56,281 nt of DNA, taken from contig CACAST010000003.1 in the NCBI GenBank assembly GCA_902535185.1, forward strand, positions 1-56,281. Direction: 5' to 3'. Numbering within the stretch: the first letter of the stretch is position 1; the number at the start of each line of letters is the position of its first letter. Made by a program: the position numbers and the translations under genes. Positions 1-56,281 of this stretch are shown in pieces. The notes beneath the pieces are model-generated. The model was not told the DNA's origin and did no database searches. It saw nothing but the letters and a program-made list of their open reading frames with translations. This DNA comes from an uncultured Prochlorococcus sp. (GTDB lineage Bacteria; Cyanobacteriota; Cyanobacteriia; PCC-6307; Cyanobiaceae).

Positions 1-2
1 CA

Positions 3-1880
3 GGCAGAGGAATAATTATTAATGGGTTTAAATCATTTATTAAGAACCGTCCTGATATGGATTCTCTAGTAGCTCTTGGGGTAACTAGCGCATACATAAC
101 AAGTCTTCTATCCTTAATATTTCCTGCCACTGGTTTTCCTTGTTTTTTTAATGAACCAGTTATGCTATTAGGCTTCATATTGATTGGGCGTTTCTTAGAG
201 GAAAGAGCAAGATACCAAACTGGTTCTTCCATTGGAGAGTTATTAGATCTTCAACCTGAAATGGCAAATATCTACACAAAAGATAATCAAATAAAATCAA
301 TAAGAGTAAACACTTTGAGACCTAATCAAGAGATTCAAGTTTTAGCAGGAGACAGAGTACCTGCTGACTGCATTGTTACTCAAGGAAATTCATATGTTGA
401 TGTTTCACATATCACTGGAGAATCTAAACCTATCGAGGTAAAAGAAGGCGAAAATCTATCAAGTGGATCTTTAAATCTTAATTCAACTCTCAGACTTAAA
501 GTACAAAAGGTCGGAGGGGATTCTTCTCTTGCAAAACTAGTAAATCTTATTGAGTCTGTAAACGCTAGAAAACCTAGCATTCAAAGAATTGCTGATGAAA
601 TTGCAGGCAAATTTACTTACTTTGTACTTATTTTTGCTACTTTAACCTTCTTATTTTGGTGGAAGGGAGCAAGAAACATTTGGCCAGATTTATTAATTCA
701 TAATAATGAATTACTCACTCACTCAAGCCATACACTTCATAGTTCGCTTGGTAGTAATGCTGAAAATTTCCTTAGTTTAGCTATTCAATTGTCAATTGCT
801 GTTTTAGTAATAGCTTGTCCTTGTGCATTAGGTTTAGCCACCCCAACTGTAATAACTGTCGCATCAGGTAAAGCAGCAAAAAAGGGAGTTTTATTTAAAG
901 GCGGAGACAAAATAGAAATGGCTTCAAAAATTAATCACATTATTTTTGATAAGACAGGTACGTTAACAAAAGGTAAGCCTTTCATAGTTGATTATAAAAA
1001 TAATGATGATCATTCTTTTTTAATAAGAATAGCTGCCAGTTTAGAAAAGGAAAGCAGACATCCAATCGCAGATGCGTTAATTCAAGAAGCAAAAAAACAA
1101 AATTTAAGTTTATTACCAATAAAAAAAATTGTCACTCATTCAGGCCGAGGTATTTCTGGAGAACTAGAGTCAATTGATGGACTTATTAATATTGGAAATA
1201 TTGAATGGCTACTAAGTAATGGAGTAATTATTGATAGTGATTCAAAAAAAGTAATTGAAAATGAAGAGACAAAAACGAACACTATTATTGGAGTAAGTAT
1301 CAAAGATAAGTTATTAGGCTTTATCTTCCTAGGAGATTTACTCAGAGATGATTCAATTAAAACAGTTCAAAATTTAAGACAAAACAAATTTAAAATTAAT
1401 ATTTTAAGTGGAGATAGGAAACAAACAGTTTTAGCTTTAGCAAAAAAAATTGGTTTTAAAGAAACAGAAGTAAAATGGGATCTTCTTCCTGAAATGAAGC
1501 TAAAGACTATAGAAAATTTAAAAATTGATAATAAAGTAGCAATGATTGGTGATGGTATTAATGATGTCCCAGCCTTAGCATCCTCAGACTTAGGAATTGC
1601 GGTGGGATCAGGGACTCAAATAGCCAAGGCAAATGCAGATGTAGTTTTGATGGGAGATCAACTAAATGGATTACCCTACGCCTTAAATCTTGCAAAAAAA
1701 ACTATTAGAAAAATAAAGCAAAATCTAATATGGGCTTTTGGTTACAACTTACTAGCTATACCTTTAGCCGCCGGCATTTTATTCCCTAAATACGGTATTC
1801 TTCTTACTCCATCAATAGCAGCATTATTAATGGCTTTTAGCTCTATTACAGTTGTAATTAATGCTTTATCTTTGGATTAA
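3..1880 (+). CDS. Heavy-metal (copper-type) P1B ATPase, 5' truncated by window edge
   Basis: CPC motif (ACPCALGLATP), DKTGTLT, GDGINDVPAL; reading frame is open to the window edge upstream of the listed Met (GRGIIINGFKSFIKNRPDMDSLVALG). Confidence 0.92.
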   Translation, partial: GRGIIINGFKSFIKNRPDMDSLVALGVTSAYITSLLSLIFPATGFPCFFNEPVMLLGFILIGRFLEERARYQTGSSIGELLDLQPEMANIYTKDNQIKSIRVNTLRPNQEIQVLAGDRVPADCIVTQGNSYVDVSHITGESKPIEVKEGENLSSGSLNLNSTLRLKVQKVGGDSSLAKLVNLIESVNARKPSIQRIADEIAGKFTYFVLIFATLTFLFWWKGARNIWPDLLIHNNELLTHSSHTLHSSLGSNAENFLSLAIQLSIAVLVIACPCALGLATPTVITVASGKAAKKGVLFKGGDKIEMASKINHIIFDKTGTLTKGKPFIVDYKNNDDHSFLIRIAASLEKESRHPIADALIQEAKKQNLSLLPIKKIVTHSGRGISGELESIDGLINIGNIEWLLSNGVIIDSDSKKVIENEETKTNTIIGVSIKDKLLGFIFLGDLLRDDSIKTVQNLRQNKFKINILSGDRKQTVLALAKKIGFKETEVKWDLLPEMKLKTIENLKIDNKVAMIGDGINDVPALASSDLGIAVGSGTQIAKANADVVLMGDQLNGLPYALNLAKKTIRKIKQNLIWAFGYNLLAIPLAAGILFPKYGILLTPSIAALLMAFSSITVVINALSLD

Positions 1881-2519
1881 ATGAAAGGAAAATTTATCGT
1901 TATTGAGGGTATTGATGGATGTGGTAAAACTACCCAAATAGATGAACTATCTAAATGGCTTCCTAATAGTGGTCTAATAAAGAAAGGGTCTAAAATAATC
2001 ACAACTAGAGAACCTGGAGGCAGTCTTTTAGGAAAAAAACTTAGAAGACTGATTCTTGATAACAATGAAAATAACAAGCCTTCATCTCTTGCAGAATTAT
2101 TGCTTTATTCAGCAGATAGAGCTGAACACGTTTCCAAAATTATTTTACCTGCATTAAATAATAATGATTGGGTAATAAGTGATAGATTTTCCGATTCCAC
2201 ACTGGCTTATCAAGGTTATGGAAGAAATATAAATTTAGAAATAATTAAAAATATTGAATCTATTGTGTGTCAAGGAGCATCTCCAGATCTCACTTTCTTC
2301 TTAGAAATTTCTCCAGAAGAGAGTATTTTTCGAAGAAAAAATGAAATTCCAGACAGAATAGAATCAGAAGGTATTAGATTTTTAGAAAAAGTAAATGAAG
2401 GCTTCAAACTAATTGCCAAACAAAAAAACTGGAAAGTAATATCTGCTTCACAAAATATTAAAACTATTTCTAATCAAATTAAAGAGACTTTGCTAAACAA
2501 TTTTTCCAATAACAAATGA
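1881..2519 (+). CDS. tmk: Thymidylate kinase
   Basis: [16 protein letters not shown]-loop, [22 protein letters not shown]. Confidence 0.95.
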
Positions 2520-3478
2520 TTGAGGTTAAAAAAAATAATTTTTTCTTGAATGAAGAAGTGAATACTATTCTTAAGAACATAATTAAAAACAAATCATTTG
2601 CTAATGGTTATATATTTTATGGTGCTGAAGGATTAGGCAAAAAGCAAACTGCTCTTCAATTTATAAAAGAGATTTTCAAACAGTCTTCACCAAGCGAAAA
2701 TATTGAAGAGAGAATTACAAACAATAACCATCCTGATTTTTTAATTATTAAACCTGATTCTCTTTTGGCAACAAAAAGTTCAGGAAGTTTAGATCTGGAA
2801 AAAACAAAAAAAAGTGGATATGAGGTTATCAAAATTGCTCAAATACGTAATATCAAAACTTTTCTTAGTCAAAAATCAATAAACTCAGAAAAAAAAATTG
2901 TTTTGATTATTGATGCACACCTCTTAAACGAAGCAGCCTCAAATTGCCTTTTAAAAACCTTAGAAGAACCTAGTAACGGCATTTTTATTTTACTAACGTC
3001 TAAATTAAACCTTCTCTTAGATACGATCATTTCAAGATGTCAAATCGTCAGATTTCGATCTTTTTCTAGTGAACAAATAAAATCAATTCTAAAAGAATAC
3101 TTGGATACTTCTAACTTAAAGATCAATACAAAATTAAAATTTGAAGATTTAATAAACTCTGCAAATGGATCTCCAAATCAATTATTGAAAAATGTTGAAG
3201 TTTGGAACGATTTTTCAGATGAAATTATAAGTAAATTGGATTATCCAATTAAAAGTAGTCTGGAAATATTAGAAATATCTAAATCGATATCTGACAATTT
3301 AGAAATTTCTCAACAGATTTGTTTAGTAAATTTAATTCAAACAATTTGGTGGAGAAAAACAAAAAATGTCAGTTTAGTTAAAAAACTTGAAAATTTAAAA
3401 TACCTCTTAAGAAAAAACATTCAACCGAGGCTGGCATGGGAAATAGCTTTTTTAAAAATTTCAATAGAAGATATATGA
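2516..3478 (+). CDS. holB: DNA polymerase III delta' subunit-like
   Basis: [39 protein letters not shown]; overlaps tmk stop. Confidence 0.85.
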
Positions 3479-3480
3479 AA

Positions 3481-4272
3481 TTAATCTACTGCAGAATTTA
3501 TCAAATCAGGATTTCTTGCTTGGATGAACTCTTGCCTAGCAGTTTCGACTTGAGAACCAATAGGTAACTCGAGACAATATCCAGCGCCGTATACAGTTTT
3601 TATATAAATAGGTTTACGTGGATCGGGTTCAAGTTTAGTGCGTAAGTGTCTAATATGAACTCTAATTGTCTCAATATCATCATCAGGTTCATATCCCCAT
3701 ACTTCTTTTAGAATTAATGCTGGTGATACAGTTTGACCATGTCTCTGCAAAAGGCAATGAAGAAGTTCAAATTCAAGATGAGTTAACCTAACAGGAGATT
3801 CAAACCAAATAGCTTCGAATCTTTCAGGAACAAGAGTTAAGGGACCATAATTTAATATTTCTTGCTGGTTACTAGAATTAAGTTGTGCTCTATTGGTTCT
3901 TCTTAATAAAGCTTTTATGCGTACATGTAATTCTTCTAAATCGAATGGTTTAGTGATGTAATCATCTGCTCCAGAATTAAACCCAGTAACTTTATCTTTA
4001 AGACCGCCTAACGCAGTTATCATCAAAATTGGTATGTTTGATGTTCTTTCGTCTCTTCTTAGTCGCTGACATAAAGTCAAACCATCAACACTTGGTAGCA
4101 TTAAATCCAAAAGTATTAAATCTGGTGAATATTGAAGAGCTAGTGCTTGTCCTTTAATTCCATCTTCAGCTTTTTGGACATCGAAACCAGAATGTTCCAA
4201 ATGCCTAGCCACCAGATCACGCATATCACGATCGTCTTCAATTAAAAGGATTGAAATTTTCATATTTATCAA
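3481..4272 (-). CDS. rpaA: OmpR-type response regulator RpaA
   Basis: Receiver domain ([16 protein letters not shown]...[10 protein letters not shown]) plus winged-helix C-terminus; start probably Met4 ([11 protein letters not shown]). Confidence 0.85.
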
Positions 4273-4462
4273 CTATTAAATAAAAATTAAGTTTCAGTAA
4301 TATGATTCTCTCAAGAATTTATAAAGATTGCTGAATTACTGTAAACAATTTTATCAATTAGATTTATCAAATAACTTAGTGATAATAATGGATTAGGTAG
4401 AAATTATGAATTTTAAAAAAGTTGAAATTTTAGAATTTCTTTCGATTCTATTTACTTTTTCT

Positions 4463-4482
4463 TAATAATCGTAGGATTATTA
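4463..4482. other. 8-bp hairpin (taataatc-gtag-gattatta) upstream of rpaA
   Basis: Perfect inverted repeat read in sequence. Confidence 0.45.
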
Positions 4483-4666
4483 CGAGCAAATAATGGTTCA
4501 AATTGAAAGAATTTCTAATTCAGATTGCCATTTTAAGGTTTAGAAAAATTGAATTAGATTGAGATTTTCAGTTTTCAAATAATAATTAACTATGTTTTGT
4601 ATTTTTAATTTCTCCAAGATGTTTAAACTTATAATTTTGTCTATATTAAAAAAAATTTAGGTATCT

Positions 4667-5026
4667 ATGAAAAAGACGTCTATTATCTATTCAGATTTAT
4701 CAAAAAAACAACTAGAAACTCTTAAAGAACTTTACATTAAAAAAAAAGTTGAATCGATGAGTCATCAAGAACTTAAACAATATGTATTAGAAATTATTTC
4801 CCATCAAATAAACGATACTATTGGCAAAGAAGAGGAAATGGAAGCATGGAGAGAAATGTCAGATTTTTTTGGAGAACAATTTGAAATAATTATCATAGAA
4901 ATACAAACAAAATACATTGACGATAAAAACGTAATTGAAACAGAAATAGATTCTCAGAAGCAAAGAATAGATTTGCTTGAAAGAAATAATTTGAATCAAG
5001 AGAAAGAGGATATGTGGGATGACTAA
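4667..5026 (+). CDS. Hypothetical protein, charged/coiled-coil
   Basis: 119-aa ORF outside the left att. Confidence 0.6.
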   Translation: MKKTSIIYSDLSKKQLETLKELYIKKKVESMSHQELKQYVLEIISHQINDTIGKEEEMEAWREMSDFFGEQFEIIIIEIQTKYIDDKNVIETEIDSQKQRIDLLERNNLNQEKEDMWDD

Positions 5027-5304
5027 AGTTTCCTAAATGGGTTAACAATTCAGACGATATAAATAAAAATATTTCTTGATTTTAAAAATGAAAATCAATC
5101 AAAGAGTTTTTTCATTTTTTGAAAAATTTTTGTAAGTGTTCTAATTACTGTTCTTTAAAAAAATTTTTTAATTTTAAAAAAACTATTCTCTGTATAGTAT
5201 TTGATTATTTTTAATGTTCTATATACTGTTCTTAATATTAGATCAAATATACTTAATTTCACATCCGGCTAACTACTATTTTACAAAAAGAAGTCTAAGA
5301 AATA

Positions 5305-5330
5305 AAAAAGCCACCTTTTAGAGTGACTTT
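5305..5330 (-). terminator. Intrinsic terminator on minus strand, probably the original tRNA-Asn terminator
   Basis: Minus strand AAAGTCAC-loop-GTGGCTTTTTT (8-bp stem with one G-U), about 23 bp beyond the left att copy. Confidence 0.6.
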
Positions 5331-5352
5331 GGATAACTTTTTGGTATTTATA

Positions 5353-5365
5353 AACTCCCCGGGCG
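5353..5365. repeat. Left att repeat aactccccgggcg
   Basis: Identical to 13302-13314 at the 3' end of tRNA-Asn. Confidence 0.85.
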
Positions 5366-5437
5366 ATTTACTAACAAAGTTATAATAAGCGACTATGACA
5401 GGGTTTAGAAGGGGTTTTCTTTACATATAAGACGGTA

Positions 5438-5457
5438 ACCAGAACGATACCAGAACG
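5438..5457 (+). repeat. Two accagaacg repeats, 11-bp period (left arm-type sites)
   Basis: accagaacg at 5438-5446 and 5449-5457; same motif at the right end. Confidence 0.6.
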
Positions 5458-5467
5458 AATTTCAAAA

Positions 5468-5484
5468 ACTAAGTATAACTTAGT
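5468..5484. promoter_or_regulatory. Palindrome actaagt-ata-acttagt, candidate operator
   Basis: Perfect 7-bp inverted repeat; ctaagtata recurs at 5528-5536. Confidence 0.4.
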
Positions 5485-5559
5485 CAAAAATCAATTCTTA
5501 TTACTTTATAACCCCTAATCTTTGACTCTAAGTATAAAGATTAAAACTTCCTTAAAGTG

Positions 5560-5588
5560 TTGTCAATACTGAAGGTTTGTGTTATAAT
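5560..5588 (+). promoter_or_regulatory. Sigma70-type promoter TTGTCA-N17-TATAAT
   Basis: -35 5560-5565, -10 5583-5588, upstream of the excisionase/integrase pair. Confidence 0.7.
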
Positions 5589-5706
5589 AAAGGGTATAAG
5601 AGAGTATAAAAACCTGTCAGGGTAACTCCACTTATCTCTACGAATTTGAATTGATAATTTATAACAATTCGTCTGTTATTTAACATTTACCGTATAAAAA
5701 TTTAGT

Positions 5707-5925
5707 ATGAAAAACTTAGTTGAGGAGTTATATCCTAAACAGGGTATTCTCTATATGAATGAGATTTGTAATCTCTTGGGAAGACACTATTCGACAATAA
5801 GAAGATGGAGAAAGGAAGACCCAGACTTCCCACCAACCATTTGGATGGACGAGAGGAGTCTTGGATTTAGAAAAGACCTCGTTATCAAATACCTCGAAAA
5901 GAAAGAAAAAGGAGGTAGAAAATAA
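5707..5925 (+). CDS. AlpA-like/MerR-HTH excisionase or regulator
   Basis: 72 aa; YMNEICNLLGRHYSTIRRWRKEDPDFPP...GFRKDLVIKYLEKK; stop overlaps the integrase start (TAATG). Confidence 0.7.
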   Translation: MKNLVEELYPKQGILYMNEICNLLGRHYSTIRRWRKEDPDFPPTIWMDERSLGFRKDLVIKYLEKKEKGGRK

Positions 5926-7199
5926 TGACTGTTGAACTAAAAGAACTTAAAAACTTACCTCACTTAGAAGAAAGAAAATATGTGAAGGTTCAAAAGGGTA
6001 GTGGATTGTTTTTGGTTGTAGAAAATTCCAAAAATAAATGTAAAAGATTTGAAGGTTTGATGAGATACCCGAAAGGTTCAAAAAACAATACTCGTGTTTA
6101 TTTCCCTCATAAATTGAGAGATATGACAAAAGAAATAGAGTTAAATAATCTCCTCACATTATGGGATGAAATAAAAAAATGGAGTAAATCTACTGGGAAA
6201 AATCCTAATGATTACTTCACAAAAGATGAAGTTATAAAATCATCTTTAACTCTTGGAAAGTTGTTCGATAACTACCTTGAATACTATGAAAGTGTTGTAT
6301 CTCCAAGAACTTTTAAGGATAGGAAAAGGAAATTTAGACAGATATGTAATTACTTTGGTGGAGATACCTCTGTGACCGATTTTGAGTGGGATAGAGGGGG
6401 AAGAAGTAAGGTTCTACAACTAATTAAATCTATAAAATCGAGGGGTCATCACAATCACCCTATTAGGATTCGTTCTCTCTTAAAACAATGTTTTGATTGG
6501 GGAATTGGTGAAGGAATATTCCCTAGAAGACAAAATCCTTGTGGGATACCTTTTGATATTGAAAAAGTTGGATTAGAACCAAAAAATAATCCTTCAATAA
6601 AGTGGAGTGAAGTTCCTGATTTATTAGAAAAAATAAATTCATCAACTAATTCAGTCATCACTAAATCTTCTACGAAGTTATATCTAATGACTTGTATAAG
6701 AGTTTCAGTAATTGTCTCTATGAAATGGGATTGGATAGACGAAGAAAGAGAGATGATTGTTATTCCTCCAGAAACGGAAGGATTAAAGAGAACCTTAAGT
6801 AGAAAAAATAATCCCGAATACGAACACTACATTCCTCTAACTGATGAAATTAAAACAATATTGAACAGAATGAGGAAGATTAGTGGAGACAAAGAATATG
6901 TCTTTTGGACTCCTAGATGTGGTCAATATCCTCATCAAAATCCCTCAAGTATCAATATCTTTTTGAAAAGGTTGGGTTACAACAAAAAACTAACTGGTCA
7001 GGGTTGGAGAAGAGTTGTAGTTACTGAAGGACAACAAGTATGTGGAACTGAAAGAGACATTATTGAAAGACAAATAGGACATACAGGATACCGTTCGGGT
7101 TCTATTGGAAGTTATGACAACACTCAATTTCTACCAGAAAGAAAATTATTTCTTGAAAAGTGGTGTAAGGAGTTAGTTAAACAAGGATTAAAAATTTAA
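5925..7199 (+). CDS. int: P4-type tyrosine recombinase/integrase
   Basis: TCIRVSVIVSMKWDWID (Arg I), GQGWRRVVVTEG (box II), DIIERQIGHTGYRSGSIGSYDNTQFLPERKLFLEKW (H and Tyr). Confidence 0.92.
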   Translation: MTVELKELKNLPHLEERKYVKVQKGSGLFLVVENSKNKCKRFEGLMRYPKGSKNNTRVYFPHKLRDMTKEIELNNLLTLWDEIKKWSKSTGKNPNDYFTKDEVIKSSLTLGKLFDNYLEYYESVVSPRTFKDRKRKFRQICNYFGGDTSVTDFEWDRGGRSKVLQLIKSIKSRGHHNHPIRIRSLLKQCFDWGIGEGIFPRRQNPCGIPFDIEKVGLEPKNNPSIKWSEVPDLLEKINSSTNSVITKSSTKLYLMTCIRVSVIVSMKWDWIDEEREMIVIPPETEGLKRTLSRKNNPEYEHYIPLTDEIKTILNRMRKISGDKEYVFWTPRCGQYPHQNPSSINIFLKRLGYNKKLTGQGWRRVVVTEGQQVCGTERDIIERQIGHTGYRSGSIGSYDNTQFLPERKLFLEKWCKELVKQGLKI

Positions 7200-7233
7200 T
7201 ACTCAGGACAACCACGACTGTCCTTATAAACCC

Positions 7234-7253
7234 CCTTCTTATGAGTAAGGAGG
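7234..7253 (+). promoter_or_regulatory. Hairpin CCTTCTTA-tgag-TAAGGAGG containing the SD AAGGAGG
   Basis: 8-bp stem (7 Watson-Crick plus one G-U) burying the SD. Confidence 0.5.
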
Positions 7254-7861
7254 ACGTGATTCATATGTTCAATTTTATTCTTATTATCAAAATGAAAAAA
7301 AATCCTAATTTTATTGAATTACTTGAAGGAATCAAAGAGAATTCAAATTCTTACGAAGACTTAAATAAATTCTTTAATGAAAATTATCCAAATAATCAAA
7401 AAGGTTACTTCAAATTTTTAACCTCCAGAAGTAGATTTTTAATTACTGAAGAAGACTTTGATTTTGCAATAGATACCCACGACAAATTTAAACGTTCAAC
7501 TACTAAAGAAGACATTGAATCGTTACAACAAGAAAAAGAAGAGTTCCTAAAAAATAATTACACTAAAGGGGATTTTTGTCCTACTGATTTTTATAGACGA
7601 TTAGAACTCGACTTACTTTATGGAAGAAAGTTTAAAGGTGGAATAAGGTCAAAAATTAGAGAACACATAGAGGAAAGAACAAAACATCTTTTTGAAAATA
7701 ATCCTCTAGGAGAAGGTGGATACAAAGTTAATTACACCAATCTTTTAGAAGGGGTAGTGAAAAATTTATTTGATTCAGTAAGGGATGTTGAAGAAAAATT
7801 AGAAGAATTACAAAAATTTGATTTGGATAAAGAAATTGATTTATTAAAGGAGGAAAACTAA
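7241..7861 (+). CDS. Hypothetical element protein; true start possibly GTG 7256 or ATG 7265
   Basis: 206-aa ORF; SD AAGGAGG 7247-7253 lies inside the listed ORF, suggesting a downstream start. Confidence 0.65.
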   Translation: MSKEDVIHMFNFILIIKMKKNPNFIELLEGIKENSNSYEDLNKFFNENYPNNQKGYFKFLTSRSRFLITEEDFDFAIDTHDKFKRSTTKEDIESLQQEKEEFLKNNYTKGDFCPTDFYRRLELDLLYGRKFKGGIRSKIREHIEERTKHLFENNPLGEGGYKVNYTNLLEGVVKNLFDSVRDVEEKLEELQKFDLDKEIDLLKEEN

Positions 7862-8106
7862 TGGATTTTGAATCAGGAAAAATTTATTCCAAAGAGGAAG
7901 TTAAAGAACTCGAACTAATGGGAGTATTTCATCCAATTAGAAAAGTAACTCTTATGGATGGTTCTTGTGTTCATATAGACAGAGTTACAGGGATAACTTG
8001 TTCTCTTGAAGAAGAACAAAAGAAGAAAGAAAAACGAGAAGAAAATTATAGACAACGTATGAGAATCAAGTATCAACTAAACGAATTAAATCAGGAGGAA
8101 AACTAA
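7861..8106 (+). CDS. Small hypothetical element protein
   Basis: SD aaaggaggaaaactaATG; overlaps neighbours by 1 nt. Confidence 0.65.
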   Translation: MDFESGKIYSKEEVKELELMGVFHPIRKVTLMDGSCVHIDRVTGITCSLEEEQKKKEKREENYRQRMRIKYQLNELNQEEN

Positions 8107-8303
8107 TGAAATTAACAGACAAAAAAGTTAGAGATGGATTAAATTTTATCTATAAAGAATATGAAAACAATATTGTCTCGAAAGAAGAAATTTTTGATTA
8201 TGTGAGAGATGTTCATTACATAGACTCCACTGGTATGACATATCAAAAGTGGTTGGAGGAGAACCAACCCATTAAGTGGATACAGGAGAGAGAAAATTAT
8301 TGA
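8106..8303 (+). CDS. Small hypothetical element protein
   Basis: SD caggaggaaaactaATG; 65 aa. Confidence 0.6.
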   Translation: MKLTDKKVRDGLNFIYKEYENNIVSKEEIFDYVRDVHYIDSTGMTYQKWLEENQPIKWIQERENY

Positions 8304-8308
8304 ATTAA

Positions 8309-8441
8309 AGGTGTCGTCTATGGGTATAGTTCGACACCTATAAAAAATACGACACTTTTTACCCCTATAAAGTGCCGTATCAGGGTCGTATGTTGCCATT
8401 TACGACAGTTCGATTATGATTAACCCAGATACGACAGTTTT
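8309..8441. other. res-like recombination/operator site array for the serine recombinase
   Basis: Inverted repeats aggtgtcg/cgacacct (8309-8339), atacgacact/agtgccgtat (8347-8380), gtcgta/tacgac (8385-8406); tacgacagtt repeated at 8401 and 8430. Confidence 0.65.
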
Positions 8442-8443
8442 AA

Positions 8444-8992
8444 ATGAAAGTTTCATACATCCGTGTTAGTTCTCAACAACAGTCATTAGAAGTTCAACGT
8501 GAATCCGTAATGAAATACGGAGTCGATAAGATTTTTGAAGAAAAAGTCTCAGGAACTTCAACAGATAAAAGAGAACAACTTAAACAATGTCTCGAATTTG
8601 TTCGTGAAGGAGATGAGTTAGTCATCACAAGGATTGACCGACTTGCACGTTCTGTTTTGGATTTACAGTTAATCGTCAAACAACTAATGGATAAGGGTGT
8701 AACTCTAACTTCAACAGAACAACCAATTTCAACGAAAGATGCAACTTCTAAATGTTTCCTCGATATGTTGGGAGTTTTTGCAGAATTAGAAACTAATATC
8801 CGTAAAGAACGTCAAATGGAAGGGATAGAACTTGCAAAACGTAAGGGAGTCTATAAAGGAGGAACTCAACGAATAGATGTTGAGGAAATCAAACGTTTGA
8901 AGAGTGAAGGATTAGGGGTGACTAAAATCGCAAAACAAATGGGTATTCATAGAGATAGTGTTTATAGACTTCTTAAAAAAGTGGAAGTCTAA
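8444..8992 (+). CDS. Serine recombinase, small resolvase/invertase family
   Basis: VSYIRVSSQQQSLEVQR catalytic region, ITRIDRLARSVLDL, C-terminal HTH GVTKIAKQMGIHRDSVYRLLKK. Confidence 0.93.
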   Translation: MKVSYIRVSSQQQSLEVQRESVMKYGVDKIFEEKVSGTSTDKREQLKQCLEFVREGDELVITRIDRLARSVLDLQLIVKQLMDKGVTLTSTEQPISTKDATSKCFLDMLGVFAELETNIRKERQMEGIELAKRKGVYKGGTQRIDVEEIKRLKSEGLGVTKIAKQMGIHRDSVYRLLKKVEV

Positions 8993-9188
8993 AATTCAAA
9001 AATCCCTGTGAAAATTACATAGTTTATAAATAGTCAAATACATAGTTGATGAATCTTATGAACTGATGTTCTTCCTATGGGAGAGTCAGGAGGATTAGTT
9101 CAACGTTAAATAAAAAAGATTACCCAGACTTGTATTTGGGATGAACTTCGTGTGTCTAACGAAAAAAACAAATCAATAGAACTGTTAA

Positions 9189-9773
9189 ATGAATCAACTA
9201 GAAACTATCCATAAGGAATGGTTAATGAAAACTTGGGATGATTATCCACCAGAATGGTTCATCACTTTTAGATATAGAAATCAACCTAAAACAATTAAAA
9301 CTGTTGAATCTTACATAAGTGAATTTCATAAGTTATTCCGTCAAAAATTTCATTGGAGAATAAAAGGTAGAGTCACTCGAAGTTCAAATATTCCTATGTT
9401 TCCTCAAGGGATAGGGATGGTTCATTTTCACGAAAAAAGTGATGACGTAAATGAAAATACAGGTAAATTAGTTCAACCTTTTCATACTCATACTCACTTA
9501 TCAAATACAAAAGGATATTTCAAAACTCCTAACGAACTTCGTTATTTCATAAACGGATTCATTCAAGAATGTAAGAAAAAGAAAAAACAGGATGGTTCAA
9601 GATACTTGGAAAATTTCTGTTATTTAAATAGAGAAGAAGATGTAAGAGTTTGGAATTATAAACATCATTCCCAATACAACATCAGTAGTAGAAAGAAAAA
9701 AATGAAAGAATATCTAGTTGGAAAACCAGAGTTAGACATATTCAGTTTCGACCATTTAACCACTCACTTTTAA
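9189..9773 (+). CDS. Candidate HUH-type replication initiator/relaxase-like protein
   Basis: Motif-I-like WFITFRYR, HUH-like PFHTHTHL, possible Tyr motif VWNYKHHSQYN; 194 aa. Confidence 0.5.
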   Translation: MNQLETIHKEWLMKTWDDYPPEWFITFRYRNQPKTIKTVESYISEFHKLFRQKFHWRIKGRVTRSSNIPMFPQGIGMVHFHEKSDDVNENTGKLVQPFHTHTHLSNTKGYFKTPNELRYFINGFIQECKKKKKQDGSRYLENFCYLNREEDVRVWNYKHHSQYNISSRKKKMKEYLVGKPELDIFSFDHLTTHF

Positions 9774-9779
9774 TCAATT

Positions 9780-10022
9780 ATGAATTACAACGAATACAGA
9801 GAATACCTTAAGAACAAAAAACTTGAGGAACAACAAATAAGAGATGAAACACCAAAAAAAGAGACTATAACAATGTATTTTGGGGAACGTCACTTTGATA
9901 CCCTTAATGAGTTTGACACCCTTACAAGACGACTCAGGAGGAGTAGAACAGGAACATTAGACTTCCTTTTGAACTACTACAAACAGACTGAAAAACGAAG
10001 AGTTGAACCAGTCATTCTTTAA
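9780..10022 (+). CDS. Small RHH-like protein
   Basis: ETITMYFGERHFDTLNEFDTLTRRLRRSRTGTLDFLLNYY resembles ribbon-helix-helix. Confidence 0.45.
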   Translation: MNYNEYREYLKNKKLEEQQIRDETPKKETITMYFGERHFDTLNEFDTLTRRLRRSRTGTLDFLLNYYKQTEKRRVEPVIL

Positions 10023-10037
10023 CCACCTGGAATTTTT

Positions 10038-10184
10038 ATGAAGAGGGATAAAGAGTATTTCCGTAGATTAAAATACTTCAAAAAAATGGTCGAAGATTCC
10101 TTTAAACGTAGAGGACAATCATTAAACAAGTATCAACTTGTTTCTCTTGTTTCCGTCTTATTGGATGAATCATATCGAAAATAA
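10038..10184 (+). CDS. Small ORF, 48 aa, basic (MKRDKEYFRRLKYFKKMVEDSFKRRGQSLNKYQLVSLVSVLLDESYRK)
   Basis: Translated by eye; between 80-aa ORF and a terminator. Confidence 0.5.
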   Translation: MKRDKEYFRRLKYFKKMVEDSFKRRGQSLNKYQLVSLVSVLLDESYRK

Positions 10185-10187
10185 AAA

Positions 10188-10226
10188 AAAAGACTCAGGA
10201 GAAAATCAGTAAATCCTAAGTCTTTT
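10188..10226. terminator. Strong hairpin terminator
   Basis: aaaagactcagga / tcctaagtctttt, 13-position stem with one mismatch (G-U on minus strand), A/T tracts both sides. Confidence 0.75.
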
Positions 10227-10344
10227 CTTATTATCAAAAGTGGATGTTTCTACATATCCATTACTATTTATGAAACTTGTTTTAGGAAGATATCGCCATT
10301 TCTAACATTTAACGGAATAATTAGAACCCCACACACAATTAAAA

Positions 10345-10827
10345 ATGTTGAAATCTATTCTCTCCGTTGGGATTGGGATGGTTTTGTTATTACCTTCTCC
10401 ACCAATTAAATCTGGAACAAAAAAAGTATCTTTGTTAAATCTCAATCAACCATATCAAGACCAATGGGAAAAAGATGGTAATAAAAGAATCCCTTTTAAA
10501 TCTGTTGAAGATAATAATAATCTTTGGAAGGATGTGATTAAAAGTAGAAACAAAGTTGCGGGATATTATGATACTGAATTCGCAAATCGTATAAATTATT
10601 GTCGATATATCGGGGAAAGTATTGTTCTCCAGAAGAAAGAAAAGTTCATTCTTGAGAACGTCTTGAAATATATGTTGAGATGTAATCACACTCAACAACA
10701 AATGATTACTCGTTATTTGGAGAAGGATTATAAGGATGATGAAAAAGTATTATCTCAGGAATTGATTAGTTTATATGTCTATAAAGAAGATGAAGATGTA
10801 AATGAATTTATGAGGGATAAAAAATGA
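10345..10827 (+). CDS. Hypothetical protein with predicted N-terminal signal/membrane segment
   Basis: MLKSILSVGIGMVLLLPSPPIKSG hydrophobic N-terminus; 160 aa. Confidence 0.6.
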   Translation: MLKSILSVGIGMVLLLPSPPIKSGTKKVSLLNLNQPYQDQWEKDGNKRIPFKSVEDNNNLWKDVIKSRNKVAGYYDTEFANRINYCRYIGESIVLQKKEKFILENVLKYMLRCNHTQQQMITRYLEKDYKDDEKVLSQELISLYVYKEDEDVNEFMRDKK

Positions 10828-10979
10828 GAGATATATTCGACAAAGATTTTTTAAAACAACTCATCTTGATTTGGGTTGGAACTAATATTGCAAAACAAAC
10901 ATTCAAAGAACCGAAACAAAGATGTGGGAGAGTTTCTAATATGAAACCCCAAGAAATCATCAATAATGGTGGGAAATAA
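10824..10979 (+). CDS. Small ORF, 51 aa (MRDIFDKDFLKQLILIWVGTNIAKQTFKEPKQRCGRVSNMKPQEIINNGGK)
   Basis: ATGA overlap with upstream ORF. Confidence 0.5.
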   Translation: MRDIFDKDFLKQLILIWVGTNIAKQTFKEPKQRCGRVSNMKPQEIINNGGK

Positions 10980-11034
10980 CAAAAAAAATATCAATAAAAA
11001 TATACTTGTGTTCTTTATCTAAGACTTCTTTCTA

Positions 11035-11622
11035 TCAAGAAGGTCGAATAACCTCAGTAACACCACCACCATTTAATTCCCAAGGGTATAAATCTTCACC
11101 ATCATATTCAATCCTACAGAGGTTCTCTCTACCCTCACGATTAACAGTAATGGTGATTAGTTCCACCTCAAATTCATCACCCTTATAGAAATCAACATTA
11201 CCCCAAACACCTTTTAAATTTTCTTCTTTCAACAACCAGTAATCCTCATCTTTTAACTGACTATCATCAACTGGTTCAGTAATTTTTTCATCCTCTTTAT
11301 CCATTTCTTGAAGACAGTTTTCTAACCCCAGAACTTCAATTCCTAGTTCTTCAAAAGTCTTAGTTTCGTTCAAACATACTGTTTCACCTGTATCGTTATT
11401 TTTTAAATAAATTTTGAGATATTCATATACAACACCACCTTCAATATCCTCATCTTCATCATATTCATACTCCCATTCATCTCTCTCAAGTAGTTCTCCT
11501 GTCTTCTTATCAAATCTGTTTAGAGAAGTGAATCTTTTACACTCAAACTGAGTTCCTACACCCTCAAAAGTAAGTGTTCTATATGACTCAGGATTATTGA
11601 TTGTCATTCCTAAACTTCCCAA
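11035..11622 (-). CDS. Acidic hypothetical protein
   Basis: 195 aa, D/E-rich; overlaps the upstream minus-strand ORF. Confidence 0.6.
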   Translation of the reverse strand: MGSLGMTINNPESYRTLTFEGVGTQFECKRFTSLNRFDKKTGELLERDEWEYEYDEDEDIEGGVVYEYLKIYLKNNDTGETVCLNETKTFEELGIEVLGLENCLQEMDKEDEKITEPVDDSQLKDEDYWLLKEENLKGVWGNVDFYKGDEFEVELITITVNREGRENLCRIEYDGEDLYPWELNGGGVTEVIRPS

Positions 11623-12023
11623 TCAACGTCATCATCTTCATCCTCATCATTTAGAGAATTAGTATCTACCTCATCTAACTTTTTAGTCTCGTTATTCCAT
11701 ACCCAATAACTAACGTAATTAGTATCTCCTTCTATAAAGTCTTCTAGTTCAAGAGTCTCAGGATTTATGTAGTAATGACTCCACGTCATAAAATCCATAC
11801 GAACATCTAATTTTTCTACTTTTTTATCTTCAATATATTTTTCTAGATACTTATCAATATCATCAGTATCCTTAAATTCATTAAAAAATGGAGTGAAGGT
11901 AAAACCATCTCCATCACTCATCTCAACGTCAATACAACTACTAAAAAAATGAAACTCAGGAGGATTTCTATCGGGATATAAATTACCAACTCCAAATTTC
12001 TCTATTTTCCTTTCTTCAGTCAC
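11610..12023 (-). CDS. Highly acidic hypothetical protein
   Basis: 137 aa ending in NDEDEDDDVDWEV. Confidence 0.6.
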   Translation of the reverse strand: MTEERKIEKFGVGNLYPDRNPPEFHFFSSCIDVEMSDGDGFTFTPFFNEFKDTDDIDKYLEKYIEDKKVEKLDVRMDFMTWSHYYINPETLELEDFIEGDTNYVSYWVWNNETKKLDEVDTNSLNDEDEDDDVDWEV

Positions 12024-12113
12024 ATTGAAATTTTTACTAATTATAAATAATTACATAATAATTTATACACAAGATGGAGATGTGAAGTGAATTTATTCCA
12101 TTTCGATTCTTAA

Positions 12114-12161
12114 ATAATTTCCTCCATCATCACAAGGGACAGTGACTTTGGAGGAAATTAT
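12114..12161 (+). promoter_or_regulatory. SD/start-codon-sequestering hairpin
   Basis: Perfect 13-bp inverted repeat ataatttcctcca (12114-12126) / tggaggaaattat (12149-12161); inner tcac/gtga stem; SD and AT of ATG are in the 3' arm. Confidence 0.65.
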
Positions 12162-12384
12162 GTCATTTAAACACGAGTGTAAGTATTTATCAGGATTAGT
12201 AATTGACTACAAAAAAAAGTTGAAAGACCCGTTCTGGACTGGTTTTGAGGACATTTTTAAAGAGTTAATTATGGAAACTGAACGCAAACTTTACCTTATT
12301 AAAGAACAAGAATTATGCGAACTATTAACCTTAACAAAAACAACCAACACAATCTCCCAGTCTCTTTCAATTCAAGAGAGTTAG
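12160..12384 (+). CDS. Small hypothetical protein, start re-called from GTG 12142 to ATG 12160
   Basis: ggagg-aaatt-ATG gives better SD spacing; MSFKHECKYLSGLVIDYKKK... Confidence 0.5.
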   Translation: MSFKHECKYLSGLVIDYKKKLKDPFWTGFEDIFKELIMETERKLYLIKEQELCELLTLTKTTNTISQSLSIQES

Positions 12385-12494
12385 AACTTGCAAGACGTTG
12401 GGATGAATACTGTTGTGACAATCACATCACTCGAAGTAGTGCAATTAAGAGACTAATTAAGAAAGAACTTAAAGAACAATTACTCGCAATTTAA
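12315..12494 (+). CDS. Small RHH-like protein, 59 aa, overlapping the preceding ORF in another frame
   Basis: MRTINLNKNNQHNLPVSFNSRELELARRWDEYCCDNHITRSSAIKRLIKKELKEQLLAI. Confidence 0.45.
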   Translation: MRTINLNKNNQHNLPVSFNSRELELARRWDEYCCDNHITRSSAIKRLIKKELKEQLLAI

Positions 12495-12503
12495 TTATTA
12501 ACT

Positions 12504-12650
12504 ATGAAAAATGTCACGTTAAATAATATCGACTATCAAATGTTGATGGAATTAAGTAAGAAACAAGGGGTTAATCTTAATTCCTTTGTTTCTACTTTGG
12601 TCAATAATCTTTATACAGAGATGAAAAGAACTGGGAGAAAACCATTATGA
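12504..12650 (+). CDS. Small RHH-like protein, 48 aa
   Basis: MKNVTLNNIDYQMLMELSKKQGVNLNSFVSTLVNNLYTEMKRTGRKPL; ATGA overlap with next ORF. Confidence 0.5.
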   Translation: MKNVTLNNIDYQMLMELSKKQGVNLNSFVSTLVNNLYTEMKRTGRKPL

Positions 12651-13132
12651 ATCCTTCAATAAGTAGGAAGATGGATATGGTAAAAAACGTCTTTCTTAAT
12701 AAAAAAAGACTCGAAGAAAGTCTTACATTTGCGGAATTTATTGACAATAATCCTAGATATTATGATGATATTGATGAATTTTATGAAGAAGATTATCCAC
12801 AATTACAGTTACTAATTGAAGGTAATTCCAATAGGAAAGTATCAACTAAGAAAAATAAAATATCAAATAAGAAAATCTGTCGAATAAAAAATAATAAAGG
12901 TGACTTTGTAGATATAAAAAAAATCAAACAGGATAAAAAGGATGACTCTCACGTCCTCGAACTTCCTCCTCCTGATGGAGATGAAAACCTGATAACCATA
13001 GGTAATCAAATGTCCATCCCTGAGAGTTTGAGACTTTTAGAAAAGGTAAAAAGAGGAAAGAAAAAATTTAGAGATTTTATGAATCAAAAACCAACTTTTA
13101 TTAGGAAGAAAACTGAAGAAATTCTCTTCTAA
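12647..13132 (+). CDS. Hypothetical element protein, lysine-rich
   Basis: 161-aa ORF coupled by ATGA. Confidence 0.6.
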   Translation: MNPSISRKMDMVKNVFLNKKRLEESLTFAEFIDNNPRYYDDIDEFYEEDYPQLQLLIEGNSNRKVSTKKNKISNKKICRIKNNKGDFVDIKKIKQDKKDDSHVLELPPPDGDENLITIGNQMSIPESLRLLEKVKRGKKKFRDFMNQKPTFIRKKTEEILF

Positions 13133-13136
13133 ATTC

Positions 13137-13179
13137 ACCAGAACGGTTTTTATATTGATACCAGAACACTACCAGAACG
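13137..13179 (+). repeat. Three accagaac repeats (right arm-type sites)
   Basis: accagaacg 13137, accagaaca 13160, accagaacg 13171; inverted half ggttctgg at 13210-13217. Confidence 0.6.
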
Positions 13180-13252
13180 GTTTTACAAAAATGATGGATA
13201 ATTAAAGAAGGTTCTGGAAACTGTTTTTTGTTAAAAAACCTGTGATAGACAC

Positions 13253-13278
13253 AAAAAAAGAGACTTTTTAGTCTCTTT
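13253..13278 (-). terminator. Intrinsic terminator for tRNA-Asn supplied by the element
   Basis: Minus strand AAAGAGAC-TAAAAA-GTCTCTTTTTTT, perfect 8-bp stem plus T tract. Confidence 0.75.
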
Positions 13279-13303
13279 AGTCACTTATGGAAGTAGTAAT
13301 GAA

Positions 13304-13375
<72 letters not shown>

Positions 13376-13424
13376 ATATAGAATGAATTTAGCTCTTTAA
13401 AGTACCTTATGACAAGTACAAGAA

Positions 13425-14111
13425 TTAATTATATTGAAATTTGGATGGTTCTTGCCAGTTAGATAAAAAACCATTTTTCAACTCTGCTACTGCATCAGCA
13501 TAAGTTAATTCTTCATAACGATGAGTAATCCACAAAGCCGATAAAGGTTTTTTATGGTCACTTGTAAGATTTTTAATAGTTTTTAAAACTTTTAATTGGC
13601 TGGTTTGATCAAGTAAAGCTGTAGGCTCATCTAAAAGAATAAAATTTCTATTGCTAATCAGAGCGCATGCAATAGTTAAGCGTTGTTTTTGTCCACCGCT
13701 CAAAGTATGAACTGGCCTTTTTTCAAAACCTGTCATTCCTACCTCTTCAAGAACATATTCAATTTTTTTATTAATTTCATTTTGACTTATATTCTGATTA
13801 ATATTAATCAGAAGTTCACTCCTACAATTTGGCATCAATATTTGATGATCAGGGTTTTGAAACACCATGCCAATATTCGCATTAGAATCAATTGCACCAT
13901 TTTGGGGTTTGATTATTCCATTAATTAATTTTAAAAGAGTACTTTTTCCGCTTCCGTTTTTACCTACGACCATCCAAAATCCAGGTCTTTTTATTGAGAA
14001 GTTACATTTAAAAATTAAATTTTCTTTCTCTCCAGGATATGAAAAAGAAACATCTTTAAATTTAATATGAGGTATTTCACTTTCAAGGGAATCTCGCATT
14101 AATTCTGTCAA
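13425..14111 (-). CDS. ABC transporter ATP-binding protein (ECF/cobalt-like)
   Basis: VGKNGSGKSTLLKLING, TLSGGQKQRLTIACAL, LLDEPTALLD. Confidence 0.88.
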   Translation of the reverse strand: MTELMRDSLESEIPHIKFKDVSFSYPGEKENLIFKCNFSIKRPGFWMVVGKNGSGKSTLLKLINGIIKPQNGAIDSNANIGMVFQNPDHQILMPNCRSELLININQNISQNEINKKIEYVLEEVGMTGFEKRPVHTLSGGQKQRLTIACALISNRNFILLDEPTALLDQTSQLKVLKTIKNLTSDHKKPLSALWITHRYEELTYADAVAELKNGFLSNWQEPSKFQYN

Positions 14112-14380
14112 TCTATATCTAGAGAAAAACCTGGTCTTTTAGCTCCTCCTGCTACTGCAGATTTTTCATATATCTGTACAGAAATAATTTCTTTAGCTTT
14201 TACAGTAATTAATTTATCTTGCGCTTTGTCACAACTTAATTCGATCAAGTTTGAGGATTCTAAAGTTTCATTCATAGCAGTTTTTATTACATCATAAATC
14301 CTTTTAACATCATCAAATTCTTTCTTCTGAATTGAAAGTGGAAAAGGCGAATATCTCAGACTTAGTTCTAGAGAATACAT
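14108..14380 (-). CDS. Conserved cyanobacterial hypothetical protein
   Basis: 90-aa ORF overlapping the ABC gene. Confidence 0.6.
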   Translation of the reverse strand: MYSLELSLRYSPFPLSIQKKEFDDVKRIYDVIKTAMNETLESSNLIELSCDKAQDKLITVKAKEIISVQIYEKSAVAGGAKRPGFSLDID

Positions 14381-14531
14381 AATAATTATAAAAACTACCT
14401 TTTATAATAGTAAATTTTTTTATGCAGAAAGTTATTTTAAATTAAATTCTTTTGAGAAAATTTTATAAAAGATCTATAAATACATTTATCATGTATTTAG
14501 GAGATTATATTTAAATTTAAAAAATCATTTC

Positions 14532-15500
14532 ATGGAAATAGCAAATGATATAACTTCTCTTGTTGGAAATACCCCATTAGTTAAATTAAATCGAATCAGA
14601 AAGCATTTTAATTGCTATCCAGAAATAATAGCCAAACTAGAAAGTTTCAATCCATCAGCATCCGTTAAGGATCGCATCGCTTATGCAATGTTATGTAAAG
14701 CAGAAGAAGATGGATTGATAAAACCAGATAAAACAACGTTGATTGAAGCGACAAGTGGGAATACGGGCATAGCATTAGCAATGGTTGCTGCAGCAAAAGG
14801 CTATAAATTGATATTAACTATGCCGGATACGATGAGTATTGAGAGGAGGGCAATGTTGAGAGCATATGGAGCTGAATTACAGTTAACGCCTGGGAAAGAA
14901 GGAATGAAAGGAGCATTAGATTTAGCTAATGAGTTGTCTTCAACAATTGCAAATAGCTATCAATTTAATCAATTTGAAAACTTTGCTAATCCAGAAATTC
15001 ATGAAAGAACAACGGCACAAGAAATATGGTCTCAATCCAATAACAATTTAGATGGACTTGTTACAGGAGTAGGAACAGGAGGAACAATCACTGGTTGCGC
15101 ACGTTTCTTGAAAAAAGTTAATCCTAATTGCAAAATTTATGCTGTAGAGCCCAAAAAAAGTGCTGTGATTTCTGGAGAAAAAGCAGGATCTCATTCGATT
15201 CAAGGAATAGGAGCAGGTTTCGTACCAAAAGTACTGAATACTAAATTAATTGATGAAATTATAAAAATAGATGACGATGAAGCATTTTATTATGGGCGTT
15301 TATTAGCTCGATTGGAAGGCCTTTTATCTGGCATCAGTAGCGGTGCAGCTCTAGCAGCAACTATTAAAATCGGTGAAAGGAAAGAACTAATTAACAAAAG
15401 ATTGATAGTTATTCTTCCAAGTTTTGGTGAAAGATATTTATCAACAGCAATGTTTGAATCTAATACTTCAATTCAAGCCAGAAAAGATGGTTATCTTTAA
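14532..15500 (+). CDS. cysK: Cysteine synthase
   Basis: VGNTPLVKLNRI, PSASVKDRIA, EATSGNTGIALA, GTGGTITG. Confidence 0.93.
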   Translation: MEIANDITSLVGNTPLVKLNRIRKHFNCYPEIIAKLESFNPSASVKDRIAYAMLCKAEEDGLIKPDKTTLIEATSGNTGIALAMVAAAKGYKLILTMPDTMSIERRAMLRAYGAELQLTPGKEGMKGALDLANELSSTIANSYQFNQFENFANPEIHERTTAQEIWSQSNNNLDGLVTGVGTGGTITGCARFLKKVNPNCKIYAVEPKKSAVISGEKAGSHSIQGIGAGFVPKVLNTKLIDEIIKIDDDEAFYYGRLLARLEGLLSGISSGAALAATIKIGERKELINKRLIVILPSFGERYLSTAMFESNTSIQARKDGYL

Positions 15501-15516
15501 TCCATAATTTATAAAA

Positions 15517-16194
15517 ATGGAAAAAAATTTCTATGAAGAATTAGGCATTAAAAAAAATGCAACCAGAAGTGAAATTAAATCTTCATATCGCTCTTTAGTA
15601 AAGCAACATCATCCTGATAAAGGTGGGGAAAAAGAACGATTTCTTGCAATACAAAATGCCTGGGAGACTCTAAATGACCCTATCAAAAAAGAACAATATG
15701 ATAGAAATTTTGTCTCTTCCAGTTCATCATTTGATTCATTAAATGAAAATTGGGAAAAAAAAATTAATTCAAAAAAATATAATTCGTCAATCAAAGACAA
15801 AGAAGTTGAAACATGGATTAAAGAAATTTTCACTCCAATCAATAGATTAATTAGTCAAATAATTAAACCTTTGAACAACGAAATAAAAGAACTATCTGCG
15901 GATCCATATGATGACCAACTAATGGAAAATTTCTGTAGTTATATAAATCATTCACAAAAGAAAATAGAAAAAGTTGAAAAAATTTATAACAAAAAAATAG
16001 TTCCAAAGTCTATTTCAGCTTTAGGCCTCGATCTTTATCATTGTTTTTCACAAGTTAAAGATGCACTATCAGAATTTGATAGATATACAGAGGGATATGT
16101 AGATAATTACTTATTTGATGGTAAAGAAATGATAAAAGAAGCAAAAAGAATCCAATCAAAGATGTCTACAAAGAAAAAAAATAAAAACTTTTAG
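15517..16194 (+). CDS. J-domain protein
   Basis: NFYEELGIKKNATRSEIKSSYRSLVKQHHPDKGGEKERF (HPD motif). Confidence 0.88.
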   Translation: MEKNFYEELGIKKNATRSEIKSSYRSLVKQHHPDKGGEKERFLAIQNAWETLNDPIKKEQYDRNFVSSSSSFDSLNENWEKKINSKKYNSSIKDKEVETWIKEIFTPINRLISQIIKPLNNEIKELSADPYDDQLMENFCSYINHSQKKIEKVEKIYNKKIVPKSISALGLDLYHCFSQVKDALSEFDRYTEGYVDNYLFDGKEMIKEAKRIQSKMSTKKKNKNF

Positions 16195-16204
16195 ATACAA
16201 AACT

Positions 16205-16441
16205 TTATTGCAAATATTCTTTAAGTTGTTCTAATTTCAACCAAACATCTGGAACAGGTCTGCGCCATCGAATCTGAGCATATTCGTCTTTGACTGAGAG
16301 AATCTCTCCAGGGCCTTCAAAAGCATAATTAGGTAAATCGTGATCACTAGCTAGAGCCTCGATACTTTTTATATAATTTTCCCTATCGACAAAAACTAAG
16401 CTTCCTTTCTTGAGAGGTTTCTTTGGAGTAGAATCTGTCAT
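16205..16441 (-). CDS. ndhO: NDH-1 subunit O
   Basis: KGSLVFVDRENYIKSIEALASD...AQIRWRRPVPDVWLKLEQLKEYL. Confidence 0.85.
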   Translation of the reverse strand: MTDSTPKKPLKKGSLVFVDRENYIKSIEALASDHDLPNYAFEGPGEILSVKDEYAQIRWRRPVPDVWLKLEQLKEYLQ

Positions 16442-16577
16442 AATAAATTCAAGAAAGTTATTTGAAATTTATTATACAAAAACTTGTTTTAAAAATATTG
16501 AAAAAAATTTATACCGGAATAATAATTACAAACTTCTAAAAAATTTAATAGCCTTAAATGATAAACATCAATATGAT

Positions 16578-17504
16578 ATGCGTCTTTTACTACTTGGCTG
16601 CACTGGATTTGTTGGGAAAGAATTAGTTCCAACACTACTCAATGAAAATCACGAAATATATATTGTAAGTAGAAAACCGATTAGTAAACTAAAGCTTGAT
16701 TTAGATTTCAATAAGTTTAAGTTTTTTCAAATAGATTTATCAAAAGAAAAAAACTGGATTAACGAAAATCTTCTGAATATTTTAAGAGAGACCGATGGAA
16801 TTATTAACCTGATGGGAGAACCCATAGCAGAAAAAAAATGGACTTCTGAACAAAAACAGGAAATTGAAAATAGTCGTATTAACACCACAAAATTTATGAT
16901 GAAGACCCTGAAAAATTTAAAAATAAACCCAAAAGTCATTATAAATGGATCAGCAATAGGTTATTACGGTACAAGTTTGTCTGGTGAATTCACTGAAAAT
17001 AGTATTGGAGGAAAAGACTTTTTAGCTAATCTTTGCAAAAAATGGGAAGCTGTCGCTGCTGAAAAACCATTTTTCACAAGGTTAGTTATTTTTAGAATTG
17101 GAATAGTTCTAGAAGCAGATGGAGGAGCATTAGGAAAAATGCTCCCTGTATTTAAAGTTGGATTAGGTGGACCAATTGGAGATGGTAAGCAATGGATGAG
17201 TTGGATTCATAGAAATGATTTATGTGCATTAATTACTCAAGCATTAGTTGATAAAAAGTATTCGGGAGTATTTAATGCTGTTGCACCAAATCCAGTACTA
17301 ATGAGAGAATTTTCTCAGACTTTAGGCAAATGTCTAAGTAGACCTAATTTACTTCCAGTGCCTGGAGCGGTTTTAAAAATACTGTTAGGAGATGGAGCAA
17401 AAGTTGTATTGGAAGGACAAAAAGTAATAAGCAGTAAACTCAAAAATTATACTTTTAAATATCCTCTTCTTGAGAAAGCAATTTACGCCTCCACCAAGAA
17501 TTAA
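16578..17504 (+). CDS. TIGR01777-type NAD-dependent epimerase; start re-called from 16410
   Basis: MRLLLLGCTGFVGKELVPTLL Rossmann start; listed ORF 5' end overlaps ndhO antisense. Confidence 0.82.
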   Translation: MRLLLLGCTGFVGKELVPTLLNENHEIYIVSRKPISKLKLDLDFNKFKFFQIDLSKEKNWINENLLNILRETDGIINLMGEPIAEKKWTSEQKQEIENSRINTTKFMMKTLKNLKINPKVIINGSAIGYYGTSLSGEFTENSIGGKDFLANLCKKWEAVAAEKPFFTRLVIFRIGIVLEADGGALGKMLPVFKVGLGGPIGDGKQWMSWIHRNDLCALITQALVDKKYSGVFNAVAPNPVLMREFSQTLGKCLSRPNLLPVPGAVLKILLGDGAKVVLEGQKVISSKLKNYTFKYPLLEKAIYASTKN

Positions 17505-17724
17505 TACCGTTTACTAGTGCACCAATAATAAGAATCGTTATCAATGGAACTACAAGAGGATTCCAAACTATCTGAATAAAATTAATAAAGATAAATATGC
17601 CATTAAATTGCATGAAGATTGCAAAAATAAAAAATATTGCAAAAAAAATGACTATAAATAAATTTATTAATAGCAAATTATCGATAATTTGTTTTAACTT
17701 ATTTTGATTATTCTCCTTAGTCAT
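17455..17724 (-). CDS. Small membrane protein
   Basis: Two hydrophobic segments; 89 aa. Confidence 0.6.
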   Translation of the reverse strand: MTKENNQNKLKQIIDNLLLINLFIVIFFAIFFIFAIFMQFNGIFIFINFIQIVWNPLVVPLITILIIGALVNGINSWWRRKLLSQEEDI

Positions 17725-18919
17725 TTTTTATAACAATATCCATATCATCAACCATTTTATGACAAGCTTTGTTTTCACCCAGTCTTTTTTTAGCATTTTC
17801 ATTACATGAGATCATAAACTTTTTATTCAGCTGTATAAGATATATTATTTTTATGATCAGTTTTATTGTCTGATTGATTTGATCATTCTTATCTTTATAA
17901 TTAGTGGCACAAAAAACATATTTTCCAAGTAAACGTCTTTGCGCTTCTGCAAAAGTTTTTGTAAATTGTGGACCTTTACCTTCAATCTGAATAACCGGTT
18001 TCCCTAATCCAATCGCTTGCTCTGCTGCTGTTCCTGCCATGCTAATACAGCATCTACTTTTCAATAATATTTTATCAAAATTATTCCAATATATATTCAC
18101 TTCTAAAAATTTATATTGGAATTTCAAGAGATTATTATCTTTTATATTTTCTACTTTTAACCATCCTCTTTTTTGAAATATCTCCTTTATTTTTAATGAA
18201 GATAGAGCATTAACTATTGCAAAATTAAACTGAATTTTTTGAAAATATCTTAAATCTGACAATGCCTCTAATACCTCTAAAATAAAAACAAAATTATCTA
18301 AAATCTCAGGGAATCTACTTCCTGGAAATAATCCAATACTAAATTCAGCTTTATTTAATTCTTGGTTTCTAGGAAAAAACTTATCCATAAATGGGTTGCC
18401 TAAAAAAGACACTTTCTTTTTTAATTGCAATGTTAAATCATTAGCTGTAAGGGAATCTCTCGTATATATTTTTTTTGCTTTTTGTGAGAGCAAGAAAAAT
18501 TTAGAAGGCCATGGTAATTTCAACTTCCCTTCATAATGGCTGGAATAAGCAACTAGATATGTAAAAAAATCTTTCTTACAAACCCATGCAAAAAAAACTG
18601 GCACAATATCTCCAACTACAAAAAAATAATCATATTTTTTTTTTATTTTAAAAGTTAAAAATAATCTTTTTAAAACATAAAATATTTCTCCTCCAAATAT
18701 CTCAGTAAGTCTTCCCTTGAAAGAATTATATCCAATTCCTCCAGTTCTAAATTCTTTAGTTTTACCGATAATCTTAATTTGTTCTTTTTCGTAATGGTTT
18801 CCCATACCAACAATTGGCAAAGCATGAACAGAATAACCACTTTTCACGAATTGTTTAGCTATTAAACTGCCTGATAGATCTTCTCCATGCCCATTACTTA
18901 AAATTAAAATCTTAAACAA
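17717..18919 (-). CDS. Lipid-A-disaccharide synthase-related protein
   Basis: ILSNGHGEDLSGSLIAKQF, SMAGTAAEQAIGLGKPVIQIEGKGPQFT. Confidence 0.75.
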   Translation of the reverse strand: MFKILILSNGHGEDLSGSLIAKQFVKSGYSVHALPIVGMGNHYEKEQIKIIGKTKEFRTGGIGYNSFKGRLTEIFGGEIFYVLKRLFLTFKIKKKYDYFFVVGDIVPVFFAWVCKKDFFTYLVAYSSHYEGKLKLPWPSKFFLLSQKAKKIYTRDSLTANDLTLQLKKKVSFLGNPFMDKFFPRNQELNKAEFSIGLFPGSRFPEILDNFVFILEVLEALSDLRYFQKIQFNFAIVNALSSLKIKEIFQKRGWLKVENIKDNNLLKFQYKFLEVNIYWNNFDKILLKSRCCISMAGTAAEQAIGLGKPVIQIEGKGPQFTKTFAEAQRRLLGKYVFCATNYKDKNDQINQTIKLIIKIIYLIQLNKKFMISCNENAKKRLGENKACHKMVDDMDIVIKND

Positions 18920-18920
18920 T

Positions 18921-19349
18921 TTAAAATTCCAACCATTTTTTTACTTTGGTTAACTCAGGCCAATCTGGATATCTACTTAATCCGTCTTCAACGGATTCTT
19001 TCAAGTCACTTTTCACATCTGGCATCATCACAGACATTTTTTTTATTAACTCAATATGATCTCTAACACCTTTATTATTAGTAGCCAAAAGAGCTAAAGA
19101 CAAATTCATTCTTGCTTGTGGATCTTGCTGATTTAATCGAACAGCTTGTCTGGCAGCTGACAAAGCTTCTTCATTATTTTTCAAAAGTAATTGAAGCCAT
19201 GATAAACAAGTCCAAGCAGCAAAATGATTTGGAATTTGCTGTATAATTTTTTGAAAATCTTGAACGATTGGCATTAAATCTTGTCCTGCTTTATATCTTG
19301 ATAAAGCTGCATTAAAATCCTCTTCGATGGGATTAATTTCGTTATTCAT
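18921..19349 (-). CDS. TPR-like protein
   Basis: HFAAWTCLSWLQLLLKNNEEALSAARQAVRLNQQDPQARMNLSLALL. Confidence 0.7.
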   Translation of the reverse strand: MNNEINPIEEDFNAALSRYKAGQDLMPIVQDFQKIIQQIPNHFAAWTCLSWLQLLLKNNEEALSAARQAVRLNQQDPQARMNLSLALLATNNKGVRDHIELIKKMSVMMPDVKSDLKESVEDGLSRYPDWPELTKVKKWLEF

Positions 19350-19355
19350 TATTTA

Positions 19356-19748
19356 TTAAACTGCAAAGGAGCTTCCACAACCACAAGTTTGAGAGGCATT
19401 GGGATTTACAAAATTAAATCCACCTCCAATTAATTCCTTACTAAAATCTAACTGCATTCCATAAATATATATAAGACTTTTAGGATCACAAACCACTTGA
19501 AAGTTCTGATTAGCTTTTAATGAATAATCATAAACTTTATCATCGAGATTTATTTCATCAGTTCCTATAAAATCCATCGTGTAACTCATCCCACTACAAC
19601 CGCCTGATCTTACTCCTACCCTTAGTACTTTTTTATCACTTTGGCCCTTCAATAAATTTGAAATTTGTTCTATAGCATCATTCGTAATTAAGATACCTTT
19701 GCCATCATCAGAATTTTTAATTTCCTGTTTAACTTCTACATTTTCCAT
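19356..19748 (-). CDS. HesB/IscA-type Fe-S cluster protein
   Basis: VRSGGCSGMSYTMDF, SQTCGCGSSF; start re-called to MENVEVKQE. Confidence 0.88.
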   Translation of the reverse strand: MENVEVKQEIKNSDDGKGILITNDAIEQISNLLKGQSDKKVLRVGVRSGGCSGMSYTMDFIGTDEINLDDKVYDYSLKANQNFQVVCDPKSLIYIYGMQLDFSKELIGGGFNFVNPNASQTCGCGSSFAV

Positions 19749-19847
19749 AAACGAGGGATTTCTACTATCTATAATATAAAAACTTAATCGATAGGATGCA
19801 TAGAACAAACGTTATCCAAACTTGATTTGTTATAATTCTAAGAAAAA

Positions 19848-21302
19848 GTGAAAATTGCAATAGTTGGTTCTGGATTAGCTGGTCTTACAGCAGCAGTCGA
19901 TTTAGTTGATGAAGGACACGAGGTAGAAATCTTCGAGAGCAGGTCATTTTGGGGAGGTAAAGTAGGAAGTTGGGAAGATAAGGATGGCAACCACATAGAA
20001 ATGGGTTTACATGTATTTTTTTATAATTATGCAAATCTTTTTAAATTAATGAAAAAAGTGGGAGCTCTAGACAATTTACTCCCTAAAGATCATACTCATC
20101 TATTTATTAATAATGGTGGTAATTTAAAATCTTTAGACTTCAGATTCCCTTTAGGTGCTCCATTTAACGGACTTAAAGCTTTTTTTACCACAGAACAACT
20201 TACTTGGGTAGATAAGTTCAGAAATGCCTTAGCTTTAGGGACAAGTCCAATAGTTAGAGGATTGATAGACTATGAAGGCGCAATGAAAATAATTAGAGAT
20301 CTAGATAAAATTAGTTTTAAAGAATGGTTTTTAAACCATGGTGGAAGTGAAAAAAGCTTAGAAAGAATGTGGGATCCTATTGCATACGCTTTAGGTTTTA
20401 TTAATTGCAAAGATATTTCAGCAAGATGCATGTTAACTATATTTATGATGTTTGCTTCAAAAACAGAAGCCTCAAAACTTAATCTTTTAAAAGGTTCTCC
20501 GCATAAGTGGTTAACTCAACCTATTGTCGACTACATCACAAACAAAGGAGCAAAAATATATCTTAACCATAAGGTAGAAGAAATCATTTTTGAAAAGGAA
20601 TCTCCCTCTTATTCAGTAAATCAATTAAAAATATCTTCTCCTGAAGGAATTAAGGCAGTGTTTGCAGATAAATTTCTCGCTGCCTGTGATGTTCCTGGAA
20701 TAAAAAAAATAATTCCAAAGGAATGGTATCAATTTAAAGAATTTGAAGGTTTAAAAAAACTTAGAGCTGTAGCTGTTGCCACAATCCAATTAAGATATGA
20801 CGGTTGGGTTACTGAATTACATAAAGATAATACTGGAAATGAACCAATTGGACTAGATAACCTTCTTTATTCTGCTGATGCCTCTTTCAGTTGTTTTGCT
20901 GATTTAGCATTAGCAAGTCCAGCTGACTATAGAAAAAAAGATATGGGATCTCTTCTTCAATGTGTTTTAACTCCTGGCGATAGATGGATGGGAAGATCCA
21001 CAGAAAGAATTACAAAAGAAATAGATAAAGAGGTTCGCCGTCTATTTCCATCCTCAAAAAACCTTAAATTGCTTTGGAGTAACGTGGTACAAATTCCACA
21101 ATCACTCTATAGAGAGGCTCCCGGTATGGAACCTTTCAGACCCGATCAAAAAACATCAATATCTAATTTCTTCATGGCTGGTAGTTATACAAAACAAGAT
21201 TATATAGACTCTATGGAGGGAGCTACAATGAGTGGTCATTTAGCTGCCGCTTCAATTTTAGAGAAGAAAGCCGAATTAGCAAAAAATCTTGCAGTAAGTT
21301 AA
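19848..21302 (+). CDS. zds: Zeta-carotene desaturase, GTG start
   Basis: MKIAIVGSGLAGLTAAVDLVDEGHEVEIFESR; AGSYTKQDYIDSMEGATMSG. Confidence 0.9.
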   Translation: MKIAIVGSGLAGLTAAVDLVDEGHEVEIFESRSFWGGKVGSWEDKDGNHIEMGLHVFFYNYANLFKLMKKVGALDNLLPKDHTHLFINNGGNLKSLDFRFPLGAPFNGLKAFFTTEQLTWVDKFRNALALGTSPIVRGLIDYEGAMKIIRDLDKISFKEWFLNHGGSEKSLERMWDPIAYALGFINCKDISARCMLTIFMMFASKTEASKLNLLKGSPHKWLTQPIVDYITNKGAKIYLNHKVEEIIFEKESPSYSVNQLKISSPEGIKAVFADKFLAACDVPGIKKIIPKEWYQFKEFEGLKKLRAVAVATIQLRYDGWVTELHKDNTGNEPIGLDNLLYSADASFSCFADLALASPADYRKKDMGSLLQCVLTPGDRWMGRSTERITKEIDKEVRRLFPSSKNLKLLWSNVVQIPQSLYREAPGMEPFRPDQKTSISNFFMAGSYTKQDYIDSMEGATMSGHLAAASILEKKAELAKNLAVS

Positions 21303-21305
21303 TTC

Positions 21306-21776
21306 ATGGGTACTTGGCTAAAACATGACGTAATAACAATTGTTAATGCGCCTCTTGAAAATGTATGGGACACATGGAGCGATTTAGACTCAATGTCACT
21401 TTGGATGAGCTGGATTGAATCTGTAAAAACAGTTGAAGAAGAAACAAATACGTTACCAGATTTAACAGAATGGACTTTAGCTGCAAATGGCTTTAGGTTT
21501 AAATGGAAAGCTCAAATTACAGAAAGGGTTGAAAAAAGAAAACTTAAATGGAAATCCATAGGAGGTTTACCAACTGAGGGATCAGTAGTTTTCGAAAGTA
21601 AAACTGATCAAATCACAACGGTAAATTTAGCCATAACTTATGAGCTACCTAAAATGATTGCGCGGTTTATGGAAGAAAATATCTTAGGGAAAATGGTTAC
21701 AAAAGAATTACAGGCAAATATTGATAGGTTCAAAGATTTAGTTGAAAAAAACTATAGAAAAAATCTTTCTAACTAA
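21306..21776 (+). CDS. SRPBCC/polyketide-cyclase-like protein
   Basis: VITIVNAPLENVWDTWSDLDSMSLWMSWIESV; follows zds. Confidence 0.75.
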   Translation: MGTWLKHDVITIVNAPLENVWDTWSDLDSMSLWMSWIESVKTVEEETNTLPDLTEWTLAANGFRFKWKAQITERVEKRKLKWKSIGGLPTEGSVVFESKTDQITTVNLAITYELPKMIARFMEENILGKMVTKELQANIDRFKDLVEKNYRKNLSN

Positions 21777-22581
21777 AAATATTAATTGCCAGATCTAACA
21801 GTCCTTCAAAGGTATATTTTTGTGCCTGACTATCAACTCTCCCAAAAATCTTTTTGCACATTTTAGTTGTCTGAGGTCCAATAGTTAACAACTTAATTTG
21901 ATCAAAATATTCTAGCCATTTTTTACCAAGTTTTTTTTCTAGTAAAAAAGCAGAATTTGATACGGTTTTACCACTTGAAAAAATAATTGCATCGACTTTT
22001 CTATTAGAAATAATATCAATTGTTTCTTCAGGAATTGATTCAGGACATCTAGTTTCATATGCAGCAACCTCAAATACACGGGAACCAGCCTTTCTAAATT
22101 GATCTGCAATTAGATCCCTACCACCTGTTTGAACTCTTGGTACAAAGACTCGCAGTCCATAACCAGATACTGGGAAATTATCAATTAAACTTTCCGCAAC
22201 AAATTCTGGAGGTATAAAATCAGCGTTAATCCCAAAATCATCGAGAGTTTTTGAGGTTTTTTCTCCTACTACAGCGATTTTTGTTTTTTTAGAACATTCT
22301 TTTAATGAATTATTAAAATATCTAAGTCTTTTATCCACAAATTTGATCCCATTACTACTAGAAAAAATAATCCAATGAAAATCATTTATTTGATTTAATG
22401 CTTCATCAAGAGGATTCAAATCATCAGGATCACCAATACTTATTGCAGGCAAATCAAATACATTAGCACCCTTGCTTGTGAATATCTTTTTTATATCCAA
22501 TATCCCTTCTTTTGATCGAGTAATAATTATATTTCTTTGATCAAGGGGTAGATCAACTATTGACATCCTTTTCCTCAACAT
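21769..22581 (-). CDS. hemD: Uroporphyrinogen-III synthase
   Basis: IITRSKEG...WIIFSSSNGIKFV...AAYETRCPES. Confidence 0.8.
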   Translation of the reverse strand: MLRKRMSIVDLPLDQRNIIITRSKEGILDIKKIFTSKGANVFDLPAISIGDPDDLNPLDEALNQINDFHWIIFSSSNGIKFVDKRLRYFNNSLKECSKKTKIAVVGEKTSKTLDDFGINADFIPPEFVAESLIDNFPVSGYGLRVFVPRVQTGGRDLIADQFRKAGSRVFEVAAYETRCPESIPEETIDIISNRKVDAIIFSSGKTVSNSAFLLEKKLGKKWLEYFDQIKLLTIGPQTTKMCKKIFGRVDSQAQKYTFEGLLDLAINIFS

Positions 22582-22945
22582 TATTATTTTGATTTTTATT
22601 TTTTAATTCATCAAGAAGTTTCAAGACTGATAATCCTTTATCAAGAACAACATCGTCTTTAAAAATTATCTCTGGGACTCTTCTCATCTCTATTCTTTTT
22701 CCTAAACTATGCCTTATAGAGCTTTTAGCAGTATTCAAGTTTGCTACAATCTCTTTCCTCACTTTCTCTTGAGCAGTTGAAGTTATGTAAATTTTACAGT
22801 GTTGCAAATCACCTGATAAATCAATCTTAGAAATATTGACGAAATGATCTTTAATAAGATCATTTTCTAAATCATTCTGCAAAATAAGGGTTATTTCTTT
22901 CCTCAAAAGAGAAGATACTTTTGCAAGACGGTAATTATTTGGCAT
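22553..22945 (-). CDS. rbfA: Ribosome-binding factor A
   Basis: RLAKVSSLLRKEITLILQ...RRVPEIIFKDDVVLDKGLSVLKLLDEL. Confidence 0.9.
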   Translation of the reverse strand: MPNNYRLAKVSSLLRKEITLILQNDLENDLIKDHFVNISKIDLSGDLQHCKIYITSTAQEKVRKEIVANLNTAKSSIRHSLGKRIEMRRVPEIIFKDDVVLDKGLSVLKLLDELKNKNQNNNVEEKDVNS

Positions 22946-23163
22946 TATGGTTTTAAATTTATTGGGTTTGTCATCGCTTGCAAGACAAAATAAACAGTTA
23001 TGAAAGCACTTAAGACAGAAGATATCAAACCTACGATTGTGAGTGGATTTGATCTATTTTTGAATAAAGGTTCAAGCAAAGCAACAAGTCCCCCAACAAT
23101 TATGGATATCAAATACTTTGGATATCTTGCAACATTAGAGAAAAATTCGCCCATCAGCTCCAC
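22945..23163 (-). CDS. DUF751-like small membrane protein
   Basis: MGEFFSNVARYPKYLISIIVGGLVALLEPLF. Confidence 0.65.
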   Translation of the reverse strand: MELMGEFFSNVARYPKYLISIIVGGLVALLEPLFKNRSNPLTIVGLISSVLSAFITVYFVLQAMTNPINLKP

Positions 23164-23208
23164 AAATAGATTACTTTTTTAGCTAGGTTTTAACAAACAT
23201 TAAACAGC

Positions 23209-23934
23209 ATGATTACATTATATCAATTTAGGCATAGTGCTTTTTGTTTAAAAACAAGAATGGCTCTTCATGCAAAAAAACTACAATATCGAGTTGAAGA
23301 AGTAACACCTGGAATAGGCCAATTTGAAATCTTTAAGTTGTCAGGTCAAAAACAAGTCCCTGTAATAGTTGATAGTAATGATCAAGTTATTAATGACTCT
23401 TCAACTATTTGCGAATATATAGATAAAAAAAATGATAACAATCCACTCTTTCCTGAGGACCCAATATTATTTGCACAATGCAAACTAATTGAAGACTGGG
23501 CAGATACTACGATGGCTACAACTTGTAGAAAATCTTTAATAAAATCTGCAATAGAAAATCCACATCTAAGAACTGCATTACTTCCAGATGAAATACCTTC
23601 TTCAGTTAAAAGTATTGTTGATAAATTGCCTTTTGAAAATCTTACTAAACTTTCTAATGTAGTTTTGTCTTCTAAAGATAGTTTAGAACTCCAAAAATTA
23701 CTGGAAACTTTGTCAAAATCATTGATCAACAAAAAATATTTAGTTGGAGACAGTTTATCAATTGCAGATATTTCAATTGCTGCTCAATTATCCCTTATTA
23801 AATTTCCAAAGTCTGCTGGACCAATTCTTTCCGGAGAGGGGAGTCAAGAATACATAAATAACCCTTACTTAGAAAATCTTTTCATGTGGAGGAACAACTT
23901 AGAAGAATTTCTTTTTAGTGCTAACTCTCAATAA
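23209..23934 (+). CDS. Glutathione S-transferase family protein
   Basis: ITLYQFRHSAFCLKTRMALHAK, GQKQVPVIVD, ADISIAAQL. Confidence 0.85.
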   Translation: MITLYQFRHSAFCLKTRMALHAKKLQYRVEEVTPGIGQFEIFKLSGQKQVPVIVDSNDQVINDSSTICEYIDKKNDNNPLFPEDPILFAQCKLIEDWADTTMATTCRKSLIKSAIENPHLRTALLPDEIPSSVKSIVDKLPFENLTKLSNVVLSSKDSLELQKLLETLSKSLINKKYLVGDSLSIADISIAAQLSLIKFPKSAGPILSGEGSQEYINNPYLENLFMWRNNLEEFLFSANSQ

Positions 23935-24628
23935 ATTTAAAGGTCAATTTATATTTATTTGTTTTTATAGCATGGATGGATGGATCACCAACTTTTGAAC
24001 CATAAGAAGCAACATATTGCACTCCACAAATTGATGGTTTGCTTGAATTATTAAGTTCCAATATTTCTGCGGAGCATTTTTGAAATTTACTAATGGTCTC
24101 TACCTGATTAATCCTTGAAACGCCTGGCTTATGCACTGTTTGTATAACTAGCTCATCTGCGAAGAAAATATCATCATCCTGGATCTGATTTCTCCCTGTA
24201 ATTCTTGAATCAATATAAAAATCATCTTTTAAATAAGTAATTTGATTATTAATAGATTGAGGATCATTTACAACCTTGATTAAGTTGTCACCAAATATTG
24301 CTTTTCCAATAGATTCAGAATTTTTTGCCCGATTACCAACAATTAAATCCGAATCATTCTTAAAGAAATTTACTTTATAAATAACTGGCTCTTCTGAATT
24401 ATTATTTATATCTTGAGAAGTAACAAGCCAATTGCCTTCGAACCATTTAGGATAAATTAGATCTTTAGAAGTATCAGATAATTTAAAATTTGGCAAATAT
24501 AATTCTGGCCATTGACTTACACGATTTTCCAAAAACTCTCGTACGTTAGAATCTACAAGAGCGAGAGAACTTTCTAAAAAAATTCCTTGAAAAATCAAGC
24601 AAAGAATTAATCCAATAAGAATCTTCAT
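23921..24628 (-). CDS. Conserved cyanobacterial hypothetical protein with signal peptide
   Basis: Hydrophobic N-terminus, 235 aa. Confidence 0.6.
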   Translation of the reverse strand: MKILIGLILCLIFQGIFLESSLALVDSNVREFLENRVSQWPELYLPNFKLSDTSKDLIYPKWFEGNWLVTSQDINNNSEEPVIYKVNFFKNDSDLIVGNRAKNSESIGKAIFGDNLIKVVNDPQSINNQITYLKDDFYIDSRITGRNQIQDDDIFFADELVIQTVHKPGVSRINQVETISKFQKCSAEILELNNSSKPSICGVQYVASYGSKVGDPSIHAIKTNKYKLTFKFIES

Positions 24629-24629
24629 T

Positions 24630-24887
24630 ATGTCAAATCCACTAATAAGAGCATCAGATCATTATGTATTATTAGAGCCAGATTCAAAAGAAAAAATTGT
24701 ATCAAAGCAAGAGGCAATTTTATGGTTAAAGAATTGGCTTAGTAAGACAGAAACACAAACAATATATCAAAATATAGAAGATCCTGATCAGAAATTTTTT
24801 GAAGAATTATTGGAAAGCACTTATGAATTAGAAATAAAATTAGGATACGTTATCAAATGGTTTGCAGTAAGAATTGAACCAGATTAA
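24630..24887 (+). CDS. CRR7-like small protein
   Basis: DHYVLLEPDSKEKIVSKQEAILWLKNWL; resemblance only. Confidence 0.45.
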   Translation: MSNPLIRASDHYVLLEPDSKEKIVSKQEAILWLKNWLSKTETQTIYQNIEDPDQKFFEELLESTYELEIKLGYVIKWFAVRIEPD

Positions 24888-25441
24888 CTAATTATTTCCT
24901 TATGAATTGCATTAATTATTTTCATAGCGACTTCTTCAATATTTTCCCTTTTTACTTGAATTCTTAAATCTGCTTGAGAATACAAATTTTCTCTAGATTG
25001 AAAAATGCTCATATATAAATCATTTAGATTCTTTCCCTGAAGAAGTGGCCTATTTTCAATTTCATTTTTCAATCTTTCAATTGCTATATCTTTGTCGAGA
25101 TCTATCCAAGCAATTATTCCCTGCCTTAAAATTCCCCAGTTTTCCGATTTGGTAACTATTCCTCCACCAGTAGAGATTACTAATGAAGGAATTTTGATAG
25201 TTTCTTTAAGGCAGTTTGCTTCTAATTCACGGAAATTATTTTCTCCTTCATCATTAAAAATTTGATTGATAGATTTTTTTGCCAACTTCTCTATTAACGA
25301 ATCTAAATCAATATATTTATACTTCAATAATTCAGCCAACTTCAAACCGGTTTGTGACTTACCAGAACCCATCATTCCTATTAAAAATATGCTTCTGCCT
25401 TTTAAAGTATGAACTGTTTTTTTGATAATGGATTGTTCCAT
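24884..25441 (-). CDS. aroK: Shikimate kinase
   Basis: IFLIGMMGSGKSQTGLKLA, YIDLDSLIE, STGGGIV. Confidence 0.92.
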   Translation of the reverse strand: MEQSIIKKTVHTLKGRSIFLIGMMGSGKSQTGLKLAELLKYKYIDLDSLIEKLAKKSINQIFNDEGENNFRELEANCLKETIKIPSLVISTGGGIVTKSENWGILRQGIIAWIDLDKDIAIERLKNEIENRPLLQGKNLNDLYMSIFQSRENLYSQADLRIQVKRENIEEVAMKIINAIHKEIIS

Positions 25442-25491
25442 AAAGACAAAAGCGTATTTAAAACCTTAAGATAGTATTATCGCAGAAAGGT

Positions 25492-26418
25492 ATGACTTCT
25501 ACACAATCCAAACCATTACATGGAAAAGGACGTGAATGCGTCATAACTCGACGTGCCTGCTTTAGTTCTAGTCACCGTTATTGGCTTCCTGAAAAAACCC
25601 CAGAAGAAAATTTATCTCTTTTTGGAAATTGCAGTATTGCACCAGGTCATGGTCATAATTATGAACTTATTGTTTCAATGGGTGGAGAACTAGACTCTGA
25701 TGGAATGGTACTTAATCTCTCTGATGTTAAACACTCTATTAAAGATAAGGTTACTGGACAATTAGATTTTCGTTTTTTAAATGATGTCTGGCCTGAATTT
25801 AATGTTAATAATCAAGAGGGTATACTTCCCACAACTGAAGCATTAGTAAAGGTTATTTGGAGTCGTCTAAAGGATGATTTACCTCTTACAAGTCTAAGAC
25901 TTTATGAAAACCCAAATTTATGGGCAGATTATTTTGGAAAAAACATGGAAGCATTTTTAACAGTACAAACTCATTTTGCAGCCGCTCATAGACTTGCAAA
26001 AGAAGAGATTTCCTTTGATGAAAATAAAAAAATCTATGGGAAATGTGCCAGAGTTAATGGACATGGTCATAACTATCTTGTCGATATAACTGTAAAAGGA
26101 GACATTGATAAAAGAACGGGAATGGTTTGCGACTTATCTGCGCTCCAGGACATAATTAATGATTTGGTTGTTGAACAACTAGATCATACCTTTCTAAACA
26201 AAGACATCGAATTTTTCCAGAATTGTGTTCCAACTGCTGAAAATATAGCTTTATATATTTCTGATATTCTTAAAAATCCAATACATGAACTTGGTGCAAC
26301 ATTACACAAAATAAGACTTCAAGAGAGCCCAAATAATGCTGCAGAAATTTATGTTGATCAAAAGCTAACCAATTCATTAAAGTTGAAACTTGAAAATAGT
26401 TTAGTCTCACAAACTTGA
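25492..26418 (+). CDS. Tandem 6-pyruvoyl-tetrahydropterin synthase/QueD-family protein
   Basis: Two copies of the fold: APGHGHNYEL and VNGHGHNYLVD. Confidence 0.88.
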   Translation: MTSTQSKPLHGKGRECVITRRACFSSSHRYWLPEKTPEENLSLFGNCSIAPGHGHNYELIVSMGGELDSDGMVLNLSDVKHSIKDKVTGQLDFRFLNDVWPEFNVNNQEGILPTTEALVKVIWSRLKDDLPLTSLRLYENPNLWADYFGKNMEAFLTVQTHFAAAHRLAKEEISFDENKKIYGKCARVNGHGHNYLVDITVKGDIDKRTGMVCDLSALQDIINDLVVEQLDHTFLNKDIEFFQNCVPTAENIALYISDILKNPIHELGATLHKIRLQESPNNAAEIYVDQKLTNSLKLKLENSLVSQT

Positions 26419-27065
26419 GTATCCCAAAAGTAATAATTGTTATAGCATCTAGCCTTGATGGGAGAATTGCATTTCCTGGAGGTGGAGAATCGCATCTTGG
26501 AAGCAAAAAAGATAAAAAAATGTTAAACCAACACTTATCAATGGTTGACGCCACCATTTTTGGTTTAGGTACTTTAATTGCTCATCAATCAACTTACCTA
26601 ATTAAAAATCTCAATGGTAATGACGAAGTAACAATATCAAAAAAACAACCAATTTCTATAGTTGCTTCAAATAGCAAAAAATTCAATAGTAATTGGGAAT
26701 ACTTTCGTCAACCAATTAGAAGATGGCTAATAAGCTCAAGTAAAGTTGATAATTCGCCTAATAATGAGTTCGAGAAACAACTCTTTTTCGAAGATTCATG
26801 GAGTAAAACTTTAATTTTACTTAAAAAACAAGGGATAAATGATCTAGCTCTTTTAGGAGGTGCAAAACTTATAAATTCATTTATAAAAGAGGATCTAATA
26901 ACAGATATAAAAATTACAATAATTCCAAAAATTATTGGAGGTAAATATACATGGATACCTCCAGAAGAAACAAATGATATTTTTAATCTCAAAAGACTAT
27001 GGGAAATAAAATCTATTAAAAATTTAATGAATAATGAAATCCATATTCATTACAAAAAAATTTGA
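26415..27065 (+). CDS. RibD C-terminal-like reductase
   Basis: VIIVIASSLDGRIAFPGG...LALLGGAKLINSFI. Confidence 0.82.
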   Translation: MSIPKVIIVIASSLDGRIAFPGGGESHLGSKKDKKMLNQHLSMVDATIFGLGTLIAHQSTYLIKNLNGNDEVTISKKQPISIVASNSKKFNSNWEYFRQPIRRWLISSSKVDNSPNNEFEKQLFFEDSWSKTLILLKKQGINDLALLGGAKLINSFIKEDLITDIKITIIPKIIGGKYTWIPPEETNDIFNLKRLWEIKSIKNLMNNEIHIHYKKI

Positions 27066-27082
27066 AATAGATTCAATAATAA

Positions 27083-28237
27083 ATGAACCAAAAAATACAT
27101 AAAGTTGAAGTCAAATTGTCAATTAAGGAAATCTCCAAGGAAATATGGAATGAATTAACAAATGAAATCAATAATCCATTCTATGAATGGACTTGGCTTA
27201 AAAACCTTGAAATATCAAAAAGTGTCTCAAGAGAAACTGGTTGGCAACCTCTATATTTTGTTGCTTATAAAAATGAAGAAATATTAGGAATTGCTCCACT
27301 TTTTTTAAAAAATCATAGCTATGGAGAATTTATTTTTGATCAATCATTTGCAAGATTGGCTCAAGAGCTGAATTTAAATTATTACCCTAAATTAATTGGA
27401 ATGAGTCCTTATAGTCCTATAAATGGATATCAATTTCTTTATAAAAAAAATGAAGATAAGAAAGAAATTACAAATTTACTTATCAACCATATCGAAAGCT
27501 TTGCGATTACAAACAAAATTTTAAGTTGTAATTTTTTATACATTGACGAAAGCTGGGGCCACTATCTTAAATCTTTGGGATACCATAAATGGATAAATTC
27601 CAGCAGTGAATGGAGGAGTAATGGAGAAAAGACGTTTGATGATTTTCTTTGTAGATTTAACTCTAATCAGAGAAAAAATATCAAAAAAGAGAGGAAATCA
27701 ATAACTAAACAAGATGTAAAAGTAGAAATTTTTAATGAGGATGATATCAACCAAGAAATCCTGAAAAAAATGCATAATTTTTATGAACAGCATTGTTCTA
27801 GGTGGGGAGTTTGGGGAAGTAAATATCTAACATCTACATTTTTCGAAAAAATTGTTGCTAATAAAAAAAATATTTTACTTTTTAGCGCATCAAAAAATGA
27901 TTCAAATGATATTTTTGCTATGTCGATGTGCGTTAAAAATAAAAACAACTTATGGGGTAGATATTGGGGTAGTCAAGAAGACATATCTAATTTACATTTT
28001 GAATTGTGCTACTACCAGCCAATTGAATGGGCAATAAAAAATAATATCCATTTTTTTGATCCTGGAGCGGGTGGTAAACATAAAAGGCGGAGAGGTTTTT
28101 TTGCAAAAAGCACCATTAGCTTGCATAAGTGGTTTGACAAAAATATGGAAAATATAATTTATCCTTGGCTAAATGAAGTTAATAAACAAACCGAGACGGA
28201 AATTGAATTTGAGAATAATTCTATACCCTTTAAATAA
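27083..28237 (+). CDS. FemAB/GNAT-like peptidogalycan biosynthesis protein
   Basis: NPFYEWTWLKNLEISKSVSRETGWQPLYFVAYKNEE; DPGAGGKHKRRRGF. Confidence 0.8.
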   Translation: MNQKIHKVEVKLSIKEISKEIWNELTNEINNPFYEWTWLKNLEISKSVSRETGWQPLYFVAYKNEEILGIAPLFLKNHSYGEFIFDQSFARLAQELNLNYYPKLIGMSPYSPINGYQFLYKKNEDKKEITNLLINHIESFAITNKILSCNFLYIDESWGHYLKSLGYHKWINSSSEWRSNGEKTFDDFLCRFNSNQRKNIKKERKSITKQDVKVEIFNEDDINQEILKKMHNFYEQHCSRWGVWGSKYLTSTFFEKIVANKKNILLFSASKNDSNDIFAMSMCVKNKNNLWGRYWGSQEDISNLHFELCYYQPIEWAIKNNIHFFDPGAGGKHKRRRGFFAKSTISLHKWFDKNMENIIYPWLNEVNKQTETEIEFENNSIPFK

Positions 28238-28298
28238 AAAATTATTTGGCTTTTCTAAAGATTATATTAGTAATATAGTTTTTTTTTAACTTCTAATA

Positions 28299-28685
28299 AT
28301 GGATTCTAGTAAAAGTTTAGATGAAAAAATAAAGATTGATAATAATCTATCGAACCGATATATAGATTTAGATCCAAACGGTTATTTTATTATAAAAGTA
28401 GATTTAGAGGAGAATAAAATAATTTTAGAGCACTTTTTAAATAACATCGATGAAGAAGGCTTTGCTATTGACCCAGAAACAAATGAACCAATTAAATGCG
28501 ACTCTCAAAATAAAAGAGTTAGTAATGAAGTTTTTAAAGGTATTAGTGCGAAACAACTTGGCATATTAATTACTGAAGAAAGAAATGACTTAATAACCAG
28601 ATTCGATCATGCTCTATATTTAGGCCGGGAACTACAAAAAGCAGAAGAATGTTTATACAAAAAATTACCATATATCCAAGATTAA
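28299..28685 (+). CDS. DUF4346-like protein
   Basis: YIDLDPNGYFIIKVDLEENKIILEHF, HALYLGRELQKAE. Confidence 0.7.
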   Translation: MDSSKSLDEKIKIDNNLSNRYIDLDPNGYFIIKVDLEENKIILEHFLNNIDEEGFAIDPETNEPIKCDSQNKRVSNEVFKGISAKQLGILITEERNDLITRFDHALYLGRELQKAEECLYKKLPYIQD

Positions 28686-28749
28686 GAAATTAAACGAAAA
28701 AATCTAATCTTTTCATCTGATGTTAGATTAAATAAAAATAAAAAAATTA

Positions 28750-28842
28750 ATGAACATCATTTTCTATTTTGCATTTATTGGGTTTGGTTTTGGAGCTGCT
28801 TTCGCATTAGATAAGCTTTTAAGAGCAGTTAAATTAATTTAA
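28750..28842 (+). CDS. petL: Cytochrome b6-f subunit PetL-like, 30 aa
   Basis: MNIIFYFAFIGFGFGAAFALDKLLRAVKLI; single TM helix and C-terminal K-LI pattern like PetL; absent from ORF track. Confidence 0.6.
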   Translation: MNIIFYFAFIGFGFGAAFALDKLLRAVKLI

Positions 28843-28845
28843 AAA

Positions 28846-30210
28846 CTACAAAATTTTAATAATCTCTCCATACAAATCATATTCATCCGCAAAAGAAATA
28901 TTTGCTTCAACGAATTTACCAATATAATTTTTTAAATAATTTTTAGTATTAATAGATAAAATCACATTTCCGTCAATTTCAGGAGCGAAATTGTAGGACC
29001 TACCTATTAATTCGTTATTATCTGATATTTTTTCTACCAAAACTTTCATTTTTGAACCAACATATGCCTGATTTTTATCTTTAGAGATATTTTGTTGAAC
29101 TGAAATAACATTATCTTTTCTTGCCTCTGCAACCTCGGGGAATACTCTATTTGGTAAATCAAAAGCTGCAGTTCCGTCCTCAGGAGAAAAAATAAACACT
29201 CCTACATGATCAAATTTGTGCCTATACAAAAATTCCACAAGATGTTCAAAATGCTCTTTTTTTTCTCCTGGGAAACCAACAATGAGACTAGTCCTTAATA
29301 CAGCAGATGGGATTTCTTTTCTAATTTTCTCCAAAATTGATTCATTCAAAGAAGCCTGCCAAGGTCTATTCATACTCCTCAACACATCTGGATGACTATG
29401 CTGAAGTGGTAAATCAAAGTAAGGCACAATATTCTCTGAATCTTTGAAAGCTCTAATAACATCATCAGTTAAACCTGTTGGATAAGCATAATGTATCCTG
29501 ATCCAAGGAATTGGAACTTTAGAAAGCTCATTCAAAAGTTTGGCTAATGATGGTTTTCCATAAATATCGTGACCATAATTAGTTGTTATTTGACTAATTA
29601 ATATTATTTCTTGTATCCCTTGCTTTGCAAGACTTATGGCTTCTGAAACTATAGATTCTATTGTTCTACTTCTTTGGGGACCTCTCAATTTAGGAATAAT
29701 ACAAAAAGCGCAACTATAGTTGCAGCCTTCAGCAATACGAAGATAAGCAACAAATTTGTTTTTATCTACAAAACGAGGCATTTCCTCATCTGCAATAAAT
29801 TCAGGTATTTTTGAAACCTCATTAACGATTTCCCCTTTTTCTACTCTGTCTAAAACCTTGGCTATTTTTTGATAATCTCCTGTCCCAACCAAACCTTTTA
29901 TTTCAGGGATTTCTTTTATAAGCTCATCTTTAAAATGCTGAGCCATACAGCCTGCAACTATTACTTCCTTTCCTTGATTTGTATATTCTAGAATTTTTCT
30001 AATAGATTCTTCTCTAGCTGTTTCAATAAAACTGCAAGTATTTACAACAACAACATTTGCATCATTTATATTACTGTCAACTTCATAACCCTCTTTATCT
30101 AATAAGCCTTGCATATGTTCAGTATCAACAAGATTTTTCTCACAACCAACATGACTGAATGCAATCTTAGATCGTTTTTTTTCTTTTACATTGAGACTAT
30201 TTTTTTTCAC
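28846..30210 (-). CDS. rimO: Ribosomal protein S12 methylthiotransferase
   Basis: [33 protein letters not shown]. Confidence 0.94.
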
Positions 30211-30313
30211 AAATTGAAAAATAAGAATTAAAGGATTTAAAAAGCATTTCGTATATAACTTTCATGCCAAGATAATATTAGGATAGATAATGTAAATAAC
30301 AAACTTTTTTTGT

Positions 30314-31249
30314 ATGGCCCTTAAGACTTTAAACAGGAGAAATAAAAAAGATTTGAAATGGCCAAAAATAGTAATCGCAATTCTTAGCACTATAGGCATT
30401 GTTGATACCGGTTCGATTACTTTAAAAAAATGGGGATTATTTACTTCGCTTTCATGTCCAGGGATACAAAATGGTTGTGAAACGGTTTTAAATAGTCCTT
30501 GGGGTACTCTATTTGAAAATAATCAAGTTGATATACCTCTCTCATTAGCTGGATTCATAACATATTCATCAATATTAGTTATCACAATAATACTCTCGCT
30601 TAATTTAATTTCCCCAAAAGAAAAACTAAATAAGTTTTTATGGTGGTTAGTATTTCTCATTTCTTGTGCGTCATCAACATTTAGCTTTTTATTGATAAAT
30701 ATAATGTTTTTTAAGATTCAAGCATATTGCTTTTTTTGTATACTTTCAGCAATTTTATCGTTTTCTATCTTTATAGTTTCTATGATTGGAGCAAAGTTTG
30801 AAAGTAGAGAACCTATGATTTTTAGAGGTTTCATTGTAGCCATTAGTGTTCTGCTGGGGGGGCTAATTTGGTCAACAAACGTCGACCCCTCTAATGCTAT
30901 TGATGTTGCAAACCCCACTGAGAATGTATCGCCAATAATTACCACTTCAAGCTCTCCCCAGAAGGTAAAGTTTGCAAAATTTTTAAGTGAAAACAATATT
31001 GTTATGTATAGTGCATACTGGTGCCCTCATTGTCACGATCAGAAACAATTATTTGGTAAGGAAGCAGTTAAAGAATTAAAAGTAGTTGAGTGTGCTAAAG
31101 ATGGCAAAGATAATGAGTATGAGTTATGCCAAACGAAAGGAATCAGTGGATTTCCTTCTTGGGAAATAAATGGAGAAATTATTAGTGGTACGCGTGACTT
31201 AAATGAATTAGCAACAAAAGCCAACTATCAGGGAAATCTTAATTTTTAA
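30314..31249 (+). CDS. VKOR-thioredoxin-like fusion
   Basis: Four-TM VKOR region with FCILSA plus CPHC thioredoxin-like motif (AYWCPHCHDQKQLFG). Confidence 0.87.
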   Translation: MALKTLNRRNKKDLKWPKIVIAILSTIGIVDTGSITLKKWGLFTSLSCPGIQNGCETVLNSPWGTLFENNQVDIPLSLAGFITYSSILVITIILSLNLISPKEKLNKFLWWLVFLISCASSTFSFLLINIMFFKIQAYCFFCILSAILSFSIFIVSMIGAKFESREPMIFRGFIVAISVLLGGLIWSTNVDPSNAIDVANPTENVSPIITTSSSPQKVKFAKFLSENNIVMYSAYWCPHCHDQKQLFGKEAVKELKVVECAKDGKDNEYELCQTKGISGFPSWEINGEIISGTRDLNELATKANYQGNLNF

Positions 31250-32906
31250 TGAATCTTTTTTGAATTTTTTGATCTAACTGTTGTCTAGTATGGCATTGCC
31301 AATTTTTATCTTTATTAGGGAAATCATCTCTATAATGCCCTCCTCTACTTTCCTCTCTAAATAGACAAGCTTTTAATAAAGTTATGGTGGTTATTTGTCT
31401 ATTCTTTAAATCAAGTAAAAGATTTAATGCTCTTCTATTGCGTTCACTAAGTTTTATTTTTTGATCAAATTTTATTTTTTCAAGACTATTTAATAAATCA
31501 TTTTTATTTAATTTATCTATATCATTTTTAATGTAATTTAAAAATTTACTCATATTTACCTCATTTCGAGATACACCTAAATTTAACCAACATAGTTTTC
31601 TTAGTTCATCAATTTTTTCAGCAATTATAGAAATTTGATCTTCTTTAGGATCTTCAATATCTAACTCTTGAAATGATCTATCAAATTTTTCAAATTTAGA
31701 AAGGTCATTCAAAACAATTGAAGACATTTTTCTTGCGAAAACAAGACACTCCATCAGTGAATTACTTGCCAATCTATTAGCACCATGCACACCTGTAGAA
31801 GCAACTTCTCCAACGGCATATAATCCTTTTCTTGTTGAAGATGCATTTAGATCAGTTTTAACACCTCCCATCCAATAATGAGCTGCAGGAGCTACGGGAA
31901 TAACCTCATTTAAAGGGTTAACGCCATAATCTTGGCATCGACTTAAGATCGTGGGAAAGCGCTCTACAATTTTTTCTGGGTCAATATACCGAAGATCTAA
32001 GCCAACATGGTCTACATTATTATCATGCATATTTTTCATAATTGCTCTACTTACCTGATCTCTAGTAGATAGATCACGATTTTCAAGATTTTTAACTGGA
32101 CTTTCACCATTTTTATCAACTAAAATCGCTCCTTCCCCTCTAAGTGCCTCAGATATTAAGAAGCAAGGTGCACCATAAAATTTTAAAGCTGTTGGATGAA
32201 ATTGCACGAACTCTAAATCTTCGATAGCAGCTCCTGCTTTCCATGCAAGAGCAATCCCTTCACCAGAGGATTGAGCAGGATTTGTTGTATTTGTAAATAA
32301 GTGCCCACCACCACCTGTAGCCAAAACAACAGCTCTAGATTTAATCCAGTATAAATTTGCCCCATCAAGAACCTGCACTCCTCTACATTCTTTATTTTCA
32401 ATGAGAAGTTCAGTTACTCTTACACCCCTGCAGTGAAGAATATTTTTTTGATTCTCAATATGATCTTCTAGAACTTCAACTAATGCTCTTCCAGTACGAT
32501 CCTTAACATGTAAGACTCTTCTTCGTGAATGGGCTGCTTCCAAGGTAGTAGCTAGTTGATCAGAACTTTGATCAAAAATCATCCCTAAATTCTGCAACCT
32601 TTCTACACAACCTGGAGCTTCTTTAACTAGCATTTCTACAGCTTGAAAATCACATAGTCCATCACCTGCTTTTAAAGTATCATCAGCATGAAGATCAAAT
32701 GAATCATCTTGTCTAACAACAGATGCAATACCTCCTTGAGCCCATCTACTGGAAGACACTTTACTAGTATTTCTATTTAAAAGAAGCACTTTTAAATTTG
32801 AGGGTAATTCAAGACAAGTCATAAGGCCAGCAGCTCCAGCGCCTATAACGATTACATCCCAATTATTTATTGGTATCGGTTCTTGCGAAAATGGAGGCCT
32901 TAACAT
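31239..32906 (-). CDS. nadB: L-aspartate oxidase
   Basis: VIVIGAGAAGLMTCLEL, SSRWAQGGIA, HPTALKF. Confidence 0.93.
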   Translation of the reverse strand: MLRPPFSQEPIPINNWDVIVIGAGAAGLMTCLELPSNLKVLLLNRNTSKVSSSRWAQGGIASVVRQDDSFDLHADDTLKAGDGLCDFQAVEMLVKEAPGCVERLQNLGMIFDQSSDQLATTLEAAHSRRRVLHVKDRTGRALVEVLEDHIENQKNILHCRGVRVTELLIENKECRGVQVLDGANLYWIKSRAVVLATGGGGHLFTNTTNPAQSSGEGIALAWKAGAAIEDLEFVQFHPTALKFYGAPCFLISEALRGEGAILVDKNGESPVKNLENRDLSTRDQVSRAIMKNMHDNNVDHVGLDLRYIDPEKIVERFPTILSRCQDYGVNPLNEVIPVAPAAHYWMGGVKTDLNASSTRKGLYAVGEVASTGVHGANRLASNSLMECLVFARKMSSIVLNDLSKFEKFDRSFQELDIEDPKEDQISIIAEKIDELRKLCWLNLGVSRNEVNMSKFLNYIKNDIDKLNKNDLLNSLEKIKFDQKIKLSERNRRALNLLLDLKNRQITTITLLKACLFREESRGGHYRDDFPNKDKNWQCHTRQQLDQKIQKRFIKN

Positions 32907-33673
32907 TAAACCAATCCACTAAAAGTTGGTTGCAGAATTGCTATAACAATAAAAATACCATCAACAATTAATGTCGTTTGAATTACATATCCAGCAACTA
33001 AGAGTGCTTTACCATTAGTAGTATTGATTGTGCCAGAATTTAAAATTTCTTTTGAAATAAACCAAAGTATAGTAGCAACAAAAACGATAATAGATAATGA
33101 TTTTATTTGAATAAGACTCTCTGAAGTTTTTTGAAGAATAATGGGTGCATTTTCAGAATCTGCTGTAATTACCTGCTTCCATTGATCCATGATTCCGATT
33201 AAAAATATTGTAATGTCGGTAACTGCGGTTCCAAATAATGAAGAAATATAGAAACTTGAACCTATTTTCCATTTAGTACCAAATCCAATTAAAGCTAATG
33301 GGAGAACTACAGCTTCAACAGGTATGTGTAGGATAGGAAATGGACTTAACCAACCCCAGAACAAACATCCACCAAGCCAACTACCTGATATACCAAGTAA
33401 TAATGAACTGACAATAAACCACTTATTTGATCCTTTCTGACTCAAAACAATTGCCACTAAGACAATAATAAAAGTAAAACAAAGAGCACTTATTGGTTCC
33501 AATCTAACCCAAGGGGCTTGAAAAAAAATAGGTAAAATTACAAAAAAAGAAGACCACAATCTTAAAGATAAAGGATTTGATAAAAAACTATTTTCATATG
33601 AATCAACTGTCTTATGGGATTCATAATTGAATTTATCTTTTACTTCTAAATTTTTTGTAATTAATTCTTTCAA
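32906..33673 (-). CDS. DUF3120-like membrane protein
   Basis: Multiple TM segments, overlaps nadB start. Confidence 0.65.
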   Translation of the reverse strand: MKELITKNLEVKDKFNYESHKTVDSYENSFLSNPLSLRLWSSFFVILPIFFQAPWVRLEPISALCFTFIIVLVAIVLSQKGSNKWFIVSSLLLGISGSWLGGCLFWGWLSPFPILHIPVEAVVLPLALIGFGTKWKIGSSFYISSLFGTAVTDITIFLIGIMDQWKQVITADSENAPIILQKTSESLIQIKSLSIIVFVATILWFISKEILNSGTINTTNGKALLVAGYVIQTTLIVDGIFIVIAILQPTFSGLV

Positions 33674-33851
33674 TGAATAAGGCTATTTTAGTTAATCTAA
33701 ATCGTGTTTTAGAAAACTGCGAATGACATATTTTAATAAATAAAAGGCCCATAATTTGACACCTATATTTAGTTTTTTAAAAGTATTTAATACACTTTGA
33801 GCCATATATAAGTTTAGAATAAATATAAACAAGAGTATTTGGCCTTAAATT

Positions 33852-35231
33852 GTGTGGCAAGAAATTAATTACACGGAAGATCCCATTGATCTTATGGTTC
33901 CTCATATTACTTATAAAATAAACCCTGCAGAAATTGAAAGTATTGAAGCTAATTCTATTGCTGAAGAAATAGGATTTGAATCAGGTGATTCAATTATTAG
34001 TATTAATGGGAAAAAACCAAGAGATTTAATTGATTATCAGATTCTGATTAGTGAAGAAATTTTAGACATATCAGTTTTAGATAAAAATCATGACATTCAC
34101 AATATAAATATAGAAAAAGATCAAGACGTTAATTTAGGTATAAATTTTAAAGATGCATTATTTGATTCAATCAAGCAATGCAATAATAGATGTCCATTTT
34201 GTTTTATTGATCAACAGCCAAGTGGCAAAAGGAAAAGCCTATATATAAAAGATGATGATTATAGATTAAGTTTCCTATATGGCTCTTATTTAACTCTTAC
34301 GAATTTAAAAAAAGAAGACTGGGAAAGAATTGCTATGCAAAAACTATCCCCACTTTTTATTTCAGTTCATGCTACTGATCCCGCCACAAGAGAAAAATTA
34401 TTAAAAAATAAAAAAGCAGGAGTGATACTTGATCAAATTTCGTGGTTTGAGAAAAACTCTATTCAAATACATGCTCAAATTGTTGTTTGTCCAGATATAA
34501 ATGATGGGGATATTCTTGAGAAATCAATTTTGGAACTTGCTGAATTCTATAAAAAAACCTCTCAAACAGTACTTTCAGTCGCAATAGTTCCTGTAGGACT
34601 TACAAAATTTAGACCTGAAAATGATGGATTGAAATCAATAAGTCCAGAATACGCAAAAAAAACTATTAAACAAGTAGAGAGAATTCAAGCCTCTCTACAA
34701 AATACTCTTGGAACTCGTTTTTGTTGGCTAGCAGACGAATGGTATTTAATTGCTGGGTCAAATTTACCTAGTTACAAAACCTACGAAAATATGCCACAAG
34801 AATCTAATGGAGTTGGGACTATTAGAAACTTTCTAGAAGCATTAAAAGAGAAGACTCAAAACCTACCCCAAAAAGTAAAAAAGCCAAAAAAAGTTAGTTG
34901 GATTGTTGGCAAATTAGTTTATGAAGCCCTAATTCCTATAGTTAAGAAATTAAACTTAATTAATGGTTTAACAATTAATTTATATGGTTTGCCAAGTATT
35001 TATTGGGGTCAAGATCAAGTTGTTACAGGTCTTCTTACTGGAGAAGATCTAATTTACGGGCTGAAAAATAAGGATTTAGGAGAAGCTGTTTACATACCAT
35101 CTATTATGTTAAAAATTAATACTGATTTATTTTTAGACGATAAAAATATTCAAGAAGTTGAGAATCAAATAAATACTAAAATTCACGTTCTTGATGATTC
35201 AAATGATATTATTAATACTTTGATTGGTTAA
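33852..35231 (+). CDS. PDZ/radical-SAM-like DUF512 protein
   Basis: CNNRCPFCFIDQQPSGKRKSLYIKDDDYRLSFLYGSYLTL. Confidence 0.82.
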   Translation: MWQEINYTEDPIDLMVPHITYKINPAEIESIEANSIAEEIGFESGDSIISINGKKPRDLIDYQILISEEILDISVLDKNHDIHNINIEKDQDVNLGINFKDALFDSIKQCNNRCPFCFIDQQPSGKRKSLYIKDDDYRLSFLYGSYLTLTNLKKEDWERIAMQKLSPLFISVHATDPATREKLLKNKKAGVILDQISWFEKNSIQIHAQIVVCPDINDGDILEKSILELAEFYKKTSQTVLSVAIVPVGLTKFRPENDGLKSISPEYAKKTIKQVERIQASLQNTLGTRFCWLADEWYLIAGSNLPSYKTYENMPQESNGVGTIRNFLEALKEKTQNLPQKVKKPKKVSWIVGKLVYEALIPIVKKLNLINGLTINLYGLPSIYWGQDQVVTGLLTGEDLIYGLKNKDLGEAVYIPSIMLKINTDLFLDDKNIQEVENQINTKIHVLDDSNDIINTLIG

Positions 35232-35256
35232 TCGAATATTTTCGAAACTATAAAAA

Positions 35257-36684
35257 ATGCTTAGAAGAGTAATAAATCCTTTCATATTATTGCCGGTTAC
35301 TCTAGGTATGAATACTTTTAATGTTCTATCTAGCGAAACAAAAAATTATATTGATAATGTATTAGAGGAAAAATCAAGTATTACTTTTGTTGATTATCAA
35401 GAAATAGAAAACCTTGTATTAAATAATCAAGAATTAAGATCATTACAAAACCTAGTAGCCTCTGCAAGCTTTAATCTTTCCAGTCAAATTGCCAAAAGAT
35501 ACCCATCCTTAGATTTTCAAGCCAATGGATTACCAAAATATGTCGCAGGTAAAAATTACAAGAGCGATTCACCTACTTTAAAAACATCACAATTTACGGC
35601 TAATCCCTCCCTTAATATTAAATGGGATGTAATTGCCCCGTTGAGAGCATCTGAAATTAAAATTGCCAAAACAAATTACAAAATTGCAGAAAATAATTAT
35701 GAGATTAAGAAAAAAGATTTAATTCAAGAATCAAGAATCAGATATCACAAATACAAAAAATCATATGAAGATATTCAAAATAAAAAATTCACACTTGATT
35801 TATCAATTACAAGTTTAGAAAATGCTAAAGCGAAGCTAGATGCTGGTATTGGTACAAAATTTGAAGTTCTTGAAGCAGAAGCACAATTATCTCGGGATCA
35901 ACAATCACTTAATGAAAAGAAAATAGAACATGAAATTAATAAAATTTCTCTTAAAGAGATTCTTAACATTAAGGGAGAATTAGAAACCAATAAAGAGCAA
36001 AATCTTATAGGGTTTTGGAATCATAAATTGAATAAGAATATTAATGAGGGTTTGGAAAAAAATCTTTCCTTAAAAAACCTAATTCTTCAAAAATCAATCA
36101 AAAAGAGCCAAGCAGAGAGCTTTTTAGCTCAAAATAAGCCAAATATCTATATCAGTAATTCATTATCCAGTATATTTTCAAAGGGAGACTCTCTAGCAAC
36201 TAATATCGACTCTGAAAAATCCGGATCTAATTATACAAATACCATAAGTCTAAATTTTGCATGGAGTATTTTTGATGGCGGACAAAATAAGAACTCCTAC
36301 AAATCAAAAATAGCAGATGCAGAATCCGAAAAATATGCTTATGAAAATCTAAAAAATGTTTTAAACACAAGTATTAGTAAAGCCTATTTAAATCTTAAAT
36401 TAAATGAAGAAAAAATAATCTCTTCTCTTAAAGAAATTGAATCAAGCAAAGAGTCTGTAAGGCTTTCCAGACTAAGATATGATGTCGGAATATCAACTCT
36501 AAAAGATGTTCTTGTTAGGCAAAGCGAATTAAGTAATGCGAAATCAAAAAATATCAATGCAATATATAATTACAACTTGAATATTGATGAATTAGAAAGG
36601 TTAACTTTCCTTGATAAAAGTAAAAATTGTTTCGGTAGTAATAATACTAAAATTAAAGATACAGAATCTATTTGTAATTTATAA
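35257..36684 (+). CDS. TolC-family outer membrane efflux protein
   Basis: TolC-type coiled coil repeats, FAWSIFDGGQNKNSYKS. Confidence 0.85.
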   Translation: MLRRVINPFILLPVTLGMNTFNVLSSETKNYIDNVLEEKSSITFVDYQEIENLVLNNQELRSLQNLVASASFNLSSQIAKRYPSLDFQANGLPKYVAGKNYKSDSPTLKTSQFTANPSLNIKWDVIAPLRASEIKIAKTNYKIAENNYEIKKKDLIQESRIRYHKYKKSYEDIQNKKFTLDLSITSLENAKAKLDAGIGTKFEVLEAEAQLSRDQQSLNEKKIEHEINKISLKEILNIKGELETNKEQNLIGFWNHKLNKNINEGLEKNLSLKNLILQKSIKKSQAESFLAQNKPNIYISNSLSSIFSKGDSLATNIDSEKSGSNYTNTISLNFAWSIFDGGQNKNSYKSKIADAESEKYAYENLKNVLNTSISKAYLNLKLNEEKIISSLKEIESSKESVRLSRLRYDVGISTLKDVLVRQSELSNAKSKNINAIYNYNLNIDELERLTFLDKSKNCFGSNNTKIKDTESICNL

Positions 36685-36686
36685 AG

Positions 36687-37487
36687 ATGAATCCACCAAA
36701 TTTAACTAATAAGCAACTAAGTGAATTAGATTCTTTATTTGAATTGGTTAGTCAACGTCAAACAAAAGATTTTGGAAATATTAGCGCCAGCAATAAAGCA
36801 GATGGATCATTATTAACAAGCTGTGATTTATGGAGTGACAAAACAATCGTGGATGGCTTAGCTTCAATAGCTCCAGGTGAAGGCGTCCTCAGTGAAGAAG
36901 GGCAAAAGTTAATTCCAAATTCAAAAGCTTACTGGGTTGTCGATCCACTCGATGGGACAACAAATTTTGCTGCCGGTATTCCTTACTGGTCTATATCTGT
37001 AGCAAGATTCTTTGATGGTAAACCACAATCTTCTTTTTTAATAATTCCTACATTGAAAAAAAAGTTTTTATCCATAAAAGGTAAAGGGGTTTGGTTAAAT
37101 GACAAAAAAATTGATCCTAGCCAAAATAATCGTCAAAGTGAATGTATTTCTTTATGTAGTAGATCAATAAAAATTTTACAAAAAAAACCAAACTCAGTAT
37201 TTCCTGGCAAAATCAGACTCTTAGGTGTATCGAGTTTAAATCTTACGAGTGTAGCGATGGGACAAACTTTCGGAGCAATAGAATCAACCCCTAAGATATG
37301 GGATATAGCAGCAGCCTGGCTGCTATTAGAAGAACTAAATTGTTCTATACAGTGGTTAGAAACAAATCCTTTAAATTTAGTTTCAGGAGAAGACTTGAGC
37401 GATGTAAATTTTCCATTAATTGCTTGTAGATCTATTGAAAAATTTGAAATTTTAAAGCCATGGGGCAATTTATTATTAGCAAAATAG
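36687..37487 (+). CDS. Inositol monophosphatase family protein
   Basis: WVVDPLDGTTNFAAGIPYWSIS, PKIWDIAAAWLLLEE. Confidence 0.9.
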   Translation: MNPPNLTNKQLSELDSLFELVSQRQTKDFGNISASNKADGSLLTSCDLWSDKTIVDGLASIAPGEGVLSEEGQKLIPNSKAYWVVDPLDGTTNFAAGIPYWSISVARFFDGKPQSSFLIIPTLKKKFLSIKGKGVWLNDKKIDPSQNNRQSECISLCSRSIKILQKKPNSVFPGKIRLLGVSSLNLTSVAMGQTFGAIESTPKIWDIAAAWLLLEELNCSIQWLETNPLNLVSGEDLSDVNFPLIACRSIEKFEILKPWGNLLLAK

Positions 37488-37562
37488 TTGCGTCATAAAT
37501 AAAAAATTGCTTGAAAAATTTATTAATCAGATACAATAAAAATTAAGTAAATAAATAAATAT

Positions 37563-38492
37563 TTGAAGAAAATTAATATGCAGAGAAGTTCAACATGGAT
37601 ACTGAAAAGTTTATGGGGAGCTTGTGAGCGATGGAGCAAATCTGATTGTGTTGATTTAAGCGCTGCATTTGCATACTACACACTTCAATCATTTTTCCCA
37701 ATCCTTCTAATTTCTCTTTCAATAGCTTCATGGTTCCTAGGAAAACAAGAAGGATTAGATCAACAAATAATTGCCATTGCTGCTCAGCTTTTACCTCCTT
37801 CAGTAGTTGAGTTAGTAGAGACAACATTATTTAATTTGATAGATCAAGGTTTTGGAGCAGGTATTCTTGGGGCTATGTTTTTACTTTTTACAGCAGGAAA
37901 TGCATATTTATCTCTTCAAAGAGGTTCCGATAGGCTTTGGGAGGACGAAATTCCTTCTAAAAAAGTTAATGCTGCTTGGAGAGTGCAAGCTTCGAAGTTT
38001 CTCCGAAATAGAGTTGAAGCCTTTTTAATAGTATTCTTTATTGGTTTTTTAATGGTACTAGATCAAATTAGTGCAAATCTTAGGATGATCCCAAGTAACG
38101 TTTTAGAAAATCTTTCAAAATCTAATAATCTTATTTCTGATTTATTATTAAAGTTGCCGTTATTACAAGTTGGTCAGTTTGCAATACCACTAATTGGCTT
38201 TTCTTTAATGGCTCTTTTATTACAAGCACTTTTACCCAGTAGAAAAGTTCCATTGAAACCACTTTTACCTGGATCTTTTCTTATTGGAATTGGCCTAACT
38301 ACTTTGAACCTAGCAGTAAGTAAAAGTATTCTCTCACTAGGAGTAAGATTTCAAGCATACGGTTTTATTGGAGGTTTTCTTGTACTTACTTTGTGGGTTT
38401 GGCTATTAGGAGTGATTTTATATTTTGGACAGTGTTGGAGCGTAGTAATTGCTAATATGACTTTAGTAAATAAAAAAAGAAATTATAGATAA
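37563..38492 (+). CDS. YihY/BrkB family membrane protein
   Basis: DLSAAFAYYTLQSFFPILLIS; multiple TM segments. Confidence 0.87.
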   Translation: MKKINMQRSSTWILKSLWGACERWSKSDCVDLSAAFAYYTLQSFFPILLISLSIASWFLGKQEGLDQQIIAIAAQLLPPSVVELVETTLFNLIDQGFGAGILGAMFLLFTAGNAYLSLQRGSDRLWEDEIPSKKVNAAWRVQASKFLRNRVEAFLIVFFIGFLMVLDQISANLRMIPSNVLENLSKSNNLISDLLLKLPLLQVGQFAIPLIGFSLMALLLQALLPSRKVPLKPLLPGSFLIGIGLTTLNLAVSKSILSLGVRFQAYGFIGGFLVLTLWVWLLGVILYFGQCWSVVIANMTLVNKKRNYR

Positions 38493-38503
38493 GGATAATT
38501 AAG

Positions 38504-38845
38504 GTGAATTATTTTCTTAAAGCTAATAAAAATCTTCTCACCTACTCATTAATCATACTTATCGTTATTCCAATTTTTGGATTTAATTTTTTCATTAGCT
38601 TTGTTGGAAATATCCTAATACTTTTATTTTTAATTCCCCTTCTACTATTAGTTTTAGTATTTATTGGTTTAAATTCTTACAAATCTAAAATTAATACATG
38701 CAGTAATTGTGGTGCAATATCATTAGGTTTAAGTGAAAACTGCATAAATTGCGGTGCAAATTTAGAGAATATAAACAAAAAAAATCAGTTTGATAAAAAG
38801 CCTAGTGAAAGTACCATTGATGTTAAAGCAGAAGAAATTAAGTAA
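38504..38845 (+). CDS. Membrane protein with zinc-ribbon
   Basis: Two TM then CSNCGAISLGLSENCINCGA; GTG start. Confidence 0.65.
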   Translation: MNYFLKANKNLLTYSLIILIVIPIFGFNFFISFVGNILILLFLIPLLLLVLVFIGLNSYKSKINTCSNCGAISLGLSENCINCGANLENINKKNQFDKKPSESTIDVKAEEIK

Positions 38846-38849
38846 AATA

Positions 38850-38996
38850 CTAACCTATTCCAATTTGTCTAAGAATACTTTGTCCAGTAATTAATTCAGT
38901 ACCAAGTCCAATCAAAATACCCATCATTGCCATACGGCCATTCCAAGTTTCTGCAAAATTTACAAAGCCGAATCTTGGTTGATTGTCTTTATTCAT
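38850..38996 (-). CDS. hli: High-light-inducible protein, 48 aa
   Basis: MNKDNQPRFGFVNFAETWNGRMAMMGILIGLGTELITGQSILRQIGIG (E-NGR-AM motif); absent from ORF track. Confidence 0.9.
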   Translation of the reverse strand: MNKDNQPRFGFVNFAETWNGRMAMMGILIGLGTELITGQSILRQIGIG

Positions 38997-39065
38997 AATT
39001 AACTAAATTATCTATCAAATCATTTTAACGTTTTCAGGAAGATTTTATGAAAAATAATAAATTAT

Positions 39066-39449
39066 TTATTTAACATGTCTTACACCATCAACAGGTCGAT
39101 ACTCATCTCCAGTTAATTCCTCGTATACAATGGCTGGCAATCCTGTATCAAACATTGTTTGCAATGCTTCTTTTAACATAGGATTCCAACCTCCAGTACT
39201 AACTTTTCCATGTCTTACAGTCCAGTCCCAAGTCCCTTGAAGATCTCTAGGGAGTCTACCTTCTCTATCTCTTCGCGCGACTAAATCTAAAGATTCAACT
39301 ATACCAACGATAACTGGATTTTTACCGTATGAGGGAGTAAGGCTTAGTTCAAGTCTCACTGGATCTTCTTTAACCATTTTCAAACGAAACCTTGGTGGTA
39401 ATTTGAGTGATCTTATTACCGCAGAAACAATTTTTGTTCTTAATTCCAA
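39066..39449 (-). CDS. Conserved cyanobacterial hypothetical protein
   Basis: 127-aa ORF. Confidence 0.65.
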   Translation of the reverse strand: MELRTKIVSAVIRSLKLPPRFRLKMVKEDPVRLELSLTPSYGKNPVIVGIVESLDLVARRDREGRLPRDLQGTWDWTVRHGKVSTGGWNPMLKEALQTMFDTGLPAIVYEELTGDEYRPVDGVRHVK

Positions 39450-39473
39450 TTTTTTTACTTAAATGTATTTTGA

Positions 39474-39737
39474 TTAATCAGTTGTTGAACCTTTTTCTTC
39501 TAATGTAGAGTCATTATCATTTGAAAACCTTACTGTTAATAACTCCTCTTCTGTTATATTACCTGATTTATCTAAAAGTTCTGGATGTATTGTGTACTTT
39601 TTTTGTTTAAAACTGGAAGTACCTAAACGTTTATCTTTATTGTCAGATATACCCCAGCCATTAGACATTACCTTAAAAGCTTTCCACACTAAATAAGTTA
39701 AAGCCGCAGAATATATAATTGGAAAAAGAATAGTCAT
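39474..39737 (-). CDS. DUF2973-like small membrane protein
   Basis: N-terminal TM, HPELLDKSGNITEEELLTVRF. Confidence 0.65.
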   Translation of the reverse strand: MTILFPIIYSAALTYLVWKAFKVMSNGWGISDNKDKRLGTSSFKQKKYTIHPELLDKSGNITEEELLTVRFSNDNDSTLEEKGSTTD

Positions 39738-39907
39738 TGAATTTATAAATTAGTTGTATATATGTTTAATATCATAGCCCGAAAAAAAGAAATTTAGCTA
39801 TTTTAAGTCACTAAATTATTCTCTAGATTCAATCAATGAAATTAGTAGTTATATTTAAATTACACTAAAATAGTGGATTAAATCACGAGAAACATTAGAA
39901 AATCAAA

Positions 39908-41029
39908 TTGAAAAAATATATCCAAAAGCTATTACTAATCGTCTCGTTAATTCCATTAGGCATTATATATCCTGCAAAAGTAATATCTCAACCATTAAGC
40001 AAACCAAAAATAAATGAAGTTAGTTTATTTTCAAACAAATCTTTCATAACTAAAGCTGTCGAAAGAACCGGAGCAGCCGTGGTGACAATTGATACTCAAA
40101 GATATGTTAAAAAAAGAAATTTTCCAAGAAATTCTCAACTATTTCTAGACCCATATTTTGAAAGATTTTTTGATTTAGATTTGCCTAACGAAAATCGACT
40201 CAAGATAGAACAAAACCAAGGGAGTGGATTTATATTTGCAGATGGACTTGTAATGACCAATGCTCATGTAGTGAATGGATCAGATAAGGTAATTGTTGGT
40301 TTAACCAATGGAGAAAAATTAAACGCTAAACTGATAGGTCAAGACTCTTTTACTGATTTAGCTGTACTAAAAATTGAAGGTAAAGGGCCTTGGCCAAAAG
40401 CAAAATTGGGGGATTCTTCAAAGATTAAAGTTGGTGATTGGGCTATAGCAGTTGGGAATCCATTCGGACTGGAAAACACAGTTACGCTTGGTATTATTAG
40501 TAATTTAAATAGAAACGTAAACCAATTAGGAATTTATGATAAAAAACTTGAACTGATACAAACAGACGCTGCTATTAATCCTGGCAATTCTGGAGGTCCA
40601 CTGTTGAATAGTGATGGAGAAGTGATTGGTATAAATACGTTGATAAGATCAGGTCCAGGAGCGGGTTTGAGTTTCGCAATCCCAATTAATAAAGCTAAGG
40701 AAATTGCCTATCAACTTTTAAAAGATGGGAAAGTAATACATCCTATGATTGGAATTAGCCTAATAGAAGAAAGTATTTCTGAGAGAAAAAATAATGTCGT
40801 AAAAGTTGGATATGTAGTACCGAACAGTCCAGCTGAAAAAAGTGGAATCAAGATAGATGATATTTTAATTAAAATAGGAAATAAAGATATTGAAACCGCA
40901 TACGACGTAATAGAACAAATTAGTAAAAATGGTATCAAAAAACAAGTAAATATATTATTGAAGCGTAAAAATAAATTTATTAAATTAAAAGTAATACCAA
41001 CTGATATTACTAACCTAAAAAATAACTAA
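39908..41029 (+). CDS. DegP/HhoA-type trypsin-like protease with PDZ domain, TTG start
   Basis: VMTNAHVVNG, DLAVLKIEG, NPGNSGGPLLN. Confidence 0.92.
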   Translation: MKKYIQKLLLIVSLIPLGIIYPAKVISQPLSKPKINEVSLFSNKSFITKAVERTGAAVVTIDTQRYVKKRNFPRNSQLFLDPYFERFFDLDLPNENRLKIEQNQGSGFIFADGLVMTNAHVVNGSDKVIVGLTNGEKLNAKLIGQDSFTDLAVLKIEGKGPWPKAKLGDSSKIKVGDWAIAVGNPFGLENTVTLGIISNLNRNVNQLGIYDKKLELIQTDAAINPGNSGGPLLNSDGEVIGINTLIRSGPGAGLSFAIPINKAKEIAYQLLKDGKVIHPMIGISLIEESISERKNNVVKVGYVVPNSPAEKSGIKIDDILIKIGNKDIETAYDVIEQISKNGIKKQVNILLKRKNKFIKLKVIPTDITNLKNN

Positions 41030-41034
41030 AAAAT

Positions 41035-41178
41035 TTAATTGTCATTCTGTTTAAGTATTTCCACACATCTAGAAATACATCTACCATCCCTTACATCGCA
41101 GGAAGTAATACATTCAAAATAACTTTCAATAGGATCAGAAATTTGAAAATGTTTTTCTTGGAAATCGTAATTTTTCAT
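41035..41178 (-). CDS. Small cysteine-rich protein, 47 aa
   Basis: MKNYDFQEKHFQISDPIESYFECITSCDVRDGRCISRCVEILKQNDN. Confidence 0.55.
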   Translation of the reverse strand: MKNYDFQEKHFQISDPIESYFECITSCDVRDGRCISRCVEILKQNDN

Positions 41179-41289
41179 TTTAATTATTAAAACCTATTTT
41201 TGTATTTTTAAGAATAATTAAGGACGATAAACTATGTAAAGATAAATGAGTGATCTTACTTAGCCAATTGTAAATTTTATTAAAAGTAA

Positions 41290-42915
41290 TCAAATTTTTT
41301 GGCTTTGATTTTTTTCTAAAAAATATTCGTAATTACCATCATATGTAAATAACCTTGAATCTTTAATTTCAATAATTCTATTTGCAACCTTTGAAATAAA
41401 ATACCGATCATGAGAAATGATTAATAATGAACCTTTATAATTTTTAATCGCTAATTCTAAGTTTTCCTTAGATTGCAGATCCAAATGATTAGTTGGTTCG
41501 TCTAAAAGAAGGAAATTACTAGGATTAATAATCATGAGCGCCAATGCTAATCTTGCCTTTTCTCCCCCACTGAGTTGTTTAATATATTTAAAAACAGTTT
41601 CATTTTTAAAGCCAAAACCACCTAAAAATGTTCTAACTTTTTTTTGGGACCACTCTGGAGACTTATTACATATTAAATCAATAACCCTCTCGTCAAGGGA
41701 AAGTGCTTCAGCTTGATTCTGTTCATAATAGCTAGTAATTATATTGTGTTTACCAAGATTAATTTCTCCAATTTCAGGAGATATTTTTTTCATAATAATT
41801 TTAAGCAATGTAGATTTGCCGCAGCCATTAGGTCCCAATATTGCTATTTTCTCCCCAGAAGAAATCTTTAAATTAATATCCAAAAAAAGAATTTTATCCT
41901 CGAAACTATGAGACAAATTTTTGATATTTAGAACTAATTTTCCTGAGCGAGGACATTCTGGAAAATTAAAAACAGGACTTTTTGATTTTGCAATAGGAGC
42001 CTCAATTTTGGAAATCTTTTTTAATTGTTTTTCTCTACTTTTTGCTTGAGAACTTCTAGTTGCACTAGCTCTAAATCTATCTATATACCTCTTCTGTAAC
42101 TCAATTTCTTTTTGTTGTAATTGATATGCCTTATTTTGCGATTCTTCATTCAAAGATTTCTGTTCGACAAAAAAAGAATAGTTCCCATTATATGTTTCAC
42201 ATGTTCCTCTATCTACAAAAATTATTTTTTTACATAATTTATCTAAGAAATATCTATCATGGCTGATGATTATAACTGCAATTTTAAGCGATGATAGATA
42301 TTCTTCCAACCAAAAAATAGTTTCTAAATCTAAATGATTAGTTGGTTCATCAAGTAAAAGTAAATCAGGTTTTTGTAAGATTATTTTTCCAAGTGCAACT
42401 TTCATCTGCCAACCACCTGAGAAATTACCAACTAATTTATCAGCATCTTCTATAGAAAAGCCTAATTTTGGTAATATTTTTTCTACATCAGATTGCATTT
42501 TATAACCACCTAAAGCTTCAAATTTTGCTTGATATTTTGCGAGTTGATTTACAAATATTTCAAGTTCATCGGAATTTTTTTTTATATCCAACGATTTCAT
42601 TTTATTTTCAATTTCTAAAAGTTTAATGGCAACAATTTGTATATCTTTAAAAGAACTTTCTAATTCCTGTCTCACTGAAAAATTCAAATTACAATCAAAC
42701 TCTTGCTTTAAATGGGCAATTTTAGGATTTCCCTCTTTAATTATCGTTCCACTTGTTTGCTCTTCCTCTCCAATTAAAATCTTAAATTGGGTTGATTTAC
42801 CTGCACCATTAGACCCAACTAAGCCAACTTTTTCTCCTTTCTTAATCTCCCAACTAATATTTTTTAAAACAACATCTGTAGAATAAATTTTGCTTACACC
42901 TTCAAATCTAATCAC
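41290..42915 (-). CDS. ABC-F family ATPase
   Basis: Two Walker A and two LSGGE/NFSGGW signatures, no TM. Confidence 0.92.
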   Translation of the reverse strand: MIRFEGVSKIYSTDVVLKNISWEIKKGEKVGLVGSNGAGKSTQFKILIGEEEQTSGTIIKEGNPKIAHLKQEFDCNLNFSVRQELESSFKDIQIVAIKLLEIENKMKSLDIKKNSDELEIFVNQLAKYQAKFEALGGYKMQSDVEKILPKLGFSIEDADKLVGNFSGGWQMKVALGKIILQKPDLLLLDEPTNHLDLETIFWLEEYLSSLKIAVIIISHDRYFLDKLCKKIIFVDRGTCETYNGNYSFFVEQKSLNEESQNKAYQLQQKEIELQKRYIDRFRASATRSSQAKSREKQLKKISKIEAPIAKSKSPVFNFPECPRSGKLVLNIKNLSHSFEDKILFLDINLKISSGEKIAILGPNGCGKSTLLKIIMKKISPEIGEINLGKHNIITSYYEQNQAEALSLDERVIDLICNKSPEWSQKKVRTFLGGFGFKNETVFKYIKQLSGGEKARLALALMIINPSNFLLLDEPTNHLDLQSKENLELAIKNYKGSLLIISHDRYFISKVANRIIEIKDSRLFTYDGNYEYFLEKNQSQKI

Positions 42916-42987
42916 TGTTTTAAAAATAGAATTTACAAAATCTGTGGCTTATTTACTAAAAAATATTTTGTGGAATAAAATTAAATC

Positions 42988-43164
42988 ATGAAAAGAATAG
43001 AACAAATTGTAGTGATTTTCATAGCTGCAGCTCTTGCAATTCCAAGTTATTGGTTTTTTTGGACTTTGGCTGGTGGAGGTGGCTACAACAAAAGAATAAA
43101 ACCTATCCCTAATCCAAATAATAATTATTCGAAACCTTTTCCTAAAGACCTCCTCGAGCCTTGA
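42988..43164 (+). CDS. Small single-TM protein, 58 aa
   Basis: MKRIEQIVVIFIAAALAIPSYWFFWTLAGGGGYNKRIKPIPNPNNNYSKPFPKDLLEP. Confidence 0.6.
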   Translation: MKRIEQIVVIFIAAALAIPSYWFFWTLAGGGGYNKRIKPIPNPNNNYSKPFPKDLLEP

Positions 43165-43372
43165 TTAACCACATTTTAGTTGCCTCATCATCAATAGTAC
43201 TCAAATATTCAATAACCTCTTCTTTAGTCACAGAAATATTTAACTCGTTGCCAATATCGCATATTTTATCTAAGGCTTTTTTAGGATTAGTTAAGGCTGT
43301 CATAAACAGACTTTGTTTCTTTTTGGAATCGTTGGCTATTAACTTATAGAGCTTTTCAGCATTACTGGACAT
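43142..43372 (-). CDS. Small protein resembling Nif11-type leader/hypothetical
   Basis: 76-aa ORF: KLYKLIANDSKKKQSLFMTALTNPKKALDKICDIGNELN. Confidence 0.5.
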   Translation of the reverse strand: MSSNAEKLYKLIANDSKKKQSLFMTALTNPKKALDKICDIGNELNISVTKEEVIEYLSTIDDEATKMWLIKARGGL

Positions 43373-43406
43373 GTTTTTAAAATCTATTTATTAATAGATT
43401 ATTACT

Positions 43407-43760
43407 TCAAGCTGCATTTTGTTCATTAAATTTATTATTAGATAAATCATTATCAACATCTTTTATCTCTTTTGCAGAGGCATCTGCCATACTTCTTGCG
43501 TCTAAACATAAAACTTTTCTTAATTTCGCGAAGTTAGCTGCGTGAGATTTTCTCCCATCTTTTTGTGCATAATACTCAGACTGCTGAAGAATATGGTGAA
43601 GATGAGTTAGCAAATATGGACTAATTACAGCTGATACCAAAACGTCACTATTTTCATTTTCGTGAGAATCAGAATTGACTAATCTTTTTTTTGGTTTATC
43701 AATTATCGACCTTTTAGGAGAATCAATTTTTCTTGAATTTTTCATGGGACAATAAAACAA
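43407..43760 (-). CDS. Conserved hypothetical protein
   Basis: 117-aa ORF. Confidence 0.6.
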   Translation of the reverse strand: MFYCPMKNSRKIDSPKRSIIDKPKKRLVNSDSHENENSDVLVSAVISPYLLTHLHHILQQSEYYAQKDGRKSHAANFAKLRKVLCLDARSMADASAKEIKDVDNDLSNNKFNEQNAA

Positions 43761-43795
43761 TTAATTGATACGGACATAAATTTCCTTACTAATAA

Positions 43796-43832
43796 TATAC
43801 ACAAAGATAGTATCCTTGACTAACTGTGTATA
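43796..43832. promoter_or_regulatory. Inverted repeat tatacaca/tgtgtata in divergent intergenic region
   Basis: Perfect 8-bp arms, centres 29 bp apart. Confidence 0.4.
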
Positions 43833-43862
43833 CTAATAAGTAACAGTTATCAACTTTGACTC

Positions 43863-44165
43863 ATGGCTACCCGCCAAAACTCAACTAATGGGAAGCCTAA
43901 ATCCCCCAGAATTCAAGTAGTTCTTCCAGAATTAATATGTGAGCAATTAACTATTTTAGCCGATAATGAATCTAGGACGGTAAGTAATATGGCAAAAGTG
44001 TTAATACAAGAGGGTATAAAAAAATATTTCGAAAAAGAAAGTAAATCACCTATTTCAGAAAATAATTTAAATACTGATAAATTTAGAGATGAACTTGAAA
44101 AACAAAGCGTCAGAAGATTAAAAAGAGCTCCTCAAAGAATTAGATACATTAAAAAATCTGATTAA
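43863..44165 (+). CDS. CopG/RHH-like DNA-binding protein
   Basis: PRIQVVLPELICEQLTILADNESRTVSNMAKVLIQEGIKKYF. Confidence 0.65.
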   Translation: MATRQNSTNGKPKSPRIQVVLPELICEQLTILADNESRTVSNMAKVLIQEGIKKYFEKESKSPISENNLNTDKFRDELEKQSVRRLKRAPQRIRYIKKSD

Positions 44166-44171
44166 AAATAT

Positions 44172-44876
44172 TTAATTTTGAGGCAATTTCTGTAAATCTA
44201 CAGTTTTACCCATCACTACCAAAATATTTCCTCTTTCCAAAATATATTTTGCTGGAGGATTAACTGTTAACTCTTCAGCAGGTCCAGCAGCAAGAACATT
44301 TACTAAATAATTTTTCCTCAAATTTAAATCTCTTAAAGATCTTCCAATAAATTCCTCTGGAACTGTTATTTCATCTATACCAGTTTGATTATCTAGTTCC
44401 AATCTTTCGATTAGGTTTGGTCTTACTAGTTCTAAACCTAATCTTTCTCCTTGCATCCTAGATGGGAAAACAACTTTATCTGCACCTACTCTTTTTAACA
44501 TTTTTTCGTGCAAGTCACTGGTAGCTCTCGCTATCACTCTTTTTACTTTGCTCCCTTCACTATCCTTAGCAATAAGAGTTGTAGTTATACTTGCTTCAAT
44601 AGGTTCACTAATACCTACCACAACAGTGTTCATTTCAAGAATTCCCGATTCCTTCATAGACTCTTCATCAGTACAATCTACAACTCTCGCTTCTATCGAA
44701 GGTTCTAATTGCCTTAAATCATCAATAGCTTTTTCCGAATAATCTGCAGCTAAGACATCAGCACCATTACTAATAAGTTCTCTGCAAACTGCGGTTCCAA
44801 ATCTTCCAACGCCGACAACTGCAAAAGTGAGTGCTTCATTTTCTCTCTTTTGAGACCACTGCCACCAATCAGCCAT
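44172..44876 (-). CDS. Potassium uptake TrkA/KtrA-type protein
   Basis: VVGVGRFGTAVCRELISNGADVLAAD; TrkA-C at C-terminus. Confidence 0.9.
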   Translation of the reverse strand: MADWWQWSQKRENEALTFAVVGVGRFGTAVCRELISNGADVLAADYSEKAIDDLRQLEPSIEARVVDCTDEESMKESGILEMNTVVVGISEPIEASITTTLIAKDSEGSKVKRVIARATSDLHEKMLKRVGADKVVFPSRMQGERLGLELVRPNLIERLELDNQTGIDEITVPEEFIGRSLRDLNLRKNYLVNVLAAGPAEELTVNPPAKYILERGNILVVMGKTVDLQKLPQN

Positions 44877-44894
44877 AATAAAACTCAGTCAATT

Positions 44895-46298
44895 CTAAAC
44901 ATATAAATCAGCCCTAGGATAGCCAATTCTCTTTTGTCTATCTATTCTACTCTTATACAGAGCCTGCCAAAGTGCACTTAAAAGCAAAAGGATCCCAAGT
45001 CTGCCCACAAACATACCCACAATAAGAATAAATTGACCAAAATGATTTAATTTTGCGGTTAAACCAATATCAAAACCAACTGTTGCGAATGCAGATATGC
45101 AAGTGAACAGAATTTCTAGGAAAGTGAATGATTCTTTTTTAACAAAAGTATTAGTTGTACTAAGCAACATTGCCATTAAAAGAACGAAAAGCAAAGATCC
45201 AACTGTTATTCCAACTGCCTTTAGAATAACTTTATCTGAAATTAATCTATTGCTAATAATTACATCTTTCTGACCTCTTAAAGTTGATCTAGTTGCAGCC
45301 ATTAAAGCAATAAATGTAGTTGTTTTTATGCCTCCACCAGTTCCTCCTGTACTTGCTCCAATAAACATAAGCGTCATTAATAATAAAAGGCCCGTATCTG
45401 AGACAGAGTTCAAAGAAATCGGAAAATTTGTAAAGCCTGCAGTTCTTGCACTAACTGTTTCGAAGATAGATGATATTAACCGTTCAAATAAATTTAAATC
45501 ATTAAAAAATTGACTATTTAGCAATGATTCAGTAATAAAGAATCCTAATGATCCAAACAGTATTAGAGACAAACTTGTCCTAATAACTAGTCTGGAATGA
45601 AGGCTTAATTTCTTATAAGAAAGATTATTCTTATGACTCCAAATATCATCAATAACCCGCCAGCCCAATCCACCCATAACAATGAGAAAAACAAAAACAC
45701 TATTCACCAAATAATTTGTTCTATAGTCTTGAAGACTATTTGACATTAACGAAAATCCTGCATTGTTATATGCAGAAATGCTGTGAAAAATAGAGGACCA
45801 TAGTCTTTCCCAATTATTTTGAATATCTACAAAACCAAAAGAATATAAGACAATTGCGCCAAAGGATATGATACTAATCGCAGTAATAGCAATGCTTTGA
45901 AAAGTTCGACCAATTCCTCCAACTCCAAATTCATCTAAAGTTTTTCCTTTGTCTAATCTAGTTCTTAGCTTTGTCCCCTTTACAACAAACCCTTGTAAAA
46001 ATGTTGTAATGGCCATTAATCCTAAACCACCTGATAAAAGCATAAAAGCTAAGAAAACTTGGCCAAAGAAATTTAAATCAACACCAATATCTATTATGGT
46101 TAAGCCAGTAACAGTTATTGCAGAAGTAGATGTAAAAAATGCTTCCCACAAACCAACCTTAGAAGATGAACATAATGGAGAGCTCAAAATTAAAGTTCCA
46201 AGGCAAATAATAAACAAGCCTGTAACAATAGTAAATTGAGGTACAGATAGCTTTTTGTAAGCATCTTTTAACTTATAAACCTTACTTGTGAATTTCAC
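44895..46298 (-). CDS. TrkH/KtrB-type potassium transporter
   Basis: TSTSAITVTGLTIID, ASTGGTGGGIKTTTF. Confidence 0.9.
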   Translation of the reverse strand: MKFTSKVYKLKDAYKKLSVPQFTIVTGLFIICLGTLILSSPLCSSSKVGLWEAFFTSTSAITVTGLTIIDIGVDLNFFGQVFLAFMLLSGGLGLMAITTFLQGFVVKGTKLRTRLDKGKTLDEFGVGGIGRTFQSIAITAISIISFGAIVLYSFGFVDIQNNWERLWSSIFHSISAYNNAGFSLMSNSLQDYRTNYLVNSVFVFLIVMGGLGWRVIDDIWSHKNNLSYKKLSLHSRLVIRTSLSLILFGSLGFFITESLLNSQFFNDLNLFERLISSIFETVSARTAGFTNFPISLNSVSDTGLLLLMTLMFIGASTGGTGGGIKTTTFIALMAATRSTLRGQKDVIISNRLISDKVILKAVGITVGSLLFVLLMAMLLSTTNTFVKKESFTFLEILFTCISAFATVGFDIGLTAKLNHFGQFILIVGMFVGRLGILLLLSALWQALYKSRIDRQKRIGYPRADLYV

Positions 46299-46302
46299 GA
46301 TA

Positions 46303-48111
46303 TTACCCGTAATTTAAAATTATCAATGCTGGCACAACAAATGACATTATAAGTGTTAATCCAGCTCCGTATTTTGCGATATCAAAAAATCTATATCTTC
46401 CAGGACCATAAACCATTAAATTTGTTTGATAACCCATTGGAGTCAAGAAAGATTGACTTGCACCAAATAAAACAAGCATAATTAAAGCGCTTGGTGAAAT
46501 TTCTAAAACATTTGAGAATTCAAGAGCAACAGGCAAAATCAGAGCAACCGAAGCAGCATTACTTATAAATTGCGTAAGAATGACTGTAGATACAAAAATT
46601 ACGACAAGTGCAAAATAAAGAGGCATTCCGTTAAGGGCAAAGTTTAGATTAACTGCAATTACATCTGCTAATCCAGTTATCTGCATAGCTACACTAAAAC
46701 ACGATAAAGATCCCAGCAATAAAATGACGTCTAACCTAATTGATTTTTGTATCTCTGCAGGTCTTAAACATCCACAAGCAACCATTGCAATCACTGCCAA
46801 AAGAACTGAACCTACTAATGGAATATTAGAAACCGAAGGCAAAACCACCATTCCTATTGCAATTGCAATCGATATAGGTTTTTTTATCAAAAAAGGTAAG
46901 TCATCTTCGAATTGATCTAAAATAAGTAAATCGTTACTAGCTTGCAAACCTCTTATTGAATCTAGCGGTGCTTGCAATAATAAAACATCTCCAGCCCTTA
47001 AAACAGCTTGGCCTAATCTCTCCTGAACAGTTTGTTGACCTCTTCTTAATGCTAAAACTGTTGCATTATGACGCTGCCTAAATCTTAATTCTCTCAAACT
47101 TGCACCAGCTAAAGTTGAACCAGCTGGTAACAAGGCTTCAAAAGTCTTAGTACCTTCATCATCTGAAAAAACATTAGCCCCATCGAAAGATGTTTTATTT
47201 TCTCCTAACACAATAGTATGTTCTTGTTGCAGCCTAAATAAGTCTGCCCTTGTAACTCGGATTATTAATCTATCATCCGGTTCAATCTTTCTATCAGCCA
47301 AAGGAGGAAGAATAACTTTTCCATTTCGTTGCAATTCCAGTACATCAACGTCAAATCGTCTTTGCAATCTACTATTTCTCACAGATTGTCCAACTAATTC
47401 TGAAGTAGAGGGGATAGTAACTTCGGTAAAATATATATTCATATCACCATTTTTAATAAACTCTTTATCTCTCCCTCTATCTGGCAGAAGCATCTCAGAA
47501 AATAGAATCATATAGGTTGTACCTATAAGCCACACAGGAATTCCTATTGAAGTCAAACTAAATAATTCCAAACCTCCATAACCTAATTGTTGACTAATAT
47601 CGCTTACAAGAAGATTTACTGAGCTACCTAATAATGTCAGAGTTCCCCCGAGTAAAGTAGCAAATGAAAGAGGTAATAAAACTTTTGATGGTGATATATT
47701 TCTTCGCTCGCACCAACTTTCAATTAAAGGTAACAAAGATGCTACTACTGGAGTATTAGGTACAATTCCAGATATTGGAGCAATTAAAAAAGCTATTAAA
47801 GAAATTAATTTCCTTGGAGTTCGAATACTTTCAGAAGAAATCAATTCTCTTACTCTGTCTAAGGCACCACTTTTAAATAATGCTGAGGAAACTGCAAATA
47901 AACCCATAAGGGTAATTAAAGAAGGACTTCCAAATCCAGCTAAAGCTTTTTCAGGAGAAAGAACCCCAGTAGATATAAATATTCCTACACATAACAAACC
48001 AGTCAATTCTGGTGCAATAGTATTTCTAATAAACAAAATTATTGACATTATTAAAACAACTACCGTTATAAACGCATCAAAATTATTAGTAACTACTGCA
48101 ATTAAATTCAT
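46303..48111 (-). CDS. SLC13 family permease with TrkA-C domains
   Basis: Multi-TM, LPAGSTLAGASLRELRFRQRHNATVLALRRG. Confidence 0.88.
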   Translation of the reverse strand: MNLIAVVTNNFDAFITVVVLIMSIILFIRNTIAPELTGLLCVGIFISTGVLSPEKALAGFGSPSLITLMGLFAVSSALFKSGALDRVRELISSESIRTPRKLISLIAFLIAPISGIVPNTPVVASLLPLIESWCERRNISPSKVLLPLSFATLLGGTLTLLGSSVNLLVSDISQQLGYGGLELFSLTSIGIPVWLIGTTYMILFSEMLLPDRGRDKEFIKNGDMNIYFTEVTIPSTSELVGQSVRNSRLQRRFDVDVLELQRNGKVILPPLADRKIEPDDRLIIRVTRADLFRLQQEHTIVLGENKTSFDGANVFSDDEGTKTFEALLPAGSTLAGASLRELRFRQRHNATVLALRRGQQTVQERLGQAVLRAGDVLLLQAPLDSIRGLQASNDLLILDQFEDDLPFLIKKPISIAIAIGMVVLPSVSNIPLVGSVLLAVIAMVACGCLRPAEIQKSIRLDVILLLGSLSCFSVAMQITGLADVIAVNLNFALNGMPLYFALVVIFVSTVILTQFISNAASVALILPVALEFSNVLEISPSALIMLVLFGASQSFLTPMGYQTNLMVYGPGRYRFFDIAKYGAGLTLIMSFVVPALIILNYG

Positions 48112-48160
48112 ACAAAACTTATTTAACTCAATATACTAAAAAACGATATTTCAAAAAAGT

Positions 48161-49354
48161 TTAATTCGAATAATCTTTTTTAAGAAATCTTTTAAAAATA
48201 GATTTTTTTTGGAATATCCATGAAGATGCAGATTTTAAGCTTTCTGTAACATCAGGCAACTTGGAAGCGTATATAAGTCTTCTTGCCTCAAAAGCCAATT
48301 TCCCAGATAAAGTAACCCCAAGCCCGGAAATTGAAGCTTCACCTATTCCTAAGCTAATCATTTCACCATTGTCTTGAAATTCAAAGGGTAAAGGATCTTT
48401 TCCTTGAATTAAAAGTTCTAAATTATTAGCAAGATGATTTCCTTGCTGCATAGCGACCTGAGCAGTTATGGGTAAATCCTCCATACCTTCAATAACTGAA
48501 ATATCACCAATAGCAAAACAGTTTTTATGGTTTTTTATTTGCAAATTATGATTAACTAAAATTCGTCCAAATTTTTTTATAATTTGATCAGTTTCTAAGT
48601 AAGACAAATTAGGTTTAACACCTGCTGTCCAAATAACAATATCTTTATCCAAGGAAGTTATTCCAACCTCACTAGAAATACTAATCTTAGTTTCTGAGAC
48701 TTCTTTAACTGTAGAATTCAAAAGAACATTGATTTTTCTTTTTTCTAATGCCTTCTCTGCTTGTTCTCTATTAAAAATTTTGTTTTTATTGAGGATTTCA
48801 TTTGATTTTTCTATTACATTAATTTCAAATTGTTCTGTAAATATATCTTTAATTTTGCATGCCAACTCGATGCCAGAAGGACCACCTCCAACGATAAATA
48901 ACTTTTTATGCAACGCAGTATCTTGTGATTTTTTTAAAAAAGAATTTAATTTATTTAAATCGTAAACATCATTAAAAAAATAACAATTTTCATCTACACC
49001 TTTTATAAAAAAACTATTTGGAATAGATCCTGTACAGATAACAAGATACTGATAACTTAATTTTAATTCGTCACTAAATTCAAGAATATTTTCTTTGAAG
49101 GAAATCTTGGTTAAACAATTATTTAAAAAAGTTATACCCGCATCAGAAAAAATATTTGCAAATTTTGGGGAAGCTTCCCAACTTCTTATTTCTTTGCTTA
49201 AAACTTCGTACATTAAAGGTTTAAATATGAAGTTAGTTTCAGAATCAACCACAAGAATCGGTAAAGAAGGATTAAGATTCTTTAAATTCAAAGCAAATGT
49301 CATCCCTGCAAAACCTGCTCCAACTATTACTATTGGTTTTTGTATTGATTTCAT
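48161..49354 (-). CDS. Type II NAD(P)H dehydrogenase-like FAD oxidoreductase
   Basis: IVIVGAGFAGMTFALNL, FAIGDIS, two dinucleotide folds. Confidence 0.87.
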   Translation of the reverse strand: MKSIQKPIVIVGAGFAGMTFALNLKNLNPSLPILVVDSETNFIFKPLMYEVLSKEIRSWEASPKFANIFSDAGITFLNNCLTKISFKENILEFSDELKLSYQYLVICTGSIPNSFFIKGVDENCYFFNDVYDLNKLNSFLKKSQDTALHKKLFIVGGGPSGIELACKIKDIFTEQFEINVIEKSNEILNKNKIFNREQAEKALEKRKINVLLNSTVKEVSETKISISSEVGITSLDKDIVIWTAGVKPNLSYLETDQIIKKFGRILVNHNLQIKNHKNCFAIGDISVIEGMEDLPITAQVAMQQGNHLANNLELLIQGKDPLPFEFQDNGEMISLGIGEASISGLGVTLSGKLAFEARRLIYASKLPDVTESLKSASSWIFQKKSIFKRFLKKDYSN

Positions 49355-49449
49355 TAGATAAATATTGTTAAGCGTAAATGTATTATTAAACTATACGAAT
49401 AATTTTTAAATTGAGCGAAATAAAATTAAACTCATAATCAAACAGAAGA

Positions 49450-50172
49450 ATGATTGAAAAAATCCACAAAGATATTCAAACTAACTTGAGGAAATATAAT
49501 CAAGAGCTTTTAGATATGAATCCTCAAGGAATGCTTACATGGGGTTATGAAAAGTTTGATAATCAATTTGCTATTACCACAAGTTTTGGTATTCAATCAT
49601 CAGTACTTCTAGATATGGTCAGTAAATTATCTCTACAAAAAAAAATCAAAATATTTTGGATAGATACAGGTTACCTTCCTCCAGAAACATACCAATACGC
49701 TGAAAAGCTTATTGATAATCTATCCTTAGAGGTTGAAGTTCTGCAAAGTGAATTATCTCCAGCAAGAATGGAGGCCAAATACGGAAAACTTTGGGAAACA
49801 AATAAAGTGAGTGATTTAGATAAGTATCATGAATTAAGAAAGATAAAACCTTTAGAAAATGGTCTAGAAAAATATAATATTTACTGCTGGGCAAGCGGTG
49901 TTAGAGCAGGCCAAACAGAAAATAGAAACAAAATGAAATTCATAGACGTAATTCGTCAAAGACTCTCTTTAAGACCTCTATTAAATTGGAAAAATAAAGA
50001 TATTTTTTATTACATGGAAGAGAATAATTTACCTGCCCATCCACTTTTTATCAAAGGTTATTCTTCTGTAGGAGATTGGCATTCAAGCAGTCCGGATGGT
50101 ATTGAAACAAAGGGCAGAGATACAAGATTTGGAGGGATTAAACAAGAATGTGGAATACACACTAATAATTAA
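49450..50172 (+). CDS. cysH: Phosphoadenylyl-sulfate reductase
   Basis: ITTSFGIQSSVLLDMV, FWIDTGYLPPETY, C-terminal ECGIH. Confidence 0.9.
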   Translation: MIEKIHKDIQTNLRKYNQELLDMNPQGMLTWGYEKFDNQFAITTSFGIQSSVLLDMVSKLSLQKKIKIFWIDTGYLPPETYQYAEKLIDNLSLEVEVLQSELSPARMEAKYGKLWETNKVSDLDKYHELRKIKPLENGLEKYNIYCWASGVRAGQTENRNKMKFIDVIRQRLSLRPLLNWKNKDIFYYMEENNLPAHPLFIKGYSSVGDWHSSSPDGIETKGRDTRFGGIKQECGIHTNN

Positions 50173-50187
50173 ATTGATCATAGAACA

Positions 50188-50883
50188 ATGGTCTCAGATA
50201 TAAATTTTTTATTAGTAGGTAATAGTAGGCTTCATTGGGCAAAATATTCTAAAAATCAATCTAAATTCTTCCATACCAAAAAAGATCAAAAAGTTCCCGA
50301 AAATATAGATCTTGATCAATTAATTTGGGCTTCTGCAGGAAAACTTCCAAATTTTTTGCTGAAAAAAGAAAATGAAATAAAAACTCAAGATATCCAATTA
50401 TCAAATCTTCCTGATTATTTTGGAGTTGATAGAGCTCTTGCCTGTATTGCCGCTTTAAAAATTATTGAAAACCCTTTCAAAAAAGATTTGCTAATTGCAG
50501 ATTTTGGAACAATATTATCAATAACAAAATTGAATTCAAATGGATCAATTATTGGCGGTCAACTTCTTCCAGGTTTTCTAACACAATTAAAATCAATGGA
50601 ACAAAATACAAAAAATCTTAAAGTTCCCAAAAAATACGATATTCCGCTCAAAGATTTTTTAATGAATACAGAAGAAGCAATCTTAAAAGGAGTAATGAAC
50701 TCTCTTACTGGAGTGATTAATAGTTTATTTAATATCGAAAAGGATATTTTAATAATCTGTGGAGGAGACTCTCAATTATTTACAAAATCTCTAAAGATTC
50801 AGAAGGAAAATATTATCAATGCACCTAATTTAGTCATGGAAGGGATGATAATTCACAACCTTTCCGTAAAAAAATTAGCTTAA
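50188..50883 (+). CDS. coaX: Type III pantothenate kinase-like
   Basis: LLVGNSRLHWAK, GVDRALACIAAL, IADFGTILSI, GGQLLPGF. Confidence 0.75.
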   Translation: MVSDINFLLVGNSRLHWAKYSKNQSKFFHTKKDQKVPENIDLDQLIWASAGKLPNFLLKKENEIKTQDIQLSNLPDYFGVDRALACIAALKIIENPFKKDLLIADFGTILSITKLNSNGSIIGGQLLPGFLTQLKSMEQNTKNLKVPKKYDIPLKDFLMNTEEAILKGVMNSLTGVINSLFNIEKDILIICGGDSQLFTKSLKIQKENIINAPNLVMEGMIIHNLSVKKLA

Positions 50884-51378
50884 CCCAAGGTCTGCGATTA
50901 TATGATCAGCCATTATTGCCGCTTTTACCTTTAAATAAATTTTTTCGATGTTACCACCAGTGTCGATCAAAAAAGTATTTCTCATCATTCCCATATATTC
51001 TTTTCCCATAAATTTCTTAAGTCCATAGCTATCGTAAGCAGTAGAAACTTTAAAAGGTTCAGGATCAGTTAAAAGAATAAAAGGTAAATTAAATTTTTCT
51101 ATAAACTTCTGATGAGAGGAGGCATTATCTTTACTAATACCAAGCACAACAATGTTATTTTTTTGGAGTAAATCCCAATTCTCCTTAAAATTACAAGCTT
51201 CTTTAGTACACCCTGGAGTATTATCTTTTGGATAAAAATATAGTATTATTCTTTTACCTTTAAAATCACTAAGAGAAACTTCTTTCTCGAAAGCATCTTT
51301 TAATTTAAATTCTGGTGCTTTGTCGCCAACCTTAAGAGCCATTGAAATTATTAAATGATTATGAATATAAAATACCAA
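50875..51378 (-). CDS. bcp: Bcp-type peroxiredoxin
   Basis: LYFYPKDNTPGCTKEACNF. Confidence 0.92.
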   Translation of the reverse strand: MVFYIHNHLIISMALKVGDKAPEFKLKDAFEKEVSLSDFKGKRIILYFYPKDNTPGCTKEACNFKENWDLLQKNNIVVLGISKDNASSHQKFIEKFNLPFILLTDPEPFKVSTAYDSYGLKKFMGKEYMGMMRNTFLIDTGGNIEKIYLKVKAAIMADHIIADLGLS

Positions 51379-51998
51379 AAATTTGGTTTTATGAGATTAA
51401 AGGTGTGCAAGATGTAGCAACATTAGAAGAAATCAAAACTGCAAAAACTCTCACAAGTTCAAGATCCAAGGTTTTTTTAGAAACAAGAGCTTATTTACGA
51501 CAATCACTTTCAACACTTTTTGATTTAGATCCTCTAGAAATTCCTATTAATGCTCAACCTGGAGAACCTCCAACTTTACCCTCTGGCATGGGAAATATAA
51601 GTTTAAGTCATTGTAAAGATGCTATCACTATAGTCTGGCATAAAAGCAAAATTGGGATTGATATTGAGAGAACAGATAGAGATTTTAACCATATAAAATT
51701 TGCAGAAAAATACTTTTCTCATACCAATAAATCAAACCATAATAATTATTTGACAAAAAATGTGATACTAAATCAATGGTGTGCTGTTGAAGCGGCTATA
51801 AAATGGGATCACGGAAAATTAGCTCAAGACATCAACCATTGGCAATTTTTTGAAAAGCCAAAAGAGTTAATTCATAATAAGAAAAACATACATTTAAATT
51901 ATTCACAGATTAATTTCCATAATTGGACTATTACTTTAGCTTACGAAGAAAAAAATTCTTTAAATCCTGAGATTATTTGTTGTTCTAAGAATTTTTAG
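51342..51998 (+). CDS. 4'-phosphopantetheinyl transferase; start possibly downstream
   Basis: NISLSHCKDAITIVWHKSKIGIDIE...WCAVEAAIKW. Confidence 0.82.
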   Translation: MKLLNDYEYKIPKIWFYEIKGVQDVATLEEIKTAKTLTSSRSKVFLETRAYLRQSLSTLFDLDPLEIPINAQPGEPPTLPSGMGNISLSHCKDAITIVWHKSKIGIDIERTDRDFNHIKFAEKYFSHTNKSNHNNYLTKNVILNQWCAVEAAIKWDHGKLAQDINHWQFFEKPKELIHNKKNIHLNYSQINFHNWTITLAYEEKNSLNPEIICCSKNF

Positions 51999-53284
51999 TT
52001 TTCTTTTCTTCTAAGCAGTTCTTCATATTTAGTTTTCTCCCATCCAGTATTATTTGGTTCCCATATTTTTAAACCTCTTAAAGATTTAGGAAGATATTCT
52101 TGTGCGACCCAATTACCTGGATAATTGTGAGGATTAACATAACTATTAGAATTATTTTTTAAATGAATTGGGACATCAAAAGCATTGGTAGATTTGATTG
52201 TTTCAATTGCTTTAAAAATACTTTTCGTACTATTACTTTTTGGAGAAATAGCTAAATATAAAGAAGCCTGCGTTAAGAAATATAATCCTTCTGGAAAACC
52301 AACTCTATCAAAAGCGTTAGAACAGGATTGTACTACTACTATGGCATTAGGATCAGCTATTCCAATATCTTCACTTGCAGATATAAGTAATCTTCTAAAG
52401 ATAAAATTAGGATCTTCACCAGCCTCAAGCATATTCGCAAGCCAGACTAAAGTTGCATCTGGATCAGAACCTCTTATTGACTTGATAAAGGCACTTATTA
52501 CATCGTAATGATTTTGACCATTTTTATCGTAAACAATATTTTTCTTTTGAATAGCATCCTCCGCTATTGAGAGATTAATCTTGATTTCATTAACATCATT
52601 TTCAGCAGTTGTTTCTATGGCCATCTCTAGGGCATTGATTAATGTTCTTGCATCACCGCCAGAAAATTTAACTAAATGATTTATAGCATCTTGGGTTAAA
52701 TAAACCTTTTTTGAATCTTTTTTTTTAGAATAATAAGTTATGACTTTTTGTATTATTTTCTGCAAATCATTTTCTGACAAGGGAAGTAATGTAAAAATAC
52801 GAGACCTACTAACAAGCGCTTTATTAACAGCAAAGAAAGGGTTTTCAGTTGTAGCACCAATAAAAGTTATAGTTCCATTTTCTATTGAAGGTAATAAAGC
52901 ATCTTGCTGAACTGCTGTAAATCTATGAACCTCATCAATAAATAAAATAGTTTTTCTTTTTGAATTTATTAATCGATCTTTTGCATTAGCGATTTCATTT
53001 CTTAATTCTTTAACACTTGATAATACTGCATTTAACTTAATTAATTTTGAACGCGTATTAAAGGAAATAATTTCAATTAGAGTAGTTTTTCCGACACCCG
53101 GAGGGCCAGAAAAAATAAAATTACTAATCTTATCGTTTAATATTGCACTTCTCAAAAGCGAATTCTCATTCAGGATTGGTTGTTGACCAAAAAAATCTTC
53201 CAAATTCTTTGGTCTTAATTTATCTGCCAAAGGTGCATTATTTTCTATTTGAGAATAATTAGTAAATAAATTTTCTGAATGCAT
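51995..53284 (-). CDS. rarA: RarA/MgsA-type replication-associated AAA ATPase
   Basis: PLADKLRPKNLEDFFGQ, GPPGVGKTTL, FIDEVHRF. Confidence 0.92.
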   Translation of the reverse strand: MHSENLFTNYSQIENNAPLADKLRPKNLEDFFGQQPILNENSLLRSAILNDKISNFIFSGPPGVGKTTLIEIISFNTRSKLIKLNAVLSSVKELRNEIANAKDRLINSKRKTILFIDEVHRFTAVQQDALLPSIENGTITFIGATTENPFFAVNKALVSRSRIFTLLPLSENDLQKIIQKVITYYSKKKDSKKVYLTQDAINHLVKFSGGDARTLINALEMAIETTAENDVNEIKINLSIAEDAIQKKNIVYDKNGQNHYDVISAFIKSIRGSDPDATLVWLANMLEAGEDPNFIFRRLLISASEDIGIADPNAIVVVQSCSNAFDRVGFPEGLYFLTQASLYLAISPKSNSTKSIFKAIETIKSTNAFDVPIHLKNNSNSYVNPHNYPGNWVAQEYLPKSLRGLKIWEPNNTGWEKTKYEELLRRKEN

Positions 53285-53318
53285 ATAAATAAAATCAAAA
53301 AAATCTTTACTTTCAATT

Positions 53319-54956
53319 CTATGTAATTACTGTAGGAGTTTCCATTTGAGTAAGTTTTGAAATGTTTAATAAAGCATCTAAATCATCTATTAGAGGTTTC
53401 AGAGCGATCTGAGGATTTAACGAAAGATTCTGTTGAGGATCGAAAAATTTCTCAAAGTAAAGTCTTAATGTTGCACCCTTAGTTCCAGTTCCAGAGAGGC
53501 GCATAATTACTCGAGAATTATCATCAAGGACTAATCTTAAACCTTGATTTTCACTTACGGAATTATCAACTGGATCTAAATATGAAAAGTTATCTGCAAC
53601 TTTAACTAAATGACCAGCAAAACTATTTTCTTTTAAATTTTCGAGCATAGAAGTTAGATTACCAAAGATTTGATTAGCAATATTTGAGGGGATTGCCTCA
53701 TAATCATGTCTTGAATAATAATTCCTACCAAATTGTTTCCAATGATTCTGCATCAAATCACTTACCGAACATTTTTTCTCAGCTAAAACTTGTAACCAAT
53801 ATAAAACTGCCCATAGTCCATCTTTCTCTCTCACATGATTACTACCTGTTCCGAAACTTTCTTCTCCACATAAAGTAATTAAATTAGAATCTAAAAGATT
53901 TCCAAAAAACTTCCAGCCAGTAGGTGTCTCGAAACAAGGTATATTTAATGCTCGAGCAACATTATCAACCGCTGAGCTAGTTGGCATGGATCGTGCCACA
54001 CCTGTAATACCATCTTTATAACCAGGAACACATTTTGTGTTAGCAGTGATAACTGCAAGGCTATCACTAGGATTTACAAAACATCCACTTCCTAAAATCA
54101 TATTCCTATCTCCATCTCCATCGCATGCAGCACCAAAACTATAAGATTTTTTATTTAGTAACAAATCAGCCAAGTGTGATGCGTAAGTAAGATTAGGATC
54201 AGGATGTAAACCTCCAAAATCTTTTAACGGGTTACCATTCATGACACAATTAGGTTCAAGACCCATTTTTTCAACAAAAATATTTTTTGCATATGGGCCT
54301 GTAACCGCATTCATTGCATCAAAGATTACCGAGAAGTCTTTTTTTAAAAAATCACTAATTTGATCAAAGTCAAAAATTTTCTCCATCAAATTAGAATAAT
54401 CTGTTAATCCATCAATAATTTCTAAGGTAGTTTCGTCGTAAAGATAAGTTCCATATTTACTAAAATCAGGTAATTGAATTTTACAAATTTTATAACTAGT
54501 TAGTAATTGTGAAGCCTTGAAAATCTTATTAGTAATTATCTCAGGAGCTGGGCCACCATTAGAGATATTCAATTTCACTCCAAAGTCGCCATCAATCCCA
54601 CCAGGATTATGACTTGCAGAAAGAATAATTCCACCAATGGCTTTTTCTTTTCTAATTAAATGTGATGTCGCAGGAGTAGATAATAAACCGTATTTTGGAA
54701 CAATAACCTTTTGAACTTTATGAGCAATGCATATTTGGACAATTTTTTCTATTGCTTCAATATTGCCATATCTGCCATCACCTCCTACTACTAATGTTGA
54801 ACCTTTAAAATCTTCTAATGATTGTAAGATTGCCTCTATAAAAACTTCGAGATAATGTTCTTCCTGAAACTTTAAAGTACTTTTTCTTAATCCAGAGGTA
54901 CCTGGTTTTTGATCTAGAAAAGGTGAATTGATATTAATTACACTAACTTGATTCAT
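53319..54956 (-). CDS. pgm: Phosphoglucomutase (alpha-D-glucose phosphate-specific)
   Basis: GTSGLRKS, ILSASHNPGG, GDGDRNMILG. Confidence 0.93.
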   Translation of the reverse strand: MNQVSVININSPFLDQKPGTSGLRKSTLKFQEEHYLEVFIEAILQSLEDFKGSTLVVGGDGRYGNIEAIEKIVQICIAHKVQKVIVPKYGLLSTPATSHLIRKEKAIGGIILSASHNPGGIDGDFGVKLNISNGGPAPEIITNKIFKASQLLTSYKICKIQLPDFSKYGTYLYDETTLEIIDGLTDYSNLMEKIFDFDQISDFLKKDFSVIFDAMNAVTGPYAKNIFVEKMGLEPNCVMNGNPLKDFGGLHPDPNLTYASHLADLLLNKKSYSFGAACDGDGDRNMILGSGCFVNPSDSLAVITANTKCVPGYKDGITGVARSMPTSSAVDNVARALNIPCFETPTGWKFFGNLLDSNLITLCGEESFGTGSNHVREKDGLWAVLYWLQVLAEKKCSVSDLMQNHWKQFGRNYYSRHDYEAIPSNIANQIFGNLTSMLENLKENSFAGHLVKVADNFSYLDPVDNSVSENQGLRLVLDDNSRVIMRLSGTGTKGATLRLYFEKFFDPQQNLSLNPQIALKPLIDDLDALLNISKLTQMETPTVIT

Positions 54957-54988
54957 ATTTTTAAGAAACTTCCAAAAATCTAACTAAA

Positions 54989-55159
54989 TTAATGAGGCAT
55001 TTCGGAAGTTCTTAACATAGCGATAAACCATAATGAAGAAATTAATAATGCACTAAGAATTCCATAGTTAACACCAAATTTAGAAATTGTAATTGGAACA
55101 ATTAGTGGAAACGTTAATGCCCCTAATAATGGAGTAAAAGCTACAATTTTTTTCAGCAT
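54989..55159 (-). CDS. Small membrane protein, 56 aa
   Basis: MLKKIVAFTPLLGALTFPLIVPITISKFGVNYGILSALLISSLWFIAMLRTSEMPH. Confidence 0.6.
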   Translation of the reverse strand: MLKKIVAFTPLLGALTFPLIVPITISKFGVNYGILSALLISSLWFIAMLRTSEMPH

Positions 55160-55171
55160 TAATTTAATTTA

Positions 55172-56272
55172 TTAAAACCATTCAGTCTCAGCATTATCTT
55201 TTTCATTAGTATCGTCAAGTGGTGTAGTTCTATCAAATTTCATTGATATACTTTTTTCTTGCTCACCAGATACATCAACAGCTTTAATATCATATTTTTG
55301 AGTCCCGTCTCTAAATGGAACTTGAATTCTAAAAGTGCCATCTGCAGCAAGAGGTACATCTTCTCCACCTATTGTAAGTTTTGCAGAAGGCTCTGTAGCT
55401 CCATAAACAATTAATTCAGCATCAGCAACGAGCCAAAAAGATCTATTTTTAACAATTCCGCTTCCAGAATCATTTAAACCTGAGGACCATTTACCTGCCC
55501 CTGAGTCTGTAAGATTATCATCGAGGCTTGTTGAATTTGCGTTTTCCATAAATTCTTCAGAACCAACTTTTCCTCTGAGAGAAATGTTAGTTGCTGCCTG
55601 GTATAACCTTTCATGCATACCATTTTGTTCTGAAACAACAGGATTAGAAATATCTGGGATTGACTCAGAAGTAGAATCTAAATTAAAAGGTACAAATTTA
55701 TCAAGAATTTGCTCAGAAGGATGTGAGCCAGGCACATGACTTACTGAAGAAAATGCCAATGACATCCAGTTAAAACCATATTTATAACCTAATTCAACTT
55801 TATAATCTCTATCTGCTAATGGGATTGGCAAATACCACTCTGTACTGTAACTATCAACTGCTATCTCCCTGAGTGTTCCTTGATTGAGGTTGCTTCCTTC
55901 AGAACCAGATGCATCAAATAAACGTAAACATAATTTATTGGCTCCCAAAGATTGTGCTTTTTCTCTATCTGCATCAGATATTTGCCAAAAAACATAAGCC
56001 CAATCTGGATCTCGGGGTAAGAAAACTACATTTGTTTTAACTTTTTCAGTATTGTTGAAAGAATTGGACTCAAAAGTTTGTTCAGGTTTTGACTCAGGAG
56101 GTGTAATATATGTTTTTTTTGTAGATTTTTCTTGATATTTAAGTATTAAATCAACTAAGACGGCTTTTGTTTTGCGACTGTATAGCGGAACCGATAATTT
56201 ACTTGCTTCTTGACGTAATTGTCTGAGGGTTAGTGAGAGTAATTGATCTTTATTCATGATCCCATCAGCCAC
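55172..56272 (-). CDS. DUF4912-like protein, possibly extending past the window
   Basis: Rho-N-like N-terminus (LRQLRQEASKLSVPLYSRKTKAVLVDLIL) then RDPDWAYVFWQISDADRE; listed GTG start near window end. Confidence 0.75.
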   Translation of the reverse strand: MADGIMNKDQLLSLTLRQLRQEASKLSVPLYSRKTKAVLVDLILKYQEKSTKKTYITPPESKPEQTFESNSFNNTEKVKTNVVFLPRDPDWAYVFWQISDADREKAQSLGANKLCLRLFDASGSEGSNLNQGTLREIAVDSYSTEWYLPIPLADRDYKVELGYKYGFNWMSLAFSSVSHVPGSHPSEQILDKFVPFNLDSTSESIPDISNPVVSEQNGMHERLYQAATNISLRGKVGSEEFMENANSTSLDDNLTDSGAGKWSSGLNDSGSGIVKNRSFWLVADAELIVYGATEPSAKLTIGGEDVPLAADGTFRIQVPFRDGTQKYDIKAVDVSGEQEKSISMKFDRTTPLDDTNEKDNAETEWF

Positions 56273-56281
56273 TTTAGATTC

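What the first reader, a model, noticed from the sequence alone, without database searches (positions are those of the whole stretch)
5353..13314. Tycheposon-like 8-kb element at tRNA-Asn with a Rep plus resolvase module
Seen: 13-bp direct repeats (aactccccgggcg) copied from the tRNA 3' end bracket about 8 kb encoding AlpA-like protein, P4-type integrase, serine resolvase, candidate HUH Rep, RHH proteins and orphans, inside an otherwise core picocyanobacterial region. Established: tycheposons are tRNA-associated tyrosine-recombinase elements of Prochlorococcus; many carry metabolic cargo or phage-satellite modules. Inference: this one looks like a minimal element that may replicate as a circle (Rep) and resolve multimers (resolvase), without capsid or terminase genes.
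Basis: partly seen in the sequence, partly recalled or inferred. Interest (0 to 1): 0.8.

Follow-up and report, generated by a model that had tools for sequence, protein, structure and literature searches.

The report
Mobile tRNA-Asn element with plasmid-like module
An 8-kb stretch of a Prochlorococcus genome is a genuine mobile DNA element, cleanly inserted into a tRNA gene, that carries its own integrase plus a plasmid-style replication-initiator-like protein and a resolvase, so it probably cycles between an integrated and a circular self-copying form.

Summary
Exact 13-bp repeats (5353-5365, 13302-13314) bracket 7,949 bp inserted at the 3' end of tRNA-Asn(GTT). Ten same-genus genomes have the precise empty site: the left flank joins the tRNA through one repeat copy. 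The element encodes an AlpA-like regulator, a P4-type tyrosine integrase, a small serine resolvase, a Rep-like protein, a ribbon-helix-helix-like protein and orphans under purifying selection. No capsid or terminase gene was recognised. A second complete element in tRNA-Ser(CGA) shares the Res-Rep-RHH backbone with a swapped integrase. The Rep-like protein belongs to an undescribed family found only in Cyanobiaceae among the genomes searched. It has HUH-initiator motif order (FITxxY, E, HxH, Tyr) and no Pfam, PHROG, NCBIfam or PDB match. The Lys of YxxK is missing in this copy. A three-part res-like site lies upstream of the resolvase. Integrase arm-type repeats sit at fixed positions in 11 related elements, but their sequence changes with the integrase.

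Best reading: an integrative, plasmid-like element that excises, replicates as a circle through Rep, and resolves multimers. Mobility is shown by comparison; replication and resolution are inferred. It resembles tycheposons, but the clade-defining integrase test could not be run. New variant of a known kind.

The parts
5353..5365 (.). left direct repeat (attL core), displaced copy of the tRNA-Asn 3' end
   Evidence: empty-site alleles
5438..5457 (+). left integrase arm-type sites ACCAGAACG (two copies, 11 bp apart)
   Evidence: 0 of 500 shuffles
5707..5925 (+). AlpA/excisionase-like HTH protein, 72 aa
   Evidence: PF12728 E=9.9e-5 (below cut-off), phrog_66 excisionase/regulator E=5.6e-5
5925..7199 (+). 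P4-type tyrosine integrase, 424 aa
   Evidence: PF00589 E=4.7e-8, phrog_1 E=3.4e-30, PRK09692 5.6e-14; conserved C-terminal active-site region in alignment
7241..7861 (+). orphan ORF, 206 aa
   Evidence: no significant family
7861..8106 (+). orphan ORF, 81 aa
   Evidence: no family
8106..8303 (+). orphan ORF, 65 aa
   Evidence: no family; 41% match in another element, L060
8309..8406 (.). res-like site: inverted repeats 8309-8339 (31 bp), 8347-8380 (34 bp), 8385-8406 (22 bp)
   Evidence: fold z = -4.7; 0 of 200 shuffles fold as well
8444..8992 (+). small serine recombinase (resolvase/invertase type), 182 aa
   Evidence: PF00239 E=6e-38, HTH_7, phrog_125 5.8e-58; dN/dS 0.13
9123..9140 (.). possible stem-loop CCCAgacttgtattTGGG between Res and Rep, with a compensatory change in G607 (candidate origin, weak)
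   Evidence: alignment; region fold z about -0.9, not significant
9189..9773 (+). Rep-like protein, 194 aa, putative HUH replication initiator
   Evidence: searches (invariant E82, H99, H101, W155, Y163 in A2; weak profile match to microvirus VP4), dN/dS 0.23
9780..10022 (+). RHH-like small protein following Rep, 80 aa
   Evidence: conserved next to Rep in most Rep loci; beta-alpha-alpha in low/moderate-confidence model
10038..10184 (+). second small protein of the Rep operon, 48 aa
   Evidence: 87.5% in G027, 70% in G607
10345..10827 (+). orphan with signal-peptide-like N-terminus, 160 aa
   Evidence: 95% in G027, dN/dS 0.11
10824..10979 (+). orphan ORF, 51 aa
   Evidence: 100% in G027
11035..11622 (-). 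acidic orphan, 195 aa
   Evidence: 77% in G607; 50 D/E versus 20 K/R
11610..12023 (-). acidic orphan, 137 aa
   Evidence: 39 D/E versus 13 K/R
12142..12384 (+). orphan ORF, 80 aa
   Evidence: 84% in G607
12315..12494 (+). RHH-like protein, 59 aa
   Evidence: RHH_1 E=0.07; 100% in G607
12504..12650 (+). RHH-like protein, 48 aa
   Evidence: RHH_3 E=0.0014, below cut-off; 100% in G607
12647..13132 (+). orphan ORF, 161 aa
   Evidence: 82% in G607, dN/dS 0.17
13137..13179 (+). right integrase arm-type sites ACCAGAAC (three copies)
13302..13314 (.). right direct repeat (attR core) inside the tRNA-Asn 3' end
13303..13376 (-). tRNA-Asn(GTT), intact
   Evidence: Rfam tRNA 67.5 bits over 13304-13375

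Best explanation
This is an integrative mobile element of 7,949 bp in the 3' end of tRNA-Asn of a Prochlorococcus cell. Shown by comparison: it is bounded by a 13-bp identity segment, is absent without scar from ten relatives, keeps the tRNA intact, and shares its backbone with an independently bounded element in another tRNA gene. Inferred: the integrase, with the AlpA-like protein as directionality factor or regulator, binds five arm-type sites and the 13-bp core to excise a circle. The Rep-like protein nicks that circle at an origin near Res-Rep and starts rolling-circle replication, with the RHH-like proteins encoded just downstream as copy-number or transcription regulators. The serine resolvase acts on its upstream res-like site to turn multimers into monomers that can reintegrate. 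It is thus a plasmid-like integrative element that has no recognised virion, terminase or conjugation genes and would need a vehicle (vesicle, phage particle or natural uptake) to leave the cell.
For: Repeats and tRNA. Ten precise empty alleles. A second complete element in tRNA-Ser(CGA) with an 11-bp repeat shares Res 73%, Rep 69%, the small RHH-like proteins 70-100% and several orphans, but has an integrase only 39% identical. A third, partial element in AG-355-P18 shares the Rep operon and orf160 at 95%. Position-locked arm sites in 11 of 11 elements tested: ten by 8-mer detection with 0 of 500 shuffles, L055 by eye. Rep family: 12-14 diverse members with E, HxH, W and Tyr conserved and YxxK in most. 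Res or Rep neighbours recur across integrase classes and tRNAs. res-like site. Purifying selection on Rep, Res and orphans.
Against: The Lys of Rep motif III (YxxK) is absent in the window, G607 and AG-355-P18 copies, and no curated family, PDB chain or confident fold supports HUH directly. The profile match to microvirus Rep is weak (P = 0.0018, probability 15%). No origin is established, and the candidate stem-loop is not significant by folding. No circular junction in the own assembly. The res-like subsites are degenerate in relatives.
Confidence: 0.72

Rival explanations
1. Phage satellite without its own packaging genes. The element excises when a cyanophage infects, Rep makes concatemers, the phage packages them headful-wise, and the resolvase monomerises them in the new host before integration, as a PICMI-like element would.
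For: AlpA + integrase + replication gene with no capsid or terminase is the PICMI plan; PICMI replicates by rolling circle and is packaged as a concatemer (PMC10803314). The resolvase would solve the concatemer problem. Tycheposons have been listed among proposed marine satellite families (PMC11389934).
Against: No relative of Rep, Int, orf160 or orf161 was found in IMG/VR with single-protein scans; the integrase profile scan gave only distant integrases. No PICMI-type primase family match and no fis site. The IMG/VR scan is pattern-based and misses distant relatives.
Confidence: 0.25
2. Integrative mobilizable element: the HUH protein is a small Rep-type relaxase nicking an oriT for conjugative transfer by a helper.
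For: HUH Rep-like proteins act as relaxases in some IMEs (own knowledge of the relaxase families, not tested).
Against: No relaxase family match in Pfam or NCBIfam; no plasmid relative in PLSDB; no conjugation gene among the element's ORFs.
Confidence: 0.06
3. Degenerating genomic island: once mobile, now fixed, with Rep inactive.
For: Missing Lys in Rep motif III; a decayed Rep remnant with stops exists in AG-418-G18.
Against: All ORFs tested are intact with dN/dS 0-0.36; both repeats are identical; the element is patchily distributed and absent from near relatives.
Confidence: 0.1
4. The 9189 protein is not a replication initiator but a transposase- or nuclease-type protein, and the element replicates only as part of the chromosome.
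For: No family assignment, low-confidence model.
Against: Motif order E-HxH-Tyr(xxK in most relatives), the RHH-like operon partner and resolvase linkage all fit plasmid Rep.
Confidence: 0.15

Closest known systems
Tycheposons of Prochlorococcus (Hackl et al. 2023, Cell 186:47; not held, known here through citing papers)
   Same: tRNA-associated, tyrosine-recombinase element in Prochlorococcus, with direct repeats and patchy distribution
   Different: no metabolic cargo and no capsid/terminase gene recognised; a Rep-RHH-resolvase backbone; membership of the tycheposon integrase clade could not be tested
Picocyanobacterial tRNA-Phe/tRNA-Cys islands with a novel tyrosine integrase and nearby small serine recombinase (PMC10187409)
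   Same: tRNA-linked islands with a small serine recombinase; homologues of this Rep lie in such islands (L077, L078 at tRNA-Cys; L092 at tRNA-Phe)
   Different: a different integrase family; the paper's passages read here do not mention a Rep
PICMI phage satellites of Vibrionaceae (PMC10803314)
   Same: small; AlpA + integrase + replication gene; no capsid or terminase
   Different: integrate next to fis, use a DUF3987/DUF5906 primase, no resolvase; the element here has tRNA-Asn, a Rep-like protein and a resolvase
Rolling-circle plasmids with a Rep and a small RHH repressor (pMV158 CopG-RepB type; own knowledge)
   Same: small HUH-type Rep paired with small RHH-like proteins, plus a resolvase as a stability gene
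   Different: gene order reversed, chromosomally integrated, no sequence match to known plasmid Reps in PLSDB
REP_ORF2-G2P / microvirus VP4 replication initiators (PF23343)
   Same: motif order FITLTY - E - HxH - YxxxY/K
   Different: no significant HMM match for the window protein; only weak profile similarity and E = 0.076 for a distant relative

Membership tests
Tycheposon | integration at a tRNA gene with a repeated tRNA 3' end | tested here: met
Tycheposon | tyrosine recombinase gene in the element | tested here: met
Tycheposon | recombinase belongs to the deep-branching tycheposon clade | not testable with these tools
   the defining paper and its sequences are not held; the Int tree only shows the window Int among 14 Prochlorococcus tRNA-element integrases
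Tycheposon | metabolic cargo or viral-satellite module | tested here: inconclusive
   no such gene recognised by Pfam, PHROGs or NCBIfam; several ORFs are orphans
Tycheposon | occurrence in vesicles or phage particles | tested here: inconclusive
   no relative in IMG/VR by pattern scans; vesicle data not available
HUH replication initiator (Rep) | motif I (FLTLT-like strand) | tested here: met
   PxWFITIxW in the family alignment
HUH replication initiator (Rep) | motif II HUH metal-binding histidines | tested here: met
   H99 and H101 invariant in the 12-member A2, HTHLHL in most, plus invariant E82; one distant relative (L057) has GTH
HUH replication initiator (Rep) | motif III catalytic Tyr with YxxK | tested here: inconclusive
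   Tyr invariant; Lys present in most relatives, absent in the window copy (YNIS) and two near relatives
HUH replication initiator (Rep) | match to a curated Rep family | tested here: not met
HUH replication initiator (Rep) | HUH fold | tested here: inconclusive
   AlphaFold2 pLDDT 41 with two sequences
Small serine resolvase with res site | catalytic resolvase domain with C-terminal HTH | tested here: met
   PF00239 6e-38, PF02796 2.3e-5
Small serine resolvase with res site | three inverted-repeat subsites next to the gene | tested here: met
   8309-8339, 8347-8380, 8385-8406; not well kept in relatives
PICMI satellite | insertion beside fis and DUF3987/DUF5906 primase | tested here: not met
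   tRNA-Asn site; no significant primase family
Integrative mobilizable/conjugative element | recognisable relaxase or conjugation genes | tested here: not met

The most novel reading that the evidence does not exclude
An undescribed HUH-type Rep + RHH + serine-resolvase cassette, restricted to picocyanobacteria, is a shared replication-stability module that moves between tRNA-integrating elements with unrelated integrases. It would make Prochlorococcus, in which (from own knowledge) plasmids are not known, a host of plasmid-like replicons hidden in tRNA genes. Rolling-circle concatemers might be carried by cyanophage or vesicles and resolved to monomers on arrival.
Probability: 0.35. Interest if true: 0.82.

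Novelty: new variant of a known kind. Interest (0 to 1): 0.6.

Why it matters
Prochlorococcus genomes are streamlined yet highly variable at tRNA-linked islands, and how these islands replicate and move is an open question. Here a replication candidate (an unannotated Rep family), its regulators, a resolvase with a cognate-looking site and the full attachment anatomy can be assigned in one small element. The arm-site geometry (two sites about 85 and 96 bp inside one end; sites about 165, 143 and 132 bp inside the other) gives a sequence-independent signature for finding and delimiting such elements, and it makes excision and rolling-circle replication directly testable by junction PCR.

Tried and rejected
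AlphaFold2 on the RHH-like protein gave a beta-alpha-alpha layout at pLDDT 61, used only as a hint. Wider scans for Rep, Int, orf160 and orf161 in IMG/VR found nothing close. Phage and plasmid tblastn with Rep gave no match. The attP pattern was absent from the own assembly. Rfam found only the tRNA. The candidate double-strand-origin stem-loop in Res-Rep was kept only as weak because its folding is no better than shuffles. REP_ORF2-G2P in cyanobacterial genomes turned up only in three distant genomes of the phylum. DUF7326 at 4667-5026 is a flanking gene, found next to rpaA in other genomes including an empty-site one, not part of the element.
Full report
OBSERVATION. The 13-mer AACTCCCCGGGCG occurs exactly twice in the window, at 5353-5365 and 13302-13314, and in none of 100 dinucleotide shuffles, even with one mismatch allowed. 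ARAGORN places tRNA-Asn(GTT) at 13303-13376 on the minus strand, so the right copy is the tRNA 3' end and the left copy is a displaced duplicate. One repeat plus interior is 7,949 bp. The window lies in a fragmented genome of 1.02 Mb in 62 contigs, 65% complete. Its named near relatives are Prochlorococcus single-cell genomes.

MOBILITY. A search with the tRNA-to-ABC flank found the site in the same-genus genomes listed. In ten loci (L019, L020, L023, L026-L030, L034, L037) the window's left flank up to 5365 joins the tRNA side from 13299 through a single repeat copy, and the junction sequences read straight through. Other genomes carry different DNA at the same tRNA, among them four elements with related integrases (L050, L053, L054, L055).

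A FAMILY OF ELEMENTS. Genome G607 (L091) holds a complete relative in tRNA-Ser(CGA), bounded by an 11-bp repeat CACCCTCTCCG at L091:4498-4508 and 13829-13839. It shares Res (73%), Rep (69%), the RHH-like ORFs (70-100%) and orphans 195, 80b and 161 (77-84%), but its integrase is only 39% identical. AG-355-P18 (G027) carries a partial relative with Rep 33%, orf160 95% and orf51 100%, and a different resolvase. In trees the window integrase does not group with the four other tRNA-Asn integrases but near a tRNA-Ser(TGA) one (support 90/96), and the resolvase tree has a different grouping. Integrase, resolvase and Rep are therefore exchanged as modules.

ATTACHMENT ANATOMY. ACCAGAAC recurs at both element ends and on one strand: two copies 11 bp apart inside the left end, three inside the right end. 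G607 has the same geometry with a different sequence (ATCCCTGACAC). Of 11 repeat-bounded Prochlorococcus elements examined, ten show such repeats by automatic 8-mer detection and the eleventh (L055) by eye. They lie at about +85/+96 from the left repeat and at about -165/-143/-132 (integrase clade with tRNA-Asn and Ser(CGA)) or -199/-134/-122 (Ser(GCT) clade) from the tRNA end. Shuffles reached this 0 times in 500 in each case. I read them as integrase arm-type sites whose sequence co-varies with the integrase; that reading is inference.

THE REP-LIKE PROTEIN. The 194-aa product of 9189-9773 has no significant match in Pfam, PHROGs, NCBIfam, PDB, phage or plasmid collections. Homologues exist in marine Synechococcus-type genomes of the same family, in 11 of 400 family genomes including the window's own, in a few Prochlorococcus, and in 242 genomes of the class only within Cyanobiaceae. 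The 12-member alignment has invariant P, F, T, E82, H99, H101, W155 and Y163, with consensus PxWFITIxW ... FHERK ... FHTHLHL ... HHAxYNLKDYY. Adding distant relatives keeps E, W and the Tyr in all, while one (L057) loses the first His. This is the motif order of HUH rolling-circle initiators. A profile comparison with microvirus VP4 Reps aligns motif I and the E correctly, but weakly (P = 0.0018, probability 15%; reversed control P = 0.088). Caveats: the window copy and its two nearest relatives lack the Lys of YxxK, and the AlphaFold2 model is uninformative. Most Rep genes are followed by a roughly 60-aa RHH-like ORF. Eleven or more Rep loci also have a serine recombinase within a few kb, including islands of the other picocyanobacterial integrase class at tRNA-Cys and tRNA-Phe. 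A small serine recombinase near that other integrase was reported before (PMC10187409); a Rep is not mentioned in the passages I read.

THE RESOLVASE. It is a 182-aa small serine recombinase with a catalytic domain and HTH. Directly upstream are three inverted repeats, 8309-8339, 8347-8380 and 8385-8406, and the region folds far better than shuffles (z = -4.7, 0 of 200). The 31/34/22-bp series resembles a Tn3/gamma-delta res site (own knowledge). Relatives keep blocks of this region but not all arms.

SELECTION. dN/dS is 0.23 for Rep, 0.13 for Res and 0-0.36 for nine other ORFs, so the gene set is maintained.

MECHANISM. Shown by comparison: site-specific insertion, a scarless empty allele, module exchange, selective maintenance. 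Inferred: excision by Int with AlpA-like control; circle replication by Rep; regulation by RHH-like proteins; multimer resolution by Res at the res-like site; reintegration at a tRNA. How it leaves the cell is open. A PICMI-like route in phage particles is possible because PICMI also lacks capsid and terminase genes and replicates by rolling circle (PMC10803314), but no relative was found in viral contigs.

VERDICT. A real, intact and recently mobile integrative element of tycheposon-like kind with a plasmid-like replication and stability backbone. Formal tycheposon membership is untested because the reference recombinases were not available.

Noticed in passing
L048/L061 and L004/L062 (AG-355-P18 and AG-418-G18): AG-418-G18 carries a decayed Rep remnant with internal stops near the same flanking gene (MSKGFATDN...) that borders the AG-355-P18 element, suggesting a repeatedly used site.
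   Followed up: partly
L092 8291-11759 (G021, next to tRNA-Phe): An island with the tRNA-Phe/Cys-type integrase also has a resolvase 55% identical to the window's and a distant Rep homologue, linking two integrase classes to one Rep-Res cassette.
   Followed up: partly
L056, L057, L058 (tRNA-Ser(GCT)): Three genomes carry elements with near-identical integrases and a second, divergent Rep-like subfamily (YxxK intact) followed by two small RHH-like ORFs; the L058 copy gives PF23343 at E = 0.076.
   Followed up: partly
window 11035-12023 (-): Two overlapping strongly acidic orphan proteins (50 D/E vs 20 K/R; 39 vs 13); the larger is conserved in G607. Could be DNA mimics; untested.
   Followed up: no
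L053 7435-14030 (G035, tRNA-Asn): A different element in the same tRNA-Asn carries what looks by eye like a type I restriction-modification operon as cargo; not searched.
   Followed up: no
L021 1-1495 (G001): At the same tRNA-Asn a roughly 1-kb insert sits between two copies of the left-flank/repeat sequence, perhaps a remnant of an earlier element.
   Followed up: no
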